This document shows, in pieces, positions 1-64,000 of a DNA stretch of 64,000 nt (positions are counted from its first letter, which is position 1; the number at the start of each line of letters is the position of its first letter). Where the stretch lies: NCBI GenBank assembly GCA_024222295.1, contig JAAEPF010000055.1, positions 62,001-126,000 on the forward strand, read 5' to 3'. Made by a program: the position numbers and the translations under genes. The notes below the pieces were generated by a model. It ran no database searches. It was not told the DNA's origin and was given only the letters and a program-made list of their open reading frames with translations. The stretch comes from Actinomycetes bacterium (lineage in GTDB: Bacteria > Actinomycetota > Acidimicrobiia > Acidimicrobiales > Microtrichaceae).

Positions 1-2
1 TG

Positions 3-2717
3 GGTGACCATCCCTTCGACGTGGTCCGGATCACGGACATCTCCACCAACTGCCAGGGTCTCGCCAACACGATCGAACTGGCCCAGGCCGGGCCCGTATG
101 GATCGACTACGCCACAGCCAGCGCTGCTGAGCTGGAATCGGCGATCGGTTGGCGGGTGACTGTCGACGAGCCGATGCCGACCGGGTTCCGATGCACGGTC
201 GACGTCGAGTCGTTCCGTCGCGACGGGGTCGGCGACGGCATCCGGTTCCAGAACTGCTACCTGGTCACCGCCGACGGGGTTCCCGTGATCAATGGGGACC
301 AGGGGGACTCCACGCGATGCGCATCCGAGGTCATCACGTCACCCCCCGATTCTGCCGCGAACCTCTCGAAGTTCATCACGCCGGCCTCGGTTCCCAAGCC
401 GACACCCGGGCTGACCCCGCAGACCGCAGAGGTGAAGATCCGGGTGTCGAACACCGGAAACACGCACCTCAAGTTCCTCCAGGTCGTCGACTCGGATGAC
501 GACGGGGCCGGCAGGGACTTCTTTGACAGCTTCGACTTCGTCCAGTTCAACGGAGTGTCCTTCCCGCCCGGCGCCAACCTCGTGCAGTTGGATGCCTGCA
601 CCACCGGATGCGCCAGCGACACCTGGATCGACGGGTCTCCCACCGCCAGTGACACCCCGTCGCTTCCGGGTAGCGTCGCGGCGGCCGATGTGCAGGGTGT
701 CCGCGTCACCTTCACTTCATCGAGTTCGGCCAACGCAGGGTTCAATCTGACGCCGGGCGAGAACTTCCCGACGGGTGGGGCCTGCCCGCAGGCCTCGATC
801 TGCTTCGATGTGACGCCGCGGGAGACGACACGCTCGAGCGGGGATCCCGTCGACGGCAACCACGAGAACACCATCCAGGCCTCCGGTGAGAGCTACGTGG
901 GCGTGTTCGAGATCCCCGACACCACCGGCGACGTGGACGTGACCGAAGGTCGGCCGGGCATCGACGTCAACAAGTCGGTGGCCGGCTCGGCGGTCATCGC
1001 CCCGGGGGAGACCGCTCTCTACCAGCTCAGGGTCCGAAACACCGGCACCGCGGCACTGAACGACCTGATCGTGTCCGAGCCGATCCCTGCGGGACTGGTG
1101 TTCAACGAGTCCGGAGCCGGTGGGCAGCCCTACCAGATCACCGCGTTCGACGTGCCGTCCGGAACGACTCCCCCCGGGCCGGTCGACTTCACGGCGACGA
1201 CGGACAGCAATGGACGCGTGACGCTTCTCACCTGGGAGTTCCCGGGTCGATTCGAGGTCTCCAGTGATCTGCGAATCCTCATCGGCATGAAGATCGAAGG
1301 CGGCCTGACCGCGGGTGACACCGTCGAGAACACCATGGGTGCGGGCTCAACCGCCACCGACGAGTTCGATTGCACTGATGTGCCGCCCGACGGGGAGACA
1401 AACGGTGACCCGTTCCCGCCGGGCAAGACGTGCACAGACCCAGCCGAGATCACGACCGCGGCCGGAACGGCGTTCGGCGCTCGCAAGTGGGTGTCGGGGA
1501 ATCCGACCCTCGGCTTCTATGACACCTCCAAGTCGGCCTTCGTCCCCCTGGACGATCCCGACTGTCCGACGCTCACCGATGGCGGCAGCACATACACCCG
1601 CTACCCCTGCGTCGCTCTGGTCAATCCTGGGCAGAACTACCGGTACCTGGTGGTCGTCGGCAATGACGGGACCTTCGATGGCCAAGAGGTACGAATCCTC
1701 GACATGCTGCCGCGCCTCGGTGACACCGGCGTACTCGATCCGGCCAGCCGCGGCACGGAGTGGAGTGAGCGGCCACGGTTGGTGGGAGCTCCCATGGTGG
1801 AGTCCTCTGGCGGATCGTTCATCACCACCAACACCTATACGACGCAGTCGACCCCTTGTACGACGGAAATCGGCCAGCCGCCGGTGCCCTGCCCGGCTGG
1901 GCAGTGGACCTCTCCGTTCAGCACTGATGCACTCGGCTTCCAGACGTTCGTCGAGTTCGATCCCGGCGATCCGTTCCCGCCCGCAGGCGAGGTGAGGGTG
2001 CGTTGGGAGATGTCGACGCCCGTGGATCTGGACCCACCGGGCGCTCCGTCGATCGCGTGGAACAGCTTCGCCCACAACGAGCAGTATGAAGACCCCTCAG
2101 GAGGGCCCGAGTGGCTGTTGCCCTCCGAGCCCCTTGAGGTCGGCGTGGGAATGCTGTTCGGCGGCCTGCAGGTCGACAAGGACGTGGTGGTCGGCGACGG
2201 CGCCACCGCCGCCTCGTCGTTCATGCTGTCCTATGAGTGCGTCGTCACCCCTGACGGCGGTGGCGCACCCGTCGTGGTCGCCCAGGGGTCCGCCGAGTTC
2301 GCTCCGGATGACCCCTTCCAACTGCTGGGTGTTCCGGCCGCGGCCCAGTGCAAGGTTTGGGAGACGGACTCGGGAGGGGCCAACTCGTCCAATCCACAGT
2401 CGGATCCGGTGGAGGTTGCCATCGCCCCCGGTCCGACTCTGGGCGAGGTCACGGTCACTGAGGCCATCACCAACACCTACCCGGCGGTCATACCTCCCGT
2501 ACCCAGCGGTGAGACCGGTGCTGGAGGCGAGGGCAGCGGTTCGCTGCCTGCAGCCCTGGCTGTCACAGGTCTGCAGGACTGGCTGTCGCTCATCGCGCTC
2601 GTGGTGCTGGGCTTCGGGCTCGCCCTGACGCTCCTGGGCCTGCACAGTCAGCAACAGGAGTTGGCCCGCCGGCGTCCGGCCGGCGCTCGAGGAGGAGACC
2701 CGTCGGCGAGAGGTTGA
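3..2717 (+). CDS. DUF11/DUF5979-like cell-wall-anchored surface protein (5' truncated)
   Basis: The reading frame is open to the window edge, so the N-terminus and any signal peptide lie upstream. Numbered from the GTG at position 21, residues about 310-430 look like a DUF11 conserved repeat (APGETALYQLRVRNTGT), with similar beta-sandwich material before and after. A DUF5979/prealbumin-like domain follows at about 715-830. The C-terminus is a classic sorting signal: LAVTG at residues 846-850, a hydrophobic segment, then an Arg-rich tail. LAxTG is the motif known for class E sortases of high-GC Gram-positives, so covalent attachment to the cell wall is likely. No sortase gene is in the window. 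The specific role (adhesion or surface layer) is unknown. Confidence 0.8.
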   Translation, partial: GDHPFDVVRITDISTNCQGLANTIELAQAGPVWIDYATASAAELESAIGWRVTVDEPMPTGFRCTVDVESFRRDGVGDGIRFQNCYLVTADGVPVINGDQGDSTRCASEVITSPPDSAANLSKFITPASVPKPTPGLTPQTAEVKIRVSNTGNTHLKFLQVVDSDDDGAGRDFFDSFDFVQFNGVSFPPGANLVQLDACTTGCASDTWIDGSPTASDTPSLPGSVAAADVQGVRVTFTSSSSANAGFNLTPGENFPTGGACPQASICFDVTPRETTRSSGDPVDGNHENTIQASGESYVGVFEIPDTTGDVDVTEGRPGIDVNKSVAGSAVIAPGETALYQLRVRNTGTAALNDLIVSEPIPAGLVFNESGAGGQPYQITAFDVPSGTTPPGPVDFTATTDSNGRVTLLTWEFPGRFEVSSDLRILIGMKIEGGLTAGDTVENTMGAGSTATDEFDCTDVPPDGETNGDPFPPGKTCTDPAEITTAAGTAFGARKWVSGNPTLGFYDTSKSAFVPLDDPDCPTLTDGGSTYTRYPCVALVNPGQNYRYLVVVGNDGTFDGQEVRILDMLPRLGDTGVLDPASRGTEWSERPRLVGAPMVESSGGSFITTNTYTTQSTPCTTEIGQPPVPCPAGQWTSPFSTDALGFQTFVEFDPGDPFPPAGEVRVRWEMSTPVDLDPPGAPSIAWNSFAHNEQYEDPSGGPEWLLPSEPLEVGVGMLFGGLQVDKDVVVGDGATAASSFMLSYECVVTPDGGGAPVVVAQGSAEFAPDDPFQLLGVPAAAQCKVWETDSGGANSSNPQSDPVEVAIAPGPTLGEVTVTEAITNTYPAVIPPVPSGETGAGGEGSGSLPAALAVTGLQDWLSLIALVVLGFGLALTLLGLHSQQQELARRRPAGARGGDPSARG

Positions 2718-2723
2718 CGGCAG

Positions 2724-2729
2724 TAGCGT
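2724..2729 (+). promoter_or_regulatory. Leaderless -10 box (TAGCGT) for the gene at 2736
   Basis: TAGCGT ends 6 nt before the GTG at 2736. That places the expected transcription start at the start codon. No clear -35 box is visible. Confidence 0.4.
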
Positions 2730-2735
2730 CGGCGC

Positions 2736-3413
2736 GTGGTTCCCGATCCCAAGGCCAGGCCAGCCCGTCCCCCGGGCTGGGGATTCGTTGTCTCCGGCAT
2801 CGTGTTGATGGTCATGGGTGTGGTGGCCGCGGTTGTGACGGTGGCGGTGTTCGGGCCGCGCATCGACGTGGACGGGTTCACGCGCGACGTGGTCATCACG
2901 GGCAACGCCGAGTCGGCAGTCCCGGGTCGGGTGGGCTTCCGGGTGATCGAGTCGTTGTCGTCGGAAGGGGACACGATGACGGTGGGGGTCGCTGTGTCCA
3001 ATGCCAGTACCGCGATCGAGTGCACCGTGGTCAACGTGCAGGGTGACCCGGTGGACCTCCGCCGCGGGTCGTCCACCGACACAGTGGTGAACCCACAGGT
3101 CGACACTTCGTGGACCGTTGCAGTCGTGGCTGCTGATCTGGCGCCCGGCGACTACTCGGCGGTGTGCGATGCGGCGGGGGAGCCGTCTGCCACCCGGGGC
3201 GCCGAGTTCACTCCGACCAGGGTCGTCACCACGACGGAGGTATTTGAGTTCGCCGGGCCGGCGTTCGCGATTCTCGGAGCGATCGTGGTCGGTGGCCTTC
3301 TCGGCCTGCTGGGTCTGATCCTATTGGTCGTGGGGCTGGTGAAACGCAGCAAGGCGCGCCGCCCCCCGCCGCAGGTGCAGCCTCCGGCGCCACCGCCGTG
3401 GCCCCCTGCCTGA
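2736..3413 (+). CDS. Two-TM membrane protein of unknown function
   Basis: This 225-residue protein has a transmembrane helix near residues 14-40, an extracytoplasmic domain of about 125 residues, and a second helix near 178-202 (FAILGAIVVGGLLGLLGLIL). It ends in a basic then proline-rich cytoplasmic tail (RRPPPQVQPPAPPPWPPA). The topology places both ends inside the cell. The GTG start sits 6 nt after a TAGCGT box, which fits a leaderless transcript. It follows the sortase-anchored surface protein by 18 bp, so a linked envelope role is possible, but I recognise no family and assign no function. Confidence 0.7.
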   Translation: MVPDPKARPARPPGWGFVVSGIVLMVMGVVAAVVTVAVFGPRIDVDGFTRDVVITGNAESAVPGRVGFRVIESLSSEGDTMTVGVAVSNASTAIECTVVNVQGDPVDLRRGSSTDTVVNPQVDTSWTVAVVAADLAPGDYSAVCDAAGEPSATRGAEFTPTRVVTTTEVFEFAGPAFAILGAIVVGGLLGLLGLILLVVGLVKRSKARRPPPQVQPPAPPPWPPA

Positions 3414-3419
3414 GCGGGT

Positions 3420-4481
3420 TCAGTCGGCGAATGGGTTGGTGCCGTGCTTGCGCGAGGCGGTCTCCTCGAGCACGTAGTCGTAGGTCTCAGCGCCGACATA
3501 CACGTCAGCCGACTCGTCGATGCCCTCGGCGTAGAACTGAGAGGCCCACTTGCGGAACTTGGTGAACGGCCCATCGGTGTCGGCCAGGGCAGGGCGGCTG
3601 ATGTAGGCCTTGTTGGCCCAGATCGGGCCGTCTTCCTGCACCTGCTTGTCGATCTCGTCGACGAATGCCTTGCCGACGGTCGAGTCGAACCCGTCGTCGC
3701 CGAGCTTCTTCACCGTGAACGTGAACCGCATGTGGCACTCGTTGGCGTTGATCGGCGTGTTGCAGCCCATCAGGATCGTGTCGACGATGCCGCCGAAGTG
3801 GATGACCGAGAAGCCCGGACCCCAGGAGTCGGCGTTGATGTGGCCGTCGACGATGCCCTTCGGCGTCGGGAACTTCTGGATCGACTTCATCGCGGTGCGG
3901 GGCCCGTCCATCTCGTAGCTGACGAGTTCGGGAACCTCTTCGGTGTGGTGCACGTAGCGGAAGTGCGCCGAGTCCACGCCGTTCTCGGCCAGGTCCTGCC
4001 ACGGAGCCGGGATCGTGTAGTCGCGCACCTCGACCGCCGTGTAGTTGTCGGGATCGTTGAACTCGGGGACCTCCGGGATCTCCCACTGCGGCTCGATGCC
4101 ATCGGGGTGGTACCAGGCCATGAGCAGCCCGTTGCGCTCGATCACGGGGAAGCTCTCGATGCAGGCCTTCTTGTTGGTGCGCTGGGAGTAGGGAATGAGC
4201 GAGTTGTTGCCGTCGCCGGTGAAGCGCCACCCGTGGAAGGGGCATGCGAGCTCGTCTCCGTGAACGGAGCCGCCGTAGGCGAGGTGGGCGCCGAGGTGGG
4301 GGCAGTGTGCCGAGTTGAGGTGCGCTTCGCCGTTCTCGTCGCGCCAGAGTGCGAGGTGGCGGCCGAAGTACTCGAGGGGCTTGACGTCCCCTGGCTTCAC
4401 GTCATCGGGCCAGCCGATCTGGAACCACCCGAAGGGAATCGGGAACGGGGATCTCATTCCGTTGTTGATCACGGTGGTCAT
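3420..4481 (-). CDS. Rieske [2Fe-2S] ring-hydroxylating oxygenase, KshA-like
   Basis: This is the oxygenase component of a Rieske non-heme iron monooxygenase (353 aa, the usual length for the KshA/VanA type). The N-terminal Rieske cluster ligands are C60, H62, C80 and H83 (CPHLGAH, CPFHGW). The catalytic mononuclear iron site is D170-x2-H173-x4-H178. KshA is the 3-ketosteroid 9-alpha-hydroxylase of actinobacterial steroid breakdown. That substrate is inferred here, partly because a KstR-type operator lies about 50 bp upstream. A reductase partner is not adjacent; the ferredoxin/reductase pair at 19.5-20.9 kb is one candidate. The gene converges on its neighbour with only 6 bp between stops. 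Confidence 0.85.
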   Translation of the reverse strand: MTTVINNGMRSPFPIPFGWFQIGWPDDVKPGDVKPLEYFGRHLALWRDENGEAHLNSAHCPHLGAHLAYGGSVHGDELACPFHGWRFTGDGNNSLIPYSQRTNKKACIESFPVIERNGLLMAWYHPDGIEPQWEIPEVPEFNDPDNYTAVEVRDYTIPAPWQDLAENGVDSAHFRYVHHTEEVPELVSYEMDGPRTAMKSIQKFPTPKGIVDGHINADSWGPGFSVIHFGGIVDTILMGCNTPINANECHMRFTFTVKKLGDDGFDSTVGKAFVDEIDKQVQEDGPIWANKAYISRPALADTDGPFTKFRKWASQFYAEGIDESADVYVGAETYDYVLEETASRKHGTNPFAD

Positions 4482-4533
4482 CGGTTGTCTACCTGCCTGT
4501 GTTCGACTGTCCGGGCTTGCGGCCCATGAAAAC

Positions 4534-4547
4534 TAGAACGTGTTTCA
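4534..4547. promoter_or_regulatory. KstR-type operator upstream of the Rieske oxygenase
   Basis: TAGAACGTGTTTCA matches every fixed position of TnnAACnnGTTnnA, the known binding pattern of KstR, the TetR-family cholesterol/steroid catabolism repressor of mycobacteria and rhodococci. It lies 53 bp upstream of the oxygenase start at 4481. No KstR gene is recognisable in the window. Confidence 0.5.
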
Positions 4548-4635
4548 CTTTATCAAGCCCTCCACGCCACACAACAGCGAGCAGTCATGGGCCGCTTCGC
4601 ACCGCATACGCGGATGGGCAGGGCAGACTTGATCC

Positions 4636-5454
4636 ATGCGCCTCTCGATGGTCCTGCTGGTCCTTCCCGCCCTTCTCGCCGCGGGGTGCGGGTCCTCCGG
4701 TTCTGAGGCGACAGCGGAGTCCGACGACCGTGGAGAGGGTGACTTCTGCGCGCAGATGCTGGAGATGGCGGCCACCACCGACGCTGCGGCTGACGACGAC
4801 CCGGAAGCCGCCCGTGAAGGAGCTGCCCAGATCCGCAAGCTGGCCGCCTCGGCGCCGTCGGAGGTCTCCGAGGCACTCGAGGTGTTTGCAGTGATGCTCG
4901 ACCAGTTCGCCGAAGCCGGGAGCTCGGGTGACGATCTGGACGCCCTTTCCGAGATGATGGAGCTGGTGTTCTCGCCCGAGGTACTCACGGCTGCCCAGAC
5001 GCTGTCGGACTACATGATCGAGGAGTGCGGCATGGACCCCGCGGAGGCAGCCGAGCAGTTCGGGGTCGGTGGCATGTCTGGCGAGCCCGATGTGTCGATA
5101 CCTGAAGGAGATGATCAGTTCCCGGATGTGGATGATGGGGTGCAGGAGCCAACGGACCCGAGCGACATCAGCCTCGACGACATGGACGCGATCAAGGATG
5201 CACACGAGGGGGAGGTGTGGGTCGAGAAGATCTTCTCGACCAGCATCTCCAACGATAAGGCCATCTCACTCGGTGCTGCGGCGACCGAGGAGGAATTCGG
5301 CGATGGACCCCTCACCGTCGAGGAGGCCGTCCAGGCCTGTGAGGCCGTGCGCACCGCGCTCGAAGGACGCCAGCCCCAGCTCACCATCGAGATCCTCAAT
5401 GGCGAGGCGGTCGTTGCACAGGGTGGTGCTGGCGTACCCTGCACTGCTACGTGA
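4636..5454 (+). CDS. Putative lipoprotein
   Basis: The 272-residue product begins with a short signal peptide and a lipobox (LLAAGC) that would place a lipid on C18, so it is probably an exported, membrane-anchored lipoprotein. The middle is acidic and rich in Ala, Asp and Glu, with helical character. A C-terminal part (about 185-272) contains two cysteines that could pair. I recognise no domain. The stop overlaps the start of the downstream histidine phosphatase (GTGA), so the two are probably co-translated. A role near the outer membrane face or cell wall is likely, but its function is unknown. Confidence 0.7.
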   Translation: MRLSMVLLVLPALLAAGCGSSGSEATAESDDRGEGDFCAQMLEMAATTDAAADDDPEAAREGAAQIRKLAASAPSEVSEALEVFAVMLDQFAEAGSSGDDLDALSEMMELVFSPEVLTAAQTLSDYMIEECGMDPAEAAEQFGVGGMSGEPDVSIPEGDDQFPDVDDGVQEPTDPSDISLDDMDAIKDAHEGEVWVEKIFSTSISNDKAISLGAAATEEEFGDGPLTVEEAVQACEAVRTALEGRQPQLTIEILNGEAVVAQGGAGVPCTAT

Positions 5455-6182
5455 GCGAGAACCAGGTACCAGAGCCGGGTGAGAGCCCGGTCGACCGATA
5501 CGACGAGGACGGCGGGTTGCCCCAGCGGCGGTTCAGCGCGCCCGAGGGGTCGACCACGATCTACCTGGTCCGACATGGGGCGACCGAGCCCGCACATCCA
5601 GACCGGCCGTTCCCGACCATGGACGGCCACGGTGACCCTGCACTTGCCCCTGAAGGGGTCCACCAAGCCCAACAGGTGGGTATGAGGCTCGCCCAGGAGC
5701 ACGCCAGCGATCCCTTCTCGATGGTGTACGTCACGAGCCTGCGGCGCACCCATGAGACCGCTGCACCCCTGCTCCACGCCACGGGCCTCGAAATGCGGGT
5801 GGAGGCTGAACTCCGCGAAGTCCACCTCGGCGAGTACGAAGGCGGCTTGCTGCGGCTAAGGGGTGCCGAGGGTGACCCTGTGGTCCGCGAGGTCTACACC
5901 CAGGAGCGGTGGGACGTGATCCCGGGTGCAGAGTCGTGGGAAGGGTTCCAGCAGAGGTGTGTGAGCGCCGTGGAGCGGATCTCCGAGGCACACCGCGGTG
6001 AGCGGGTCGTGGTGGTGGTGCACGGGGGAGTGATCGCGGCGGTACTGGCGCATGTCGCCAACTCGAGGAACTTCGCTTTCGTGAGCGCCGACAACTCCTC
6101 GGTGAGCGAGATCGTCTATCTGGCGGATCCCATCGGTCGTTGGGTGCTACGGCGATTCAACGACATGACCCACCTCGACTGA
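5451..6182 (+). CDS. Histidine phosphatase family protein (phosphoglycerate mutase-like)
   Basis: The 243-residue protein carries the branch signature RHG at residues 41-43 (IYLVRHGATEP), where H42 would be the phosphorylated histidine. The second catalytic histidine is in VVVVHGGVIAAV, and an acidic residue lies in VHLGEYEGG. These mark the histidine phosphatase superfamily, which covers phosphoglycerate mutases, sugar-phosphate and cobalamin-pathway phosphatases. The substrate cannot be told from sequence. The GTG start overlaps the stop of the upstream lipoprotein gene by 4 bp, implying translational coupling. The N-terminal 35 residues are an extension before the usual first strand. Confidence 0.85.
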   Translation: MSENQVPEPGESPVDRYDEDGGLPQRRFSAPEGSTTIYLVRHGATEPAHPDRPFPTMDGHGDPALAPEGVHQAQQVGMRLAQEHASDPFSMVYVTSLRRTHETAAPLLHATGLEMRVEAELREVHLGEYEGGLLRLRGAEGDPVVREVYTQERWDVIPGAESWEGFQQRCVSAVERISEAHRGERVVVVVHGGVIAAVLAHVANSRNFAFVSADNSSVSEIVYLADPIGRWVLRRFNDMTHLD

Positions 6183-6312
6183 GCAATCGCCCTTTCGGCG
6201 CGTTTGACTCCACAACGTCGGCTTCCGCCCGGAGCCGCCGGCCACGAAACGCCTCATCCGGAGCCGCTGGGGCCCCGGGCAGCCGGCCGTCTCCGGCGTT
6301 GCCCGGACCGGT

Positions 6313-6843
6313 TCAGCTCGGGGTGCAGACCACCACCGGGATCTCCCGGTCGGTGCGGTCCTGGTAGTCGTCGTAGGACGAGTACATCTCGACGAGCCGC
6401 GGCCACAGCTTGGCCTTGCGCTCCGCATTGGCGGTATGGGCGAGGTAGCGGCCCTTGTCGTCGCCGAGCTCGATCTCGACCTGCGGGTTCGCCTCGACGT
6501 TGAGGTACCAGTCGGGGTGGGTGGGCATGCCGCCCTTGGACGCCACGACCACGATCTCATCGCCGTCGAGCATGTACAGCAGTGCCACGGTGCGGGCCTT
6601 GCCGGACTTGCGGCCCGTGGTGGTGAGCAGGCAGATCGGGGCTCCGCCGGGGAGCCGACCTCCGACGCGGCCCTTGGTGGCGCGGTAGGTCCAGTTGTTG
6701 GCCTTTGTCATCACCTTCATGACGGCCTTGCCGAGCTTCACCTGGCGCTCGTTGTAGGGCTTGTTCGCCACCTGCTCGTCCTTCGTGCGCTGATCGGGAA
6801 CGAAGGTGACCCTATCTGTGCGTCGGTTGCGCCCCGGCATCAC
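6313..6843 (-). CDS. F420-dependent nitroreductase family protein (Ddn-like)
   Basis: The 176-residue protein has the deazaflavin-dependent nitroreductase fold signature: GGAPICLLTTTGRKSGKARTVAL followed by DGDEIVVVASKGG and HPDWYLNVEANP. In mycobacteria this family uses reduced F420 to reduce quinones or nitroaromatics, with Ddn as the pretomanid activator. The start is the first of two consecutive ATG codons, and no strong ribosome binding site is visible. The gene is divergent from the fatty acid synthase gene and converges on the phosphatase gene, with a 130-bp GC-rich gap that holds no gene I can support. Confidence 0.85.
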   Translation of the reverse strand: MMPGRNRRTDRVTFVPDQRTKDEQVANKPYNERQVKLGKAVMKVMTKANNWTYRATKGRVGGRLPGGAPICLLTTTGRKSGKARTVALLYMLDGDEIVVVASKGGMPTHPDWYLNVEANPQVEIELGDDKGRYLAHTANAERKAKLWPRLVEMYSSYDDYQDRTDREIPVVVCTPS

Positions 6844-6863
6844 GCCCAGAGCTGCCGCATTGG

Positions 6864-6881
6864 GAACATTGACCCCTGTTC
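6864..6881. promoter_or_regulatory. Inverted repeat GAACA-N8-TGTTC between nitroreductase and fas
   Basis: A 5-bp-arm inverted repeat lies in the 128-bp divergent spacer, next to an A-rich stretch. It could be an operator for either gene. The short arms make this weak. Confidence 0.25.
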
Positions 6882-6971
6882 AGAAAAAAGTGAAGAAACC
6901 ATCATGTTCAAGTAACGCGCGGGGGTGCGGCTGGTCTACTGTTCGACCGGCGAATATATGAGGGAGTCATC

Positions 6972-9900
6972 ATGTTTATCGAAGGCGGATCGCTGGGCGA
7001 AGCGATCAAGGCGGGCGCGCGATCGACAACGCTGGTCTACTCGGGTCAGGATCCCGAATGGGCCGAGGGGGTGCGGTCAACCCTGCTCGCACGACCCGAA
7101 GTGCGTGCGTGGGCCACGGAGGTCCTGTTGGACCTGGACCGCCGACTGTCCGCTGACCCCACCATCCACCCCGAACTGGCGGCCGAGGGCGTGGACCCGG
7201 CCGACTGGCTGGAGGGTGGTGGCCGCTGGAGCAACGGGGAGCGGGCCGCAAGGCACCTGTGCCTGATGGGCTCGCTGCTTGGCCACATGGTCGCCGGATA
7301 CGCGCTCGCCCAGGACGGGCTTCCGTCTGAGTCGGCTGGCGTCACAACGGTCACCGGTCACAGCGCAGGGCTGTTGTCCGCCTGGGCAACGGCGCGCTAC
7401 GGCACCACCCCTGAGACTGCAGACGCCTCGGCTGCGCTCGCGGCATTCGCCGTGATCGTGGGTGAGATGGAGCGCCAGCGCGACACCATGGCGGATGCCG
7501 CCCTGGGCGAGCTGCTCGGCGGTGCAGAGGAGCCCAGCCCGATGCTGTTCGTGGCCGGCCCCACCGAGCCCACCGTTCGATCGGTACTCGAGCGCCATGG
7601 CGCGGGCACCGTGCAGGTCTCATTGCAGAACTGCTTCGACCGCTGGGTTCTCAGTGGGCGTCCTGCTGAGTTGGCGGACCTGCGGGAGCGGTTCTCGGAC
7701 ATGGGCGGTGTGGGCACCGAGTTCGTGTCCAGCAGCTGCGTGTACCACAACCCCTTGATGACCCCACACGTCGAAGCAGCCGCCAGCAGGCTCACGGAGA
7801 AAGCCCTGTCGCTGACAGGAGACCTTCTGACCGACCTGGTTGACCCCCGCGACGGCACCCGCCACACAGGCGGTGACCTCACCGAGCGCGTTGTCGCTTC
7901 CATGGCGAGCCAGCCGGTGCGCTGGGCCGACACGGTCAGCGAACTCGCCGACCCCGGCCACGTGGTTGTCGACGTCGGGCCGTCCACCTTCCTGGCAGTC
8001 GTGTGCCGCCGCGCCCTGCGCGGCAGCGGAGCGATCGTGCTCGGTGCCGGCGACGCCGCCGACCGCCGCAAGCTCGCGTCAGCGGATCACTGGCCCGAGC
8101 CCCTGGTCGACTACTCGCAGTACGCACCAACGGTCGCTGCAGATGGTGCGCACCGCGTGCGCACCCGGCACACCGATCGCAGCGGTCGCTCGGCCATCGT
8201 GCTGGCGGGCATGACTCCCAGCACCGTCGACGCTCCGATCGTGGCTGCCGCCGCCAACCGGGGCCACGTGGGCGAGCTTGCAGGCGGAGGGCAGGTCAGC
8301 CCCGCGATCCTCACCGAACGCCTGGAGGAACTCGGCGAGCTTCTCACCCCGGGCCACGAGGTCGTATTCAACGCGCTATACCTCGATCCCTACCTGTGGG
8401 GCATGCACCTCGGCAAGGACCGCCTGGTGCAGCGGGCGCGCGACAACGGCGCGCCGATCCTCGGCGTCACCGTGTCGGCCGGGATACCGGAACCGGACGA
8501 GGCAGTAGACCTCCTCGACGAACTGCATGACCACGGCATCTGGCTCAACGCGTTCAAGCCCGGCGACATCGCTGGTGTGCGAAAGGTGCTGGCCATCGCC
8601 GACCGCACCGACCACGACATCTGGCTGCACCTCGAAGGCGGCCTGGCCGGCGGCCACCACTCCTGGGAGGACCTCGAGTCGGTTCTGTTCACCACATACG
8701 GCGACATCCGCGAGCGCGACAACGTTGTGTTGCTCGTGGGCGGCGGTGTCGACTCGCCCGAGCGTTCCGCAGAGCTGATCAGCGGAAACTGGGCCCTGCG
8801 TCACGGACCAAGGGCGATGCCGGTCGACGGCATCCTCATGGGCACCGTCGCGATGGCAACCGCAGAGTCCACGGCGTCCGACTCGGTGAAGGCCGCGCTC
8901 GTGGCCGCGCCGGGCGTCGATGGAGCCGTGGCCGAGGGCGAGGTTGCCGGCGGAGTGACTTCGGGTCTCTCCGGTCTCAACGCCGACATCCACTACCTCG
9001 ACAACCATGCCTCGCGTGTGGCTGCGGTGCTCGGAGAAGTCGCGGGCGACGCGGACGCCGTCGAGGCACGCCACGACGAGATCGCAGGGCTGCTCGAGCG
9101 CACGGCCAAGCCCTGGTTCGGCGACGTCACCCGTATGACGTGGTCGGAGGTCGCCACGAGGTTCGCGGAGCTCTGCGCACTGGGGCGTCACGGTCGCTAC
9201 GAGGACGGCAGGTGGCTCGATGTCACCCACCGCAGCCGGTTCCTGACGCTGTTGCGGCGCGCTGAGTCGCGCTGTGTGGACCAGGACCACGGCACCTTCG
9301 CATCGGTGTTCCGTGACGCGGGCGACCTCGACGATCCCGCCAAGGCGATCGAGATGCTCAACGAGTGCTATCCCCTCGCGGCGCAGGCAGTGCTCACCCC
9401 GAGCGATGTCGCCGCTTTCGTCGATATCTGTGACGCACCCGGCAAGCCGATGCCGTTCGTGGCCGTCCTCGATGGCGAAGTCCGGCGTCGCTACCTGTCG
9501 GACTCGCTCTGGCAGTCGCACAGCGACTTGTGGGACGCCGACTCGGTGCTCGTCATCCCCGGGCCCGCGGCGGTCGGGGGCATCGAGGTGGTCGACGAGC
9601 CCGTCGGTGACCTGCTGGACCGCTTCGACACCGAAGTGGCGGAGTTGCTCGGAGGCCCCGGCCTTCTGGTCGCAGGCGACCTGCTCGGCGAGTCCGAATC
9701 GCCGGTCGAGCCGCGTCCGAGCGCCGTCGAGTCGCTCCTCGATGTCGTTGCTGTCCTCCACGGATCCGCGATGGTGCGCTCCCCTCTGCGGCTGCTTGCG
9801 CAGCCGGGCGACTGGGAGCTGTCCTCCGAGGGCGACCGTTGCATGGCGACGATTGGTCACGGTGGTGAGACCGCCACCCTCGAGGGGCCGCTCGAGCCCA

Positions 9901-12900
9901 CCGGCAAGGTCCGGCTCACCTTGCGTTGGCCCGAACTGGCCGGTGTCGACAACGACGGCAGGTTCTCCATCGGCTTCGACGTTGACGATGACCACGGCGT
10001 GGTGATCGCCACCCTCGACGACGACTCGTTGCTCGAGGCGCAGCGTGACGTGCTGTCGATGCTGTCTGGCGCCGCGGCTCGTGTGGCCACCGGACGGGCT
10101 GGTTCCATTGCGCCGCTCGCCGGCTCGACTGCCGTGCCCGATGCGGCGATGGGCCTTCTCTGGGGGCCTGTGTTCGATGCGCTCCTCGGCGATGACCTGG
10201 CCGACGGCCTGCTGCGGTTGGCCCATGCCCGCCACACGGTGCAGACCAATCCGCAGTCCGGTGCCGTTGATCCGCACGCAGAGATGACCGCTCGGCACCG
10301 CGCCGAGGCGGGACTCGTGGTGCGCACCACGTCATCGACCGGAGACGTCGACGTGGTCGACGAATTCCTGGTGCGCGACGCAGCCGGCGGTTCGTCGGTC
10401 GGCGCCGAGGAAGCCGATCCGGCATCAGATGAGTCGGCGCCGCAGGAAGCTGAGGGCGTCGAGTGGGTCCAGACCCCTCGCTCCTTCATCGCACGGCGGA
10501 CCTTCTCCACGCCACGCAACCCGGAGGCCTTCGCAGCCGTCTCCGGAGATGCCAACCCCATCCACCGCAGCGACCTCGTGGCCCGGTTCGCCGGGCTGCC
10601 GGGTCGGATAGTGCACGGAATGTGGACTTCAGCAGTCGCCCAGGCGTTCGTGGTCGATGACGTGTTGGGTGGCGAGACAGCGCGCTTGCACAGATGGGAC
10701 ATCCGTTTCGTGGACATGGTGGAGCCTGGCTCCACTGTCACGGTCACGGCCTCGCGTATCGCGGTGAATGACGCCGTACGCCGATGTGAGGTCCGAGTCG
10801 AGCAGGGCGACCGCGTCGTCGCACTTGCCGAGTGCGACTACACGGCGCCCCGAACCGCCTACGTCTTCCCCGGCCAGGGGATCCAGACCCCGGGCATGGG
10901 ACTGGATGCCCTCGAGCGGTCCCCGGCGGCCCGCGGCATCTGGAAGCGAGCCGACGAGTACACGCGGTCCGAGCTCGGGTTCTCCGTGCTCGGCGTCGTG
11001 CGAGACAACCCGACGGTGCTGCGTGTCGGCGACGAGGTGTTCCGGCACCCGGCAGGCGTGCTGCACCTGACCCAGTTCACCCAGGTGTCCATGGCGACGC
11101 TCGCGGCCGCGCAGGTTGAGGAGCTGAGAGAGAGTGGATTGCTCGACCCCGACGCGGTGATCGCGGGTCACTCGGTGGGGGAGTACAACGCGCTGGCCTC
11201 CGCCGGCGGCGTGCTGCCCCTCGAGGCAGTGCTCGGCATCGTGTGGGCCCGGGGCAACGCCATGCACAACCTCGTGCCCCGTGCAGCCGACGGGTCATCC
11301 GACTTCCGCCTCGGCGTCGTGCGTCCCCACCACGGCGGTCTCTCCGAGACCGAGGCGGCCGAGCTGGTCGACGCAGTTGCGGCGCAGACCGGCGAGCTGT
11401 GCGAGATCGTCAACCACAACCTGCGCGGCCGCCAGTACGCGGTCGCCGGCACCGTGAGGGCCCTGGATGAGTTGCAGGAGCGTCTCGGTGAAGGGCCGAG
11501 CGCAGCGAAGGCTCCGTTCCTGCTCGTGCCCGGCATCGATGTGCCCTTCCACTCACGCGCCCTTGCCGACGGTGTGGCCGAATTCAAGGCGCACCTCGAC
11601 GCCGCATTCCCCGAGGAGATTGACCCTGCCGAACTGGTGGGCCGGTACGTGCCCAACCTCTATCCGGAACCGTTCAGCATTGATCCGACCTACGTGGAAG
11701 CCGTCGCAGATTCGTGTGGGGGCAAGGCCTGCATCGAGATCCTGGAGGACTGGACCGAGATCTCCCAGCGCCCCGCACGGCTCACACGCCAGCTGCTCAT
11801 CGAACTGCTCGCCTGGCAGTTCGCATCGCCGGTGCGGTGGATCGAGACGACCGACATCCTGCTTGCTCCGCTCGATGAAGGCGGGCTCGGCGTGTGCAAC
11901 GTGGTCGAGATCGGGATCGGCTCGTCGCCCACACTTGCGAACCTGACGAAGGCTGCGATTGCGGCCGGCAAGGTGCAGGGCGTCGAAGTCATGCACTTCG
12001 AGGCGGACCGCACGCTCGTTTTCGAGGAGAGCGACGAGCCGGAGCCGCCCATGCCTGCGGCGTCCGTCTCGGTCGAGGGTGGAGACGACGGTGCGTCGTC
12101 CGGAATCGACCTCGATTCCGATTGGGACGGCGACGCTCCCGCGGTGGGGGTCGAGTCGGGGGCTGCTCCCGGCTCGACCCAGGCCACCGAACCCGCCCAG
12201 CCGGTCGCGCCTGCGCAACCGGTCGCGTCGACGCCTGAGGCGCCGGCTCCGGCCGCAGCCCCGTCGGCTGGGGGTGCGGTCGACGACCAGCCCGTGGGAC
12301 TCGGGGACGCCATCGGCGCCCTCATGGCCCATCTCGGCGGCGTCCGGTTCGACCAGCTCGGCGACGACAGCATCGATGACCTGGTCGACGGGGCATCCTC
12401 GCGACGCAACCAGGTGCTAATGGACCTCGGCAAGGAGTTCGGTGTCGGCTCGGTGGAGGGCGCCCACGAGGTGGCACGCAGTGTGCTGGCCGAACAGCTC
12501 GCTCCCATGGCGCGCGGCCACCGCCACCCCGGTCCAGTGCTCTCAGCCGCCGTGTCGGCCGGCATCACCTCGGCGCTGGGTCCGTTGGGAGCCGGTCCGT
12601 CGTTCGTGGCCAAGCATGTGGCTTCCGAGTGGGGCCTCGGCGAGGGATGGGCGGAGCAGTGTGAGCTGGAGCTACTGCTCGGAACACGCGACGGCGCTTC
12701 GCGCCGCGGTGGCGACCTGCGCACGCTCGAGGGAAGCGATGCCGCGGCACTGGTCGACGCAGCGCTGCAGTCCGCGGCGGCTCGCCTGGGTCTGGCGATC
12801 GCGAAGCCGGTTGCCGCAACTGCGACAGCGACCGCCGATGCGGCTGAGCTCGACGCCCTGGCGTCGCGGGTCGGTGCCGCCTTCCAGCAGGCCGCCGGCG

Positions 12901-15900
12901 CAGCAGCGGCAGTCCTCGATCCCGGTGCCGACCGCGACGCGGACGACGACTCCGCAGCGGTTGCCGCTGCGGCGGACCGCGACCGCCTCGCGCTTCTCGA
13001 CCAGGAGCACGGCGCCGATCGCGCGGAGGCGGTAGCGCCCAGCTTCGACGAGGACCGGATCCGCTGCTTCGACTCGGCCGGCATCTGGGCCCGGGCAGAC
13101 CTTGGCCACCTCTTCCACGGTGCGATGGCAGGCCGGGTGGATCCGACCGGTTTGGCCGCGGCAGTCGAGCACCTCAGGCTCTTCGCCGGATCCGACGCTC
13201 GGTTCGACGACTCGGTGAACTGGTACCTGGAGCAGGCGGCCGAGGCAGGCAACGACCCGCTCGTGCTTGCCTTCTCCACGATCGCGGAGGGTCCGACGCC
13301 CGAGCAGCGCCGCGCAGTCGGCCGATTCGGGGGGCGCACCGTGCTCGTGTCCGGTGCTTCGCCCGACTCCATCGGTGAGGCCACCGCCGCGCACCTGCTT
13401 GCAGGCGGCGCGACGGTGATCATGGTCAGCCACAGCTCCGGCCGCGGCCGCCGCAAAGCGGTGCGCGAACTGCTGCGCCGTCATGGAGGCCCGGGCGCGA
13501 AGCTGTTCCTGGTGAGGGCCAACCTGGCCTCGTTCACCGACATCGACCGGTTGGTCGGCTGGCTCGCCGATGCCACCGATGAGGACCACCCCGGGTTGCC
13601 GGATGTGGTGCTTCCGTTCGCCGCCTCTGCGGTCTCGGGTGACGTCCCCGACACCGGTGCGCGCAGCGAGGTCGAGATGAGGGTTCTCCTGCTGGGCGTG
13701 GAGCGCCTCGTGGGCCGCCTCTCCGAGGAGACCGGCTCCGCTGCGGGTGATCGACGCCTCACCGCAGTCCTGCCGATGTCGCCGAACCACGGGACGTTCG
13801 GAGGCGACGGGTCATATGGCGATGCCAAGGCCGGACTCGAGGTCCTCGAGTCCCGCCGGCTCTCCGAGTTCGACCGATGGGGACGGCACTGCCGCATCAT
13901 CGGCGCAGAGATCGGATGGGTGCGGGGAACGGGTCTGATGGCCGCCAACGACACGCTCGCACCGCTCGTCGAGCAGCAACTCGCGGTGCGCACTTACAGC
14001 CCGCCCGAGATGGGTGGGCTCATCGCCGAGTTGTGTGCCCCCGAGGAGATCGGTGGCCGCACCGGCGCAGCCGCGGAGGAGTCCGGCCAGTCGAAGGCCC
14101 GCGCCGGCGCCAACAGGGTCGACCTGACCGGCGGCCTGTCCGCGGTCGCCAGCAGTGGAGCGCTGTCGCGGCTGCTCCGCAGCGGCCTCTCGGTCAACCC
14201 GGCCGATCCCGACGCCGACAAGGAAGAGCTGGAGTCGGGCCGCGAGCTGGCGGCGCTTCTCACGCCTCCGGCTTCGGCGGCCCGAAGGGCACCCGAGTGG
14301 CCGAAGCGGCCCACGGTGACAATCGACGAAATGGTCGTGATCTGTGGCACCGGCGAAGTGGGGCCATGGGGCACCGCCTCGACCCGGCTGGGCGCCGAGC
14401 TCGGCGAGCTCGGAGGCCGGGGGACCGTGGAGCTGGCCATGCGCTGTGGCCTGCTGCGCTGGGAGCCCAACGGTGCCAAGGGCAGCTACGTGGACGTCGA
14501 CAGCGACGAGGTCGTCGACGAATCCGAGCTGGTCGATCGCTACCGCGACGAAGTGCTCGACCGATGCGGAATCCGGCCGGTTGACGATCCAGGTTTCGAG
14601 CAGGACGTCGAGGTGTTTCTCGACCGACCGGTCACCATCGGCGTGGCCGATCGATCCGCAGCGGAGGCATTCGCGGCCGCCACCGACGGTGCATCCGCGA
14701 TCCAGGACGGCGAGCGGTGGGCTGTGAAGCTGCCCACCGGAGCTCCGATGAGGATGCGCCGCAACGTGGACCTGCCACGTGGGGTCACCGCCGCCCTTCC
14801 ACGGGGCATGTCACCCGAGTCGTGCGGTGTCCCCGTCGAGGTGGCGGGGTCGATGGACCCGATCGCGGCCTGGAACCTGGTCATGACCGCCGAAGCCTTC
14901 CGCGACGCCTGTACCCGGCCCGACGAGGTGCTCAGCGTCGTGCACCCGAGCATGGTGGCCAACACACAGGGCACCGGAATGGGCGGTCTGACCAGCCTGC
15001 AGCGCCTCTACGTCGACCCGGTGACCGGCGAGGACCACGCCAACGACCTGCTGCAGGAGTCGCTCGGCAATGTTCCCGCGGCCCATGCGATGCAGTCGTT
15101 CGTGGGTGGCTACGGCGCAATGGTGCACCCGGTCGGGGCATGCGCGAGCGCCGCTGTGAGCCTCGAGGTGGCGGCCGACATCGTCGCGCTGGGTAAGGCC
15201 GACGTGGTCGTTGCCGGTGGCTTCGACGACCTGGCACGCGAGGGCATCATCGGTTTCGCCGAGATGTCCGCCACGGCTGACTCCGACGAGATGATTGCGG
15301 CGGGGTTCGAGCCCTCGGAGATGTCGCGGCCGGGAGACCGTGACCGCGCCGGGTTCGTCGAGAGCCAGGGCGGCGGCACGTTGCTCGTGTGCCGTGGTTC
15401 GGTGGCGCGCGAGCTCGGACTGCCTGTGAGGGCGGTTGTCGGACTCGCACGCAGCCATTCCGACGGCGTGCAGACATCCATCCCCGCGCCGGGCCTGGGC
15501 GCGCTGTCAATCGGTCGCGGCTCGACCGAGTCGCCCCTTGCCAACGCCTTGGCCGGTCTGGGCCTGGGTGCGGACGACATCGCGGTGGTCTCCAAACACG
15601 ACACCTCGACCCGGGCCAACGACCCCAACGAGGCGGCGATCCACGAGCGTCTGTGTGCCGAGCTCGGACGCACGCCGGGCAATCCGGTGCGTGTCGTCTC
15701 CCAGAAGGCCCTCACGGGCCATGCCAAGGGTGGTGCCGCCGCATGGCAGGTCGCGGGCATATGCGACATGTTCGACACCGCAGTCGTACCCGGCAACCCC
15801 AACCTCGATAGCCCCGACCCAGACGTTCACGCCGGCGGATGGCTGGTACCCGATGACAGGCCACTCGCCATGGAGAGCCCCCCGAGGGCCGCGATGCTCA

Positions 15901-16415
15901 CGAGCCTCGGCTTCGGCCATGTGTCGGCAGCGGTGCTGTTGGTGCATCCGGCCGCATTCGTGGCGGCACTCGAGTCGAGCGAGGTGGACATCTACCTCGC
16001 CAGGGTGGCCGAACGCGAGGCCGAGCGGGAGCACTTGCGCCGGTGGGAGCTCCACGGCGGGGAACCCGCATACAGCCGACCTGTTGACCGGCGTCTGGCA
16101 GGAGGTGACGACGAGTCGAGGCGAGCCGCGGAGATGGATGCGCTGGTCGATGAGACGACGCGCCTGGGGGCCGGCGGTGTGTTCGTGGGCTGCGGTCCGG
16201 CCGACATCGGTCCCGATGAGCGCAACGGCGGTGGTTCCAACGGCAGTGCGTCGAACGGCAGTGCGTCGAACGGCAGTGCGTCGAACGGCAGTGCGTCGAA
16301 CGGCAGTGCGTCGAACGGCAGTGCGTCGAACGGCAGTGCTTCGAACGGCAGTGCCTCCACCGGTTCCGGTGACCAGGCACCTGGCGCCGGTGTGGGCACC
16401 GGAGAGCGGTCATGA
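6972..16415 (+). CDS. fas: Type I fatty acid synthase, seven-domain single chain
   Basis: This giant 3147-residue enzyme makes long-chain acyl-CoA from acetyl- and malonyl-CoA. Domains follow the mycobacterial FAS-I order. Acetyltransferase: GHSAG, S131. Enoyl reductase: about 400-870, IVLAGMTPSTVDAPI. MaoC-type dehydratase: H1198 in SGDANPIH. Malonyl/palmitoyl transferase: GHSVG, S1401. A Pro/Ala linker of about 70 residues comes next. ACP: S1809 in DLVDGASS aligns with the phosphopantetheine serine of yeast FAS. Ketoreductase: from about 2120. Ketosynthase: C2724 in HPVGACAS, with SKHD and TGHAKGG for the catalytic histidines and lysine. ATG is preceded by a GAGGGAG ribosome site. The C-terminus carries eight NGSAS repeats. 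It overlaps acpS by 4 bp. Confidence 0.97.
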   Translation: MFIEGGSLGEAIKAGARSTTLVYSGQDPEWAEGVRSTLLARPEVRAWATEVLLDLDRRLSADPTIHPELAAEGVDPADWLEGGGRWSNGERAARHLCLMGSLLGHMVAGYALAQDGLPSESAGVTTVTGHSAGLLSAWATARYGTTPETADASAALAAFAVIVGEMERQRDTMADAALGELLGGAEEPSPMLFVAGPTEPTVRSVLERHGAGTVQVSLQNCFDRWVLSGRPAELADLRERFSDMGGVGTEFVSSSCVYHNPLMTPHVEAAASRLTEKALSLTGDLLTDLVDPRDGTRHTGGDLTERVVASMASQPVRWADTVSELADPGHVVVDVGPSTFLAVVCRRALRGSGAIVLGAGDAADRRKLASADHWPEPLVDYSQYAPTVAADGAHRVRTRHTDRSGRSAIVLAGMTPSTVDAPIVAAAANRGHVGELAGGGQVSPAILTERLEELGELLTPGHEVVFNALYLDPYLWGMHLGKDRLVQRARDNGAPILGVTVSAGIPEPDEAVDLLDELHDHGIWLNAFKPGDIAGVRKVLAIADRTDHDIWLHLEGGLAGGHHSWEDLESVLFTTYGDIRERDNVVLLVGGGVDSPERSAELISGNWALRHGPRAMPVDGILMGTVAMATAESTASDSVKAALVAAPGVDGAVAEGEVAGGVTSGLSGLNADIHYLDNHASRVAAVLGEVAGDADAVEARHDEIAGLLERTAKPWFGDVTRMTWSEVATRFAELCALGRHGRYEDGRWLDVTHRSRFLTLLRRAESRCVDQDHGTFASVFRDAGDLDDPAKAIEMLNECYPLAAQAVLTPSDVAAFVDICDAPGKPMPFVAVLDGEVRRRYLSDSLWQSHSDLWDADSVLVIPGPAAVGGIEVVDEPVGDLLDRFDTEVAELLGGPGLLVAGDLLGESESPVEPRPSAVESLLDVVAVLHGSAMVRSPLRLLAQPGDWELSSEGDRCMATIGHGGETATLEGPLEPTGKVRLTLRWPELAGVDNDGRFSIGFDVDDDHGVVIATLDDDSLLEAQRDVLSMLSGAAARVATGRAGSIAPLAGSTAVPDAAMGLLWGPVFDALLGDDLADGLLRLAHARHTVQTNPQSGAVDPHAEMTARHRAEAGLVVRTTSSTGDVDVVDEFLVRDAAGGSSVGAEEADPASDESAPQEAEGVEWVQTPRSFIARRTFSTPRNPEAFAAVSGDANPIHRSDLVARFAGLPGRIVHGMWTSAVAQAFVVDDVLGGETARLHRWDIRFVDMVEPGSTVTVTASRIAVNDAVRRCEVRVEQGDRVVALAECDYTAPRTAYVFPGQGIQTPGMGLDALERSPAARGIWKRADEYTRSELGFSVLGVVRDNPTVLRVGDEVFRHPAGVLHLTQFTQVSMATLAAAQVEELRESGLLDPDAVIAGHSVGEYNALASAGGVLPLEAVLGIVWARGNAMHNLVPRAADGSSDFRLGVVRPHHGGLSETEAAELVDAVAAQTGELCEIVNHNLRGRQYAVAGTVRALDELQERLGEGPSAAKAPFLLVPGIDVPFHSRALADGVAEFKAHLDAAFPEEIDPAELVGRYVPNLYPEPFSIDPTYVEAVADSCGGKACIEILEDWTEISQRPARLTRQLLIELLAWQFASPVRWIETTDILLAPLDEGGLGVCNVVEIGIGSSPTLANLTKAAIAAGKVQGVEVMHFEADRTLVFEESDEPEPPMPAASVSVEGGDDGASSGIDLDSDWDGDAPAVGVESGAAPGSTQATEPAQPVAPAQPVASTPEAPAPAAAPSAGGAVDDQPVGLGDAIGALMAHLGGVRFDQLGDDSIDDLVDGASSRRNQVLMDLGKEFGVGSVEGAHEVARSVLAEQLAPMARGHRHPGPVLSAAVSAGITSALGPLGAGPSFVAKHVASEWGLGEGWAEQCELELLLGTRDGASRRGGDLRTLEGSDAAALVDAALQSAAARLGLAIAKPVAATATATADAAELDALASRVGAAFQQAAGAAAAVLDPGADRDADDDSAAVAAAADRDRLALLDQEHGADRAEAVAPSFDEDRIRCFDSAGIWARADLGHLFHGAMAGRVDPTGLAAAVEHLRLFAGSDARFDDSVNWYLEQAAEAGNDPLVLAFSTIAEGPTPEQRRAVGRFGGRTVLVSGASPDSIGEATAAHLLAGGATVIMVSHSSGRGRRKAVRELLRRHGGPGAKLFLVRANLASFTDIDRLVGWLADATDEDHPGLPDVVLPFAASAVSGDVPDTGARSEVEMRVLLLGVERLVGRLSEETGSAAGDRRLTAVLPMSPNHGTFGGDGSYGDAKAGLEVLESRRLSEFDRWGRHCRIIGAEIGWVRGTGLMAANDTLAPLVEQQLAVRTYSPPEMGGLIAELCAPEEIGGRTGAAAEESGQSKARAGANRVDLTGGLSAVASSGALSRLLRSGLSVNPADPDADKEELESGRELAALLTPPASAARRAPEWPKRPTVTIDEMVVICGTGEVGPWGTASTRLGAELGELGGRGTVELAMRCGLLRWEPNGAKGSYVDVDSDEVVDESELVDRYRDEVLDRCGIRPVDDPGFEQDVEVFLDRPVTIGVADRSAAEAFAAATDGASAIQDGERWAVKLPTGAPMRMRRNVDLPRGVTAALPRGMSPESCGVPVEVAGSMDPIAAWNLVMTAEAFRDACTRPDEVLSVVHPSMVANTQGTGMGGLTSLQRLYVDPVTGEDHANDLLQESLGNVPAAHAMQSFVGGYGAMVHPVGACASAAVSLEVAADIVALGKADVVVAGGFDDLAREGIIGFAEMSATADSDEMIAAGFEPSEMSRPGDRDRAGFVESQGGGTLLVCRGSVARELGLPVRAVVGLARSHSDGVQTSIPAPGLGALSIGRGSTESPLANALAGLGLGADDIAVVSKHDTSTRANDPNEAAIHERLCAELGRTPGNPVRVVSQKALTGHAKGGAAAWQVAGICDMFDTAVVPGNPNLDSPDPDVHAGGWLVPDDRPLAMESPPRAAMLTSLGFGHVSAAVLLVHPAAFVAALESSEVDIYLARVAEREAEREHLRRWELHGGEPAYSRPVDRRLAGGDDESRRAAEMDALVDETTRLGAGGVFVGCGPADIGPDERNGGGSNGSASNGSASNGSASNGSASNGSASNGSASNGSASNGSASTGSGDQAPGAGVGTGERS
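16239..16358 (+). repeat. Eight 15-bp tandem repeats encoding NGSAS at the FAS C-terminus
   Basis: Eight units of AACGGCAGTGCGTCG run without a break. The last two differ by one and two bases in their final codons. They encode (Asn-Gly-Ser-Ala-Ser)8, a flexible low-complexity tail after the ketosynthase. Near-identity at DNA level suggests recent slippage expansion, so the copy number may vary between strains. Confidence 0.95.
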
Positions 16416-16891
16416 GCGTCGTCGGGCTCGGCATCGACCTGGTGGAGGTCGAGCCGTTCGCCGCCCAACTCAACGCCACCGGAACCAGCTTCCTCGAGGG
16501 CACGTTCAGTCCGGCAGAGCTCCGCCGGGCCCGCGATGGCCACGAAGTCTCCTCGACCGGGTTCGCCCGGCACCTGGCCGCGAGGTTCGCCGCCAAGGAA
16601 GCCTTTGTGAAGGCTTGGTCGATGGCCCGTGCGGGGATGCCGCCCGCCATGCACGACGTGCATTGGACCGACATCTGCATCGAGTCCGACGACTGGGGGC
16701 GCCCGTCGATCCTGCTCGGTGGCGAGACGGCGGAGTGCGTGGCCGACACCCTTGGCCGGGTCTCGCTGTCCGTGTCGCTCACCCACGAGGACTCGGTCGC
16801 GGGCGCGGTGGTCGTCATATCGCCGGCCGTCGCATCGCCACCGGCGTCCTCGTCCGCTGATGTCGCCTCGTCGGGGGAGGCAGTCCGATGA
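16412..16891 (+). CDS. acpS: Holo-[acyl-carrier-protein] synthase
   Basis: AcpS transfers 4'-phosphopantetheine from CoA to the ACP serine, here most likely S1809 of the adjacent FAS. The 159-residue protein shows the two metal- and CoA-binding signatures: GIDLVEVE near the N-terminus and RFAAKEAFVKA near residues 55-66. The C-terminal part contains SVSLTHE, usual for the family, and a longer Ala/Ser tail. ATG overlaps the fas stop (ATGA), and its own stop overlaps the next gene, so all three are translationally coupled. The fas-acpS pair is also found in mycobacteria. Confidence 0.95.
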   Translation: MSVVGLGIDLVEVEPFAAQLNATGTSFLEGTFSPAELRRARDGHEVSSTGFARHLAARFAAKEAFVKAWSMARAGMPPAMHDVHWTDICIESDDWGRPSILLGGETAECVADTLGRVSLSVSLTHEDSVAGAVVVISPAVASPPASSSADVASSGEAVR

Positions 16892-18810
16892 TCTCGCACC
16901 ACCAGCTCTCCTCCATGCCTGGCCTCGTTGTGGCGCACTGTGTAGAGGTTGGTGACCGCGTCGACGCCGGAGATGTCGTTGCCGTGGTCGAGACCATGAA
17001 GTGCGAATGGCCAGTGCATGCCGAGGAGAGCGGCCGGGTCACCTGGCTGTCTCCGCTGGGCGACGTGCTGGCGGTCGGCGACGACATCGTGCACATCCGA
17101 GCGGTGGAGTCGATCCGCCCCCCTGCCCCCGACGACCTCGCCGACCTGCTCACGGGCGCCACCCCCGAGCCGCGCCTCATGGGGCTCACGAACGGGGCGA
17201 CGTTCGCCGAGTATGACCTCGATCCCGATGACCCGGACAAGCTCATCGCCGTGCCCAGGGGCCGCACCGATCGTGAGGCCGGCATCGTGGTGGGACTCGT
17301 GTCGCATCGTCTGCACGGCACCGGAGCCCCGGTCAGGCGGGTCTGGCTCTGTGGTGACGCCACGATGGCGCTCGGCGCCGTGTCCGAACCCGAGTGCGCG
17401 CGGATCATCGCGGCCATCGACATGGCCGAGGAGATGGGTCTTCCCCTCGAGTGGGTGGCCGTGTCGAGCGGCGCGCGGATCTCGATGAGCTCGGGCACCG
17501 AGAACATGGACTGGTGCGCCGCCGTGGTGCGCCGGCTGGTCGAGTTCACCCAGGGCGGTGGCGAGGTCGTCATCGTGGTCGCGGGGATCAACGTGGGCGC
17601 CCAGAGCTACTGGAATGCCGAGGCCACGATGCTGATGCACTGCGCCGGCATGCTCGTCATGGTCGAGGGTACGGCCATGGTGCTCACGGGGCACCGGTCG
17701 CTGGCCAAGGCCGGAGGTGTGAGCGAGCGAAGCGACCACGACCTGGGTGGCACACCGGTGATGATCACCAACGGCCAGGCGCACCACCGTGCCGATGATC
17801 TCGTGGAGGCCCTGCGGCTGGTGCTCATGCACCACAAGTTGTGCGCCCACGGCCCTGAGCATCCACGCAAGCGGGTAGCCACACTCGACGCTGCCGACCG
17901 CGACGTGTGCGACGACCCCTATGACGTGGCGGACCACTCGACCCCAGGAAGGCGCGGAATGGCCGACCTGGGCGACGTGCTGCACGCCGCAGCCAATCCG
18001 GACCGCACGAGGCCGTTCGCGATCGAACCGGTCATGGCAGCCCTTGCCGACCGCGACGCACCACAACTACGGCGTTGGGAGGACTCGAAGGGCGCAACCG
18101 GGGCACATGTGTGGGACACCAGGGTGGACGGCTGGGGGGTCAGCCTGATCGGCATCGATTCCAGGCCCCGGCAGGTCGACGGCACATGGGAAGCCGCGGC
18201 CACGCTCTATCCGGAAGGTGCACGCAAGGTTGCACGCGCTCTCAACCACGCCAGCGGGCGCCGCCCGGCGGTCGTGCTCGCCAACCTGGCGGGCTTCGAC
18301 GGCTCGCGGGACTCGCTGTTCAACCGCCAGCTCGAACACGGCGCCGAGCTCGCGCGTGCAGTCGTCAACTTCCGCGGTCCACTCGTGGTGGTGGTCATCG
18401 GTCGTTTCCACGGAGGTGCGTACGTGGTTCTCAACCGGCGCCTCAACCCCGAGCTGCGGATCGTCGCACTCGAGGGCACGAGGGTGTCGGTGATCGGTGG
18501 CACGTCGGCCGCCGAGGTGGTGCTGCGCCGACAGGTCGCCGAGGAACTCGAACGGGCCGGCGGCGACCCGGGCGACACCGAGGCGCACCGCGCTGCAGTC
18601 GCGAAGGTGGCCGCCGACTTCGACCGCACTCACGACGTGCACCGTGCGGCCGCGGTGGGTTCTGTCGACCGTGTGATCGGTCCCGAGGACCTCCGGCCGG
18701 TGGTCTCGTCGCTCGTGGCCGCCGCCGGCGACGAAGAGTCGGCGGAAGCGGACCTCAGAGCGACGGGTCGAGAGCCACGGCTCGCAGATAGGAGCGCAGC
18801 GCCCGCTTGA
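16888..18810 (+). CDS. Fused biotin carboxyl carrier / carboxyltransferase protein (acyl-CoA carboxylase-type)
   Basis: Residues 8-72 form a biotinyl domain with K38 in ETMKCE as the biotin site, a variant of the usual AMKM. The rest is a carboxyltransferase of the crotonase-like AccD/AccA type. An N-half at about 105-320 (SSGARISMSSGTENMDW, AGGVSERSDHDLGG) is followed by a C-half at about 360-600 (GARKVARALNHASGRRPAVV, RFHGGAYVVLN). No biotin carboxylase domain is present, so that subunit must be encoded elsewhere. Coupling to fas and acpS suggests it supplies malonyl-CoA to FAS (inference). Other biotin-dependent carboxylations remain possible. Its 3' end overlaps the convergent TetR gene by 56 bp. 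Confidence 0.8.
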   Translation: MISHHQLSSMPGLVVAHCVEVGDRVDAGDVVAVVETMKCEWPVHAEESGRVTWLSPLGDVLAVGDDIVHIRAVESIRPPAPDDLADLLTGATPEPRLMGLTNGATFAEYDLDPDDPDKLIAVPRGRTDREAGIVVGLVSHRLHGTGAPVRRVWLCGDATMALGAVSEPECARIIAAIDMAEEMGLPLEWVAVSSGARISMSSGTENMDWCAAVVRRLVEFTQGGGEVVIVVAGINVGAQSYWNAEATMLMHCAGMLVMVEGTAMVLTGHRSLAKAGGVSERSDHDLGGTPVMITNGQAHHRADDLVEALRLVLMHHKLCAHGPEHPRKRVATLDAADRDVCDDPYDVADHSTPGRRGMADLGDVLHAAANPDRTRPFAIEPVMAALADRDAPQLRRWEDSKGATGAHVWDTRVDGWGVSLIGIDSRPRQVDGTWEAAATLYPEGARKVARALNHASGRRPAVVLANLAGFDGSRDSLFNRQLEHGAELARAVVNFRGPLVVVVIGRFHGGAYVVLNRRLNPELRIVALEGTRVSVIGGTSAAEVVLRRQVAEELERAGGDPGDTEAHRAAVAKVAADFDRTHDVHRAAAVGSVDRVIGPEDLRPVVSSLVAAAGDEESAEADLRATGREPRLADRSAAPA

Positions 18811-19393
18811 GCTCCCTCACCGCGGAGGGGTGCGGGCGGTCATCGCGCACCGAGAAGTGCAGCAGCGAGTAGCACATCTGCACCACGACCTCCGCGATCG
18901 TGCGCGTGCGGCGCTTCGAGCCGGGCGGAAGCAACGGCTCCACCAGGGGCACGACCTCGTCGGTGACCACCTTGGTCTGGTCCGCCAGCAGTGAGCGGGT
19001 GGCGGCGGTGGACTGCATGGCCAGCCACACATGGCGACGCGTGGGGTCAGTACGCCAGAGCTCGGCGAGGTTGTCGATCACGCCGTCGGTGCCGGACTGC
19101 CATTCGGTCGTGTCGAAGCCCTGCGCCGCCTCATGCAACTCCGACGCGAGAGCCACGGTGTCCTCGCGTGACAGCTCCGCGATCAGTGCGTGCTTGTTGG
19201 GGAAGAACTGGTACACGGAGCCGATGGGAACGTCGGCGCCGATTGCGACCGCCTCGAGTGTGAAGCCATCGAGGCCGACCTCAGAGAGCTGCGAACGCGC
19301 GCTTGACAGGATCAAGTCGAAGCGTCTTCGGCCGCGTTCCTGCACCGGTCGCTTGCGCACTGACAGCTGGGGCGCTCCCATGCCCACAAGCAT
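18755..19393 (-). CDS. TetR family transcriptional regulator
   Basis: The N-terminal helix-turn-helix is typical: FTLEAVAIGADVPIGSVYQFF followed by PNKHALIAE. The ligand-binding half has no recognisable specificity. I chose the ATG at 19393; 19381 is a second option. A longer form from 19483 would run through the ferredoxin start and promoter, so it is unlikely. The gene is divergent from the ferredoxin/reductase pair with a 12-bp palindrome in between, so it probably represses that pair and itself (inference). Its last 56 bp overlap the end of the carboxyltransferase gene on the other strand. Confidence 0.85.
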   Translation of the reverse strand: MLVGMGAPQLSVRKRPVQERGRRRFDLILSSARSQLSEVGLDGFTLEAVAIGADVPIGSVYQFFPNKHALIAELSREDTVALASELHEAAQGFDTTEWQSGTDGVIDNLAELWRTDPTRRHVWLAMQSTAATRSLLADQTKVVTDEVVPLVEPLLPPGSKRRTRTIAEVVVQMCYSLLHFSVRDDRPHPSAVRELKRALRSYLRAVALDPSL

Positions 19394-19414
19394 GGCCCGT
19401 CGCCGCGGTCCCTG

Positions 19415-19426
19415 CAGGTCGACCTG
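19415..19426. promoter_or_regulatory. 12-bp perfect palindrome (CAGGTCGACCTG), candidate TetR operator
   Basis: The palindrome lies between the TetR start and the ferredoxin -10 box at 19454. It sits where a repressor would block the ferredoxin promoter. Arms of 6 bp with no spacer make chance occurrence possible. Confidence 0.35.
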
Positions 19427-19453
19427 TGCGAAGTGCGGCCCGTGCGGCGAAGG

Positions 19454-19459
19454 TAGAGT
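19454..19459 (+). promoter_or_regulatory. Leaderless -10 box (TAGAGT) for the ferredoxin
   Basis: TAGAGT ends 7 nt before the ATG at 19467. No ribosome binding site follows it, consistent with a leaderless mRNA. Confidence 0.4.
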
Positions 19460-19466
19460 CTCGGCC

Positions 19467-19658
19467 ATGAAGATCGAGATCAATTACGACCTGTGCGAGG
19501 CAAACGCGATCTGTATGGCGATCGCGCCAGAGGTGTTCGAGGTTCGTGACGACGACAACCTCTACATCCTCGACGAGAACCCGGGCGAGGACATGCGCGA
19601 GAAGATGGAAGAGGCCGTGCGCCGTTGCCCGAAGCAGGCCATCGCAATCAGCGGGTGA
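19467..19658 (+). CDS. Single-cluster ferredoxin (3Fe-4S type)
   Basis: The small acidic 63-residue protein has cluster cysteines C10, C16 and a C-terminal C in RRCPKQA. The pattern C-x2-N-x2-C has Asn at the position where 4Fe-4S ferredoxins have the second cysteine. This is typical of the actinobacterial ferredoxins, usually 3Fe-4S, that feed electrons to cytochrome P450s and some oxygenases. Its stop overlaps the GTG start of the adjacent reductase (GTGA), so the two form a coupled electron-transfer pair. No P450 gene is in the window. The start is fixed by a TAGAGT box 7 nt upstream. Confidence 0.85.
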   Translation: MKIEINYDLCEANAICMAIAPEVFEVRDDDNLYILDENPGEDMREKMEEAVRRCPKQAIAISG

Positions 19659-20887
19659 AACCCACAGTCGTAGTCGGCGCTTCCCTGGCCGCCATGAGCG
19701 CGGTCCAGGCGATGAGGGCAGCGGGCCACGACGGCCACATCATCGTTGCCGACCGCTCGCCGGTCCTGCCGAAGGACCGGCCGCCGCTGTCCAAGCAGGT
19801 GCTGGCCGGCGAATGGGACCTGGGCCGCGCCAACCAGCCCGTGGCGAGTCAGCTGGCCGAGCTCGATGTCGACCTACGCCTCGACTGCCTGGCGCAGTCC
19901 CTCGATGCTGCCAATCGGCTCGTGGTCCTGGCGGACGGTGAGCACATCGAGGCCGAAGGCATCGTTGTCGCCACGGGGTCGGCCGCGCGACAGCTTCCGG
20001 GTCCACAACTGGAAGGCGTGCACACCCTGCGCACCGGCGCCGACTCGATGGCGCTCCGTGATCGCCTGGATGCCACCGAAGGCCGCGTGGTCGTGGTGGG
20101 CGCCGGATTCATTGGCGCCGAAGTCGCGGCGACCTGCCGTGAGCTTGGCCGTGATGTGACGATGATCGAGGCCGCACCCGTGCCGCTGCAGCGGGCCCTG
20201 CCCGGCGACATCGGCATGTTCGTGGCGGACCTGCACCGTGACCACGGGGTGGACGTGCGCCTTGGCGTGGGCATCGAGTCGATCGAGTCCGATGACGACG
20301 GAGCCGTGAAGGCAGTGTTGCTCGCCGACGGCACGGAGCTGGAGGCCTCGGTGGTCGTGGTCGGCATCGGTGCCGCGGTGCAGACCGGTTGGCTGGAAGG
20401 TTCCGGACTCGATGTGCGGTCGCCGGCGGACGGCGGCGGCGTGCTCTGTGACGCGACGATGCTGGCGGCCCCGGGGATCGTCGCCGCCGGCGACGTGGCC
20501 GCATGGCCCAATCCGCACTTCGGCGGCGAGGTCATGAGGGTCGAGCACTGGGAGAACGCGATCGACCAGGGCACCCATGCCGGGCGGCGCCTGACCGCAG
20601 AGCTCGGGGGTGGTGCCAGTGGACCGATCGACCCGTTTGCGAGTGTTCCCTGGTTCTGGACCGACCAGTACGACGCCAAGATCCAGATGGTCGGCCGGGC
20701 ATCACCGGAGGACGAGGTCGTGGTGGTGGACGGCTCGCCGGCCGAACGACGCTTTGTTGCGCTGTTCAGGCGCGGCGACCAGTGCCGTGCGGCGCTGGGC
20801 GTCAACCGCGCCCGCCTTGTCGTACAGGCCCGCATGAAGCTCGCCGAATCGCTCGACTGGTACTCGGTCATGGAGTTGTTCTCCTGA
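19655..20887 (+). CDS. FAD-dependent ferredoxin reductase
   Basis: The 410-residue protein is of the putidaredoxin/rubredoxin reductase type. It has an N-terminal FAD Rossmann motif (VVVGASLAAMSAVQAMR), a central NAD-binding motif (RVVVVGAGFIGAEVAATCRE), a GD-containing FAD motif (GIVAAGDVAAW) and a C-terminal reductase domain (PWFWTDQYDAKIQMVG). It would pass electrons from NAD(P)H to the ferredoxin encoded just upstream. I chose the GTG at 19655 because it overlaps the ferredoxin stop. A longer start at 19625 would run into the ferredoxin coding region. The final oxygenase partner is not adjacent. Confidence 0.9.
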   Translation: MKPTVVVGASLAAMSAVQAMRAAGHDGHIIVADRSPVLPKDRPPLSKQVLAGEWDLGRANQPVASQLAELDVDLRLDCLAQSLDAANRLVVLADGEHIEAEGIVVATGSAARQLPGPQLEGVHTLRTGADSMALRDRLDATEGRVVVVGAGFIGAEVAATCRELGRDVTMIEAAPVPLQRALPGDIGMFVADLHRDHGVDVRLGVGIESIESDDDGAVKAVLLADGTELEASVVVVGIGAAVQTGWLEGSGLDVRSPADGGGVLCDATMLAAPGIVAAGDVAAWPNPHFGGEVMRVEHWENAIDQGTHAGRRLTAELGGGASGPIDPFASVPWFWTDQYDAKIQMVGRASPEDEVVVVDGSPAERRFVALFRRGDQCRAALGVNRARLVVQARMKLAESLDWYSVMELFS

Positions 20888-20957
20888 GTCCCCGACACGC
20901 CGCCGCCGTGGACACCCGGGTTTCGGATCGTGGCCGGCGGCTGCGAGAATCACCACG

Positions 20958-21590
20958 ATGTTCTGGATCCTGATCGCCGCCACACTCGTGGTCGCCGCCG
21001 CCGACTGGGTTGCGGTCGGCACCGACAACCGTCGCGTGGAGTACGTGCTCAAGCCGGCCACGATGGCCGTGTTGATCGCCGCAACCCTCGTGATGGCAGA
21101 GCCGGACCCCGCGGCGGCCCGATGGTTGATCCTCGCCGGCCTCGTGTTCTCGCTCGCCGGAGACGTGTTCCTCATGCTCGAGGACCGTTTCATCCCCGGT
21201 CTTGCCTCGTTCCTCGTGGCCCACCTGTTCTACATCGGGGCGTTCGTGCTGATGGGAGTGGAACCCTTCCCGTTCATCATCGGCGCCGCGATCGCTGCGG
21301 TGATGGTGCGCGCCGTCGGCGTGAAGATCGTGGTGGGTTCCACCGAGGTGGACCGGCGATTCGGCATGCCGGTGGCTGCCTACGTCCTCGTGATCTCGCT
21401 CATGCTCACGTTCGCGTTCGGCACCGGCCGTCCGTGGGCGATGCTCGGAGCAGCCCTGTTCTGCTTCTCCGACGCCTGCATCGGCTGGTCGAGGTTCGTC
21501 AAGGAGTTCAGCGGCCAGCGGCTGGCGATCATGACCACGTACCACCTGGGCCAGGTGGGCATCGTGTTGAGCCTGTTGGGCACAGCATGA
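20958..21590 (+). CDS. YhhN/TMEM86 family membrane protein (lysoplasmalogenase-like)
   Basis: The 210-residue integral membrane protein has about eight hydrophobic segments. It shows the family signatures KPATMAVL in the second segment and FSLAGDVFLMLEDRF in the third, where acidic residues are conserved. TMEM86 proteins hydrolyse the vinyl ether bond of lysoplasmalogens; whether this bacterial member does so is unknown. The stop overlaps the ATG of the M20 amidohydrolase (ATGA), so the two are coupled. The 70-bp gap upstream holds no gene. Confidence 0.8.
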   Translation: MFWILIAATLVVAAADWVAVGTDNRRVEYVLKPATMAVLIAATLVMAEPDPAAARWLILAGLVFSLAGDVFLMLEDRFIPGLASFLVAHLFYIGAFVLMGVEPFPFIIGAAIAAVMVRAVGVKIVVGSTEVDRRFGMPVAAYVLVISLMLTFAFGTGRPWAMLGAALFCFSDACIGWSRFVKEFSGQRLAIMTTYHLGQVGIVLSLLGTA

Positions 21591-22825
21591 CCCCCCGGGC
21601 CGGCCTCGCCCCGCAGATGTGCAAGGCGGCCGGCGAGTCGGTGCTGCGCGAGATGGTGGGCCTTCGGCGCAGCATCCATGTGCATCCCGAGTTGGGCCTC
21701 GACCTTCCGCGTACACAGGCGCTGGTGCTGGAGGCCATCGAGCCGCTCGGGCTGGACGTGAGCACCGGGTCCGGCCTCACATCGGTGGTGGCCGACCTCG
21801 ACACCGGCCGGGAGGGTCCGACCGTGCTTCTGCGCGGGGACATGGATGCCCTGCCGATGCATGAGGACACGGGCCTCGAGTTCTCCTCGGAGGTCGAGGG
21901 CCGCATGCACGCGTGTGGCCATGATGCGCACACGTCGATGCTCGTCGGCGCCGCAACCGTGCTCACGGAGAACGCCGATTCGCTGCGTGGCCGTATCCGC
22001 TTCATGTTCCAGCCGGGCGAGGAAGGCGGTGGTGGAGCTGCTGTGATGGTGAACGAAGGTGTGCTCGACGGCGTCGACGCCGCGTTTGCGCTTCATGTCG
22101 CCCCCAACCTGCCGAGCGACCGGCTGGCCCTGCGCGCAGGGCCGATGTTGGCAGCGACCGATGACTTCACGATCCGGATCATCGGTCGCGGCGGCCACGC
22201 CTCGACGCCACAGTGGGCCACCGACCCGGTTCCCGTGGCCGCCGAGGTCGTGATGGCGCTGCAGACGATGATCACGAGGACGGTCGATGCCTTCAACCCG
22301 GCCGTGCTGACGGTCGGCAGCCTCCACGCCGGCACCACGGAGAACGTGATTCCGGAGACCGCCCTCATGGAGGGCACGTTGCGCACCGTCGACGAGGGTG
22401 TGCGGTCGGCCGTGCGGGGCAGGATCGCCTCGGTCGCCGAGGGGATCGCCGCGGCGCATGACTGCACCGCCGAGGTGCAGGTGCGCGAGGGCTACCCCGT
22501 CACGGTCAACGACGACGACATGGCCGGGTGGGTCAACGCGGTCGCCGGTGAACTCCTCGGGGAGCGCCGCGTGTTCGAGATGCCGGCGCCGGTCATGGGC
22601 GCAGAGGACTTCTCGTACGTGGCCGCGAAGGTGCCGGCGGTGATGGCGTTCCTGGGTGTGTGCCCACCCGAGAACCCGGATCCGCTGGCAGCGCCGTCTT
22701 GCCATTCCAACCGGATGGTCCTCAACGAGGACTCGATGGCCACCGGTGTCGCCCTGCACACGGCGGTGGCGTCCGAATTGGTCAACGCGCCACCCGGTTG
22801 GCTCGACACAACCGGAGTCGGCTGA
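21587..22825 (+). CDS. M20 family metallopeptidase/amidohydrolase
   Basis: The 412-residue protein is of the aminoacylase/hippurate hydrolase subfamily (AmhX/HipO-like). Metal-binding motifs are visible: RGDMDALPM near residue 84, MHACGHDAHTSM near 106, FQPGEEGGGGA near 143, and GAEDFSYVAAKVP near the C-terminus. A dimerisation lid domain lies in the middle. Such enzymes remove acyl groups from N-acyl amino acids. I chose the ATG at 21587, which overlaps the stop of the YhhN gene by 4 bp, the strongest indication of the true start. The exact acyl or amino-acid substrate cannot be inferred. Confidence 0.9.
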   Translation: MTPRAGLAPQMCKAAGESVLREMVGLRRSIHVHPELGLDLPRTQALVLEAIEPLGLDVSTGSGLTSVVADLDTGREGPTVLLRGDMDALPMHEDTGLEFSSEVEGRMHACGHDAHTSMLVGAATVLTENADSLRGRIRFMFQPGEEGGGGAAVMVNEGVLDGVDAAFALHVAPNLPSDRLALRAGPMLAATDDFTIRIIGRGGHASTPQWATDPVPVAAEVVMALQTMITRTVDAFNPAVLTVGSLHAGTTENVIPETALMEGTLRTVDEGVRSAVRGRIASVAEGIAAAHDCTAEVQVREGYPVTVNDDDMAGWVNAVAGELLGERRVFEMPAPVMGAEDFSYVAAKVPAVMAFLGVCPPENPDPLAAPSCHSNRMVLNEDSMATGVALHTAVASELVNAPPGWLDTTGVG

Positions 22826-22826
22826 G

Positions 22827-23927
22827 TTGGCCGACGCCCTGTCTCCCGATGACGACACTTCGGTGTCACGTGAGCAGTGGGCGCGGCGCTATCAACAGCA
22901 GGCACAAGCTTGTGCGGGGCTCGGGTCGCCCATGTACGGCCGCCTGCTGTCCCTGATCTCCTCGGAGATCGCTGCAGGTGCGCTCAGTTGGGAACTCGTT
23001 CGAGCACGGGGCGGGCTCCGCTTCGGTCAGGCAGGGCCGCTACGGCTGGTCGGCACCGCACACCGGATGGCGCTGGCGGGCAGCGTCCCTGACTGGGCGG
23101 CCCTGCTGCCCTCGTGTGGTGGGGTGGTGCCCGACGATGACCGCGAGCTGCTTGCAGCGTGGCGTGGTCTCGCCGAACGCCACGGTGAGGAACTGGTGGA
23201 CGGACTCGATCGCGAGGTGCAGACCAACGAGGTGGCCCGTGGCGCGGGGCTGGCCCTTGCCCTTGCCGAAGCCAGGATGGACTCGGCGCAACTCGTGGAG
23301 CTCGGGTGCTCCGGCGGCCTCAACCTTCGCCTCGACCGCTTCGAGGTGGACCTGGGCGGCATGGTGCTGGGCGACGCGGGGTCTCGGGTGCACCTGCATC
23401 CCCGCATCACCGGCGACCTGGGTGGCCTGCGTCACGTGGGGCTCACGCTGCCGCGGGTCACGGCCCGAGTGGGTATCGATGTGAACCCTGTGGACCCCAC
23501 CACCGGCGAAGGTCAGTTGACCCTTCTCGGATACGTGTGGCCCGACCAGACGCAAAGGCTCGAGCGGATGCGGGCCGCGATGGACCTGGCTGTGTCAGAG
23601 CCGGCCGAGCTGCTGGCGGCATCGGTGGACGGCCCGGGCGACACCGCCGAGCTGCTGGCTGGCGTGCTGGCCCGCGAGGGTGCGACCGTGGTTTCGCACT
23701 CCATCGTGTGGCAGTACGTACCGACCGATGTGCGCTGGCGCATAACCGAGGCGATCGAGGAAGCGGGTTCGCAGGCGACCGATGTCGCGCCGCTGGCATG
23801 GATCCGCTACGAGCCCGACGAATGGAACCGCAATCGTGCTGCGGTGTGGCTGCGCCGCTGGCCCGATGGCGGTGATCGACTCGTGGCCCACGTGGACTAC
23901 CACGGCCGCTGGTTGTCTCCCGCCTGA
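22827..23927 (+). CDS. DUF2332 family protein
   Basis: The protein of about 366 residues matches the actinobacterial DUF2332 family. Recognisable stretches are YQQQAQACAGLGSPMYGRLL at the N-terminus, LVELGCSGGLNLRLDRF in the middle, GIDVNPVDPTTGEGQLTLLG, and a WIRYEP-containing C-terminus. The central ELGCSGGLNL motif resembles a nucleotide or SAM-binding loop, but no activity is known. Start choice is uncertain. TTG at 22827 lies just after the M20 stop; GTG at 22863 is an alternative. It probably belongs to the same transcript as the M20 gene. Confidence 0.75.
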   Translation: MADALSPDDDTSVSREQWARRYQQQAQACAGLGSPMYGRLLSLISSEIAAGALSWELVRARGGLRFGQAGPLRLVGTAHRMALAGSVPDWAALLPSCGGVVPDDDRELLAAWRGLAERHGEELVDGLDREVQTNEVARGAGLALALAEARMDSAQLVELGCSGGLNLRLDRFEVDLGGMVLGDAGSRVHLHPRITGDLGGLRHVGLTLPRVTARVGIDVNPVDPTTGEGQLTLLGYVWPDQTQRLERMRAAMDLAVSEPAELLAASVDGPGDTAELLAGVLAREGATVVSHSIVWQYVPTDVRWRITEAIEEAGSQATDVAPLAWIRYEPDEWNRNRAAVWLRRWPDGGDRLVAHVDYHGRWLSPA

Positions 23928-23944
23928 GCCACCCAATCAAGTGT

Positions 23945-23989
23945 TTTGTTGGTGCTGGATCACGCAGGGCGTGATCCAGCACCAACAAA
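23945..23989. terminator. 21-bp perfect stem-loop between convergent genes
   Basis: Arms 23945-23965 and 23969-23989 are exact reverse complements of 21 bp, with a 3-nt AGG loop. The left arm starts with TTT and the right arm ends with AAA, so either strand gives a hairpin ending in a short U run. It lies just after the DUF2332 stop and spans the end of the aminopeptidase gene (the last nine residues and stop). A bidirectional terminator is the simplest reading. Confidence 0.6.
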
Positions 23990-26542
23990 GGGTGCTGACC
24001 GCAGGCGTGCGGCCGCCCTCACCGTGGCATGCATGGCCTCGACGTGCTGCTCGACCTGGCGGCCTCCGCTCGGCAGCGGATTGTCGGCCAGGAAGCCCGT
24101 CGCCTCTGCGGCCAGGTCGGCGTCGGTGAACGTGCGGATGCCTTCGAGCATTCGCGGCAGCGAGCCGGTCGGGAACCGCGCAACGACTTCGTCCCAGTTG
24201 GAGGTGATCTCGTGCCAGGCGGTCCCTCCCAGCGTGACGTTGGTCAGCGCCCGGCGAAGCACGTAGGGCGCGTCCTGGGTGCGTGCGCGGGTGCGTACCA
24301 GTTCGAGTGCGCGTGAGAACTGGGCCGGGTCAGCGGTCAGCACGAGTGCCGCAAGGTGTCTCTGTTCGTCCTGGGGTGTGCCGGCCTCGCGCCATCGCCG
24401 TTCGATCTCGGAATGCTGGGCGTCGTCGCAATGGCGACCCACGGCGTCGAGTGCCCCGGCGGCAACTGCGGGGTCAATGGCCCCCGGTTCCACCGACCGG
24501 TCGAATGCGGACTCCGCCTGGCCCAGCGCCTGCTTGTCACCGGCGACCCCGCCCAACACCCCGAGGATGGCTCCGACAACCTCTGCCGGCCTGCCTTCGG
24601 CATCCGCCGGAGCGGCGAAACCCCTCAACGCGTTGCCGAGCGTGACTCGGACCCATTCCGTGGCAGCCTCGCCTTGCTCGCGACCGCCGAGCCTGACCAG
24701 GTCGGCGCCGACCGCGCTGATGCGTCGCCAGACGGCCGGGTCCGTTTCGCCGGCCCGGATGACCGCGAACACGGTGTCGAGTGCCTCATCGGCGCCGATG
24801 AGGCCGCTGCGCATGGCGAACCACGTGTCGTCGACCAGCACGAAGCGCTCCAGCGGTGTGCCGGGAGACTCCGCCAGCGCGCGGCGACCGGCTCCGTCAA
24901 GGAGTGTGCGGTAGAAGCCGGCCCCACCCGCGTTGGGCTGCACCTGCACAGCCGATGGGTCGACCGGAACCTCCCGGGGCTCGTCGAGCAGGATGCGCTG
25001 CGACTCCGACCCATGGTCGCCTCCCGATGTTCGCAGCACCATCGGAACCGGGAAGCGCAGCCCGGGATCGGAGGCGTCACCATGGGGATCGGCGAGGGCT
25101 CTGCGCTGGTCGAGCCGGATCGACGCACCATCACGCTCGACGGTGACCAGTGGGTGCCCGCCGTTGAAGATCCACGAATCCATCATCCATCGCACTGGCT
25201 CGCCCGAGGCTTCCTCCAGTGAGTCCCACAGGTCGGTGGTCTCGGTGTTTCCCCACGCATGCTTGCGCAGGTAGCTGCGGATGCCGTCGCGGAACCGTTC
25301 GGGTCCGAGGTACTGCTCCAGCATGCGCACCACAGAGCAGCCCTTCTCATAGGTGAGGATGTCGAACATGGCCTCCGAGTCGGCGGCGGTGACGACCTCG
25401 TACTCGATCGGTCGGGTGGAGCGGAGGGCGTCGGTGTCGAACGCCGCGGCTCGGGCGAGTCCGAACGAGGTCCACACATCCCATTCGGGGCGAAACGCGT
25501 CCGATGCCGTCACTTCCATGAAGGTCGCGAATGCCTCGTTGAGCCAGATCCCGTTCCACCACTTCATGGTCACGAGGTTGCCGAACCACATGTGGGCGAG
25601 CTCGTGGTTGATCACGTCCGCGACCCGTTGCAGCTCCTGGGGCGTGGCCCCTTCGGGGTCGACCAGCAACAGCACCTCGCGAAAGGTGATGGCCCCGAGG
25701 TTCTCCATGGCACCGAACGCGAAGTCGGGCACCGCTATCAAGTCGACCTTGTCGCCCGGGTACGGGAGGTCGTACCAGTCCTCGAAGAACCTGAGCGCCG
25801 CCTCGGCGACGTCGAGGGCGAAGTCGCACAGATGCCCCTGGCCCGGGGGATGCACGACCCGGAGCGCGATGGCCCCGTTGCGGCCCGCGACCATGCGCGG
25901 ATCGGTCGCCTCGAGCGGCCCAACCACAACAGCGAGCAGGTATGTGGACATCACGACGGTGGGGGCAAAGGTGACACGCACCGTCGGCTGGCCGGTCGAG
26001 TCCACACCGGCGGACTCCCTCGAAGCCTCGGCTGCGTTGGATATGGCCGTCATGTTGTGCGGCACGACGAGGCTCACAGCGAACGTCGCCTTGAACTCCG
26101 GTTCGTCGAAGCAGGGCACGAACCTGCGGGCGTGGGTCGACTCACACTGCGACACAACGATCTGGTGGGTTTCGCCGCCGACCTCGAAGTTGGACGTGTA
26201 CAGCCCCACCAGTTGGTCACAGAACCCGCCTTCGTAGGCCAGCTGAATGGTCGCTTCTCCGGCTGGGACTTCACGTTCGAGGCGAAGCGTGATCCACTCG
26301 CGCTCGCTGTCCGTCTCCACGGTGGCGGCTACTGCCTGTGCACCGCGCGGGGTCACCGACACGGTTGAGATCTGCAGTTCGAGGGCGTGCAGTGTGATCG
26401 AGTCGGTCGCTGTGCGCAGGTCCACGTCGATCGAGACCCCACCTGTGAAGCGACCCGCCTGCACGTCCGGAGCGAGCTCGATCGCGTAGTGCCTCGGTGC
26501 CGCGTCGGTGGGGAGCCTGCGGTCGTCGGTTGGTGGAGTCAT
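23960..26542 (-). CDS. pepN: M1 family aminopeptidase N
   Basis: The 860-residue zinc aminopeptidase has the exopeptidase motif GAMEN at residues 277-281. The zinc motif HELAH is at 313-317, with the third ligand E336 in WLNEAF. The C-terminal half is the ERAP1-like helical domain. It removes N-terminal residues from peptides in the cytoplasm. I chose the ATG at 26542 because a TAGGTT -10 box ends 6 nt before it; an in-frame GTG at 26548 is the other option. The last nine residues (FVGAGSRPA region) are encoded inside the left part of a perfect 21-bp hairpin, suggesting the 3' end was altered by insertion of that element. Confidence 0.93.
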   Translation of the reverse strand: MTPPTDDRRLPTDAAPRHYAIELAPDVQAGRFTGGVSIDVDLRTATDSITLHALELQISTVSVTPRGAQAVAATVETDSEREWITLRLEREVPAGEATIQLAYEGGFCDQLVGLYTSNFEVGGETHQIVVSQCESTHARRFVPCFDEPEFKATFAVSLVVPHNMTAISNAAEASRESAGVDSTGQPTVRVTFAPTVVMSTYLLAVVVGPLEATDPRMVAGRNGAIALRVVHPPGQGHLCDFALDVAEAALRFFEDWYDLPYPGDKVDLIAVPDFAFGAMENLGAITFREVLLLVDPEGATPQELQRVADVINHELAHMWFGNLVTMKWWNGIWLNEAFATFMEVTASDAFRPEWDVWTSFGLARAAAFDTDALRSTRPIEYEVVTAADSEAMFDILTYEKGCSVVRMLEQYLGPERFRDGIRSYLRKHAWGNTETTDLWDSLEEASGEPVRWMMDSWIFNGGHPLVTVERDGASIRLDQRRALADPHGDASDPGLRFPVPMVLRTSGGDHGSESQRILLDEPREVPVDPSAVQVQPNAGGAGFYRTLLDGAGRRALAESPGTPLERFVLVDDTWFAMRSGLIGADEALDTVFAVIRAGETDPAVWRRISAVGADLVRLGGREQGEAATEWVRVTLGNALRGFAAPADAEGRPAEVVGAILGVLGGVAGDKQALGQAESAFDRSVEPGAIDPAVAAGALDAVGRHCDDAQHSEIERRWREAGTPQDEQRHLAALVLTADPAQFSRALELVRTRARTQDAPYVLRRALTNVTLGGTAWHEITSNWDEVVARFPTGSLPRMLEGIRTFTDADLAAEATGFLADNPLPSGGRQVEQHVEAMHATVRAAARLRSAPFVGAGSRPA

Positions 26543-26548
26543 CGCCAC

Positions 26549-26554
26549 AACCTA
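26549..26554 (-). promoter_or_regulatory. Leaderless -10 box (TAGGTT) for pepN
   Basis: Read on the minus strand, TAGGTT ends 6 nt before the ATG at 26542. It supports that start over the upstream GTG. Confidence 0.4.
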
Positions 26555-26608
26555 TGCGCCTCGGAAGCGGCCGGTCGCGGCCTGCAGCGTGGTGACTTCG
26601 GCCTCAAG

Positions 26609-26614
26609 TACGGT
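26609..26614 (+). promoter_or_regulatory. Leaderless -10 box (TACGGT) for the dienoyl-CoA isomerase gene
   Basis: TACGGT ends 7 nt before the GTG at 26622 and selects that GTG over the one at 26613. Confidence 0.35.
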
Positions 26615-26621
26615 GCGTGAC

Positions 26622-27464
26622 GTGTACGAATGCTTTGACCTCTCAATCGACGACGGTGTTGCCCATCTCCAGCTGAAGCGGCCCGACGAGTACAACACCA
26701 TGGTTCCCTCGTTCTGGAGCGAGCTCCCGGCGATCGTCCGTGACCTCGACGCGGGGGCGAAGGCCCGCGCCATCGTGATCTCCTCGACCGGCAAGCACTT
26801 CTGTGCGGGCATGGACCTGTCGGTGTTCACCGGTGGCAGCGCTCTGGGATCGGGCGGAGGAGCCAGCGAGACCGGCCGCAAGAACGGCTTCCTGTGGATG
26901 ATGGTGCAGCACCTGCAGGACTCCTTCACAGCGCTGGAGCAGGCGCGGATACCGGTTCTGGCTGCCATCCAGGGCGGCTGCATCGGTGGAGCGGTCGACA
27001 TGGTCACCGCGGCCGACATGCGTTACTGCTCGGAGGACGCCTTCTTCTGTGTGCAGGAGATCAACATCGGCATGACCGCCGATGTCGGCACCCTCCAGCG
27101 CCTGCCGAAGTTGATCCCGGAGGGGATCGCACGCGAGCTCGCCTACACGGGTGACCGGATGCCGGCCGGCCGTGCGCTCGAGGTCGGCCTCGTCAACCAG
27201 GTGTTCGATGACCACGATTCGCTCGTGGAGGGGACCCTTGATGTGGCTGCGCGGATCGCGAAACACTCACCTCTGGCCATCTGGGGCACAAAGGAAGCGA
27301 TCAACTACACCCGGGACCACTCGGTGGCCGACTCGCTGCGCCACATCGCCGGCTGGCAGTCGGGCATGTTCGTGGGCACCGACATGATGGAGGAGTTCGG
27401 GGCGAAGTCCGAGGGTCGTGACCCCGGATTCGAAGAGATCCCGACGCGCCCGGAGGTTCTCTGA
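26622..27464 (+). CDS. Crotonase-fold dienoyl-CoA isomerase (ECH1-like)
   Basis: The 280-residue crotonase-superfamily protein has an oxyanion-hole motif HFCAGMDLSVF near 59-69. It carries the acidic triad of delta3,5-delta2,4-dienoyl-CoA isomerase: D126, E146 and D154. Their spacing of 20 and 8 residues equals that of rat ECH1 D176/E196/D204. The stretch TADVGTLQRLPK is also characteristic. The enzyme would shift double bonds during beta-oxidation of odd-position unsaturated fatty acids. A plain enoyl-CoA hydratase is less likely. The start is taken as GTG at 26622 from the promoter box; GTG at 26613 is possible. It is divergent from pepN. Confidence 0.85.
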   Translation: MYECFDLSIDDGVAHLQLKRPDEYNTMVPSFWSELPAIVRDLDAGAKARAIVISSTGKHFCAGMDLSVFTGGSALGSGGGASETGRKNGFLWMMVQHLQDSFTALEQARIPVLAAIQGGCIGGAVDMVTAADMRYCSEDAFFCVQEINIGMTADVGTLQRLPKLIPEGIARELAYTGDRMPAGRALEVGLVNQVFDDHDSLVEGTLDVAARIAKHSPLAIWGTKEAINYTRDHSVADSLRHIAGWQSGMFVGTDMMEEFGAKSEGRDPGFEEIPTRPEVL

Positions 27465-27478
27465 GCAAGCGAATCCCC

Positions 27479-27698
27479 GTGCAGCGTCGGCGATTTGGTT
27501 CACGGAACCTGAGGGGTTCGGTCACGGTGGTCGTGCGCGACATCCCGCCGTTCGCGACTTTCTCCGAGGGCGAGTGGACCGGCTACTCCGTGCAGCTCTG
27601 GGGCGATGTGGCGCAGCGGCTCGACCTGAAGACACGGTGGGCGGGAGGGCGCCATGTGCTCCCTGCAGGAGAAGTGGTTCGACCTGGAAGAAGCCTGA
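27479..27698 (+). pseudogene. Relic of a family-3 solute-binding (SBP_bac_3/ionotropic-receptor-like) gene
   Basis: From 27512 the frame reads GSVTVVVRDIPPFATFSEGEW then TGYSVQLWGDVAQRLDLKTRW, closely resembling the first 45 residues of a family-3 solute-binding or glutamate-receptor ligand-binding domain. The match then stops. In another frame, just downstream, come LQEKWFDLEEA and a stop at 27696-27698; KWF near the C-terminus is typical of the same family. The simplest reading is a large internal deletion with a frame change near 27640-27660, leaving both ends. No signal peptide is present. A short functional ORF of 82 codons is formally possible but unlikely. Confidence 0.55.
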
Positions 27699-27744
27699 CC
27701 CAGGCAGCGCCCGGATTGTTTCTCTGAGCGAAACAGCGTTCCGG

Positions 27745-27750
27745 TAGGGT
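27745..27750 (+). promoter_or_regulatory. Leaderless -10 box (TAGGGT) for the gene at 27758
   Basis: TAGGGT ends 7 nt before the GTG at 27758. Just upstream is GTTCCG, also repeated in the iclR promoter region. Confidence 0.4.
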
Positions 27751-27757
27751 TTGCCAC

Positions 27758-28420
27758 GTGAGCGACTACGTGCTGATCCTGCACATCCTGGTGTTCGCAG
27801 CCTGGCTCGGCACCGACCTGGCCACGTTCTACCTGTCACGCCAGGTGCTGGTGGAGGGCCCCGAACTACCCACCCGGGCTCACCTGGCAAAGGTGATGCT
27901 CGGAGTCGAGGTGATCGCCCGGCTCTGCCTGCCCACAACCCTGGTGCTGGGTCTCACGTTGTCGATCGACCTCGGGTACCTCGCCGTGGACCAATGGTGG
28001 ATCCTTCCGATCTGGCTCCTGGGTGGCATGTGGGTGGCGATGGTCTGGGCCATCCACCGCGACGGCGGCACCGGGGGACCTGCGGTCACCCTCACCGGGC
28101 TCGACCTCTGGGTGCGCTCGGCGGTGTGCATCGCGGTGTTGGTGGCAGGTGTCGTGACCGTCGTGAACGGCGACCCCTTCAGCGTCCTCTGGCTGGGGAT
28201 CAAGCTCCTTGCCTTCGGCACGATCATGGCGATCGGCATCCGGGTGCGCTTCCTGCTGCGCCCTTTCGGTGTCGCTTTCGGCGAGTTGATGCAGAACGGT
28301 TCCTCGCCCGAGCGCGAGCGGGCGGTGAAGGTGGCCCTGCGTCGGGCCTATCCGTACGTGATCACGATCTGGGTGATGCTCACCCTGGCGGTCGCGATGG
28401 CGGTCCTGCGGCCGACCTGA
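27758..28420 (+). CDS. DUF2269/CopD-like integral membrane protein
   Basis: The 220-residue protein has about six transmembrane helices. The first contains LHILVFAAWLGTDLATFYLS, a histidine-plus-WLG motif shared with DUF2269 and copper-resistance CopD-like proteins, and with the smaller protein at 61335. A polar loop near residues 185-195 precedes the last helix. The histidine in helix 1 could bind heme or metal (inference from the fold family). It converges on the MmgE/PrpD operon with almost no gap. Its substrate and role are unknown. Confidence 0.7.
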   Translation: MSDYVLILHILVFAAWLGTDLATFYLSRQVLVEGPELPTRAHLAKVMLGVEVIARLCLPTTLVLGLTLSIDLGYLAVDQWWILPIWLLGGMWVAMVWAIHRDGGTGGPAVTLTGLDLWVRSAVCIAVLVAGVVTVVNGDPFSVLWLGIKLLAFGTIMAIGIRVRFLLRPFGVAFGELMQNGSSPERERAVKVALRRAYPYVITIWVMLTLAVAMAVLRPT

Positions 28421-28421
28421 G

Positions 28422-29876
28422 TCAGCCGAGCGGTCGTCCGAGCGGACCCATCACCGACTCGAGGTCGGCCTGTGTGTCGAGCCGCCCCGCCGCGGCAACG
28501 ATCTGCCCCCTGTCCTCGCGGTCGAGAAGGCCATCGGCGTTATCGGCGAACTTCGCGGCCAACTCGGCATCGGTGAGCGGGTTCTGAGGGCCACCGCGGT
28601 TGGCGAGCACTTCGGCGGTGAGGGTGCTTCCGTCGCGGGTCCGCACTGTCAGCACCGCCGGGAACTGGCTCGGGTAGATCTCGTCGCACCGCTCATCGGC
28701 GCCGACGGTGATCCGCGACATGAGCGCCCGTCGGGTGGGGTCGGTGGCCAGTGCATCGGTGAAGTCCGCGAGGCCGAGGCCGAGGCCGCTGCCACCGAGG
28801 AGCGCCGCTGCGACCGTGTACGGGCCGGAAAACTGAGCCTGGTAGCCGGTGTCGGGATTCTGCTTCACATCGAGGGGCTCGCCGATTGTGCGGGCGGTGG
28901 CGGTCGCGACGCCCAGATGGGCCGACTCCACGTCGCTGGCGAGCAGCCCGCCTTCGCGCAGCTGGATCGCGGCATCGATCCCGCAGTGGGTGTAGTGGTT
29001 TGCCGGGTAGGGCTTGTAGAAGATCCCCGCCACCGACCAGTCGGTGAGCGCCGGGTTGTCGTCGAGGCGGTCGGTGACCTCTTCGGGGCGGGCACGGTCG
29101 CCGAGGAATGCCTGCAGCAGCCCGAAGCGACCCTCGAACACGGTGGGTGGCCCGGACAGGCCCCGTGCGGTCAGCTCCGCAGCGGTCACCCCAGCGTGGG
29201 CGGCCCAGCCGCAGTGCAGCCTCTTGACCGTGCCGCCGGTGCGGTTGGCTTCGATGATGCCGGATGCCATGGATGCGGCGACGGCCATCGAGTCCGCGAT
29301 TCCGCCCCCGTCGAGACCCATCAGCTTGGCGGCAGCGGCGGCCGAGCCGATCGTGCCGCAGATCGACGTGGCGTGCTGCCCTCGGTCGAACCAGATGTTC
29401 TCGCCCGTGGCCCGGTCGTAGCCGGCCATTCCGAGCCGCACCGCCACCTCGAGGCCGACTGCCACCGCGGGCACGACCTCGGCGCCGGCGCAGCCGTGGG
29501 CCTGGGCGGTGGCGAGCGCGGCGGGTACCACCGACGCTGACGGGTGCAGGATCGAAGGCAGGTGCGTGTCGTCGTAGTCGAGGCTGTGTGCCAGGACGCC
29601 GTTTACGAATGCCGCCTGCGCGGCCGGGAGCCTGCGCCCGGCACCGATGGCGGTGGCCTGCGGGCTGCCCGCCTGCTCCAGTGCATAGCCGGTGGCGGCC
29701 TCGCTGGTGGGCAGCGTGGTGGCACGGATCGCGATGCCGAGCACGTCGAGCACCCGCTGCGGCACCGACGCGGCCTGTGCGGCCGGCAGGTTCTCGATCG
29801 TGGTGGCTTCGGCGACGTTGGCCAGTCGTTCCAGCAAGGTCGCTGCTCCCGAGACCTCGACGTCCATGGTGCTCAT
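28422..29876 (-). CDS. MmgE/PrpD family protein
   Basis: The 484-residue protein belongs to the family of 2-methylcitrate dehydratase PrpD and cis-aconitate decarboxylase. Typical stretches are NGVLAHSLDYDDTHLPSILH near residue 85, KRLHCGWAAHAGVTAAELTA in the middle and KPYPANHYTHCGIDAAIQL, which holds family active-site residues. The family removes water or CO2 from small tricarboxylates. The start ATG overlaps the stop of the cyclase gene by 4 bp. It is the last gene of a CaiB-cyclase-MmgE operon, suggesting a catabolic route for an organic acid activated as a CoA ester (inference). Confidence 0.88.
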   Translation of the reverse strand: MSTMDVEVSGAATLLERLANVAEATTIENLPAAQAASVPQRVLDVLGIAIRATTLPTSEAATGYALEQAGSPQATAIGAGRRLPAAQAAFVNGVLAHSLDYDDTHLPSILHPSASVVPAALATAQAHGCAGAEVVPAVAVGLEVAVRLGMAGYDRATGENIWFDRGQHATSICGTIGSAAAAAKLMGLDGGGIADSMAVAASMASGIIEANRTGGTVKRLHCGWAAHAGVTAAELTARGLSGPPTVFEGRFGLLQAFLGDRARPEEVTDRLDDNPALTDWSVAGIFYKPYPANHYTHCGIDAAIQLREGGLLASDVESAHLGVATATARTIGEPLDVKQNPDTGYQAQFSGPYTVAAALLGGSGLGLGLADFTDALATDPTRRALMSRITVGADERCDEIYPSQFPAVLTVRTRDGSTLTAEVLANRGGPQNPLTDAELAAKFADNADGLLDREDRGQIVAAAGRLDTQADLESVMGPLGRPLG

Positions 29877-30760
29877 GAGTGTGCCCCCGCAATCGCCAGG
29901 GGCCTCACGGGGGCACCGGTTGCTCCGACCAGGTTGAGGTGGCTCAGCACGAAGAGGAACTCGTGCACGCCGGCTGTTGCCACGGCTTCCAGGTCGAGGG
30001 TCTCGATGATCGGCACACCGGTCTCGACCAGCAGCACACGATGTGCCGGGAGGCTGGCGTGGCCGGCTCCCGCCGGCAGCATCTCGAACGCGATCGTGTC
30101 GGCTCCGACGGCCGTCAACTGGTGCCCGGCCAGCCATTCTGCGCCCGCTTCGGAGACCCCGGGTACACCGGAGTCCTTGCCGAGGTACGGGTCACCCTCG
30201 GCGAAGCGCATCCCCCAGCCGGAGCGGATCAGCACGGTGTCGCCCGGGCGGATGTCGGTGCCCTGCCCATCGAGGGTGGCCTTGAGGTCGTCGACTGTTA
30301 TCTCGTAGCCGCCCGGGAGGTGGCCGGCGGGCTCGCAGGCGTCGGCCCCGAGCGCCCGCGGCACGTCGAGCAGCACGCCGCGGCCGGCGATCGGTTCGAC
30401 GGTGTGGATGCCGGACTCCATGAACTTGCCGCCGCGCTGGGCGTCGTCAGCATCGATGCCGCCGTGCAGCCTTCCGTCCTGGCTCACATGCGCCAGCGCG
30501 TCTATGTGGGTGCCCACATGGCAGCCCAACATGATGATGTCGGCAGCGGCGGAGCCGCCGCAGTCGCGGATGCGGTCGCCGTGGCGCCGGTCGAGGGCGT
30601 GGCGGTAGGCGGGGTGGTTGGGCGACTGCGGCATGCCGACCGAGTAGGGCCGTCCCAGGTCGAACACGGTGAGCCCTTCGGCGATTGCCGAAAGGAGTGC
30701 TTGGGAGCCGGCTTCGCCGCTCGACACCGCGGGGCTGTTGTCCTCAGGCACAGATACCAC
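29873..30760 (-). CDS. Cyclase family protein (kynurenine formamidase-like metal hydrolase)
   Basis: The 295-residue protein has the metal-binding motif HVGTHIDALAH near residues 79-89, which defines the cyclase/KynB-like family (HxGTHxDxPxH, here with Ala for Pro). A second family region is DTVLIRSGWG. Members hydrolyse formamide, lactone or isatin-type bonds using zinc or manganese. The GTG start at 30760 overlaps the end of the CaiB gene by 17 bp, and the stop overlaps the MmgE/PrpD start, so it is the middle gene of a tight operon. The substrate is unknown; tryptophan breakdown is not indicated by the neighbours. Confidence 0.83.
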   Translation of the reverse strand: MVSVPEDNSPAVSSGEAGSQALLSAIAEGLTVFDLGRPYSVGMPQSPNHPAYRHALDRRHGDRIRDCGGSAAADIIMLGCHVGTHIDALAHVSQDGRLHGGIDADDAQRGGKFMESGIHTVEPIAGRGVLLDVPRALGADACEPAGHLPGGYEITVDDLKATLDGQGTDIRPGDTVLIRSGWGMRFAEGDPYLGKDSGVPGVSEAGAEWLAGHQLTAVGADTIAFEMLPAGAGHASLPAHRVLLVETGVPIIETLDLEAVATAGVHEFLFVLSHLNLVGATGAPVRPLAIAGAHS

Positions 30761-31976
30761 GCTCGCGCAGCTCCTCTATCTCCCCGGGCTGCATGCCGAG
30801 GTCCTTGCCGAGCACCTCGTCGGTGTCGGCGCCGATCTCCGAGCGGCCCGTGTGGCGTATCGAGCCAGGGGTCTCGGACATCCTGAACAGTGGGCCGCCC
30901 ATCTTCACCGGGCCCAGGTGCGGGTCCTGCACCGTGGTGACCATCCCGGTGGCCCGTACGTGCGGGTCTTCGACCAGGTCGGCGGCGGTGTACACGGGGG
31001 CGACCGCCGCGTCCGCCTTCTCGAAAGCCTCGGTCACCTCCGCCTCCGTGCGGGCGCCGATCCACTCAGCCACATAGGTGTCGAGTTCGTCCACATGTTC
31101 AGCTCGCCCCGAGGCGCTGGCGAACCAGTCCTCGTCGATCACCTCTGGATGGCCCACGAGCGTCATCACCCGCTCGGCGATCGGCGTGGCCGACGTGGAG
31201 ATGGCGAGCCAGCGTCCATCGGAGGTGAGGTAGCTGTTTCGCGGCGCGTTGGATGTGGACCGGTTGCCGTTTCGCTGCTGGAGCTGGCCGAGTTGGTCCC
31301 ACACGGTCGGGCCGGGGCCGACCGCGCACATGATCGGCTCGAGCAGCGATACGTCGATCATCTGGCCTTCTCCGCTGCCGCCCGGTCGGTCGCGGTGCCA
31401 AAGCGCCATCATCGTGGCCGACGAAGCGGTGATCCCGGCGATCGAGTCCGCGAGGCCCATCGAGGGCAGGGTCGGCGGACCGTCGGGCTGGCCGGTGATG
31501 GCCGCGAAACCCGACATCGCCTCGGCGAGCGTGCCGAAGCCCGCCCGTGCGCTGTAGGGCCCCTCCTGGCCGAAGCCGGTGACCCGCACCAGCACGAGGC
31601 GCGGGTTGAGGTCGTGCAGGGTGTCCCAGCCGACGCCCCAGCGTTCGAGGGTGCCGGGCCGGAAGTTCTCGATGACGACGTCTGCCTCGGCGGCCAGGTT
31701 GCGGAAGACCTCGGCCCCATCGGGGTCGCCGAGATAGAGCCCGATGCAACGCTTGTTGCGTGACACCGACTTCCACCAGAGTCCATGGCCGTCCCTGGAG
31801 GGGCCGTGGGTGCGGAACGAATCCCCGCGCTCGGGATGCTCGACCTTGATGACATCTGCGCCGTAGTCGCCGAGGATCTGTGCGGTGAGCGGGCCGGCGA
31901 GCACCGTGGAGAGGTCGATGACCTTGAGCCCCGCCAGGGGACCAGGCTGGGTACCGGCGTCGATGTCGTTGCTCAT
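30744..31976 (-). CDS. CaiB/BaiF family CoA-transferase (class III)
   Basis: The 410-residue protein starts with GLKVIDLSTVLAGPLTAQIL, then GADVIKVEHPERGD and the conserved VIENFRPGTLERWG. GFGTLAEAMSGFA is followed by LADSIAGITA, which holds the family's catalytic Asp. Class III enzymes move CoA between carboxylic acids (formate/oxalate, carnitine, mesaconyl, succinyl). Its role here is probably to activate the substrate of the downstream cyclase and MmgE/PrpD proteins. The ATG at 31976 is chosen from the family N-terminus; an in-frame ATG at 32006 is less likely. It is divergent from the IclR gene, which probably controls it. Confidence 0.9.
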   Translation of the reverse strand: MSNDIDAGTQPGPLAGLKVIDLSTVLAGPLTAQILGDYGADVIKVEHPERGDSFRTHGPSRDGHGLWWKSVSRNKRCIGLYLGDPDGAEVFRNLAAEADVVIENFRPGTLERWGVGWDTLHDLNPRLVLVRVTGFGQEGPYSARAGFGTLAEAMSGFAAITGQPDGPPTLPSMGLADSIAGITASSATMMALWHRDRPGGSGEGQMIDVSLLEPIMCAVGPGPTVWDQLGQLQQRNGNRSTSNAPRNSYLTSDGRWLAISTSATPIAERVMTLVGHPEVIDEDWFASASGRAEHVDELDTYVAEWIGARTEAEVTEAFEKADAAVAPVYTAADLVEDPHVRATGMVTTVQDPHLGPVKMGGPLFRMSETPGSIRHTGRSEIGADTDEVLGKDLGMQPGEIEELRERGICA

Positions 31977-31995
31977 TCGGCCCCCATTCTCCTCG

Positions 31996-32008
31996 CATTG
32001 TCGCAATG
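31996..32008. promoter_or_regulatory. Inverted repeat CATTG-TCG-CAATG upstream of the CaiB operon
   Basis: A small inverted repeat lies 20-32 bp upstream of the CaiB start, followed at 32015-32022 by AACACGTT. The latter resembles the core of the KstR-type site seen at 4534 but lacks the outer T and A. Either could be an operator. Confidence 0.25.
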
Positions 32009-32108
32009 GACCGAAACACGTTCAGCAGTCGCCCCACTGGAGCTGCCATCCGCTGAAGTCCTTCGGGACCCGTTCCCGGACCCACCTCTGACGAGGTGTC
32101 TGGTTGTC

Positions 32109-32125
32109 GTTCCGCAGGGCGGAAC
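32109..32125. promoter_or_regulatory. Inverted repeat GTTCCGC-N3-GCGGAAC, candidate IclR operator
   Basis: Perfect 7-bp arms lie in the 351-bp space between the CaiB operon and iclR. Related half-sites recur at 32186-32210. A repeated palindrome next to a divergent IclR gene is the usual arrangement of an autoregulated operator. Confidence 0.55.
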
Positions 32126-32185
32126 AGCATTCCATTTTGGCCTCGAAACGGACCGGCGTCAATGCGGGTCCAGTACGGCGTTGCG

Positions 32186-32210
32186 GTTCACGGAACAGGA
32201 ACGCCGTTCC
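32186..32210. promoter_or_regulatory. Clustered GTTC/GGAAC half-sites, candidate second IclR operator
   Basis: GTTC-ACG-GAAC at 32186-32196 is followed by GGAAC-GCC-GTTCC at 32198-32210. Both are inverted repeats built from the same half-site as the palindrome at 32109. The spacing of about 75-90 bp between clusters could allow DNA looping. Confidence 0.5.
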
Positions 32211-32327
32211 GCTAGCTTGGGATCCCGTACTTGCAGTGCGGGTCGGTCCCGGGTGCACAAGCCTCGCACCGGACCGGGTTCCACGCTCATGGCGGGCCTT
32301 CCTCCGCCCGCCACCACAGGAGTCAGA

Positions 32328-33119
32328 ATGCCAGCAGATTCCACGGGAAATCGGACTGCCGAACGCAACGTCGCTGCGATCGAGAGGGCTGCCGACGTCC
32401 TGTTCCTCTTCGCCCGCAGCGAAGCGCGCACACTGGGAGTGACCGAGATCGCATCGACGCTCGGGATCTCCAAGGCGGTGGTGCACAGGATCCTGTCATC
32501 GCTTCGAGACCGCGACCTGGTCACCCTCGACGAGGAGACCCGGCGGTATTCGCTCGGCCCTGCGGTGCTGGTGCTCGCCGATGCGTACCGCGACGGCCTC
32601 GATCACCGCGCCACGGCGGTGGCCGCCATGCGTCGACTCTCGGAGACGACCGGCGAGACGGCCACGATGAGTGTCCTCAGCGGTGGGCAGCGGGTGTACG
32701 TGGACCAGGTCACCCCGCCGGTCGAGGTCAAGATGACGATCCAGGTGGGAGGCTCCTACCCGTTGCACGCAGGGTCGTCCTCCAAGGCGTTCCTGGCCTT
32801 CATGCCGCCCTCGGAGCGTCGCCGCGTGCTCGACGCCGAGTTGCCGGCGGTGACCGACTCCACAATCACCTCCGCGCAGGCACTGGAAGCCGACCTGGAG
32901 GCGATCCGCAAGCGCGGCTACGCCGTGTCGCTGGGCGAGCGCGAGGCCGGCGCCGGCTCAGTTGCAGCCCCGGTGTTCGACCACACCGGCGAGCCCGTCA
33001 TGGTGCTGTCGGTATGTGGCCCGATCGAGCGTTTCCGGGACCGGGTCGACGAGCTGGCGAAGCAGCTGGTGGCCGTTACGTCCGACCTCTCGCGGCAGTT
33101 CGGGCACCAACCGGTATGA
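32328..33119 (+). CDS. IclR family transcriptional regulator
   Basis: The 263-residue protein has an N-terminal winged helix-turn-helix (LGVTEIASTLGISKAVVHRI, residues about 38-60). The C-terminal effector domain has the family features GSYPLHAGSSSKAFLAFM, SLGEREAGAGSVAAPVFD and a final helical stretch. Such regulators sense small organic acids and usually control the adjacent catabolic operon. Here that is the divergent CaiB-cyclase-MmgE/PrpD operon. ATG at 32328 follows an AGGAG ribosome site. The effector is not known; a dicarboxylic acid would fit the neighbours (inference). Confidence 0.92.
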   Translation: MPADSTGNRTAERNVAAIERAADVLFLFARSEARTLGVTEIASTLGISKAVVHRILSSLRDRDLVTLDEETRRYSLGPAVLVLADAYRDGLDHRATAVAAMRRLSETTGETATMSVLSGGQRVYVDQVTPPVEVKMTIQVGGSYPLHAGSSSKAFLAFMPPSERRRVLDAELPAVTDSTITSAQALEADLEAIRKRGYAVSLGEREAGAGSVAAPVFDHTGEPVMVLSVCGPIERFRDRVDELAKQLVAVTSDLSRQFGHQPV

Positions 33120-33229
33120 CAGCCCGCGGTTCCTCCGCCATGGGGTCCGTCCGTGGTTGGGTCATTGGGCCGACCGGCCCTTTGTCGGCGTTTTGTGAAG
33201 AAGCGTCGCCGCCGGGCCGAAACGAGAAT

Positions 33230-33415
33230 ATGGATACTCGGCACTGGTGCACAGCAGAGCAGGCGGCCCACCGCCTGGGCCTGCCTGTCGGCACGGTGAA
33301 GAGACTGGTCGGTGCGGGCGTGCTGTCCTCTGGTCGGGTCGGGCGGCTGCGGGCCCTCGACATCGACGACGTCGAGCGGTACGCCAACCGTCGCCGCGGC
33401 GTCGGCATCCGCTGA
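33230..33415 (+). CDS. Small helix-turn-helix (MerR/excisionase-type) protein
   Basis: The 61-residue protein is essentially one winged-helix domain: WCTAEQAAHRLGLPVGTVKRL, then GVLSSGRVGRLRALDIDDVERY. This resembles the excisionase-type and MerR-N DNA-binding module used by small actinobacterial regulators. It lacks any effector domain. It begins with ATG 110 bp after iclR and ends 54 bp before the P-type ATPase gene, so it may regulate either, or act as a stand-alone DNA-bending factor. No phage or integrase genes are near, which argues against a true excisionase. Confidence 0.65.
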   Translation: MDTRHWCTAEQAAHRLGLPVGTVKRLVGAGVLSSGRVGRLRALDIDDVERYANRRRGVGIR

Positions 33416-33469
33416 GTCCTCCCGCCGCAGTACTCCCGGGTCCCGCACTGCCACTACCGTCAATGCGCA

Positions 33470-36211
33470 ATGGCGGACCAACTGGCCGGTGACACCCTGG
33501 GTGTTGCAAACCCTGCGGTGATGACCCCGGCCCAGGTGGCCGAGGCGCTCGACGCGGACCTCGTCGACGGCCTGTCACCGAGCGAGGTGGCGCGCCGCAT
33601 CGAGGTCAAGGGACCCAACAAGCTCGACGAGCCGGAGCCGCCCTCGGCGCTGCACCGCTTCCTCGCGCAGTTCCGCAACGTGCTGGTCTACGTGCTCTTC
33701 GGCGCCGCGGCGGTTTCGGCGGCTGTAGGCGACCTGAAGGACCCGATAGTGATCCTCGTGGTGTTGTTGATCAACGCCGTGTTCGGGTTCGTGCAGGAGT
33801 ACCGCGCGGATGCCGCGATGGCCGCGCTGGCTTCGATGCTCGAATTGGTCGTGCGGTTGCGCCGCGGCGGGGAACTGTTGGAGGTGCCGGCGTCGGAGAT
33901 CGTGCCCGGTGATGTCGTGTTGCTCGAGGCAGGCGACCGGATCCCCGCCGACGGGCGATTCGTGTCGGCCAACAACCTGGGCGTGGAGGAGGCCGCGCTC
34001 ACGGGGGAGTCGGTGCCTGCGGACAAGCACACGGCGACGCTGGACGAGCAGCAGGCGGCTGCGATCGGAGATCGCGACAACTGCGGGTTCATGAACTCGA
34101 CAGTGGTGCGTGGCCGCGGCGAGCTCGTGGTCACCGCCACCGGCATGGACACGGAGGTTGGTCGCCTGGCCGGCATGCTGGCCGAGGCACCCGAGCAGCA
34201 GACACCGCTTCAGCGGCAACTCGACGTGCTCGGCAAGCGGCTGGCGGTCATCGCCATCGTGGCGGTGCTCGTGGTGTTCGGCGTGGCAATCGCGCAGGGC
34301 GAGACGGTGGCCGATGCGCTGATCGAGTCGGTCGCCCTTGCTGTGGCGGCCATACCCGAGGGCCTGCCTGCCGTGGTGACCGTCACGTTGGCGCTCGGTG
34401 TGTCACAGATGGCATCGCACAACGCGATCGTGAAACGCCTGGCGTCCGTGGAGACCCTGGGGTCGACCACTGCCATCTGCTCTGACAAGACAGGCACCCT
34501 CACGCTCAACCAGATGACCGCGACGCGCCTCGTGCGTGGTGGTCACATGTTCGAGGTCACTGGCCTCGGCTATTCCCCCGACGGTGTGATCGCTGACGCC
34601 GGCGGTGTACCCGACTCCAAGGTCGCCGATCAGGGTCTGCTCGAAGCACTCGAGATGGCCGTGTTGTGCAACGACGCAGTGGTCCGCCCCGCAGAGGACG
34701 GAGCCGAAGGCGTGTTCGAAGTGGTCGGTGACCCCACCGAGGCCGCCCTGGTGGTGCTGGCTCAGAAGGCAGGTGTGGATCCAGCGGAGCTGCGCCGGCA
34801 GCGCCCGCGCGTCGGCGAGGTGCCCTTCGACTCCGCAACCAAGTACATGGCCACGTTGCACGACTCCTCCGGGCCCGGCTCGTCGGTGTTGGTGGTCAAG
34901 GGAGCGCCCGATGTGGTGCTGGCGCGGGCGGATCGGGTGGCCACGCCGCTGGGGGAGGAGCCGCTCGACGGCGCATGGCGCGAACGGCTCGAAGCGGCGA
35001 ACAGCGAGCTCGGCTCCACCGGCCTTCGCGTGCTCGCCGTGGCGCGTCGATTGCTGCCGGTGCGTGCCGCAGAGTTCGAAGCGAACCTCGAAGCAGAGGT
35101 GCATGACCTGTGCATCGAGGCGCTCGTGGGAATCCTTGATCCGGCGCGGCCCGAAGCAGTCGAAGCGGTCGAGAAGTGCAACCACGCAGGCATCGCCGTG
35201 CGCATGATCACCGGGGACCACGCCGCGACGGCAGCCGCGATCGCAGCCGAGCTCGGCATCTCGGGTGAGGTGATCACGGGCGCCGAGATCGATGCCATGG
35301 ACGACGAGGAGCTCGCCGCGGTGATCGAGCAGGTGGGCGTGTGCGCTCGGGTGTCACCGGAGCACAAGGTCCGGGTCGTCACGGCGCTGCAGGCCAATGG
35401 AGAGGTTGCGGCCATGACCGGTGACGGCGTCAACGACGCTCCGGCACTGAAGCGGGCCGACATCGGAGTGGCCATGGGCATCACGGGCACCGAGGTCACC
35501 AAGGAAGCGGGCGACATGGTGCTCGCCGATGACAACTTCGCCACGATCGTGGCGGCGGTCAGGCGCGGCCGCGCCATCTACGAGAACATCCTGAGCTTCG
35601 TGCGCTTCCAGCTCACGACCAACATCGCCGCCATAGGCACGATTCTGTTCGGCCGGCTGCTCGGCATGCCCACGCCGTTCACTGCCATCCAGGTGCTCTA
35701 CATCAACATCATCGCCGACGGTCCCCCAGCGGTGAGTTTGGGTGTGGATCCTCCACGCGAGGGGTTGATGGACCGGCCACCGCGGCCGCCGGGAGCCACG
35801 ATCCTGAGTGGCGAGCGGCTTGCGCGGATCATTGCCGGTGCGGTGGTGATGACGATCATCACGCTCGGCCTGCTGAACGTGGCCGACGGCGAAGTGGGTA
35901 CCGATGTGGCGTTGACGATGACGTTCACGACATTCGTCCTGTTGCAGATGGGAAACGCACTCGCGGTGCGGATGCCGAAGGGCTCTGTGTTCTCGCGCCA
36001 CAGCCTCACCAACCGTTTCCTGTGGGTCTCGCTGGCAACTGTGGTCGGAGTGCAGGTGCTCGTGGTGGAGGTGCCCTGGCTCCAGGGGATCTTCGACACG
36101 GTCGGACTCACCTGGGCGCAATGGGGGATCTGTGTCGCAGCGGCAGCGTTGTACCTGGTTCTCGACGAGGTGCGCAGCCTCACGGAGCGGTTGCTGGCCC
36201 GCCGTCACTGA
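33470..36211 (+). CDS. P-type (PII, Ca2+-ATPase-like) cation-transporting ATPase
   Basis: The 913-residue protein has all core P-type motifs: a cation-ATPase N-terminal domain (about 10-80), TGES near residue 184, and the phosphorylation motif DKTGTLT with D339. TGDGVNDAPALK marks the hinge, and about ten transmembrane helices are present. The fourth helix has PEGLP, typical of PII pumps (SERCA/PMCA and bacterial PacL/CtpF types), which move Ca2+ or sometimes Mn2+, Na+ or K+ outward. The ion cannot be fixed from sequence alone. It would be a plasma-membrane pump. ATG is at 33470, 54 bp after the small HTH gene. Confidence 0.93.
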   Translation: MADQLAGDTLGVANPAVMTPAQVAEALDADLVDGLSPSEVARRIEVKGPNKLDEPEPPSALHRFLAQFRNVLVYVLFGAAAVSAAVGDLKDPIVILVVLLINAVFGFVQEYRADAAMAALASMLELVVRLRRGGELLEVPASEIVPGDVVLLEAGDRIPADGRFVSANNLGVEEAALTGESVPADKHTATLDEQQAAAIGDRDNCGFMNSTVVRGRGELVVTATGMDTEVGRLAGMLAEAPEQQTPLQRQLDVLGKRLAVIAIVAVLVVFGVAIAQGETVADALIESVALAVAAIPEGLPAVVTVTLALGVSQMASHNAIVKRLASVETLGSTTAICSDKTGTLTLNQMTATRLVRGGHMFEVTGLGYSPDGVIADAGGVPDSKVADQGLLEALEMAVLCNDAVVRPAEDGAEGVFEVVGDPTEAALVVLAQKAGVDPAELRRQRPRVGEVPFDSATKYMATLHDSSGPGSSVLVVKGAPDVVLARADRVATPLGEEPLDGAWRERLEAANSELGSTGLRVLAVARRLLPVRAAEFEANLEAEVHDLCIEALVGILDPARPEAVEAVEKCNHAGIAVRMITGDHAATAAAIAAELGISGEVITGAEIDAMDDEELAAVIEQVGVCARVSPEHKVRVVTALQANGEVAAMTGDGVNDAPALKRADIGVAMGITGTEVTKEAGDMVLADDNFATIVAAVRRGRAIYENILSFVRFQLTTNIAAIGTILFGRLLGMPTPFTAIQVLYINIIADGPPAVSLGVDPPREGLMDRPPRPPGATILSGERLARIIAGAVVMTIITLGLLNVADGEVGTDVALTMTFTTFVLLQMGNALAVRMPKGSVFSRHSLTNRFLWVSLATVVGVQVLVVEVPWLQGIFDTVGLTWAQWGICVAAAALYLVLDEVRSLTERLLARRH

Positions 36212-36270
36212 GCCCCCGTCGGGGTCGGGCACCGGGCGCCGAATGCGGACGGCCGGGCCCGCCGGGGCAA

Positions 36271-36276
36271 TACAGT
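36271..36276 (+). promoter_or_regulatory. Leaderless -10 box (TACAGT) for the alcohol dehydrogenase
   Basis: TACAGT ends 6 nt before the ATG at 36283, supporting that start over longer in-frame options. Confidence 0.4.
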
Positions 36277-36282
36277 GCGGCG

Positions 36283-37380
36283 ATGCGCGCAGCGATCCTC
36301 AACGAACCCAACACCCCGCTCGAGCTGGCCGACGACGTGCAGCTCGACTCGCCCGGAGTCGGGCAGGTCAGAGTGAAGGTCGTCGCCTGCGGGATCTGCC
36401 ATTCCGACCTGTCGCTGATCAATGGCACGTTTCCGGTGTTCGGCCCCACGATTCCGGGCCACGAGGCCGCCGGTGTGGTCAGCGAAGTGGGCCCCGGTGT
36501 CGAGTCGGTGGCCGTCGGTGACCATGTGGTGTGCAGCCCCAACCCCGCTTGTGGGCGGTGTCGCGGGTGCCGCCGCGGCCGGCCGGGTGCCTGTGAGCGC
36601 ACCGGCGCCCTGATGACGTCCACGTTCGCGGACGGCACCACCAAGCTCTCGCGTGGGGGCGAGGTGGTTTACCGCGGCGTCGGGCTCGCCGCCTGGGCCG
36701 AAGAGGTGATCGTCGACGAGGAGGGCGCGATCCGCATCGCCCCCGAGCTTCCGCTGGACGTGGCATGCGTCATCGGTTGTGCCGTACAGACCGGAGTGGG
36801 TGCCGCCATCAACACGGCTGACATCGAACCGGGAGACGCGGTGCTGGTGGTCGGAGCGGGCGGGATCGGAGTGTCGATCGCGGCGGGAGCCTCGATCGCA
36901 GGAGCGTCGCATGTGATCGTGTCGGACCCCTCGGAGTCCCGACGCGAGCAGGCGATGGCCTTCGGTGCCACCGAGGTGATCGACCCCACCGACGCGGACG
37001 TAGTGGCGCGGGTCAATGAGTTGGTCCCTGGCGGGGTGGACGCCGCTTTCGACGCGGTGGGCTCCTCGGCCCTGCTGCAGAACTGCCTCGATGCGACGTG
37101 CGCGGGAGGCGAGACCGTCATGGTCGGTGCCGCTCCCGTCGACGACAACATGGTGGTCAACCCGGTCACGATGATGTTCAGCGAGAAGGGCCTGAAAGGC
37201 TCGCTGCTCGGGTCATCCAACTCGATTCGTGACATCCCCCGACTGGTGGACCTGTGGCAGGCGGGGCGGCTGCCGCTCGACGACATGGTCACTGCCCGCC
37301 GGCCGCTGGCAGAGATCAACGACGCCGTGGCGGATGCTGCGGCAGGCAAGGGCCTGCGCACGGTGCTCATGATGGACTGA
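36283..37380 (+). CDS. Zinc-dependent alcohol dehydrogenase (medium-chain, class III-like)
   Basis: The 365-residue NAD-dependent dehydrogenase has catalytic zinc ligands C36 (CGICHSD) and the GHE motif at H60/E61. A full set of structural zinc cysteines is present at C90, C93, C96 and C104. The nucleotide-binding motif is VVGAGGIGVSIAAG. It resembles the Zn-ADH group that includes mycothiol- or glutathione-dependent formaldehyde dehydrogenases; benzyl-alcohol-type enzymes are also similar. The substrate is undetermined. It appears to stand alone, with about 70 bp upstream to the ATPase gene and 115 bp downstream to the dsbB-like gene. Confidence 0.9.
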   Translation: MRAAILNEPNTPLELADDVQLDSPGVGQVRVKVVACGICHSDLSLINGTFPVFGPTIPGHEAAGVVSEVGPGVESVAVGDHVVCSPNPACGRCRGCRRGRPGACERTGALMTSTFADGTTKLSRGGEVVYRGVGLAAWAEEVIVDEEGAIRIAPELPLDVACVIGCAVQTGVGAAINTADIEPGDAVLVVGAGGIGVSIAAGASIAGASHVIVSDPSESRREQAMAFGATEVIDPTDADVVARVNELVPGGVDAAFDAVGSSALLQNCLDATCAGGETVMVGAAPVDDNMVVNPVTMMFSEKGLKGSLLGSSNSIRDIPRLVDLWQAGRLPLDDMVTARRPLAEINDAVADAAAGKGLRTVLMMD

Positions 37381-37495
37381 CCTCCTGACGCATTCGGCAC
37401 CCGTCATGGGCCAGGCTCCACTCGAGATGTCAGCCTGAGAGGGTGCTCGGCCGGTGGGCCGTGCTCGACCGCTACGCCGCTACAGTTCGCGCCCG

Positions 37496-38104
37496 ATGAT
37501 CGACTCGAAGATGATCACGTTCCTGTCGCTGCTCGCGCTGCTGTGCGTGGCGTTCCTGGCGTGCGTGCTCGTGCTGTCGGTCGTGTCGCTATTCAACCGT
37601 GGACTGCCCGAATCGGTGCGTCCCCTTCGCGAAGGCATGGCGCAGGCCGCGCTGCCGATGGCGTTTGCCGTGGCAACGATGACCACCGCCGGGAGTCTGT
37701 GGCTCTCCGAGGTCGAGAAGCTGCCGCCCTGCTACCTGTGCTGGTGGCAGCGCGGGTTCATGTATCCCCAGGTGCTGATCCTGGGCCTCGCCCTTCTCTG
37801 GCCGGCCGGGCGACGGGTCCTGATGCGGTGGATATCACTGCCGATGGTGATCGTGGGTGCCGGCATCTCCACGTACCACTACCTGGTGGAGCGATTCCCC
37901 GACAGCATCGAGACGGCTTGTTCGACCTCCACCCCTTGCTCGACCGTGTGGATCTGGAAGTACCACTTCCTGTCGATCCCCGGAATGGCGTGGGTGGCGT
38001 TCCTGACCATCGCGGCGCTGATCCTGCTGTACCGGCCGAAGGCAACCTCGGGTGAGCGTGTCGATAACATCGAAGAACCGATCGAAGCGGAGCTGACGAA
38101 ATGA
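37496..38104 (+). CDS. DsbB-like disulfide bond formation membrane protein
   Basis: The 202-residue protein has about five hydrophobic helices. The DsbB/BdbC quinone-linked cysteine pair is in LPPCYLCWWQR (CxxC), and a second periplasmic cysteine pair is in ETACSTSTPCST. An extra N-terminal transmembrane helix precedes the core. It would reoxidise an extracytoplasmic thiol oxidase using membrane quinones. The partner is very probably the anchored thioredoxin-like protein encoded next, whose ATG overlaps this stop by 4 bp. I chose the ATG at 37496. A TACAGT box ends 9 nt upstream of it. Confidence 0.85.
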   Translation: MIDSKMITFLSLLALLCVAFLACVLVLSVVSLFNRGLPESVRPLREGMAQAALPMAFAVATMTTAGSLWLSEVEKLPPCYLCWWQRGFMYPQVLILGLALLWPAGRRVLMRWISLPMVIVGAGISTYHYLVERFPDSIETACSTSTPCSTVWIWKYHFLSIPGMAWVAFLTIAALILLYRPKATSGERVDNIEEPIEAELTK

Positions 38105-38910
38105 CCACCACACGCAAGGGCTCGAGCCCGTACGAGACGCCGGCAGGCGCGTCATCAGGCGGCGACAACAAGATGGCCTGGATCATCGGTGGCGCGGTTG
38201 CCGTCGTGGTCGTCATCATCGGCCTGATCGTCATCTTGTCCGGCAACGGCGACAGCGGTGGTGACGCGGTGGCAGGCACAGGCGCCGCGGCGGCCAAGAA
38301 CGCCAAGCAGGAGACCGCACCGGTACAGATCAGCGGAGAAGACCTCCCCGTACTCTCCGAGTCGGGTCTCGTCCCCGCAGGTTCGGATCCGGCTGTGGGC
38401 ATGCCCGCTCCCAAGGTGGTCGGCCAGAGCTTCGACGAGTCCGTGGTCACCATCGACCCGGGCGACGGCACGCCGAAGATGCTCGTGTTCCTCGCATCGT
38501 GGTGTGGGCACTGCCAGGCCGAGGTCCCGGCCCTCCAGGACTGGATCGACTCCGGAGACGTCCCCGAGAACCTCGAGATCATCGGTGTGAGCACGATCGT
38601 CGACCAGAGCCGACCCAACTACCCGCCATCCAACTGGCTGGCGACCGAAGGTTGGACGCCGCAGGTGTTGCTCGACGACGACGCCAACAGCGTCGGTGCG
38701 ACCTACGGGCTTTCCGGCACGCCGTACTTCGTGATGATCGATGCCGATGGCAAGGTCTGGCAGCGCGGCTCGGGCGAGATCCCGGTGGCGAACTTCCAGA
38801 CCCTCGTCGACGAGCTCGCCACCGGACAGTCCCAGTCCAGCGGCGGCAGCGGTGAAGGCGGCGAGGAGGAGACGCCCGTCAGCCTCCCGGGCACCGAAGC
38901 CGAGGGCTGA
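38101..38910 (+). CDS. Membrane-anchored thioredoxin-like protein (TlpA/DsbE-type)
   Basis: The 269-residue protein has a short cytoplasmic N-terminus, one transmembrane helix at about 25-47, and a low-complexity linker. An extracytoplasmic thioredoxin fold follows, with active-site C135-GH-C138 in FLASWCGHCQAE. The cis-Pro loop is in GLSGTPYFVMIDADGKVW. The C-terminus is a Gly/Ser/Glu-rich tail. Coupling to the DsbB-like gene (ATGA overlap) suggests the two form an oxidative folding pair outside the membrane rather than a reductase for cytochrome maturation, though the TlpA-like fold leaves both options open. Confidence 0.87.
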   Translation: MTTTRKGSSPYETPAGASSGGDNKMAWIIGGAVAVVVVIIGLIVILSGNGDSGGDAVAGTGAAAAKNAKQETAPVQISGEDLPVLSESGLVPAGSDPAVGMPAPKVVGQSFDESVVTIDPGDGTPKMLVFLASWCGHCQAEVPALQDWIDSGDVPENLEIIGVSTIVDQSRPNYPPSNWLATEGWTPQVLLDDDANSVGATYGLSGTPYFVMIDADGKVWQRGSGEIPVANFQTLVDELATGQSQSSGGSGEGGEEETPVSLPGTEAEG

Positions 38911-38914
38911 GCGC

Positions 38915-38935
38915 CTTCGGCCCGCCCGGCCGAGG
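38915..38935. terminator. GC-rich hairpin between convergent genes
   Basis: CTTCGGCC-N5-GGCCGAGG forms an 8-bp stem (one G-T pair) in the 34-bp gap between the thioredoxin and quinone oxidoreductase stops. There is no U tract, so termination is inferred from position. Confidence 0.4.
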
Positions 38936-38944
38936 TCTCGGGGA

Positions 38945-39916
38945 TCAGGGCACGAGGCAGAGCTTGCCGGTGACCTTGCGGTCCAGCAGGTCGCGCATGG
39001 CGGTTCCAGCCTGATCGAGCGGAATCGTGTCCGGCTCGACCGGCTTCAGGGTGTCGTTGCCGATGGCTTCGAGGACCTCCGCCATCATCTCGGCGTTGTC
39101 CGCCGGGTTGGCCATCGCCCACAGACCCCAGTCGACTCCGATCACCGACCGGTTGCGCAACAGGACCTGGTTGGCCGGAAGGCTGGGGATGTCGCCCGAG
39201 GCGAAGCCGATGATGATGAGGCGCCCGAACTCGCCAAGTGCCCGCAGGGCAGCCTCGGCATGGGGGCCGCCGACGGGATCGACCGCGATGTCGGCCCCGC
39301 CGCCGGTGATCTCGCGCACGCGGTCCTTCACATCCTCCTCGGAGTAGTCGATCACCTCATGCGCGCCACGCCGGATGCACAGCTCCAGCTTCTCGCGGGT
39401 CGATGCGACCGCGATCGTGTTGAGCTCGAGTGCCCGCCCGACATCCAGCATCGCAAGCCCGACACCGCCCGCAGCACCGAGCACCACCATCCACTCGCCC
39501 GCTCTCGCGATGGTTCGCCGCCTGAGGCTGAACCAGGCCGTCGCATAGGACTGCCCGAGGGTGGCTGCCTGCTCGAAACTCACGGAATCAGGCACCGCGA
39601 GTAGCTGTTCGGGCCGCAGGTTGGCTTCGTCGACGAAGCCACCAAGTCCGACACTGGCCATGACGCGCTGGCCGGGTTCCCAGCCGTCGACGTCCGCGCC
39701 GACTTCGGTGACCTCACCCGCCAGCTCCGAGCCCGGAGTGAAGGGCACCGGGGGCACCATCTGGTAGCGGCCCTGCACGAACAGGCCGTCTACGTAGTTG
39801 ACCCCCGCCGCAGCTACCCGCACGCGCACCCGGTCACCGGCCAGGGGAGGGGATTCACGCTCCTCGACCTCGACCGTCTCCGGTTCTCCGAGTTCCCGAC
39901 ATACCACTGCTCGCAT
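38945..39916 (-). CDS. Zinc-independent quinone oxidoreductase (medium-chain dehydrogenase family)
   Basis: The 323-residue NADPH-dependent protein resembles quinone oxidoreductase QorA/zeta-crystallin. It has FTPGSELAGEVTEVGADVDG, the nucleotide motif VVLGAAGGVGLAML, and EVIDYSEEDVKDRV after the cofactor site. No zinc ligands are present. Members reduce quinones or act as enoyl reductases on small molecules. It is too short and lacks features to be crotonyl-CoA carboxylase/reductase. ATG at 39916 lies 7 nt after a TAGGGT box on the minus strand, suggesting a leaderless transcript. It is divergent from the malyl-CoA-lyase-like genes. Confidence 0.88.
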   Translation of the reverse strand: MRAVVCRELGEPETVEVEERESPPLAGDRVRVRVAAAGVNYVDGLFVQGRYQMVPPVPFTPGSELAGEVTEVGADVDGWEPGQRVMASVGLGGFVDEANLRPEQLLAVPDSVSFEQAATLGQSYATAWFSLRRRTIARAGEWMVVLGAAGGVGLAMLDVGRALELNTIAVASTREKLELCIRRGAHEVIDYSEEDVKDRVREITGGGADIAVDPVGGPHAEAALRALGEFGRLIIIGFASGDIPSLPANQVLLRNRSVIGVDWGLWAMANPADNAEMMAEVLEAIGNDTLKPVEPDTIPLDQAGTAMRDLLDRKVTGKLCLVP

Positions 39917-39923
39917 GCAGGCG

Positions 39924-39929
39924 ACCCTA
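39924..39929 (-). promoter_or_regulatory. Leaderless -10 box (TAGGGT) for the quinone oxidoreductase
   Basis: On the minus strand TAGGGT ends 7 nt before the ATG at 39916. Confidence 0.4.
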
Positions 39930-40092
39930 CCCGTCGCTCGGTACCGCGGTCCGCGAACCGTTGCGGCGCGCGCCGGCTCTGTTCGGATCCGCGTGCCGCG
40001 GCGGGTGGGTGCCGTGAGTTGGCCGGGCGGCCAAGTCCACTCTACGGTCGGGCGAGGTCGCCAAATGCCCGACGACACGCCCAGGAGGCACC

Positions 40093-41154
40093 GTGCGCAG
40101 CCCCAAGGACTTCTTCGCCCCGCTCGCAGCAGGAGCACCCGAGCCGCTCCGCGAAATCCCTGTCCGCCCGTCGCGGATGATCCACTTCTTCCCACCCCAC
40201 CTCGACAAGGTGACCGCCAAGCTGCCTGACATGGCAGGAAAGGTCGACATCCTGCTGGGCAACCTCGAGGACGCCATCCCGATGGAGTCCAAGCAGGAGG
40301 CCCGCGACGGCCTGGTGCGGGTAGGCAGGGAGATGGACCTGGGCGACACCCAGCTGTGGACCCGCGTCAACAGCCTTGATTCGCCATGGGTGCTCGATGA
40401 CCTGACCACTCTGGTCACCGAGATCGGCGACCGCCTCGACGTGATCATGGTCCCCAAGGTAGAGGGCCCCGAGGACATCCACTACGTGGACCGCCTGCTC
40501 GCGCAGCTCGAGGCCAAGGCCGGCCTCACGAAGCCACTGATGGTGCACGCCATCCTCGAGACCGCGCGGGGCGTGGCCAACGTGGAGGAGATATGCCTCG
40601 CGTCGCCGCGCATGCAGGGCCTCAGCCTCGGCCCGGCCGACCTCGCTGCGGACCGTCGCATGAAGACCACCCGCGTGGGTGGCGGTCATCCGGGCTACCT
40701 GGTCCGCGACGACCCGCCCGATGGCGACGACGGCCCGGCCTACGGCGCCGATCGCAACTCCTACCAGCAGGATCTCTGGCACTACACGATCGCCCGCATG
40801 GTCGACGCCTGCGCAATGGCGGGGATCCTGCCGTTCTACGGGCCGTTCGGCGACATCAAGGACACGGTCGCCTGCGAGGACCAGTTCCGCAACGCGTACC
40901 TGCTGGGCTGTGTCGGCGCTTGGTCGCTGCACCCCGTGCAGATCGACATCGCCAAGCGCGTGTTCAGCCCCGACGCCGGCGATGTTGCCCACGCCCAGCA
41001 GGTCATCGAGGCCATGGGCGACGGCACCGGTGCCATCATGCTCAACGGCAAGATGGAGGACGACGCCTCCGTGAAGCAGTGCAAGGTGGTGGTCAACCTC
41101 GCGAAGGAGCTGGCCGCCAACGACCCCGAACTCGCCTCCCTCTACGGCTTCTGA
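40093..41154 (+). CDS. HpcH/HpaI aldolase family lyase, malyl-CoA/beta-methylmalyl-CoA lyase-like
   Basis: The 353-residue protein is of the CitE/malyl-CoA lyase group. It contains [10 protein letters not shown] near the N-terminus, [14 protein letters not shown] with the acidic metal-binding region, [18 protein letters not shown] with a catalytic glutamate, and [19 protein letters not shown]. Its length and the long insertion around residues 195-225 ([17 protein letters not shown]) resemble Mcl1-type beta-methylmalyl/malyl-CoA lyases, which split these CoA esters to glyoxylate and propionyl- or acetyl-CoA. GTG at 40093 has a strong AGGAGG site 4 nt upstream. A related lyase gene follows 9 bp later. 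Confidence 0.8.
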
Positions 41155-41163
41155 GGAGTGAAG

Positions 41164-42042
41164 ATGAGTGACAGCAACGACTATCGTCCGCGGCGCACGG
41201 CGCTCTACATGCCGGGCGCCAACGACAAGGCACTCGAGAAGGCCAAGGGCCTGGCTTGCGATGCGATCATCTTCGACACCGAGGACTCCGTCGCCCCGGA
41301 CATGAAGGCGGAGGCCCGCGCCAAGGTGGCGGCTGCAGTCTCGTCGGGTGAGTACGGCAACCGTGAGCTCACGATCCGTGTCAACAGTCTCGAGACCGAG
41401 TGGGCGGAGGACGACCTCCGCTCGGCTGCCGAGGCCGGCCCGGCCGGCATCGTGGTGCCGAAGGTCAACTCGGCCGCCGATGTGGCGACCGTGGAGCGCA
41501 TCATCGAATCCGCCGGCGTGGCCGACCACACCCGCCTGTGGGCGATGCTCGAGACGCCCGCCGCGATCGAGAACGCGGTCGAGGTCGCCACCAGTTCCGA
41601 GCGCCTGGAAGTGCTGGTCATGGGCACCAACGACATGGCCAAGGAGTTGCGGGCGGCACTCGTGCCGGGCCGCGGCCCCCTGCTCTGGGGCCTTGCCCGC
41701 TGCGTCAACGCAGCCCGTTACGCCGACAAGGTCATCCTCGACGGCGTCTACAACGACGTGCGCAACCCAGACGGGTTTGCCGCGGAGTGCGAGCAGGGGG
41801 CGGAGATGGGCTTCGACGGCAAGACGATCATCCACCCCTCACAGGTCGAGCCCTGCAACGAGGCGTTTGCTCCCGGTGAGGACGAAGTGGAGTACTCGCG
41901 GCGCGTCATAGAGGCCTTCGAGGCCGGCGTTGCCGAGGGCAAGGGTGTCGTGACCGTCGACGGCAAGATGATCGAGAACCTGCACGTCGACAACGCGCGC
42001 CGCGCCATCGCGGTCGCCGACGCCATCGCCGCCCTCGGCTGA
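41164..42042 (+). CDS. CitE-like CoA-ester lyase (second HpcH/HpaI paralogue)
   Basis: The 292-residue protein is of the same superfamily as its upstream neighbour but shorter. It has RRTALYMPGANDKALEKAK, IIFDTEDSVAPDMKAEAR (acidic ligand), AMLETPAAIENAVEVA and a GKTIIHPSQVEPCNEAF end region. It resembles CitE-like proteins such as Rv2498c and CLYBL, (S)-citramalyl-CoA/malyl-CoA lyases or thioesterases. ATG at 41164 is preceded by GAGGAG at 5-nt spacing, which is why I prefer it over the GTG at 41158. A division of labour with the upstream lyase, as for Mcl1 and Mcl2 of the ethylmalonyl-CoA pathway, is plausible (inference). Confidence 0.83.
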   Translation: MSDSNDYRPRRTALYMPGANDKALEKAKGLACDAIIFDTEDSVAPDMKAEARAKVAAAVSSGEYGNRELTIRVNSLETEWAEDDLRSAAEAGPAGIVVPKVNSAADVATVERIIESAGVADHTRLWAMLETPAAIENAVEVATSSERLEVLVMGTNDMAKELRAALVPGRGPLLWGLARCVNAARYADKVILDGVYNDVRNPDGFAAECEQGAEMGFDGKTIIHPSQVEPCNEAFAPGEDEVEYSRRVIEAFEAGVAEGKGVVTVDGKMIENLHVDNARRAIAVADAIAALG

Positions 42043-42119
42043 TCGCTCGTCGAAGGCCACTCCTGCGTCGGTGAGTCGCTCGGACCTGTGTGCCTGCAGG
42101 CCGTACTGCCGGCGCGCCG

Positions 42120-42551
42120 TCACAGGTTTCTGAGAATCGCGAAGAGCACGAACAGCACGGCGGCGGCCACGAAGAAGTGCCGCGCCATGATCGACATGGG
42201 CTGATCCGTCGGACCGAAGGACCGGCGGATCATCGCGGCCAGGCCCACCACGTACACCGTGGCGAACGGATGCTCCGCGATGGTGGTGCCCAGGTCCCCC
42301 CGCAGCAGCGCCACGGTTGCATGCGTCATGCCGCAGAACGGGCAGAGCAGGCCGGTGGCGGACCGGAAGGGGCACTCGCCGCCGGCGTCGTACAGGTGCG
42401 AGGCGACTCCCGGCACCCATGCCACGACCGCGGTGGCACCGGCGGCGGATGCGAGCAATCCCCGCGTGATCCATCGCGTGGGGTCCGGGGCCGGGCCGGC
42501 CGGGAGCGACGGAGGAGCAGGCCGCCCGGCGGCCTGCTCGCTCAGAACCAC
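42120..42551 (-). CDS. DUF2752 family membrane protein
   Basis: The protein of about 143 residues has the DUF2752 signature ECPFRSATGLLCPFCGMTHA followed by TVALLRGDL, and about three transmembrane helices. The CPxCGMT motif, with two cysteines and a glycine before a helix, is conserved across the family. Its role is unknown. A second member is at 51329. The start is uncertain: GTG at 42551 overlaps the end of the upstream TM2-domain gene by 10 bp, which suggests co-expression. The region from 42043 to 42119 contains no gene. Confidence 0.7.
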   Translation of the reverse strand: MVLSEQAAGRPAPPSLPAGPAPDPTRWITRGLLASAAGATAVVAWVPGVASHLYDAGGECPFRSATGLLCPFCGMTHATVALLRGDLGTTIAEHPFATVYVVGLAAMIRRSFGPTDQPMSIMARHFFVAAAVLFVLFAILRNL

Positions 42552-43093
42552 TCCTTGGCCTGCCTCACGTAGATCTCCTGGAACTCCGCATCCGACTTGC
42601 CCAGGATGATCACGCCTTCGACGATCCCGATGACTCCGGTTCCGGCCAGCAGCAGCCACGGGAAGAGCAGGAAGAAGCCACAACAGAACGAGACCAGGGT
42701 CACCAGCAGCAGAATCACTCCGGCATTCGTGCGGCCGAGGTAGAACTTGTGCACGCCGAGGGATCCCAGCAGGATCGCCAGGATGCCCGCCGTGGTCCGG
42801 TCCTTCTGTGCACTTCCGGCGGCAGCCGGGCCGATCAGGGACGATCCGCAATTGAGGCACACCGCCTGTCCCGGTGTCGTCCGTGTGGCGCATACCGAGC
42901 AGTAGTTGTCGGCCGCATTGCGGGCGAATCCGCACGACGTGCAGATCGCCGCCTGGGGTTGCATCGGCTGGGCACAGTTGGAGCAGAAGCCGCCCGAGAG
43001 GTTCGGCGCCGCTGTGGGCGGGGCCTGCTCGGGCGGATACCACTTGCCGTCGCTTGCCTGCCACCAGCTCGGATCTCGTTGATAGTCGCTCAT
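42542..43093 (-). CDS. Zinc-ribbon / TM2-domain membrane protein
   Basis: The 183-residue protein begins with the actinobacterial DUF2510-like motif WWQASDGKWYPPE. Four CxxC knuckles follow at residues 36-81 (CSNC, CTSC, CSVC, CLNC), forming two zinc ribbons. After a linker comes a TM2 domain with two helices, GILAILLGSLGVHKFYLGRT and a second helix near 145-165. The zinc part would lie in the cytoplasm. The family function is not established. Its end overlaps the DUF2752 gene. Confidence 0.8.
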   Translation of the reverse strand: MSDYQRDPSWWQASDGKWYPPEQAPPTAAPNLSGGFCSNCAQPMQPQAAICTSCGFARNAADNYCSVCATRTTPGQAVCLNCGSSLIGPAAAGSAQKDRTTAGILAILLGSLGVHKFYLGRTNAGVILLLVTLVSFCCGFFLLFPWLLLAGTGVIGIVEGVIILGKSDAEFQEIYVRQAKEWF

Positions 43094-43180
43094 GCGTGCG
43101 TGCTCCTCCCCGATCCACCCTAGGGGCCGATCGGAGCGCGGGAGCGCTCCCCGGTGAGCTTCAGCGAATGTGGTCGGGGA

Positions 43181-44779
43181 TCAGCGACCGGCGACGAGCT
43201 GGCGGGCTATCACCTTCAGGCACAGCGTCTCGTCCGCGCCCTCGAAGATCGACAGCACGCGGGCGTCGACGAATAGGCGGCTGACCGTGTACTCCTCGGC
43301 GTAGCCCATGCCGCCGTGGATCTGCATCGCTTCGCGGGTGACCCACTCGGCGGCCTTGCACACGTAGGCCTTGATCATCGAGGCCTCGAGGGTGCCCTCT
43401 CCCTTGGCCATCATCTTGGCCACCTCGTAGGAGAACTGGCGCGAACCCTGGATGGTGGCCGCCATGCGGCCGAGCTTTGCCCGCGTCAGCTGGTAGTCGC
43501 CGATCGGCTGACCGAAGACCTTGCGCTCCTCGGCGTATGTGCGGGCCTCCTCCAGGGCCGACTGCATCACGCCGACGGCCCTTGCCGCCGTCTGGAGGCG
43601 TCCGTTCTCGAAACCCGCCATCTGGTAGTAGAAGCCCTTGCCCTTGCCTCCCTCGAGGCCGATCAGGTTCTCCTCGGGCACGAACCAGTTGTCGAACGCC
43701 ACCTCATAGGAGTGCATGCCGCGGTAGCCGAGGGTGTCGATCGGTCGGCCTTCCATCTTGCCCCCACCGTGGTCATTGTCCTGGGTGATCTGGAAGCCGT
43801 GTCCGTCACCGCGCTCCTTGGGCACGATGAACATCGACAGCCCCTTGTGGCCAATGCTGCGGTCGGGGTCGGTGCGGGCCAGGAGCATGAGCACGTCGGC
43901 CCGGGCGCCGAACGTGCACCAGGTCTTCACGCCGTTGACCAGGTAGCCGCCTTCGGTGGGGGTCGCGGCGACCGTTACGCCGGCCACGTCGGATCCGTAG
44001 TCGGGTTCGGTGACCGCCACGGCGTTCATGACCTCGGCGGTGGCGAGGCGGGGGAGCCATTCCTTCTTCTGCTCCTCGGTGCCGCCCGCCTCCAGGGCCC
44101 GGGCGAGGATCTCGGGGCGGGTGATCAGCGATCCGCCGGCGCCCAGGCTCCCGCGGCTCAGCTCCTCGGTGGCAACGACCATGGCGATGTAGTCGGACTC
44201 GCCGCCGGAGGCGAAGCCGCCGTACTCCTCACCGATCGACAGGCCGAAGGCACCCATCTCAGCGAGGCCGGTGATGATGTCCTCGGGGATGTCGTCGTTC
44301 TCGCGGTGGATGTGCTCCGCGATCGGCATCAGCTTCTCCTCGGCGAAGCGCCGGAAGGTGTCCTGCACCATCTCGAAGTCGTCATCGAGGCCACGGCTGC
44401 CGTCGATGTCGGCCAGCGAGGCCAAGTATGCCGGGTCGCGGTATGTGGCGGTGAAGGCGCGGGCGTCGTCGAGGGCCCCCGGCTGCACGCCCCATTCGTC
44501 CTCGCGGCCGTAGAGCTTGGAAGCCAGGTCTGCGATCACATCGGCCGCGAACGCGCAGGTGACAGCGGCTTCCTGCTCTCCCTTCGAGCCGTACTCGAGC
44601 AGGCCGCGTGCCGCCATCACGGCGGCCGCAGCGTGCGCCGTGTCGTAGGCCAGGACCTGGTTGTCGTCGATACCGGACTCGGCGAGCTGATCGATGGCCG
44701 AGTCGACGACTGCCTGTGCCGTCTCCAGGGCACCACGGGCAGCGTCGAGGTCTGCGGGAGTGACAGGGGAGGTGCTCAT
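43181..44779 (-). CDS. mcd: Acyl-CoA dehydrogenase, methylsuccinyl-CoA dehydrogenase (Mcd)-like
   Basis: The 532-residue flavoprotein has an N-terminal extension of about 130 residues before the acyl-CoA dehydrogenase core, a length feature of methylsuccinyl-CoA dehydrogenase. Core motifs are AVTEPDYGSDVAGV, TWCTFGARADVLMLLARTDP and PIDTLGYRGMHSYEVAFDNW (close to the Mcd stretch with LGYRGMKEYELGFD, from memory). The catalytic base is probably E513 in IFEGADE. Mcd oxidises (2S)-methylsuccinyl-CoA to mesaconyl-CoA in the ethylmalonyl-CoA pathway. The start ATG lies 11 bp after the GGDEF-EAL gene, so the two are probably one operon. Other long-form acyl-CoA dehydrogenases remain possible. Confidence 0.75.
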   Translation of the reverse strand: MSTSPVTPADLDAARGALETAQAVVDSAIDQLAESGIDDNQVLAYDTAHAAAAVMAARGLLEYGSKGEQEAAVTCAFAADVIADLASKLYGREDEWGVQPGALDDARAFTATYRDPAYLASLADIDGSRGLDDDFEMVQDTFRRFAEEKLMPIAEHIHRENDDIPEDIITGLAEMGAFGLSIGEEYGGFASGGESDYIAMVVATEELSRGSLGAGGSLITRPEILARALEAGGTEEQKKEWLPRLATAEVMNAVAVTEPDYGSDVAGVTVAATPTEGGYLVNGVKTWCTFGARADVLMLLARTDPDRSIGHKGLSMFIVPKERGDGHGFQITQDNDHGGGKMEGRPIDTLGYRGMHSYEVAFDNWFVPEENLIGLEGGKGKGFYYQMAGFENGRLQTAARAVGVMQSALEEARTYAEERKVFGQPIGDYQLTRAKLGRMAATIQGSRQFSYEVAKMMAKGEGTLEASMIKAYVCKAAEWVTREAMQIHGGMGYAEEYTVSRLFVDARVLSIFEGADETLCLKVIARQLVAGR

Positions 44780-44790
44780 GGGCACCGAGA

Positions 44791-47328
44791 TTACTGGGCG
44801 GTAACCGGGTTCTCCCAAGCGCCGGCAAGCCTCACGGCCAGCGTCGAGGCCGGCATCGCCGCCCCCCAGTGGAAGCCCTGCGCGCTGTCGCAACCCATCG
44901 TGCGCAGACTGTGCTCGGTGAGAGCGTCCTCCACGCCTTCGGCGACCACGTGCAGTCCGAGGTTGTGGCCCAGGTCGATCACCGAACGCACGATCGTGTC
45001 GTCGCGGTGCAGGTCGGCCACGAAGCTGCGGTCGATCTTGATCTCGTCGATCGGGAGCTCACGCAGGTACGCCAGCGACGAGTAGCCCGTGCCGAAGTCG
45101 TCCACGCTGAACTTCACTCCGTGGCGGCGCACCTCGTGCAACAGCGGCAGGCAGCGACTCGGATCGTCCATCAACTCCGTCTCGGTGATCTCGAAGCAGA
45201 GGCGCTCCGGTGCGATCACGGTGTTGGCCAGCAAGTCCTCGACCCAGTCCGCCAGCTGCGGGTCATAGAGGCTTCTGGCGGACAGGTTGATGCTCAGCGT
45301 CAGCTCGTGCTTGCCCAGCAGGCTCTCCATCTCGTCGGCAGCCTGTTCGCCGACACACTGTGTGAGCTCGCGTATGTTGCCCGACATCTCGGCCAGCTCG
45401 ATGAACTCCTCCGGTGGAAGGAGCCCGTGGCGGGGGTGGCGCCAGCGTACGAGCGCCTCCAGACCCACCGTGCGGTGGCTGCGCAGGTCGACCCGGGGCT
45501 GGTAGTGCACCTCCATGGCATCCGAGCGGATCGCCTCGCGCAGGTCACCCATGAGTTCGAGGCGCCTCACGGTGCTGAGTTCCTGGCCGGGCGAGTACAG
45601 CGTTGCGCCACCACCCGTGGCCTTGGCGCGGTACATCGCCGAGTCGGCCCGACGCAGCAGCGTCTCGCCATCGGAGCCATGGGTGGGTGCGACCGCAACG
45701 CCGACAGATGCTCCGACCTGGAAGCGGAACTCGCCGACCTCGAAGTGGGTTTCACAGGTGTCGAGGATGCGGCCCGCAACCTCGAGGGCGTGGTCCTCGC
45801 CGTAGCAGTCGGTCAACAACACGGCGAACTCGTCACCTCCGAGGCGTGCCACGAGGTCGCAGTTGCGGAGCCTGCGGCCGAGCCGGCGGGCGAACTCGGT
45901 GAGCACCCGGTCGCCGTACTCGTGGCCGAGCGCGTCGTTGATCTCCTTGAACTCGTCCAGGTCGACGACCAGGAGCGCGATCGGCGGGCAGTCCTTGCCG
46001 CCGAGCAGCTCGGCCAGCCGTTCGTTGAAGTGAGCCCGGTTGGGCAGGCCGGTGAGGGCATCGTGGTGTGCCTGATGACGGAAGGACTCGGCCAGGCGAG
46101 CGCGCTTGGTGACGTCCTCGAAAGACACACCCACGTGGTTGTCGGGCAGCGGCACAGCCCTGATCGCGAACACGTCGTCGGTGTCGCCGAGGCTCACGAA
46201 CGGGCTCTCGTAGGCCTCCGCGGCCCGAGCCACCGAGGCCAGGCGGTCCACCCACTCCTCGCTGATCGGTATGACCGACTGCAACGGCGAGGCAGATGTG
46301 ATCTTGCCGAACGTTGCCTCGCCGGCCGGGTTCATCGACACGATCTGCAGCGACGACGGGTCTTCTGTGTCGGCCAGATGCAACACGGTGAGGGCCACCG
46401 GGATGCCCCGGATGAACTCGGCATGGCCTCGCATGACCGACTCGCGGGCCCAGCGTTCGGACTCGTCGAACAAGAGCCCGCGGGCGCCCGCAACGGTGCC
46501 GTCGGAGTTGAGTGACACTGTTACGCGCTCGTGGATGTTCCGGTAGCTGCCCGTGTCGTCGAGGATCCGCACATGGGTCTCGGTGCTGCGGCCGTCGTCG
46601 TTGCGACGGCGAGCGTCGCTCAGGGCGTCTCGGTCATCGGGGTGGACCCTGGCCAGCTGGAAGCCGGGTCGTCCGAACTCGATGCTCGAGGTGCCGAGGG
46701 CTTCTGCCACGTTTCCGGACACGAAGGTCTTCGTGCCGTCGCCGTCCTGTTCCCACACGACCGCATCGAGACCGTTGACCAGGGCGTCGTAGCGACGTCG
46801 TGTGCGCGCAGCGCTCGAAGCGATGCTGTGCAGCACGATGATCGTGACGGTGGCGCAGATCGAGTAGGTGACCACACTCACGACCCACAACGCCGGCTGG
46901 TAGTAGAGCCCCGCTGCAAGCATTGCGACGCCGCAGGTGGCGGCGAGCACGGTGGATGTGCGGGGTCCGTACCAGAACACGTTGAGCGCTGTGATGCTGG
47001 CGTAAACGATTCCTGCGATGGGCAGCGCCTCTGGTGCCGCCCACAGGACCACCAGCGTGAGCGAGATGTCGGCGATCGGAATGGCGACGCTCGGCATGCC
47101 GGTTCGGGCGAGTCTCTCCAGTGCATGCAGATTGGCCAACACCTCACTGGCCGCCACGATCACGCCCAGCACCACCCGCCAGGGGCCGAACATGGGGATG
47201 ACCGCGATGATGATTCCCATCGTGACCGCGGTGACCATACGGACTGCGATGACGGCTGTGAACGCTCCCGGCTCCGGCAGCCGGCCTCCGACGCTGCGCT
47301 GTGCCTCCAACCCCGCAATGTCCTGCAT
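44791..47328 (-). CDS. Membrane GGDEF-EAL protein with PAS domains (c-di-GMP synthesis/breakdown)
   Basis: The 845-residue protein has an N-terminal membrane region of about five helices (residues about 20-165), then PAS-like sensor segments (about 180-410). A GGDEF domain with intact LGGDEFAVLL follows, then an EAL domain with intact EALVRW (TVGLEALVRWRHP) and NLSARSL, DDFGTGYSSL and KIDRSFV. Both diguanylate cyclase and phosphodiesterase sites look complete, so either activity or a switch is possible. GGGAG precedes ATG. The gene ends 11 bp before the Mcd-like gene, an unexpected link between second-messenger signalling and acyl-CoA metabolism. Confidence 0.92.
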   Translation of the reverse strand: MQDIAGLEAQRSVGGRLPEPGAFTAVIAVRMVTAVTMGIIIAVIPMFGPWRVVLGVIVAASEVLANLHALERLARTGMPSVAIPIADISLTLVVLWAAPEALPIAGIVYASITALNVFWYGPRTSTVLAATCGVAMLAAGLYYQPALWVVSVVTYSICATVTIIVLHSIASSAARTRRRYDALVNGLDAVVWEQDGDGTKTFVSGNVAEALGTSSIEFGRPGFQLARVHPDDRDALSDARRRNDDGRSTETHVRILDDTGSYRNIHERVTVSLNSDGTVAGARGLLFDESERWARESVMRGHAEFIRGIPVALTVLHLADTEDPSSLQIVSMNPAGEATFGKITSASPLQSVIPISEEWVDRLASVARAAEAYESPFVSLGDTDDVFAIRAVPLPDNHVGVSFEDVTKRARLAESFRHQAHHDALTGLPNRAHFNERLAELLGGKDCPPIALLVVDLDEFKEINDALGHEYGDRVLTEFARRLGRRLRNCDLVARLGGDEFAVLLTDCYGEDHALEVAGRILDTCETHFEVGEFRFQVGASVGVAVAPTHGSDGETLLRRADSAMYRAKATGGGATLYSPGQELSTVRRLELMGDLREAIRSDAMEVHYQPRVDLRSHRTVGLEALVRWRHPRHGLLPPEEFIELAEMSGNIRELTQCVGEQAADEMESLLGKHELTLSINLSARSLYDPQLADWVEDLLANTVIAPERLCFEITETELMDDPSRCLPLLHEVRRHGVKFSVDDFGTGYSSLAYLRELPIDEIKIDRSFVADLHRDDTIVRSVIDLGHNLGLHVVAEGVEDALTEHSLRTMGCDSAQGFHWGAAMPASTLAVRLAGAWENPVTAQ

Positions 47329-47627
47329 CGTTCTCCCGTCTGGCGGCCCGTTGGGCCGGGTGCGACACCCAACGTCGCTGGCCGAGTCAGTGCCACCATC
47401 GGGTGGTCACGGAATGTGCAGACTACGGCACAATCCGTGGGAGCGGTAGGGGGAAATGGTTCTGATCGCGCGCAAGTCTCGCGCGACCTCACTCTCTATC
47501 GCGCTGTGCGTTGTATTTGTGCACGCAAAGCGCGAGGCGGCAGCGGTTGGTCGCCGCGAACAGTGGCCGCTACCGTCCGCCACGCAACGCCCCACCCCCT
47601 CACCCCGAGCAGTCCCGGAGGACCAAC
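47329..47627. other. Intergenic region between the GGDEF-EAL gene and maoC
   Basis: This 299-bp divergent spacer carries no gene I can support. It contains GCGCG-N7-CGCGC, which could fold as a hairpin, and a TACCGT box near 47571 that may be the maoC -10. Confidence 0.4.
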
Positions 47628-48140
47628 ATGACCGTTCACGACCGCCAGTTCGGCCGCTACCTCGAGGACTTCGAACCCGGAGACGTCTACCGCCACTGGC
47701 CCGGCAAGACGATCACCGAGTACGACGACCACCTGTTCTGCATGATCACCATGAACCACCACCCGTTGCACACCAACGAATGGTTCGCCCAGAACGAGAC
47801 CGTGCACGGCAAGACCGTCGTGGTCGGCAACCTCGTCTACTCACTCGTACTCGGCATGTCTGTGCCCGACGTCTCGGGCGCTGCAATCGCCAACCTCGAA
47901 GTCGAAACCCTTCAGCACAAGAACCCCACCTTCCACGGCGACACGATCTACGCCGAGACCAAGGTCCTTGACAAGCGCGAGTCCTCCAAAGGGGACCGCG
48001 GCATCGTCACCGTCGAGACCAAGGGGTTCAACCAGGACGGAGTCGAGGTCTGTTTCTTCAGGCGCAAGGTCATGGTCTGGAAGGCCGAAGCCGCCCCACA
48101 GCGCAAGCGCCCGTACGACGACGACGTCTGGTCCGACTGA
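47628..48140 (+). CDS. MaoC family (R)-hydratase
   Basis: The 170-residue hot-dog-fold protein has the hydratase core in NHHPLHTNEWFAQ near residues 43-55 (Asn/Asp-His pattern) and HGDTIYAETKVLDKRES. It resembles actinobacterial MaoC proteins such as Rv2499c, encoded beside CitE in M. tuberculosis and proposed to hydrate itaconyl- or mesaconyl-type CoA esters. Here CitE-like and Mcd-like genes are 4-7 kb away, so mesaconyl- or methylbranched enoyl-CoA hydration is plausible (inference). It is shorter than the double hot-dog mesaconyl-CoA hydratase Mch. A GGAGG site precedes ATG by 7 nt. Confidence 0.85.
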   Translation: MTVHDRQFGRYLEDFEPGDVYRHWPGKTITEYDDHLFCMITMNHHPLHTNEWFAQNETVHGKTVVVGNLVYSLVLGMSVPDVSGAAIANLEVETLQHKNPTFHGDTIYAETKVLDKRESSKGDRGIVTVETKGFNQDGVEVCFFRRKVMVWKAEAAPQRKRPYDDDVWSD

Positions 48141-48255
48141 GGCCGCTTCTTTCGTCGACCGCCACCTACGTCCGTACGACTCGGGTGCTGCCGGGCTGAC
48201 GCACCGCTCGCCGCACGCCCCCTGCTTCGGCAGGAGGTTGCCCTTCGCCCGGGCC

Positions 48256-48261
48256 TAGGTT
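48256..48261 (+). promoter_or_regulatory. Leaderless -10 box (TAGGTT) for the methyltransferase
   Basis: TAGGTT ends 7 nt before the GTG at 48269, favouring that start over ATG at 48278. Confidence 0.4.
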
Positions 48262-48268
48262 TGGTGAG

Positions 48269-49048
48269 GTGAGTGGGATGCATCCGGTATCGACCGGGGG
48301 GTTCTCTTCGGCGGCGGGGAGTTATGCGCGGGCGCGGCCGGGGTATGCACGCGAAGCGGTCGGACTGGTGAAGGAAGCGGTGCGTGGCGGGCCTCTGCTC
48401 GACCTGGCGGCGGGCACCGGCATCCTCACCGGCCAGCTGTCGAGGGCCGGGGTCGAGGTGTACGCGGCGGAACCGGTGCCCGAGATGCTGGAGCAGCTCG
48501 TCAGGTCGCTGCCGGGCGTACCGGCCGTCGCCGCAACGGCGGAGGCGTTGCCGTTCGACACGGGATCCTTCGCAGCCCTGACGGTCGCGCAGGCGTTCCA
48601 CTGGTTCGACGCTCCAAGGGCACTGTCGGAGATCGCGCGGGTGCTGACCGAAGGCGGGGCCCTGGCGATGCTGTTCAACGTGCGTGACGAGTCAGCCGAC
48701 TGGGTGCGCGAACTCGCCGACCTCGTCGAGGACCGAAGCGGTGGCCGGCCCTATTCCGACCAGCGCGAACGCAGTTGGGAACAGGTGGTGGCCGACCATG
48801 GAGCCTTCGGTGCCGCGACCTTGCAGACGTTCGCCAACCCGGTGCCATCGAGCCCCGCATCGATACTCGAACGGCTGCGGTCGACATCCTTCGTTGCTGT
48901 CATGGACCACGAATCGCGTGAGTCCCTCCTGGCCGAGGCCGCCGAACTCGTGGCGGGCCACCCCGAGCTTCGCGGACGGGAGCGATTCGACTACCCGCAC
49001 CGCTGCGAAGTCCGGATATGGAGGACGCAGGGGCCAGAGCGCCAGTGA
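48269..49048 (+). CDS. Class I SAM-dependent methyltransferase
   Basis: The 259-residue protein has the SAM-binding motif I LLDLAAGTGILTGQL near residues 42-56. The acidic end of strand 2 is at VYAAEPVPEMLEQL, motif II is in GSFAALTVAQAFHWFD, and a post-motif is at LSEIARVLTEGGALAMLF. This matches the Methyltransf_11/UbiE-like group acting on small molecules. The substrate is unknown. It stands alone between maoC and the MBL hydrolase. Confidence 0.88.
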   Translation: MSGMHPVSTGGFSSAAGSYARARPGYAREAVGLVKEAVRGGPLLDLAAGTGILTGQLSRAGVEVYAAEPVPEMLEQLVRSLPGVPAVAATAEALPFDTGSFAALTVAQAFHWFDAPRALSEIARVLTEGGALAMLFNVRDESADWVRELADLVEDRSGGRPYSDQRERSWEQVVADHGAFGAATLQTFANPVPSSPASILERLRSTSFVAVMDHESRESLLAEAAELVAGHPELRGRERFDYPHRCEVRIWRTQGPERQ

Positions 49049-49200
49049 CGCCGTTTGCACGGCGGAGGTCGCGAGAATTCGGTCACAACCCATTCAGAAA
49101 TCCGCCTCATTCACCTAGAGTTCACCTTCCGGGTCCCGGTGGCCCGCACAGGGGAAACGGCTGACTCAGCCAGCCGCTACGAACACAGGGGACAACACAG

Positions 49201-50061
49201 GTGTCGACGGAGGTCACGTTCTTCGGGGTGCGCGGTTCCACGCCGTGCTCCAGTGACGCCCATCAGCGCTATGGCGGCAACACCTCCTGCGTGGTCCTCG
49301 AACGTCCCGGCCGCGAACCCCTCGTGTTCGACCTGGGTACGGGCCTGCGCTTCTTCGGGCTGCACCGCCCGCACCCCGAACCGTTCCGCGCCTCCGCGCT
49401 GGTCAGCCACCTCCACTGGGACCACGTGCAGGGAATCCCGTTCTTCGCCCCGCTGCTGACCGAAGGCGCCCACCTCGACCTGTACGGGCCCGCGCAACCC
49501 GACGGCTCACTCGAGCAGGTCATCAAGTCGTTCCTGACGCCTCCGTACTTCCCGGTCGAGCTCGATTCGCTTCCCTGCTCGATCAGCTTCCACGACATCA
49601 GCCCGGGCTCGTTCGACGTTGACGGCGCTGCGGTCACCGCAGCGATGGTTCCCCACGTTGGTCCCACCCTTGGCTTCCGGGTGGAGATCGACGGTTTGTC
49701 CGTCGCCTACGTGAGTGACCACCAACAGCCCGGTCCGGGCAGCAGGTGGGTCGCTCCGGAGGTGCTCGAGCTTTGCGCCGGGGTGGACGTGCTCATACAC
49801 GACGCCCAGTTCGATGACCTGGAATTCGAGATGCGCTCGGACTGGGGCCACTGCACCGTCGACTATGCCGTCGAGGTGGCGGTGCAGTCCGGAGCCCGCA
49901 CCCTTGCACTGTTTCACCACGACCCGAGCCACAGCGATGCACACATCGATGAACTTCTCGACGGTGCGCGCAACAGGGCTGCCGAGTCGAGTTCCGTCGA
50001 AGTGATCGCGGCCCATGAGGGACTCACGATCGCGCTCGACCGCGAGACCGCCGACAGCTGA
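49201..50061 (+). CDS. MBL-fold metallo-hydrolase
   Basis: The 286-residue metallo-beta-lactamase-fold protein has the dinuclear metal motif HLHWDH with H70, H72, D74 and H75. A further metal-binding histidine and aspartate are in AMVPHVGPTLGF and VLIHDAQFDD. The N-terminus TFFGVRGSTPC followed by RYGGNTSCV is typical of the phosphoribosyl cyclic phosphodiesterase/RNase Z-like branch, so a phosphodiester substrate is likely, though unproven. A GTG start at 49201 is used. The 152 bp upstream carry no gene. It is followed by the flavin reductase gene. Confidence 0.88.
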   Translation: MSTEVTFFGVRGSTPCSSDAHQRYGGNTSCVVLERPGREPLVFDLGTGLRFFGLHRPHPEPFRASALVSHLHWDHVQGIPFFAPLLTEGAHLDLYGPAQPDGSLEQVIKSFLTPPYFPVELDSLPCSISFHDISPGSFDVDGAAVTAAMVPHVGPTLGFRVEIDGLSVAYVSDHQQPGPGSRWVAPEVLELCAGVDVLIHDAQFDDLEFEMRSDWGHCTVDYAVEVAVQSGARTLALFHHDPSHSDAHIDELLDGARNRAAESSSVEVIAAHEGLTIALDRETADS

Positions 50062-50178
50062 ACGACGGCCCCCATACCGCACGGCGACAGCATTTCGGTG
50101 CCGTTGCGGTGTGCCGGTAGCCTCGCCCGCATCCGGCCCGGCCCGGATCCTCAACAGACCGCCACCCAGGAGAAACCC

Positions 50179-50703
50179 ATGGCCGACAGCACCGGAGCCG
50201 ACTCCGAGCACATGGACATCGAGATCGACCCCAAGGAGTTCCGAACGGTGCTCGGCCACTTCCCGACAGGCGTGACTGTGGTCGCAGGAGCAGACGACGC
50301 AGGAGCACACGGACTCGCGATCGGATCCTTCTTCTCGATCTCCCTCGACCCGCCGCTGGTCGGATTCTGTGTCGGGGAGTCATCGCAGTCATGGGCCAAG
50401 GTGGCCGCCACGGGCAGCTTCGCGGTCAACGTGCTCTCCGAGCACCAGGTGGAGCTGTCCAACGTGTTCGCCGGCAAGGCCGAGGACAAGTTCGCTGAGA
50501 TCTCCTGGCAGCCCGGGCCGGCAACCGGTTCCCCGTGGATCGACGACGCCGTGGCCCACATCGATTGCGAACTGGAGACCGACTATCCCGGCGGCGATCA
50601 CAAGATCGTGGTGGGCCGGGTGCGCACCATGCAGGTGCACCGTTCCGAGCACGGCCCGCTGCTGTTCTTCAAGGGCTCCTACGGTCGTCACGTCGGCATC
50701 TAG
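50179..50703 (+). CDS. Flavin reductase family protein
   Basis: The 174-residue FMN-binding split-barrel protein has FRTVLGHFPTGVTVVAG at the N-terminus, then GLAIGSFFSISLDPPLVGFC. FAVNVLSEHQVELSNVFAG and KIVVGRVRTMQVHR follow. The family (HpaC, HsaB, ActVB) supplies reduced flavin to two-component monooxygenases using NAD(P)H. No obvious oxygenase partner is adjacent. ATG at 50179 follows an AGGAG site. A TAGCCT box near 50117 could be its promoter. Confidence 0.9.
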   Translation: MADSTGADSEHMDIEIDPKEFRTVLGHFPTGVTVVAGADDAGAHGLAIGSFFSISLDPPLVGFCVGESSQSWAKVAATGSFAVNVLSEHQVELSNVFAGKAEDKFAEISWQPGPATGSPWIDDAVAHIDCELETDYPGGDHKIVVGRVRTMQVHRSEHGPLLFFKGSYGRHVGI

Positions 50704-50707
50704 AACA

Positions 50708-51244
50708 GTGCCGATCTACGCGCTGGGCCACCAGGAACCAGAGATCCACCCGGATGCCTACGTACATCCCGACGCAGTCGTGATCGGATCGGTCACCATC
50801 GGGGCGCGGTCCTCGGTGTGGCCCGGCGCCGTGTTGCGCGGCGACGACGGCGAGATCCACGTCGGCGAGGACTCCTCGGTGCAGGACGGTGCGGTCCTGC
50901 ACACAACACCGATGTGGGCGACCGTGCTCGGCAACCACGTGACGGTGGGCCACAACGCGCATCTCGAGGCCTGCACCGTGGAGGACAAGGCGCTGATCGG
51001 CTCCGGCTCCATCGTGTTGCACAACGCGCAGATCGGCCGCGAAGCGGTGGTGGGTGCCGGGGCGTTCGTGGGCAACAACAAGGTCGTGCCACCACTCGCC
51101 ATGGCGCTCGGCGTACCGGCGACGATCAAGCCGGACGCAGTCGAGCCGGGTCACTTCGACTTCGGCGTTCTGTCCTACGTGCACCGTGCGGAGCGCTACC
51201 GCGAGGAACTGCGCCGCCTTCCGGACCACGACACTGCCGGCTGA
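50708..51244 (+). CDS. Gamma-type carbonic anhydrase family protein
   Basis: The 178-residue protein is a left-handed beta-helix with hexapeptide repeats (VVIGSVTIGARSSVWPGAVL). Three metal-binding histidines are in HTTPMW and GNHVTVGHNAHLE, the ligand pattern of Cam-type gamma carbonic anhydrases. It may interconvert CO2 and bicarbonate, or be an inactive metal-binding homologue, as many bacterial members are. GTG at 50708 lies 4 bp after the flavin reductase stop, so the two are probably co-transcribed. Its last codons and stop lie at the beginning of a 25-bp tandem repeat. Confidence 0.85.
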   Translation: MPIYALGHQEPEIHPDAYVHPDAVVIGSVTIGARSSVWPGAVLRGDDGEIHVGEDSSVQDGAVLHTTPMWATVLGNHVTVGHNAHLEACTVEDKALIGSGSIVLHNAQIGREAVVGAGAFVGNNKVVPPLAMALGVPATIKPDAVEPGHFDFGVLSYVHRAERYREELRRLPDHDTAG

Positions 51245-51330
51245 GCCGGGAGTTCGCGGGGTCGGCTGAGCCGGGAGTTCGCGGGGTCGGCTGAGCCGGG
51301 AGTTCGCGGGGTCGGCTGAGCCGGGAGTTC
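51241..51330. repeat. 25-bp tandem repeat (3.6 copies) between convergent gene ends
   Basis: Three exact 25-bp units at 51241, 51266 and 51291 are followed by a 15-bp partial copy at 51316. The unit begins CTGAGCCGGGAGTTC and ends GGGGTCGG. The first copy contains the stop codon of the carbonic anhydrase gene, and the last ends at the stop of the DUF2752 gene, so the array fills the whole gap. It is not CRISPR-like, as there are no spacers. Confidence 0.9.
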
Positions 51331-51874
51331 AGCCGACGAACGAGTCGGAGTGCAGCCAGCGCGCCCACGTGGTGCCGGTGAAGTTGCGCACGATTCCGAA
51401 CGCGACGACCAACACCGCTGCGGTGACCGAGATCCACAGCGGTATCCGTTTGGGCTCGGAGTCGCCACCGCGCAGACGGCGGCCCATCCACCACAGCCAC
51501 ATGAGCACGGTGACGGGCAGCGCGACCGCGAGCACCACGTTGTGGTCCAGTGCATCGCCGATGTTGCCGCGCAACAGCGCGTTGGTTGCCCTGAGCCCGC
51601 CACAGAATGGGCAGTCGACTCCGAACACAGCTCGCGACCAGCAGAGCGGGGTCCCGCTGTCGCCGGGGTCGGCGGCGGCGACAGCGATGCACCCGCACAC
51701 CGTTACGGCGCCCAGGCCGAGCGGCAGTGCCACCCGGGACATGCGGGAGGGCCTGTCTGCGTGGACTCTGCCATCTGGGTGGTCGCCATCTCGCGGCTGC
51801 GCTCCCTCGGCCGGTTGCGCTGGCTGACCGGCCAGAGGTGCACCGGGTGGCGGGGTCATGAGGTCCACGGCCAA
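51329..51874 (-). CDS. DUF2752 family membrane protein (second copy)
   Basis: The protein of up to 181 residues has a Pro/Ala/Asp-rich N-terminal tail, then the family signature [19 protein letters not shown] near residue 86 and three transmembrane helices. The CPFCGG motif matches the CPFCGM of the DUF2752 protein at 42120, and the two are similar in length and topology. Its function is unknown. The start is approximate; an internal ATG at residue 6 is possible. It is transcribed away from sufB, and a 103-bp gap separates the two starts. Its stop codon abuts the end of a tandem repeat array. Confidence 0.75.
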
Positions 51875-51938
51875 ACGGTACCCCCATGGTGGTTGTCGGT
51901 GGTGTTCTGGCCGATGTCGGGTCAGCGGAGGGGTTTGT

Positions 51939-51960
51939 TACTATCCAGATGTTGTAAATA
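51939..51960 (+). promoter_or_regulatory. sufB promoter with degenerate suf operator
   Basis: ACTATC-N3-AT-N2-TGTAAAT at 51940-51959 matches the sufD operator/promoter at 15 of 20 positions. TAAATA at 51955-51960 is the likely -10, and an 18-nt gap follows before ATG with AGCGGAGG as ribosome site. The left palindrome arm is TACTAT rather than CACTAT, and the right arm is altered. Confidence 0.6.
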
Positions 51961-51977
51961 CCCCTAGCGGAGGCACC

Positions 51978-53372
51978 ATGTCGGTGGATCTCGATCTCTC
52001 CAAGTACTCCCTCGGATGGAGTGACGAGGAGGACTACGTATACAAGCCGAAGAAGGGCCTCACCGAGGACATCGTTCGCGAGATGTCCTGGATGAAGGGC
52101 GAGCCCGACTGGATGCTCAAGAACCGCATGAAGTCGCTGCGGGCCTTCGAGCGTCGCCCGATGCCGAACTGGGGCGGGGACATGTCGGAGATCTACTTCG
52201 ACGACATCTTCTATTACATCAAGCCCACCGAGGAGCAGGTCGAGGACTGGGACGACCTGCCCGAAGCCATCAAGTCCACCTACGAGAAGCTCGGTATCCC
52301 CGAGGCCGAACGCAAGTACCTCGCCGGGGTCACCGCCCAGTACGAGTCCGAGGTGGTGTTCCACCGCAACCGCGAGGACCTCGAGCGCCAGGGGGTCATC
52401 TTCTGTGACATGGACACTGCGCTGCGGGAGTACCCCGAACTGGTCAAGCAGTACTTCGGCAAGGTGATCCCCGCCAACGACAACAAGTTCTCCGCACTCA
52501 ACACGTCGGTGTGGTCGGGGGGCTCGTTCATCTACGTGCCTCCCGGCGTGAAGGTCGAGATGCCCCTGCAGGCCTACTTCCGCATCAACGCGGAAAACAT
52601 GGGCCAGTTCGAACGCACTCTGATCATCGCGGACAAGGGCTCCGAGGTGCACTACATCGAGGGTTGCTCGGCGCCGGTCTACACGTCCGACTCGCTGCAC
52701 TCGGCCGTGGTTGAGATCGTGGTCAAGGAGGCCGCCCGGGTCACCTACACCACGATCCAGAACTGGTCGTCCAACGTCTTCAATCTCGTCACGAAGCGCG
52801 CCGTGGTGGAGGCCGAAGGTCACATGGAGTGGATCGACGGCAATATCGGCTCCCGCCTCACGATGAAGTACCCAGCTGTGGTGATGGTGGGTCCGAAGGC
52901 TTCGGGCGAGGTGCTCTCGGTCGCCTACGCCGGTGCCGGCCAGCACCAGGACACCGGCGCCAAGATGACCCATGCCGCGCCGGAGACCACATCCAAGATC
53001 GTGTCCAAGTCGATATCGAAGGGCGGCGGTCGCTCGTCGTACCGGGGACTGGTGCGCGTGGAGGACGGTGCCCACGGCTGCCGGTCACATGTGCAGTGCG
53101 ACGCCCTCATCCTCGACGAGGACTCGATCTCCGATACGTACCCCTACATGGAGGTCGGTAGTCGCGACGCCGTCGTGGGCCACGAGGCGACCGTTTCGAA
53201 GGTGGCGGACGAGCAGCTCTTCTACCTGATGAGCCGCGGTCTCACCGAGGAGCAGGCGATGTCGATGGTGGTCAACGGTTTCATCGAGCCCGTGACCCGC
53301 ACCCTGCCCATGGAGTACGCAGTCGAATGGTCCCGCCTGATCGAACTCCAGATGGAAGGCAGCGTGGGCTGA
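51978..53372 (+). CDS. sufB: Fe-S cluster assembly protein SufB
   Basis: The 464-residue scaffold subunit of the SufBC2D complex is a beta-helix protein. It has the family stretch [20 protein letters not shown], then [20 protein letters not shown] and [20 protein letters not shown]. The Cys/Glu region and the C-terminal [14 protein letters not shown] to [18 protein letters not shown] match SufB, where conserved residues form the nascent cluster site with SufD. It works with the SufC ATPases and SufS/SufU encoded 3-8 kb downstream. ATG at 51978 has GGAGG 5 nt upstream. A suf-type operator precedes it, so it likely responds to Fe-S demand. Confidence 0.96.
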
Positions 53373-53444
53373 GCTGCGCGAAGCCCACCCGTTGAGGGGC
53401 GGGCCGGTCGGGGGAGAGGAGGGGGAAGGCAGCGTGGGCTGAGC
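53354..53444. repeat. Direct 21-bp duplication of the sufB 3' end
   Basis: The 21 bp at 53354-53374, which encode the last five codons and stop of sufB, recur exactly at 53424-53444, 70 bp downstream. The intervening sequence is GC-rich and may fold. The copy lies outside any gene, just before the end of the PAS/GGDEF-like gene. Confidence 0.85.
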
Positions 53445-53457
53445 CGGCTTCGGCTGG

Positions 53458-54429
53458 TCAGCCGTCGAGGCCCCTCAGGTCCATCAGCTTGAACCCGCCG
53501 GGTTCGCGGGCGTCGAGGGCGGCCTCTGTGCTGGCCGCTGCAAGCGCATGCGGCGGTGTGGCGCCATCTGCCATGGCGACGCCGATCACCATTCGCAGCC
53601 CCACGGGGCCCTGCTCACTCGGCACCGGCTCCACCACCGTCGACAGGAGTCGGTAGGCAACCCCCGCGGCGTCCTGCTCGTCGTGCAGGTCCTCGGCCAC
53701 CACCACCAGTACGTCGGGCTCCACCAGGGCCACGGTGTCGGCGGGGCGGAGGCGCTGGCGCACCCGATCGATGCATCCCTGCAGCTCGGCCACCGACACC
53801 TCGGTTGCCTCGCCGGCGTCGTCGTCGAGTCCGAGTTCGCACCGGATGAGCGCGTAAGGGGCCTGGTTGGTATTGCTGCGTCGCGCCGCCGACGCGAGCG
53901 CCAGGTCGAGGCTCTTGCGGTTGGGCAGCCCGGTCGCCGTGTCGGTCGTGTCGGCGGTTGCCTCGGCCATCCGGGCACTGCGGTCACTGCGTTCGCGGCG
54001 GCGCTCGGCGCTGCGGTCATGCGCGATGCACATGAGGGCTACGCCGGGGGTATCGCCGAGCAGTCCCAGGTGCAGGCTCATCGGTCGCACCCTGCCGTCG
54101 GCGCCGACGAGCCGTGCCTCGGTGCCGTGAGTCGCCGACGCGGCGCCATCGGCCAGCTCGCCGATCACGGCCTCCACCGTCGCCCGGTCGTCGTCGATCA
54201 CCCAGGCGGAGAGGCGCTCGCCATGCAGTTCCCCGGAGGGCCTTCCGCACACGCGGGCGAAGGGGGCGTTGGCCTGAAGCACTCTCGCCTGGCTGTCGAG
54301 CAACGCGACCGGCACTGCGGCGTCCTCGAGCACGCCGAGTACGGTCGCGAGTTCGGCGGTAGTGCTCGTGGATTGGCTGCGATCGACGCCGGCGTCGTTG
54401 CCTGAGCGATTCCCCACTTCCTCTGTCAC
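53458..54429 (-). CDS. PAS domain protein with degenerate GGDEF-like domain
   Basis: The 323-residue protein has a PAS sensor at residues about 20-145 (VPVALLDSQARVLQANAPFARVCGR has typical PAS spacing). A domain that starts like GGDEF proteins follows (TATGLPNRKSLDLAL). Where GG[D/E]EF should be, the sequence reads LVEPDVLVVVAED, so cyclase activity is unlikely. It may bind nucleotide or act as a structural partner. It sits between sufB and sufD on the opposite strand. GTG at 54429 is chosen because the divergent small gene begins 41 bp away and CAGGAT ends 6 nt before it. Function is unknown. Confidence 0.7.
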   Translation of the reverse strand: MTEEVGNRSGNDAGVDRSQSTSTTAELATVLGVLEDAAVPVALLDSQARVLQANAPFARVCGRPSGELHGERLSAWVIDDDRATVEAVIGELADGAASATHGTEARLVGADGRVRPMSLHLGLLGDTPGVALMCIAHDRSAERRRERSDRSARMAEATADTTDTATGLPNRKSLDLALASAARRSNTNQAPYALIRCELGLDDDAGEATEVSVAELQGCIDRVRQRLRPADTVALVEPDVLVVVAEDLHDEQDAAGVAYRLLSTVVEPVPSEQGPVGLRMVIGVAMADGATPPHALAAASTEAALDAREPGGFKLMDLRGLDG

Positions 54430-54470
54430 GGCGCCATCCTGACACCTCCGCAGTTGGGCATGATGGATGG

Positions 54471-54824
54471 ATGCCGATGCGACAGGACTGCAAGTTCTTC
54501 GAGTCGAGGACCTATGCCAACGGTGAAACGGTGCGCAAGTGTGACCTCGACTTGGCTCCGGAGGCGCCATGGCGCTGCCCTGATGATTGCGAGGCGTTCC
54601 AGCGCCGGATGGCCGACGTCAATTGGGCGCACGGCACGCTGGTGACGCCCGAGACGCCGGCGGAGCCGCCCGGTCTAGGTGAGGACGACTCGATCGCGGC
54701 GCTGCTGGATGCGGCGGAGGACATCGTCAACGAGGCCGCCCCTTCGGTGATCGCTGACGTGGACGGGGAGCGCCACGCCCGCAGGTCTGGCTGGAAGCGG
54801 TTCTTCAGGCGGAACAAGGACTGA
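54471..54824 (+). CDS. Small four-cysteine conserved hypothetical protein
   Basis: The 117-residue protein has cysteines at residues 7, 24, 36 and 40 (QDCKFF, RKCDLDL, RCPDDCEAF), a spacing that could bind zinc or an Fe-S cluster. An acidic helical stretch and a strongly basic tail (RRSGWKRFFRRNKD) follow. I recognise no family. Its place immediately upstream of sufD and its cysteines suggest an accessory Fe-S role (inference). ATG at 54471 lies 6 nt after CATGAT, a possible leaderless -10; ATG at 54477 is also possible. A 97-bp gap with the sufD promoter follows. Confidence 0.6.
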   Translation: MPMRQDCKFFESRTYANGETVRKCDLDLAPEAPWRCPDDCEAFQRRMADVNWAHGTLVTPETPAEPPGLGEDDSIAALLDAAEDIVNEAAPSVIADVDGERHARRSGWKRFFRRNKD

Positions 54825-54890
54825 CGGTGCTCCGCAGGGGCCGGTCCGGCAGTGGGCCCAGCCGGCCGGCCGGGCCTGCGCCGACGTGAA

Positions 54891-54921
54891 TTGCACTATC
54901 GCCATAGTGTAAATTATCCGC
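54891..54921 (+). promoter_or_regulatory. sufD promoter and palindromic suf operator
   Basis: CACTAT-CGCC-ATAGTG at 54894-54909 is a perfect 6-bp-arm palindrome. It runs into TAAATT at 54910-54915, the likely -10, followed 6 nt later by the GTG of sufD. A bound repressor would cover the region between -35 and -10. The same motif recurs upstream of the second sufC and, in altered form, of sufB. Confidence 0.75.
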
Positions 54922-56229
54922 GTGCAGTTGCCCTTCGACCCCCAATCGGCGACGCGCATTCCAGGCGAAAACTGGCTGAAGGAGTGGCGGCGCGGGCGGG
55001 CCTCGGTCGCCGAAGCGATGCCCACTCCCGACACCGATGCCGAGGAATGGCGCTACAGCCGCATAGCTGACCTACCCGCCTCGCGGTTCATCCCGGTCGA
55101 CTCCGCTGACCCAACGAGTTCGGGGATCGTTCCCGAAGCCGCTGCCGCCGCGCTCGAGGCACTCGGAGAGCACTGCGGCCACATCGTGACCGTCGACGGC
55201 GTGATTACCTCTGCGATGGGATGTGCTGACGCGGAGGCATCGGGGGTCACCTTCGGTCCTGCAACGAGCGCCGACCCCCTGGGGCCGGCCGATGCCCCGT
55301 CCAACGATGCCTTCTCGGCATGGAACGCCGCCCTGGCGCCCACCCCCGTGGTGATAGAAGTGCCGGCTGGAGCCGAACTCGACCGACCGATGGTGGTGGT
55401 GAACCACGTTTCCACCCCCGGCGTCGCCGCCTTCCCGCGGCTGGTGCTGCGATGCGGCGACAACTCGCGGGTGTCGTTGATCGAGGTCAACGTGTCAGAC
55501 GACGTCGCCGCGTTGTTCGCACCGGTCACCGAGGTGGTTGTCGCAGCAGCGGCGCGGGTGAGCCATTGCGTCGTGCAGGATCTGGGCCCCCAGGTCGCCC
55601 AGGTGGGCACGCTTGGCGCCACCGTCGCGCAGCAGGCGACCTGGCTGGCAGGGGTCGCGCAGATGGGTGGCGACTATGCGCGCTTGCGGATCGACTGCCA
55701 CCTCGATGGTCGGGGTGCCGCAGGCGACGTTGCAGCGGCCTACCTCGCAGGAGGGGAGCGCATGGTCGACCTGCGTACCTTCCAGCGGCACCAAGCCCCT
55801 GACACCACCAGCGACCTCTACTTCAAAGGCGCGCTCGCGGATTCTGCCCACTCGGTGTACACGGGCATGATCCACATCGCCGAGGGTGCCCGTGGCACCG
55901 ATGCCGTGCAGGCCAACCGGGTCGTGAAGCTTTCCGAGGACGCGTGGGCGGAGTCGGTGCCCAACCTCGAGATCGAGAACAACGACGTGCGATGTGCCCA
56001 CGCGTCGACGGTCGGCCCCGTCGACGAGGAGCAGCAGTACTACCTCGAGAGCAGGGGAGTGCCGCCCGATGCCGCCCAGCGTCTGATCGTCGGAGGCTTC
56101 TTCGACGATGCCCTCGATCACTTCCCGGTTCCCGAGGCGAGGGTGCTGGTGACGAGCAGGATCGACTCCGAGCTCGACCGCCATCTCGCGCCTGCCGGCG
56201 TGGGCGACTCGGCGGGGGCACCAAGGTGA
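54922..56229 (+). CDS. sufD: Fe-S cluster assembly protein SufD
   Basis: The 435-residue SufD partner of SufB has a central beta-helix (FPRLVLRCGDNSRVSLIEVN, VVAAAARVSHCVVQDLGPQV) and the C-terminal family region HQAPDTTSDLYFKGALADSA, then CAHASTVGPVDEEQQYYLESRG. This contains the conserved histidine used with SufB for cluster formation. The N-terminal part has EWRYSRIADLP, typical of SufD. The GTG start is 6 nt after TAAATT, so the mRNA is probably leaderless. Its stop overlaps the Rieske ferredoxin start by 4 bp. Confidence 0.93.
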   Translation: MQLPFDPQSATRIPGENWLKEWRRGRASVAEAMPTPDTDAEEWRYSRIADLPASRFIPVDSADPTSSGIVPEAAAAALEALGEHCGHIVTVDGVITSAMGCADAEASGVTFGPATSADPLGPADAPSNDAFSAWNAALAPTPVVIEVPAGAELDRPMVVVNHVSTPGVAAFPRLVLRCGDNSRVSLIEVNVSDDVAALFAPVTEVVVAAAARVSHCVVQDLGPQVAQVGTLGATVAQQATWLAGVAQMGGDYARLRIDCHLDGRGAAGDVAAAYLAGGERMVDLRTFQRHQAPDTTSDLYFKGALADSAHSVYTGMIHIAEGARGTDAVQANRVVKLSEDAWAESVPNLEIENNDVRCAHASTVGPVDEEQQYYLESRGVPPDAAQRLIVGGFFDDALDHFPVPEARVLVTSRIDSELDRHLAPAGVGDSAGAPR

Positions 56230-56549
56230 GCCGCACCCGAGTGGCCTCCCTGGGCGAGCTGACCGACGGTGAGGCGACCCGTGTCGAAGTCGATGGGGTG
56301 GGTGTGGCACTGGTGCGCGTGGGCCAGGACGTCTATGCGATCGGCGACCGGTGCAGTCACGCTGACGTGTCGCTGTCCGGCGGCGAGGTGGATGAAGACG
56401 AGTGCACCCTGGAGTGCCCCAAGCACGGAAGTGCATTCGACCTCCGGAGCGGGGAGCCACAGTCGCTGCCGGCGCTGCGGCCAGTGCCGGTCTGGGATGC
56501 CGAGGTGGTCGATGGAGATGTCTGGCTGAGCGCGGCGGAGGACTCATGA
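56226..56549 (+). CDS. Rieske-type ferredoxin in the suf operon
   Basis: The 107-residue protein has a complete Rieske [2Fe-2S] site: RCSHADVSL (Cys-x-His) and ECPKHGSAFD (Cys-x2-His). It resembles the ferredoxin subunit of dioxygenases. In actinobacterial suf operons such a gene commonly lies between sufD and sufC, where it probably supplies electrons for cluster assembly or is an early client. The start is GTG overlapping the sufD stop, and the stop overlaps the sufC ATG, so all three are translated together. Confidence 0.92.
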   Translation: MSRTRVASLGELTDGEATRVEVDGVGVALVRVGQDVYAIGDRCSHADVSLSGGEVDEDECTLECPKHGSAFDLRSGEPQSLPALRPVPVWDAEVVDGDVWLSAAEDS

Positions 56550-57364
56550 GCGAACTGGTGATCGAAGGCCTGACCGCATCGGTCGGCGACAAGCAGATAC
56601 TCGACGGCGTCGACCTGGTGGTCCGCTCCGGCGAGGTCCATGCGGTGATGGGGCCGAATGGCTCCGGCAAGTCGACCCTTTCCCACGTGCTCATGGGCCG
56701 CCACGGCTATGAGGTCACGGGCGGCAACGTCACGCTCGACGGCGTCGACCTGCTCGCCCTTCCGACGTGGCAACGTGCTGCGGCAGGGTTGTTCCTGGCG
56801 TTTCAGTACCCCACGGAGGTGCCCGGGGTGGCCCTCGGGGAGATGCTCGGTGAGGCGCTCTCGGCGGCGGGCCGGGACGCGGCCGCGGTGGGAGAGAGCC
56901 TCGCGGTCGAGGCAGACCGGCTGGGCTTCGACCCGTCGCTGATCGACAGGCCCCTCAACGTGGACCTCTCCGGCGGCGAGAAGAAGCGCAACGACACCCT
57001 CCAGATGTCGGTGCTGGCACCGCGGATCGCAGTGCTCGACGAGATCGACTCCGGTCTCGACGTCGACGCGCTGCGAGCAGTGTCGAAGCGCATCGAGGAC
57101 GCCACCCGTGACGGCCTCGAGGGTGGCCCGCCGCTCGGCGTGCTCGCCATCACCCATTACACGCGACTGCTCGAGGAGTTGCGTGCCGACCGCGTGCACA
57201 TCTTCGTGGCCGGACGGATTGTGGAGTCCGGCGGTCCGGAGTTGGCCGACCGCCTCGAGGTCGAGGGCTACGCGGCCTGGACCGATGGCATGGCGGTCGA
57301 CGAAGGCGACTCCGAGCCCGAACGGCCGGTCATCGACGACCCGTTTGCCGACCCCCTGCTCTGA
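56546..57364 (+). CDS. sufC: Fe-S cluster assembly ATPase SufC (copy 1)
   Basis: The 272-residue ABC ATPase has Walker A GPNGSGKS at residues 36-43, the signature LSGGEKKRND, Walker B AVLDEIDSGLD and an H-loop in AITHYTRLLEEL. SufC-specific features are FQYPTEVPGV and the DSGLD after Walker B. It has an isoleucine in DEID where copy 2 and most SufC proteins have DETD. A C-terminal acidic extension of about 30 residues (from about 245) is unusual. It is the last gene of sufD-Rieske-sufC and overlaps its upstream neighbour by 4 bp. It is one of two SufC proteins in this locus. Confidence 0.93.
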   Translation: MSELVIEGLTASVGDKQILDGVDLVVRSGEVHAVMGPNGSGKSTLSHVLMGRHGYEVTGGNVTLDGVDLLALPTWQRAAAGLFLAFQYPTEVPGVALGEMLGEALSAAGRDAAAVGESLAVEADRLGFDPSLIDRPLNVDLSGGEKKRNDTLQMSVLAPRIAVLDEIDSGLDVDALRAVSKRIEDATRDGLEGGPPLGVLAITHYTRLLEELRADRVHIFVAGRIVESGGPELADRLEVEGYAAWTDGMAVDEGDSEPERPVIDDPFADPLL

Positions 57365-57389
57365 GCCCGGGGCGACTGCCAGGGCGTGC

Positions 57390-57421
57390 CCCCAACCGAC
57401 TGGCTGCAGCAGCGGCTGGGG
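57390..57421. terminator. Stem-loop between convergent sufC and sufU
   Basis: CCCCA-A-CCG pairs with CGG-C-TGGGG, leaving one mismatch and a 14-nt loop, in the 63-bp gap between the two stops. There is no U tract. Bidirectional termination is inferred from position. Confidence 0.35.
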
Positions 57422-57427
57422 TCGGGC

Positions 57428-57925
57428 TCAGTTGCTCGCTGCCTGCTCGAGGCCTTCTGCGAGGGTGTTCCAGCTCAACGTGGCGCACTTGATCCGCACC
57501 GGGAACTTCACCACACCGCGCAGCGCACCCAGGTCGCCCAGTCCTCCGGTGGGGTCGGAGTCGTCGACTTCGGGAGGGTCGGCGGCGCCCTCGAGTTCGC
57601 CCTCGTGGATCGACATCATGGCCTTGAAGGACCGCGACAGCTCCTGGACCTCGCCGACGGTGCGACCCTTCACCGCGGCCGACATCATCGACGCCGAGGA
57701 CTGGGAGATGGAGCACCCCTGGCCACCGATGGCGATGTCTTCCACGATCGCGTCATCACCCTTCGAAGGGTCGTCGAGCGTCAGGTACACGACGATCTCG
57801 TCGCCGCACAGGGGATTGAATCCCTCGGCGCGCGACGCCGGCGGCACCGGCAGCTCGCCGCGGTTGCGCGGGCTTCGGTAGTGGTCGAGGATGATCTCGC
57901 GGTAGAGGTCTTCGAGGTCCGACAT
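57428..57925 (-). CDS. sufU: SufU, sulfur-transfer/scaffold protein
   Basis: The 165-residue IscU-like SufU protein has conserved ligands C40 and D42 (NPLCGDEI), C71 (GGQGCSIS) and C147 (IKCATLSW). The insertion between the second and third cysteine separates SufU from IscU. In actinobacteria and Bacillus, SufU is a zinc-bound protein that takes persulfide from SufS and passes it to SufB. It is the last gene in the second operon, 21 bp after sufS, with GGAG before the ATG. Confidence 0.95.
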   Translation of the reverse strand: MSDLEDLYREIILDHYRSPRNRGELPVPPASRAEGFNPLCGDEIVVYLTLDDPSKGDDAIVEDIAIGGQGCSISQSSASMMSAAVKGRTVGEVQELSRSFKAMMSIHEGELEGAADPPEVDDSDPTGGLGDLGALRGVVKFPVRIKCATLSWNTLAEGLEQAASN

Positions 57926-57946
57926 GAGGTCTCCGTGTTGGTCTTC

Positions 57947-59215
57947 TCAGAAGGCGAAGAAGTCCCCGGAGGCCGCGATGGCCTCGGCGAGGGCGTCGAT
58001 GTCGTCTTCGTCGTTGTAGATGTACCACGATGCCCGGGCGGTCGCGCCAACACCTAGGCAGCGCATCAGCGGCTTGGCACAATGATGGCCGGGCCTGACG
58101 CACACGCCGCTCTGGTTGAGCACCTGTGAGAGATCGTGGGGATGGATGCCCGCGTAGGCGAAGCTCATCACACCACCGCGTTGGTCGGGCTCGGCCGGAC
58201 CATGGATGTTGAGGTCGTCGCCGAGCCGTTCGGTGAGGGTGCGCATGGCATATGCGGTGAGTTCGATCTCGTGTGCCCGCACGGCGTCCATGCCGAGGGC
58301 GCTGAGGTAGTCGACCGCGGCGCCGAGGCCAACTGCCTCGGCGACCGGTGGTGTGCCGGCCTCGAACTTGGCCGGCAGCTCCGCAGCAATGAAACCGTCC
58401 AGACGCACGTCGAGGATCATTCCGCCGCCGCCGAGGAACGGCGGCATCGCCTCGAGCAGCTCGCGCCGTGCCCACAGCACACCCACGCCGGTGGGTCCGC
58501 ACATCTTGTGACCGGAGAAGGCCATGAAGTCGACGCCGAGGTCAGTGACATCGGTGGGCAGGTGGGGGACCGACTGGCACGCGTCGAGGCACACGAGCGC
58601 ACCTGCCGCGTGGGCTGCCTCTGTGATCCGCTTCACCGGAGTGATCGTGCCGACGACGTTGGACATGGCCGTGAGGCCGACCAGCTTGGCCCCGTCCAGC
58701 AAGAGGTCGAGCTCGGACAGATCGAGTTGGGAGTCCTCGGTGAGGGGGATCCAGCGAATCTCGAAGCCTCGCTCCGCCGCGAGTTGCTGCCAGGGAACGA
58801 TGTCGGCGTGGTGCTCGAGCTGCGTCAGCACGATGGCGTCGCCGGGGCCGAGGTTGGCGCCACCCCAGCTCCGCGCCACGAGGTTGATCGCCTCGGTGGC
58901 GTTCTTGGTGAAGATGATCTCCTCGGTTGCCGGCGCCCCGATGAAGCGGGCGACCTTGGCCCGGGCCCCCTCGAGGGCGTTGGTGGCCGCCTCGGCGAGG
59001 TCGTACGCGGCCCGGTGCACGTTGGCGTGGTCGTTCTCGTAGTAGTGGTCCATCGCCTGCAGAACAGCGGTCGGCTTCTGCGAGGAGGCAGCGGAGTCGA
59101 GGAACACCAGCGGCGGGTCGGTGCGGTTGGTGAAGATCGGGAAGTCGGCCTTGATGGCAGCGGTGTCGAGCACGGTGGTGGCATCGCTGCGGGCACTCAC
59201 GTTGTCGCTCGCCAT
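57947..59215 (-). CDS. sufS: Cysteine desulfurase SufS
   Basis: The 422-residue class II PLP enzyme takes sulfur from cysteine. PLP lysine K237 lies in FSGHKMCGPTG. The active-site cysteine is C379 in RPGHHCAKPLM, and the N-terminal helix has FLDSAASSQKP. The histidine in LTQLEHHADIVPW is a cofactor-contacting residue of the family. It supplies persulfide to SufU, encoded just downstream. Its start overlaps the end of the second sufC gene by 19 bp, so the three-gene unit sufC-sufS-sufU is co-translated. Confidence 0.96.
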   Translation of the reverse strand: MASDNVSARSDATTVLDTAAIKADFPIFTNRTDPPLVFLDSAASSQKPTAVLQAMDHYYENDHANVHRAAYDLAEAATNALEGARAKVARFIGAPATEEIIFTKNATEAINLVARSWGGANLGPGDAIVLTQLEHHADIVPWQQLAAERGFEIRWIPLTEDSQLDLSELDLLLDGAKLVGLTAMSNVVGTITPVKRITEAAHAAGALVCLDACQSVPHLPTDVTDLGVDFMAFSGHKMCGPTGVGVLWARRELLEAMPPFLGGGGMILDVRLDGFIAAELPAKFEAGTPPVAEAVGLGAAVDYLSALGMDAVRAHEIELTAYAMRTLTERLGDDLNIHGPAEPDQRGGVMSFAYAGIHPHDLSQVLNQSGVCVRPGHHCAKPLMRCLGVGATARASWYIYNDEDDIDALAEAIAASGDFFAF

Positions 59216-60015
59216 TGGTCGAATCCTTCTTGCTCGAGCCGCTTGGCCAGTTCGGGGCCACCGGAGTCGACGATGCGGCCGTCGAGAAGGATATGGACCA
59301 CGTCGGGGGTGATGTAGTCCAGGAGCTTCTGGTAGTGGGTGATGACGACCACGCCCAGGTCCGGTCGGTCCTCGCGCACTGCGTTGACGCCGGCCGCCAC
59401 GACCTTCAGCGCGTCGATGTCGAGCCCCGAGTCGGTCTCGTCGAGGATCGCCAGATCGGGCTCGAGCATGGCCATCTGGAGCACCTCGTTGCGCTTCTTC
59501 TCGCCACCGGAGAAGCCCTCGTTGAGGAACCGATCGGCGAACGCCGGGTCCATGTCGAGGCGCTTCATCCATTCCATGATGGCGAGGCGGATCTCGAGTA
59601 CCGACAGGTCGATCCCCTTGCGCTGGGACAGTGCCTGGCGCAGGAACTGCCGCACCGGAACCCCGGCGACCTCCTGGGGATACTGGAAGGCCAGGAACAT
59701 GCCTTCGCGCCCGCGCAGGTCGGGTGACCAGTCGGTGACGTCATCGCCCTTGTAGCGCACGCTTCCCGAAGTCACCTCGTACTCCGGCGATCCCATCAGC
59801 ACGTTGGCGAGGGTCGACTTGCCCGAACCGTTGGGACCCATGAGCGCGTGGACCTCGCCGGGCGCTACCTGCAGGGTCACCCCGCGCAGGATGTCGCTCG
59901 ACACGGTGTCGCCGGTGTGGGCGCCATCGCCGGCCGACTCGTCGGCGTCAGCCGTTGCGGGGCGCGCGTGCAGGTCTCGGGTCTCGAACAGGGGGGTGGT
60001 GGCTGCGTCGGCCAT
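59197..60015 (-). CDS. sufC: Fe-S cluster assembly ATPase SufC (copy 2)
   Basis: The 272-residue ABC ATPase has Walker A GPNGSGKS at residues 60-67, signature FSGGEKKRNE, Walker B AILDETDSGLD and VVITHYQKLLDYI. Compared with copy 1 it has a polar insertion of about 20 residues near 20-40 (TADADESAGDGAHTGDTVSS) and lacks the C-terminal tail. It is the canonical form by its DETD motif. The ATG lies 6 nt after TACAAT on the minus strand, indicating a leaderless message under the suf operator at 60027-60047. The two SufC proteins differ widely, so this is not a recent duplication. Confidence 0.93.
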   Translation of the reverse strand: MADAATTPLFETRDLHARPATADADESAGDGAHTGDTVSSDILRGVTLQVAPGEVHALMGPNGSGKSTLANVLMGSPEYEVTSGSVRYKGDDVTDWSPDLRGREGMFLAFQYPQEVAGVPVRQFLRQALSQRKGIDLSVLEIRLAIMEWMKRLDMDPAFADRFLNEGFSGGEKKRNEVLQMAMLEPDLAILDETDSGLDIDALKVVAAGVNAVREDRPDLGVVVITHYQKLLDYITPDVVHILLDGRIVDSGGPELAKRLEQEGFDQWRATT

Positions 60016-60021
60016 GCCCCG

Positions 60022-60047
60022 ATTGTATTTGCACTACGGGGGTAGTG
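60022..60047 (-). promoter_or_regulatory. Promoter and palindromic suf operator of the sufC-sufS-sufU operon
   Basis: On the minus strand CACTAC-CCCC-GTAGTG at 60047-60032 is a perfect 6-bp-arm palindrome followed by CAAAT. It matches the sufD operator at 17 of 21 positions. TACAAT at 60027-60022 is a good -10, 6 nt before the ATG at 60015. Confidence 0.75.
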
Positions 60048-60218
60048 GAAATAGCTCGTCGTGAGACTTCAAACGGGCCCGCACGAGAGGTGGCTGACCG
60101 AGCTACGCCGGAGGCGCCCTTGCAATCGAGTATTCCTAGTGGTTTACTGGGAAAGATGCCGGGGGCCGAATGGCGATCGGCCGGTGAGGCGAACGGGCAG
60201 GCGATCTGAGGGGGTGAC
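60048..60218. other. Intergenic region upstream of the TauE-like gene
   Basis: This gap holds the start region of the TauE-like gene. TTGCAA at 60120-60125 and TTTACT at 60143-60148, with a 17-bp spacer, could form a promoter. TTCCTAGT-N5-ACTGGGAA at 60133-60153 can pair as an 8-bp stem with one G-T. I see no RNA gene. Confidence 0.35.
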
Positions 60219-61148
60219 ATGGAGCGGTTGCTGATCTTCTTTGCGGCAGGGCTGATCGCCCAGCTGTTCGACGGGTCCCTCGGCATGGGTTTCGGCGTGA
60301 TCGGCACCTCCGTGCTCGTCGCCGGGGGAGCGACCGCAGCTGCAGCTTCGGCGGTCATCCACGCAGCCAAGCTCGGGACCTCGGTGATATCCGGCACTGC
60401 TCACTGGCGGTTCGGCAACGTGCACTGGCGCACCGTTTGGGCAATCGGGCTGCCAGGGATGCTCGGGGGGTTCCTGGGTGCATGGTTCCTCAGTTCGGTC
60501 GACGGAGCATCCATGGCCCCGGTGACCGCCACCGTCCTGCTCATCCTCGGCATCCTGATGCTCGCCCGCTTCGCATTCGGTGCCACTCCTCCCACCGCCG
60601 AGCCGGACCACATCCGCAGGTCAGTTCTCGTTCCCGTCGGCCTCGTGGGCGGCACGGTCGACGCGATCGGCGGCGGGGGATGGGGACCGGTGGCCACACC
60701 CTCGCTCATGGGGCCGGCGCGCATGGAGCCCCGCCTCGCCATCGGCTCGGTTGCGGCCTCGGAATTCCTGGTCGCACTGGGCGCCGTGATCGGGTTCGCC
60801 CCGCACCTGGGTGACCTGGAGGTCGACTGGGGGCAGTTCGGGGCGTTGCTCGCCGGTGCCGCTGTGGCCGCGCCATTCGCAGCGTGGGCGGTGAAGGTGC
60901 TGCCGGTTCGGGTGCTCGGCACCTTCGTGGGGGCGATGATCGTCACCCTCAATCTGCGGACCATCCTCGCCGGCTTGGGTACTTCCGCGCTACTGGTGAC
61001 AGCGGTCGTCCTGGCGTGCATCCCCATGGCGGTGGTGCTGGTGACCCGCAGCGTGCACCTCGACCGCGAGGAGCAGGCAGTGTTGCGTAGCGCCGAGGCC
61101 CGCGACGTGCTCGAAGCCGCCGGCGCCTCCGAGTCCGGGCATTGCTGA
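60219..61148 (+). CDS. TauE/SafE-family (sulfite exporter-like) membrane protein
   Basis: The 309-residue protein has about eight transmembrane helices. It begins with a typical TauE/SafE half-repeat, LIAQLFDGSLGMGFGVIGTS, and a second half carries GLVGGTVDAIGGGGWGPVATP, the glycine-rich repeat that defines the family. Members move sulfite, sulfonates or other organic anions out of the cell. Placement next to a SUF locus hints at sulfur metabolism but does not prove it. The 186-bp gap after it holds no recognisable gene; one frame there reads as plausible protein for about 30 codons. Confidence 0.85.
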   Translation: MERLLIFFAAGLIAQLFDGSLGMGFGVIGTSVLVAGGATAAAASAVIHAAKLGTSVISGTAHWRFGNVHWRTVWAIGLPGMLGGFLGAWFLSSVDGASMAPVTATVLLILGILMLARFAFGATPPTAEPDHIRRSVLVPVGLVGGTVDAIGGGGWGPVATPSLMGPARMEPRLAIGSVAASEFLVALGAVIGFAPHLGDLEVDWGQFGALLAGAAVAAPFAAWAVKVLPVRVLGTFVGAMIVTLNLRTILAGLGTSALLVTAVVLACIPMAVVLVTRSVHLDREEQAVLRSAEARDVLEAAGASESGHC

Positions 61149-61322
61149 GCTCGTCCGGCCATTGGGCTGGACCGACCCGGCCAACCACGTCCTCTCTCCG
61201 GAGATCCGAGGCGTGCACTACTGCACCGTCTGAACCCCGGCGTGGGCCTACTGGTGGATGACCGCAGGCGCATTCGCCTGAGCCCCAAGGGGCGCACGTC
61301 CATCGAATCCAGCGGGGCGGTC

Positions 61323-61328
61323 TAGCCT
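61323..61328 (+). promoter_or_regulatory. Leaderless -10 box (TAGCCT) for the gene at 61335
   Basis: TAGCCT ends 6 nt before the ATG at 61335, with no ribosome site in between. Confidence 0.4.
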
Positions 61329-61334
61329 CTGGGC

Positions 61335-61790
61335 ATGCGGAACACGCTGCTCGTCATCCACATCATCGCCGTCGCCGCCTGGCTCGGCGCCAACCTCACC
61401 ATGGCCTTCGCCGGGTCGATGACGAGGGGCGCCGACGTCGCGGCACGCCGCTGGTGGGCCGCCGCCCAGGGCAACCTTGCCCGCGTCTACAAGAGCATCG
61501 CCGCGACGGTTGTGCTCATAACGGGCGTCTGGTTGGTACTGCTCACCGTCGAGGGCGTGAGGCTGTTCGAGTTCTCGGACCCGTTCGTGAGCATCGGCTT
61601 CCTGGTCGTGATTGTCGGCGCTGGCCTCGGCATCTTCGTCTTCGGACCAGGCTGTCGCCAGATAGTGGCGTCCATAGACAGCGGCGACGCGCAGGGAGAG
61701 GCGCGGGCGACCAACAGACTTTCTGTGGTCGGTCTGGTCGACACGCTCCTGGTGGTGCTGGCCATCGTGGCCATGGTCGGGGGCTGGTAG
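61335..61790 (+). CDS. DUF2269/CopD-like small integral membrane protein
   Basis: The 151-residue protein has four transmembrane helices. Helix 1, LVIHIIAVAAWLGANLTMAF, shares the His and AAWLG motif with the protein at 27758, so the two are distant relatives or members of the same membrane-protein superfamily. The helix-1 histidine is a candidate heme or metal ligand. It converges on the MBL gene and starts with a leaderless -10 arrangement. No specific function can be assigned. Confidence 0.7.
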   Translation: MRNTLLVIHIIAVAAWLGANLTMAFAGSMTRGADVAARRWWAAAQGNLARVYKSIAATVVLITGVWLVLLTVEGVRLFEFSDPFVSIGFLVVIVGAGLGIFVFGPGCRQIVASIDSGDAQGEARATNRLSVVGLVDTLLVVLAIVAMVGGW

Positions 61791-61806
61791 CGCCTCAGCG
61801 CTGCAG

Positions 61807-61833
61807 GAGCGCGCGGGTCAGCGCCCGTCGCTC
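61807..61833. terminator. Interrupted hairpin at convergent gene ends
   Basis: GAGCG and CGCTC, with an inner GGG/CCC pair, form an interrupted stem overlapping the MBL stop codon. It may act as a terminator. No U tract is present. Confidence 0.3.
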
Positions 61834-62449
61834 ACCAACCCCGCTCGATCCATTCCTGCAGGTGGGGTGACTCGGCGCCGATGGTCGTGTCGTCGCCGTG
61901 GCCCGGCAGCACCATCGTGTCCGCGTCGAGCGTCGAGAAGATCAGGTCCTCGATCGAGGAGATGATGGTGGGGAAGTCGCCCCCCTCGAAGCCGGTCGCG
62001 CCGGGTCCGCCGGGGAAGAGTGTGTCGCCACTGAACAGGACCGGCTTGCCCTCGAGCCGGAAGCAGATCGACCCGGGCGTGTGGCCCGGGGTCTTGATTG
62101 TCCGCAGGCGCAGGTCACCCACCTCGATCACCGTGTCGTGCTCGAGGATCTCGTCGTAGCTGTCGAGCATCGAGGCGTCCTCGGTGGTGACGCCGACGGA
62201 GTAGCCGGCGTCGCGCATCTGGGGGATCGCCTGGATGTGGTCCCAGTGGCCGTGGGTCTCGAGCACCTTGCGCACCCCGAGGGACTTTGCGAGGTCGAGC
62301 AGCAGGTCGTGCTCGTTGGCGGCGTCGATCAGCACCGCGTCACCGGTATGGCGGCAGCGCAGCACGAACACGTTGTTCTCGAAGTCACCCACCACGACCT
62401 TGTGGATCTCGAAGTCGGTGTCACCCAGGTGGAACGTGTCAGCTGCCAT
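61832..62449 (-). CDS. MBL-fold hydrolase (glyoxalase II-like)
   Basis: The protein of about 205 residues has the metal motif THGHWDH with H66, H68, D70 and H71. Later ligands are in TPGHTPGSICFRL, LFSGDTLFPGG and VLPGHGDDTTIG. The arrangement is that of hydroxyacylglutathione hydrolase and its bacillithiol/mycothiol-type relatives, so thioester hydrolysis is likely. The start is uncertain: ATG at 62449 fits family length, while ATG at 62515 would add 22 residues and shorten the leader. It is divergent from the ArsR gene across an 18-bp palindrome. Confidence 0.85.
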   Translation of the reverse strand: MAADTFHLGDTDFEIHKVVVGDFENNVFVLRCRHTGDAVLIDAANEHDLLLDLAKSLGVRKVLETHGHWDHIQAIPQMRDAGYSVGVTTEDASMLDSYDEILEHDTVIEVGDLRLRTIKTPGHTPGSICFRLEGKPVLFSGDTLFPGGPGATGFEGGDFPTIISSIEDLIFSTLDADTMVLPGHGDDTTIGAESPHLQEWIERGW

Positions 62450-62567
62450 CTGCGGAGTCTGCCAGACGCCAACTGCCGTGGAGCCTGCAGCCTCGACAGC
62501 CCGGCGATGAGACATGAGATGGGGGATTGACACAGCGGAGCGGGTCCCATAGTTTACATAGTAGTTA

Positions 62568-62585
62568 ATTAACGAAGTCGTTAAT
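62568..62585. promoter_or_regulatory. 18-bp palindrome (ATTAACGA-AG-TCGTTAAT), ArsR operator
   Basis: Perfect 8-bp arms in an AT-rich region lie 49 bp before the ArsR ATG and 119 bp from the MBL start. ArsR/SmtB-family repressors bind such AT-rich dyads over their own promoters, so autoregulation, perhaps with joint control of the MBL gene, is likely. Confidence 0.65.
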
Positions 62586-62633
62586 CGCCCGCAGGGGTCG
62601 AGGTGGCGGCCGGGATCGGTGGATGAGGTTGCG

Positions 62634-63059
62634 ATGGCAGTGCTGCTGGACGAGAACGACGGCGCAACGGTGTCCGGCGAGGCTCGGCTCGATGACACAT
62701 TCGCGGCCCTCGCCAACTCGACGCGTCGTGCCATCCTCTCCCGGCTGGCCGAGGGGGAGGCGAGTGTCAACGAGCTCGCCGAGCCCTTCGACATGACCCT
62801 GCCCGCCGTATCGCGGCACATCAAGGTGCTGGAGCATGCCGGCCTGGTCGTACGCGGCCGCCGCGCCCAGTACCGCCCGTGTGGCCTGGATGCCGCTCCG
62901 CTGCAGGAGGTCTCCGACTGGACCGAGAAGTACCGGCCGATCTGGGAACAACGATTCGACCGGATGGACGACTACCTGGCGAGATTCCAGGGTGAGACTG
63001 GCGAACCGCCGGATGAGACTGGCGAACCGCCAGATGAGAAAGGTGCAAACGATGAGTGA
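62634..63059 (+). CDS. ArsR-family transcriptional regulator
   Basis: The 141-residue protein is a single winged helix-turn-helix (TFAALANSTRRAILSRL, then ASVNELAEPFDMTLPAVSRHI). It lacks the cysteines of metal sensors and belongs to the ArsR group paired with SRPBCC/AHSA1 proteins. Its C-terminus contains a doubled GETGEPPD-type segment from a 21-bp repeat. The ATG at 62634 follows GATGAGG. An alternative GTG at 62619 would add five residues. The end overlaps the SRPBCC start by 8 bp. It probably represses this pair. Confidence 0.9.
   Translation: MAVLLDENDGATVSGEARLDDTFAALANSTRRAILSRLAEGEASVNELAEPFDMTLPAVSRHIKVLEHAGLVVRGRRAQYRPCGLDAAPLQEVSDWTEKYRPIWEQRFDRMDDYLARFQGETGEPPDETGEPPDEKGANDE
62994..63035 (+). 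repeat. Two copies of a 21-bp direct repeat in the ArsR 3' end
   Basis: Two adjacent 21-bp units (62994-63014 and 63015-63035) differ at one base and encode repeated ETGEPPD. They lie in the flexible C-terminal tail of the ArsR regulator. Confidence 0.85.
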
Positions 63060-63537
63060 CGATGCAACCCAGTCAGTGGTCATCGAACGAACCCTCGACG
63101 CGCCCATCGAGCTGGTGTGGCGGATGTGGACCGAAGGCGAGCACTTCGCGGCCTGGTACGGGCCCGAGGGCGCGACCATCCCGGTCGCGGTGATCGACGC
63201 GACGGTGGGAGGGGGCCGGTTCGTGTGCATGGAGATGGACACGCCCGATGGCCCCATGCGGATGTGCCTCACCGGCGAGCACAGCGTGGTCGACGCGCCC
63301 AGCCGGCTCGTCTACACCGAGCTTCCCGCCGACGAGGAGGGCAATCCGCTTCCGCCCGAGCAGGCCGGCATGCCGCCGGGTCATCCCGGCACGACCGAGG
63401 TGACCGTCGCGTTGGAGGGTGTCGGAGCCAAGACCCACATGGTCATGACCCACGCCGGCATCCCGGCCGGGTCTCCGGGCGAGATGGGCTGGAACATGGC
63501 CCTCGACAAGCTCACCCGCCACCTGGCGGACGGGTAG
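63052..63537 (+). CDS. SRPBCC / AHSA1-like ligand-binding protein
   Basis: The 161-residue protein has the START/AHSA1 fold: VVIERTLDAPIELVWRMWTE, the W-containing AAWYGPEGATI, and the C-terminal helix region MGWNMALDKLTRHL. Such proteins hold a hydrophobic ligand in a helix-grip pocket. Pairing with an upstream ArsR gene is a common bacterial arrangement and is often linked with stress or aromatic compounds, but the ligand is unknown. It overlaps the ArsR gene by 8 bp. Confidence 0.9.
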   Translation: MSDDATQSVVIERTLDAPIELVWRMWTEGEHFAAWYGPEGATIPVAVIDATVGGGRFVCMEMDTPDGPMRMCLTGEHSVVDAPSRLVYTELPADEEGNPLPPEQAGMPPGHPGTTEVTVALEGVGAKTHMVMTHAGIPAGSPGEMGWNMALDKLTRHLADG

Positions 63538-63543
63538 CGCCGC

Positions 63544-63954
63544 TCAGGCGACCGAACCGGGCACGTCGAATCCCATCGCGAGGGCGACCGGGATCTGCGC
63601 CGGGTCGAAGGTGGCAAACGTGGTGGGCCGGGGCAGCCGGTCCGCCGCGGCCAGGTGGAGTGCGTCGACCGTGCGCAGCGGCTGGGTCCGGCCGAGTTCG
63701 GCTGCGCGCTCGAGGCACATACCGTCGACGGGTACCACGTGGATCCGCTCCCAGTCGTCGCGCAGCGCCCTGCGCAGGTCGTCGGCTCGGTTCGGGTCGT
63801 CGCCCAGCCTGTCGGCGAGCATCAGGGCCTCCGAAAGCGCCAGCGCGCTGGCGCACCACTCTGGGTCTGCGTCCATCGCCTCGAGCACGACCGTTCGCGC
63901 GTCGCTTTCGAGAAACCGCGCAAGCAGCGCCGTGGTGTCCAGTGCGATCGTCAT
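63544..63954 (-). CDS. vapC: PIN-domain toxin (VapC-like)
   Basis: The 136-residue PIN-domain ribonuclease has the acidic active-site residues D6 (ALDTTAL), E42 (LSEAL), D97 (RTVDALHLAAA) and D117 (TFDPAQ). VapC toxins cut specific RNAs, often initiator or other tRNAs, and are held in check by a co-encoded antitoxin. The ATG overlaps the stop of the upstream gene by 4 bp, as expected of a VapBC operon. The target is unknown. Confidence 0.88.
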   Translation of the reverse strand: MTIALDTTALLARFLESDARTVVLEAMDADPEWCASALALSEALMLADRLGDDPNRADDLRRALRDDWERIHVVPVDGMCLERAAELGRTQPLRTVDALHLAAADRLPRPTTFATFDPAQIPVALAMGFDVPGSVA

Positions 63955-64000
63955 CGACCGCGGATCTCCCGCACGAGCTGGTCGGTTCTCGTGCCGGCCC
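63951..64000 (-). CDS. C-terminal end of the VapC-associated antitoxin (truncated by window edge)
   Basis: On the minus strand the last 15 codons read AGTRTDQLVREIRGR then a stop at 63951-63953. The stop overlaps the vapC start codon by 3 bp (ATGA). The basic end resembles antitoxin tails that contact the toxin. The DNA-binding part lies beyond the window, so its family (RHH, AbrB-type or other) cannot be told. Confidence 0.65.
   Translation of the reverse strand, partial: AGTRTDQLVREIRGR

Follow-up and report, generated by a model that had tools for sequence, protein, structure and literature searches.

The locus examined here raises the question of how a type I fatty acid synthase (FAS-I) might be served by a carboxyltransferase encoded directly behind it. 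The unit, found in the window (the whole stretch of 64,000 nucleotides that was analysed), ties a eukaryotic-type carboxyltransferase (CT) to FAS-I and lacks the biotin carboxylase (BC), the domain responsible for the first catalytic step. We regard it as reasonably probable that its third gene encodes a BC-less biotin carrier–carboxyltransferase (BCCP–CT) component of group V acetyl-CoA carboxylase (ACC), which would be charged in trans by an AccA-like chain and make malonyl-CoA for FAS-I. No description of the fas–acpS–BCCP–CT arrangement was found in titles or abstract openings of the open-licence papers listed, nor did any paper there combine FAS-I, fatty acid synthase and Acidimicrobi; the term 'BCCP-CT' occurs once in PMC3199775, within BC-BCCP-CT, and once in PMC11077971.

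The gene unit and the domains of its third product

The preliminary description had presented the three genes as overlapping by 4 bp, and both junctions, fas/acpS and acpS/fusion, indeed read ATGA, overlaps which suggest that the genes are co-transcribed (Table 1). The convergent TetR gene overlaps the fusion gene at its 3′ end, and its true start may lie downstream of the start of the open reading frame. The fas product has the composition of a bacterial FAS-I, with FAS-I helical, acyltransferase, MaoC dehydratase, ACP and KS domains in a single chain, the ACP model scoring 25.3 bits, below its own cut-off of 30.6; no KR or ER model from Pfam was listed for it at E 0.001. AcpS was recognized by NF000831 at 134.2 bits (cut-off 124).

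Table 1. Features of the fas–acpS–fusion unit and its convergent neighbour, in window positions
Feature	Positions	Strand	Evidence
fas, type I fatty acid synthase, 3147 aa	6972..16415	+	Pfam PF08354 1.4e-86, acyltransferase, MaoC, ketoacyl synthase, FAS_I_H
acpS, phosphopantetheinyl transferase, 159 aa	16412..16891	+	NF000831; ATGA overlap at each end
BCCP–CT fusion, 640 aa, short form of group V ACC	16888..18810	+	Pfam Biotin_lipoyl and Carboxyl_trans; 8 distinct loci beside fas–acpS
Biotin carrier domain, residues 9–70 of the fusion	16912..17097	+	PF00364 5.2e-11; predicted strands 12–17, 30–36, 39–44, 49–54, 68–71
K38 codon; lysine of ETMKCE predicted to carry biotin	16999..17001	+	sequence; lysine kept in 8/8 short loci
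Carboxyltransferase domain, residues 157–612, both halves	17356..18723	+	PF01039 1.4e-33; predicted fold
Convergent TetR-family regulator, open reading frame	18755..19483	-	PF17928, PF00440; orthologue in same place at 8/8 short-fusion loci

The fusion was first described as a biotin domain, with its lysine in ETMKCE, joined to both halves of a CT and lacking BC, and the Pfam matches agree with this in every part. Residue K38, in the context V-E-T-M-K-C-E, falls between the predicted strands 30–36 and 39–44 and is probably biotinylated. All eight distinct short loci retain this lysine within E-x-M-K, followed by C in seven cases and by L in one, never by M. The chain holds no BC domain according to Pfam, which sets it apart from complete group V enzymes, and the ACC_central region, found in 4/4 full-length ACCs tested, is absent from the window fusion and from three other short proteins. 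The shortness of the carrier domain prevents its placement by sequence; the best-scoring partner of a short carrier was another short carrier in 7/7 cases, and mean scores with full-length and AccA carriers were similar. The fold search, its list being filled by CT matches, barely probed this domain.

Affiliation of the carboxyltransferase

From the outset, the third protein had been likened to the C-terminal region of eukaryotic ACC, and a comparison with the AccD and PCC families had been called for. The 20 top-ranking sequences in the search with the family profile are eukaryotic ACCs (at 8.4e-28 or better), the closest in the PDB; PCC/AccD-type CTs follow from 3e-12 down, and in the tree the fusion CT was set apart from eight PCC-like CTs at 100/100. 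Profile and tree bear out the proposed likeness: by sequence, the CT falls in group V, alongside the CTs of the single-chain ACCs of eukaryotes and actinobacteria (SACE_4237 type). An ordinary PccB/AccD identity is ruled out by the same profile and tree; such a β subunit has its CT in a chain of its own without a carrier, whereas here the carrier is fused.

The 50 best Foldseek matches of the predicted fold comprise 49 eukaryotic ACC chains and one long-chain acyl-CoA carboxylase. For the predicted model, VIA Z values range from 27.7 to 30.9 for ACC and AccD/PCC CTs alike, M. tuberculosis AccD6 standing at the top, and the aligned length with eukaryotic ACC CTs is 468–542 residues at an identity near 20%; the modelled fold favours ACC over AccD/PCC by aligned length only, Z not separating them.

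Within the CT tree, the full-length CTs form one group (100/100). The seven short CTs are not one clade in the free tree, and constraining them together gives a better likelihood (AU p 0.674), so that they may have a single origin. Since the branches of the yeast sequence and of the split from the PCC sequences are very long, the root of this tree is unsure. The group of the window, G177 and G190 is without resolution in the more trustworthy CT tree, the value of 99/99 having come from a tree whose outgroup of seven sequences included four or more wrong open reading frames. Some subgroups are common to the CT and FAS trees.

Several known systems share part of this design. In two-subunit acyl-CoA carboxylases (AccA3/AccD, PccA/PccB) the BC–BCCP chain is likewise separate from the CT chain; here, however, a BCCP is built into the CT chain, whose sequence is not of the PccB kind. 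Pyruvate carboxylase subunit B, the oxaloacetate decarboxylase alpha subunit and transcarboxylase also pair CT and carrier without BC, and have a pyruvate-type CT or separate chains, unlike the fusion with its CoA-type group V CT and its carrier at the N-terminus. In eukaryotic ACC, carrier and CT flank a central domain, whereas the fusion joins them directly. The actinobacterial homodimeric multidomain ACCs of the SACE_4237 type, placed in group V by Livieri et al. (2019, PMC6491548), likewise hold BCCP and CT in one chain and supply malonyl-CoA for fatty acids, the role predicted for the fusion. The fusion CT is 43–51% identical to the CTs of bacterial full-length single-chain ACCs of this layout, a set that does not include the SACE_4237 sequence itself. 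The fusion differs from the SACE_4237 type in dispensing with BC and the central domain, in the direct junction of BCCP and CT, in its length (640 aa as against about 1800–1960), in its location inside a fas–acpS unit and in having MKC or MKL instead of MKM. AccS of Shewanella is another bacterial multi-domain ACC, described in PMC11602165 as having a domain order that differs from the eukaryotic one.

Occurrence of the short form and its gene order

The short BCCP–CT is present at no fewer than eight distinct loci, six in the window's family and two in other actinobacterial MAGs (L064, L065). Among 80 named loci, out of at least 586 confirmed, three of the nine frames of up to 900 aa were followed further; of the other six and the three of 901–1500 aa, most start at a contig end, which L079, L096 and L112 do not. 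Because all eight loci share the order fas–acpS–CT with a convergent tetR, the arrangement is not attributable to chance, and the possibility raised earlier that the fusion lies far from fas in all relatives does not hold. Within the family, 6/33 genomes have the short CT, invariably as fas–acpS–CT–tetR (6/6), and in the class sample the short BCCP–CT and the FAS-I marker PF08354 occur in the same four of 395 genomes.

FAS-I is uncommon in the phylum (17/396 sampled genomes). Of the 16 other FAS-I genomes, all but G743 were covered; in G487 the contig ends inside fas, and the remaining 14 have readable fas–acpS loci, none with a CT adjoining acpS and six with a TetR orthologue after it. The mycobacterial fas–acpS operon (PMC5356441) similarly has FAS-I followed by AcpS, and the CT beside acpS is what distinguishes the present unit. 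Six genomes with fas–acpS but no adjacent CT were surveyed, of which four encode a group V CT elsewhere and two none. FAS-I thus needs neither a CT neighbour nor a group V CT.

Charging of the carrier and supply of malonyl-CoA

A BC gene within the unit is ruled out, as both Biotin_carb_C matches of the window genome lie on other contigs. In G299 the single match lies in a 590-aa frame, and each of the other three FAS-I genomes has a match in a frame of 590–592 aa, BC being encoded in all four FAS-I genomes tested. The search for a partner called for in the preliminary description points to a separate AccA-like BC–BCCP chain as the most likely candidate, which in G299 contains the sole BC detected. 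Such a chain would carboxylate the biotin of K38 in trans, with ATP and bicarbonate; the carboxylated carrier would swing to the attached CT, which would form malonyl-CoA, presumably from acetyl-CoA, for the FAS-I of the same unit, while AcpS, encoded in between, would activate the FAS-I carrier domain.

The dedicated malonyl-CoA supply suggested at the start gains support, as a predicted role, from synteny, co-occurrence with FAS-I and the lack of a clear FAS-II. The sole strong FabF-like match in the window genome is inside FAS-I (7.0e-32), and across the four FAS-I genomes it is the KS of FAS-I (7.0e-32 to 3.5e-37), all others being 2.3e-5 or weaker. FabH-marker matches in the four reach at most 32.9 bits, as against 85–96 bits in G366 and G387, where the match spans the full 80 positions, some of the weak matches in G000 and G177 exceeding Pfam's cut-off. 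Given a strong FabF-like match only inside FAS-I and weak FabH matches, these genomes, of which G190 alone is a single contig, probably have no fatty-acid synthase besides FAS-I. All four also encode AccA and further CTs, which could supply malonyl-CoA independently of the fusion.

Alternatively, the fused carrier may be vestigial or serve a structural role, in which case carboxybiotin would reach the CT on AccA's BCCP, as in two-subunit acyl-CoA carboxylases. This would fit with the MKC or MKL motif and with the MKM carrier that AccA itself possesses. We nevertheless consider it rather unlikely, given the retention of the lysine and its context at every short locus and the mutual preference of the short carriers; moreover, an L following the lysine occurs naturally in plastid BCCPs. 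A BC might even be superfluous if the BCCP–CT acted as a transcarboxylase, moving the carboxyl group from methylmalonyl-CoA to acetyl-CoA and yielding malonyl-CoA without ATP. A carrier and a CoA-type CT without BC come close to the part list of such an enzyme, and the structural matches include a 12S transcarboxylase CT (1on9, Z 28.5 over 442 residues). By sequence, however, the CT is of group V rather than 12S-like, the 12S-type 1on3 reaching only 1.5e-11 in the profile search that placed eukaryotic ACCs first, a second CT is neither fused nor adjacent, and BC genes are present in the FAS-I genomes, all of which makes this reading quite improbable. It is likewise very doubtful that propionyl-CoA or another acyl-CoA is the main substrate of the CT, which would then feed the synthesis of methyl-branched fatty acids, since FAS-I extends with malonyl-CoA and the genome codes for PCC-like CTs at other loci, even though SACE_4237 also accepts propionyl-CoA.

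Charging of a group V component in trans, the reading we prefer, makes it testable which BC charges the fusion, and the locus does the same for whether group V ACC arose by domain gain or the short form by loss, which bears on the origin of eukaryotic ACC, and for whether fatty acid synthesis can spread as a cassette to lineages that lack FAS-II. The bolder proposal of a mobile, nearly self-contained fas–acpS–CT cassette among such lineages, combined with an ATP-independent methylmalonyl-CoA:acetyl-CoA transcarboxylase feeding FAS-I directly, appears highly improbable. In one Proteobacteria MAG (L126), a full-length group V ACC occupies the same slot behind fas–acpS; as it falls inside the full-length group of the CT tree, its placement there may represent an independent event.

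Composition and affinity of the BCCP–CT protein

The unit lies on contig C55 of a 3.76-Mb draft genome. It combines known parts in a new way, as a eukaryotic-type ACC consisting of just carrier and carboxyltransferase (CT) is coupled to FAS-I and AcpS. ATGA overlaps of 4 bp at both junctions, fas/acpS and acpS/BCCP–CT, bear out the translationally coupled layout of the preliminary description. The three genes have GC contents (0.69–0.70 overall, 0.83–0.87 at third positions) like those of five neighbours (0.67–0.69 and 0.80–0.92).

Features of the fas–acpS–CT region in the window
Feature	Position	Strand	Remarks
fas	6972-16415	+	FAS-I domains by Pfam
Run of NGSAS repeats at the end of the FAS-I C-terminus	about 16240-16360		
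acpS	16412-16891	+	ACPS by Pfam
BCCP–CT gene, 640 aa	16888-18810	+	Pfam: biotin carrier 9-70, carboxyltransferase 157-612
TetR-family gene	18755-19483	-	convergent with fas–acpS–CT; candidate fas regulator
Pyridine-nucleotide reductase-like flavoprotein gene	19625-20887	+	downstream of the unit

The same description had likened the third protein, as a biotin carrier and CT without biotin carboxylase (BC), to the C-terminal part of eukaryotic ACC, and both points held. Pfam gives only BCCP and CT in it and in three other short proteins, BC and ACC_central not being matched in any of the four; four full-length relatives (L045, L046, L054 and L126) match BC, BCCP, ACC_central and CT, with a weak BC in L045. 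A profile of the window protein and 18 relatives matched 44 PDB sequences; eukaryotic ACCs fill the top 20 ranks (2.5e-36 to 8.4e-28), and PCC/AccD-type CTs rank below them from 3e-12 downward. In CT tree 2 (7 short CTs, 24 CTs of full-length single-chain ACCs and yeast ACC, with eight PCC-like CTs as outgroup), the short, full-length and yeast sequences split from the PCC group with 100/100 support, the yeast branch being very long. An AlphaFold2 model of the protein (mean pLDDT 79.4, pTM 0.78) aligned over 468–542 residues with eukaryotic ACC CTs, as compared with 403–457 for most PCC/AccD-type CTs. Fold Z-scores are similar for the two types (27.7–30.9), with AccD6 of M. tuberculosis as the top row. 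Eukaryotic ACC chains account for 49 of the best 50 Foldseek rows and a long-chain acyl-CoA carboxylase for the other. The CT is of the ‘group V’ type of Livieri et al. (PMC6491548).

Residues S193, G195, A196, I198 and H508-G509-G510-A511 of the CT loops are invariant in a 19-row alignment; position 508 is R in yeast ACC, whereas bacterial short and full-length forms have H. The carrier motif is MKM in 82 of 83 full-length frames longer than 1500 aa (L087 included) and MKT in the other, while the distinct short loci have MKC in seven cases and MKL in one (L065).

Distribution and history of the unit

Strong matches (at least 393 bits) occur in 25 of the 395 genomes of the class, as four short proteins (G000, G177, G190 and G299) and 21 CTs in longer frames of 918–2026 aa, the 15 retrieved measuring 1797–1964 aa. 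The FAS-I marker PF08354 is present in exactly the same four of the 395 genomes, a coincidence with a chance of about 1e-9 if kinship is ignored. The CT probably comes in together with FAS-I. Within the window's family, six of 33 genomes carry the short form, in all six behind fas–acpS. Among the six, the G770 locus is that of ‘Microthrixaceae bacterium SSF14’ (L066), with 13,562 of 13,562 overlapping bases identical, which makes Acidimicrobiia the very likely origin of the window. The order recurs in a Nanopelagicales MAG (L064) and a Micrococcales MAG (L065). The earlier proviso that the fusion might occur far from fas in relatives was not borne out, since it adjoins fas–acpS, in the order fas–acpS–CT and facing a convergent TetR orthologue, at all eight distinct short-form loci. 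The acpS/CT overlap is 4 bp at each of these; that of fas/acpS is 4 bp at six and, by coordinates, 1 bp in L042 and L264. No score of the FasR models on four TetR proteins reached the cut-off.

In the phylum sample, none of the 14 readable FAS-I loci has a CT next after acpS, and six have a TetR orthologue there, so that the CT gene of the short-form loci occupies the gap between acpS and tetR. Six FAS-I genomes with such CT-less loci were searched: four (G441, G487, G648 and G657) have a group V CT elsewhere, and G463 and G590 have none.

The subgroups {G299, L066} and {L064, L065} are common to the FAS and CT trees. The window, G177 and G190 group together with 100/98 support in the FAS tree and 99/99 in CT tree 1, in which at least four of seven outgroup rows are wrong ORFs, and form an unresolved node in the more trustworthy CT tree 2; the pairing within this trio and the joining of subgroups differ between FAS and CT trees. 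G299 and the window belong to one family and to different subgroups, which fits transfer or old paralogy of the whole unit. L126, a MAG labelled Proteobacteria, has fas–acpS followed by a full-length group V ACC joined by ATGA. Its CT clusters with full-length ACCs in CT tree 2, suggesting that group V ACCs may have joined fas–acpS on more than one occasion. The L126 ACC may be damaged or misread, since its BC part contains two in-frame stops in the present assembly.

Group V ACCs also adjoin megasynthases at more than one locus. KS and acyltransferase were found in 5/5 large frames tested beside, or one frame from, full-length group V ACCs of the class (L045, L050, L054, L056 and L058), and KR in four; these frames were picked by size out of 15 loci and give no rate. 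The single-chain ACC at L045:8438-13960 (G366), whose BC part scores weakly, adjoins a KS-AT-KR-DH megasynthase. The glycine loop motif was not found in that BC part, and this protein may represent a further way of arriving at a BC-less group V ACC.

Probable biotin carboxylase partner and fatty acid synthesis

The search for a BC partner proposed in the preliminary description yielded two BC-containing frames in the window genome. The 591-aa frame (L230) combines BC with an MKM carrier and scores above the cut-off set for the BC subunit model NF006367; the 705-aa frame lies on the same contig as a CT and near it. Only one BC, in a frame of 590 aa, is present in G299 (98% complete). Unless the missing part conceals a further BC, all the biotin carboxylases of that genome must be served by this chain. 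A separate BC chain would charge the fusion's own carrier in trans; the activity, biotinylation and BC partner of the fusion are predictions.

Of the FAS-I genomes in the family, four were tested; in all four, the KS domain of FAS-I is the sole strong FabF-like hit, the remainder having E-values of 2.3e-5 or weaker. FabH-marker matches are weak (at most 32.9 bits) and mostly partial, some of those in G000 and G177 exceeding the Pfam cut-off of 24. Because FabF-like and FabH matches elsewhere in the genome are weak, these genomes probably have FAS-I as their sole de novo synthase. No clear FabH was found in G087 and G258, family members without FAS-I; the FabF-like matches of G258 sit in frames 1586 and 2452 aa long. 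G087 (96% complete), with a best FabF-like match of only 1.2e-4, is a possible fatty acid auxotroph. FabF and FabH matches are both strong in G366 and G387, relatives outside the family.

Downstream of the unit, the start of the window flavoprotein resembles that of a frame at 5102-6331 of L042 (G177).
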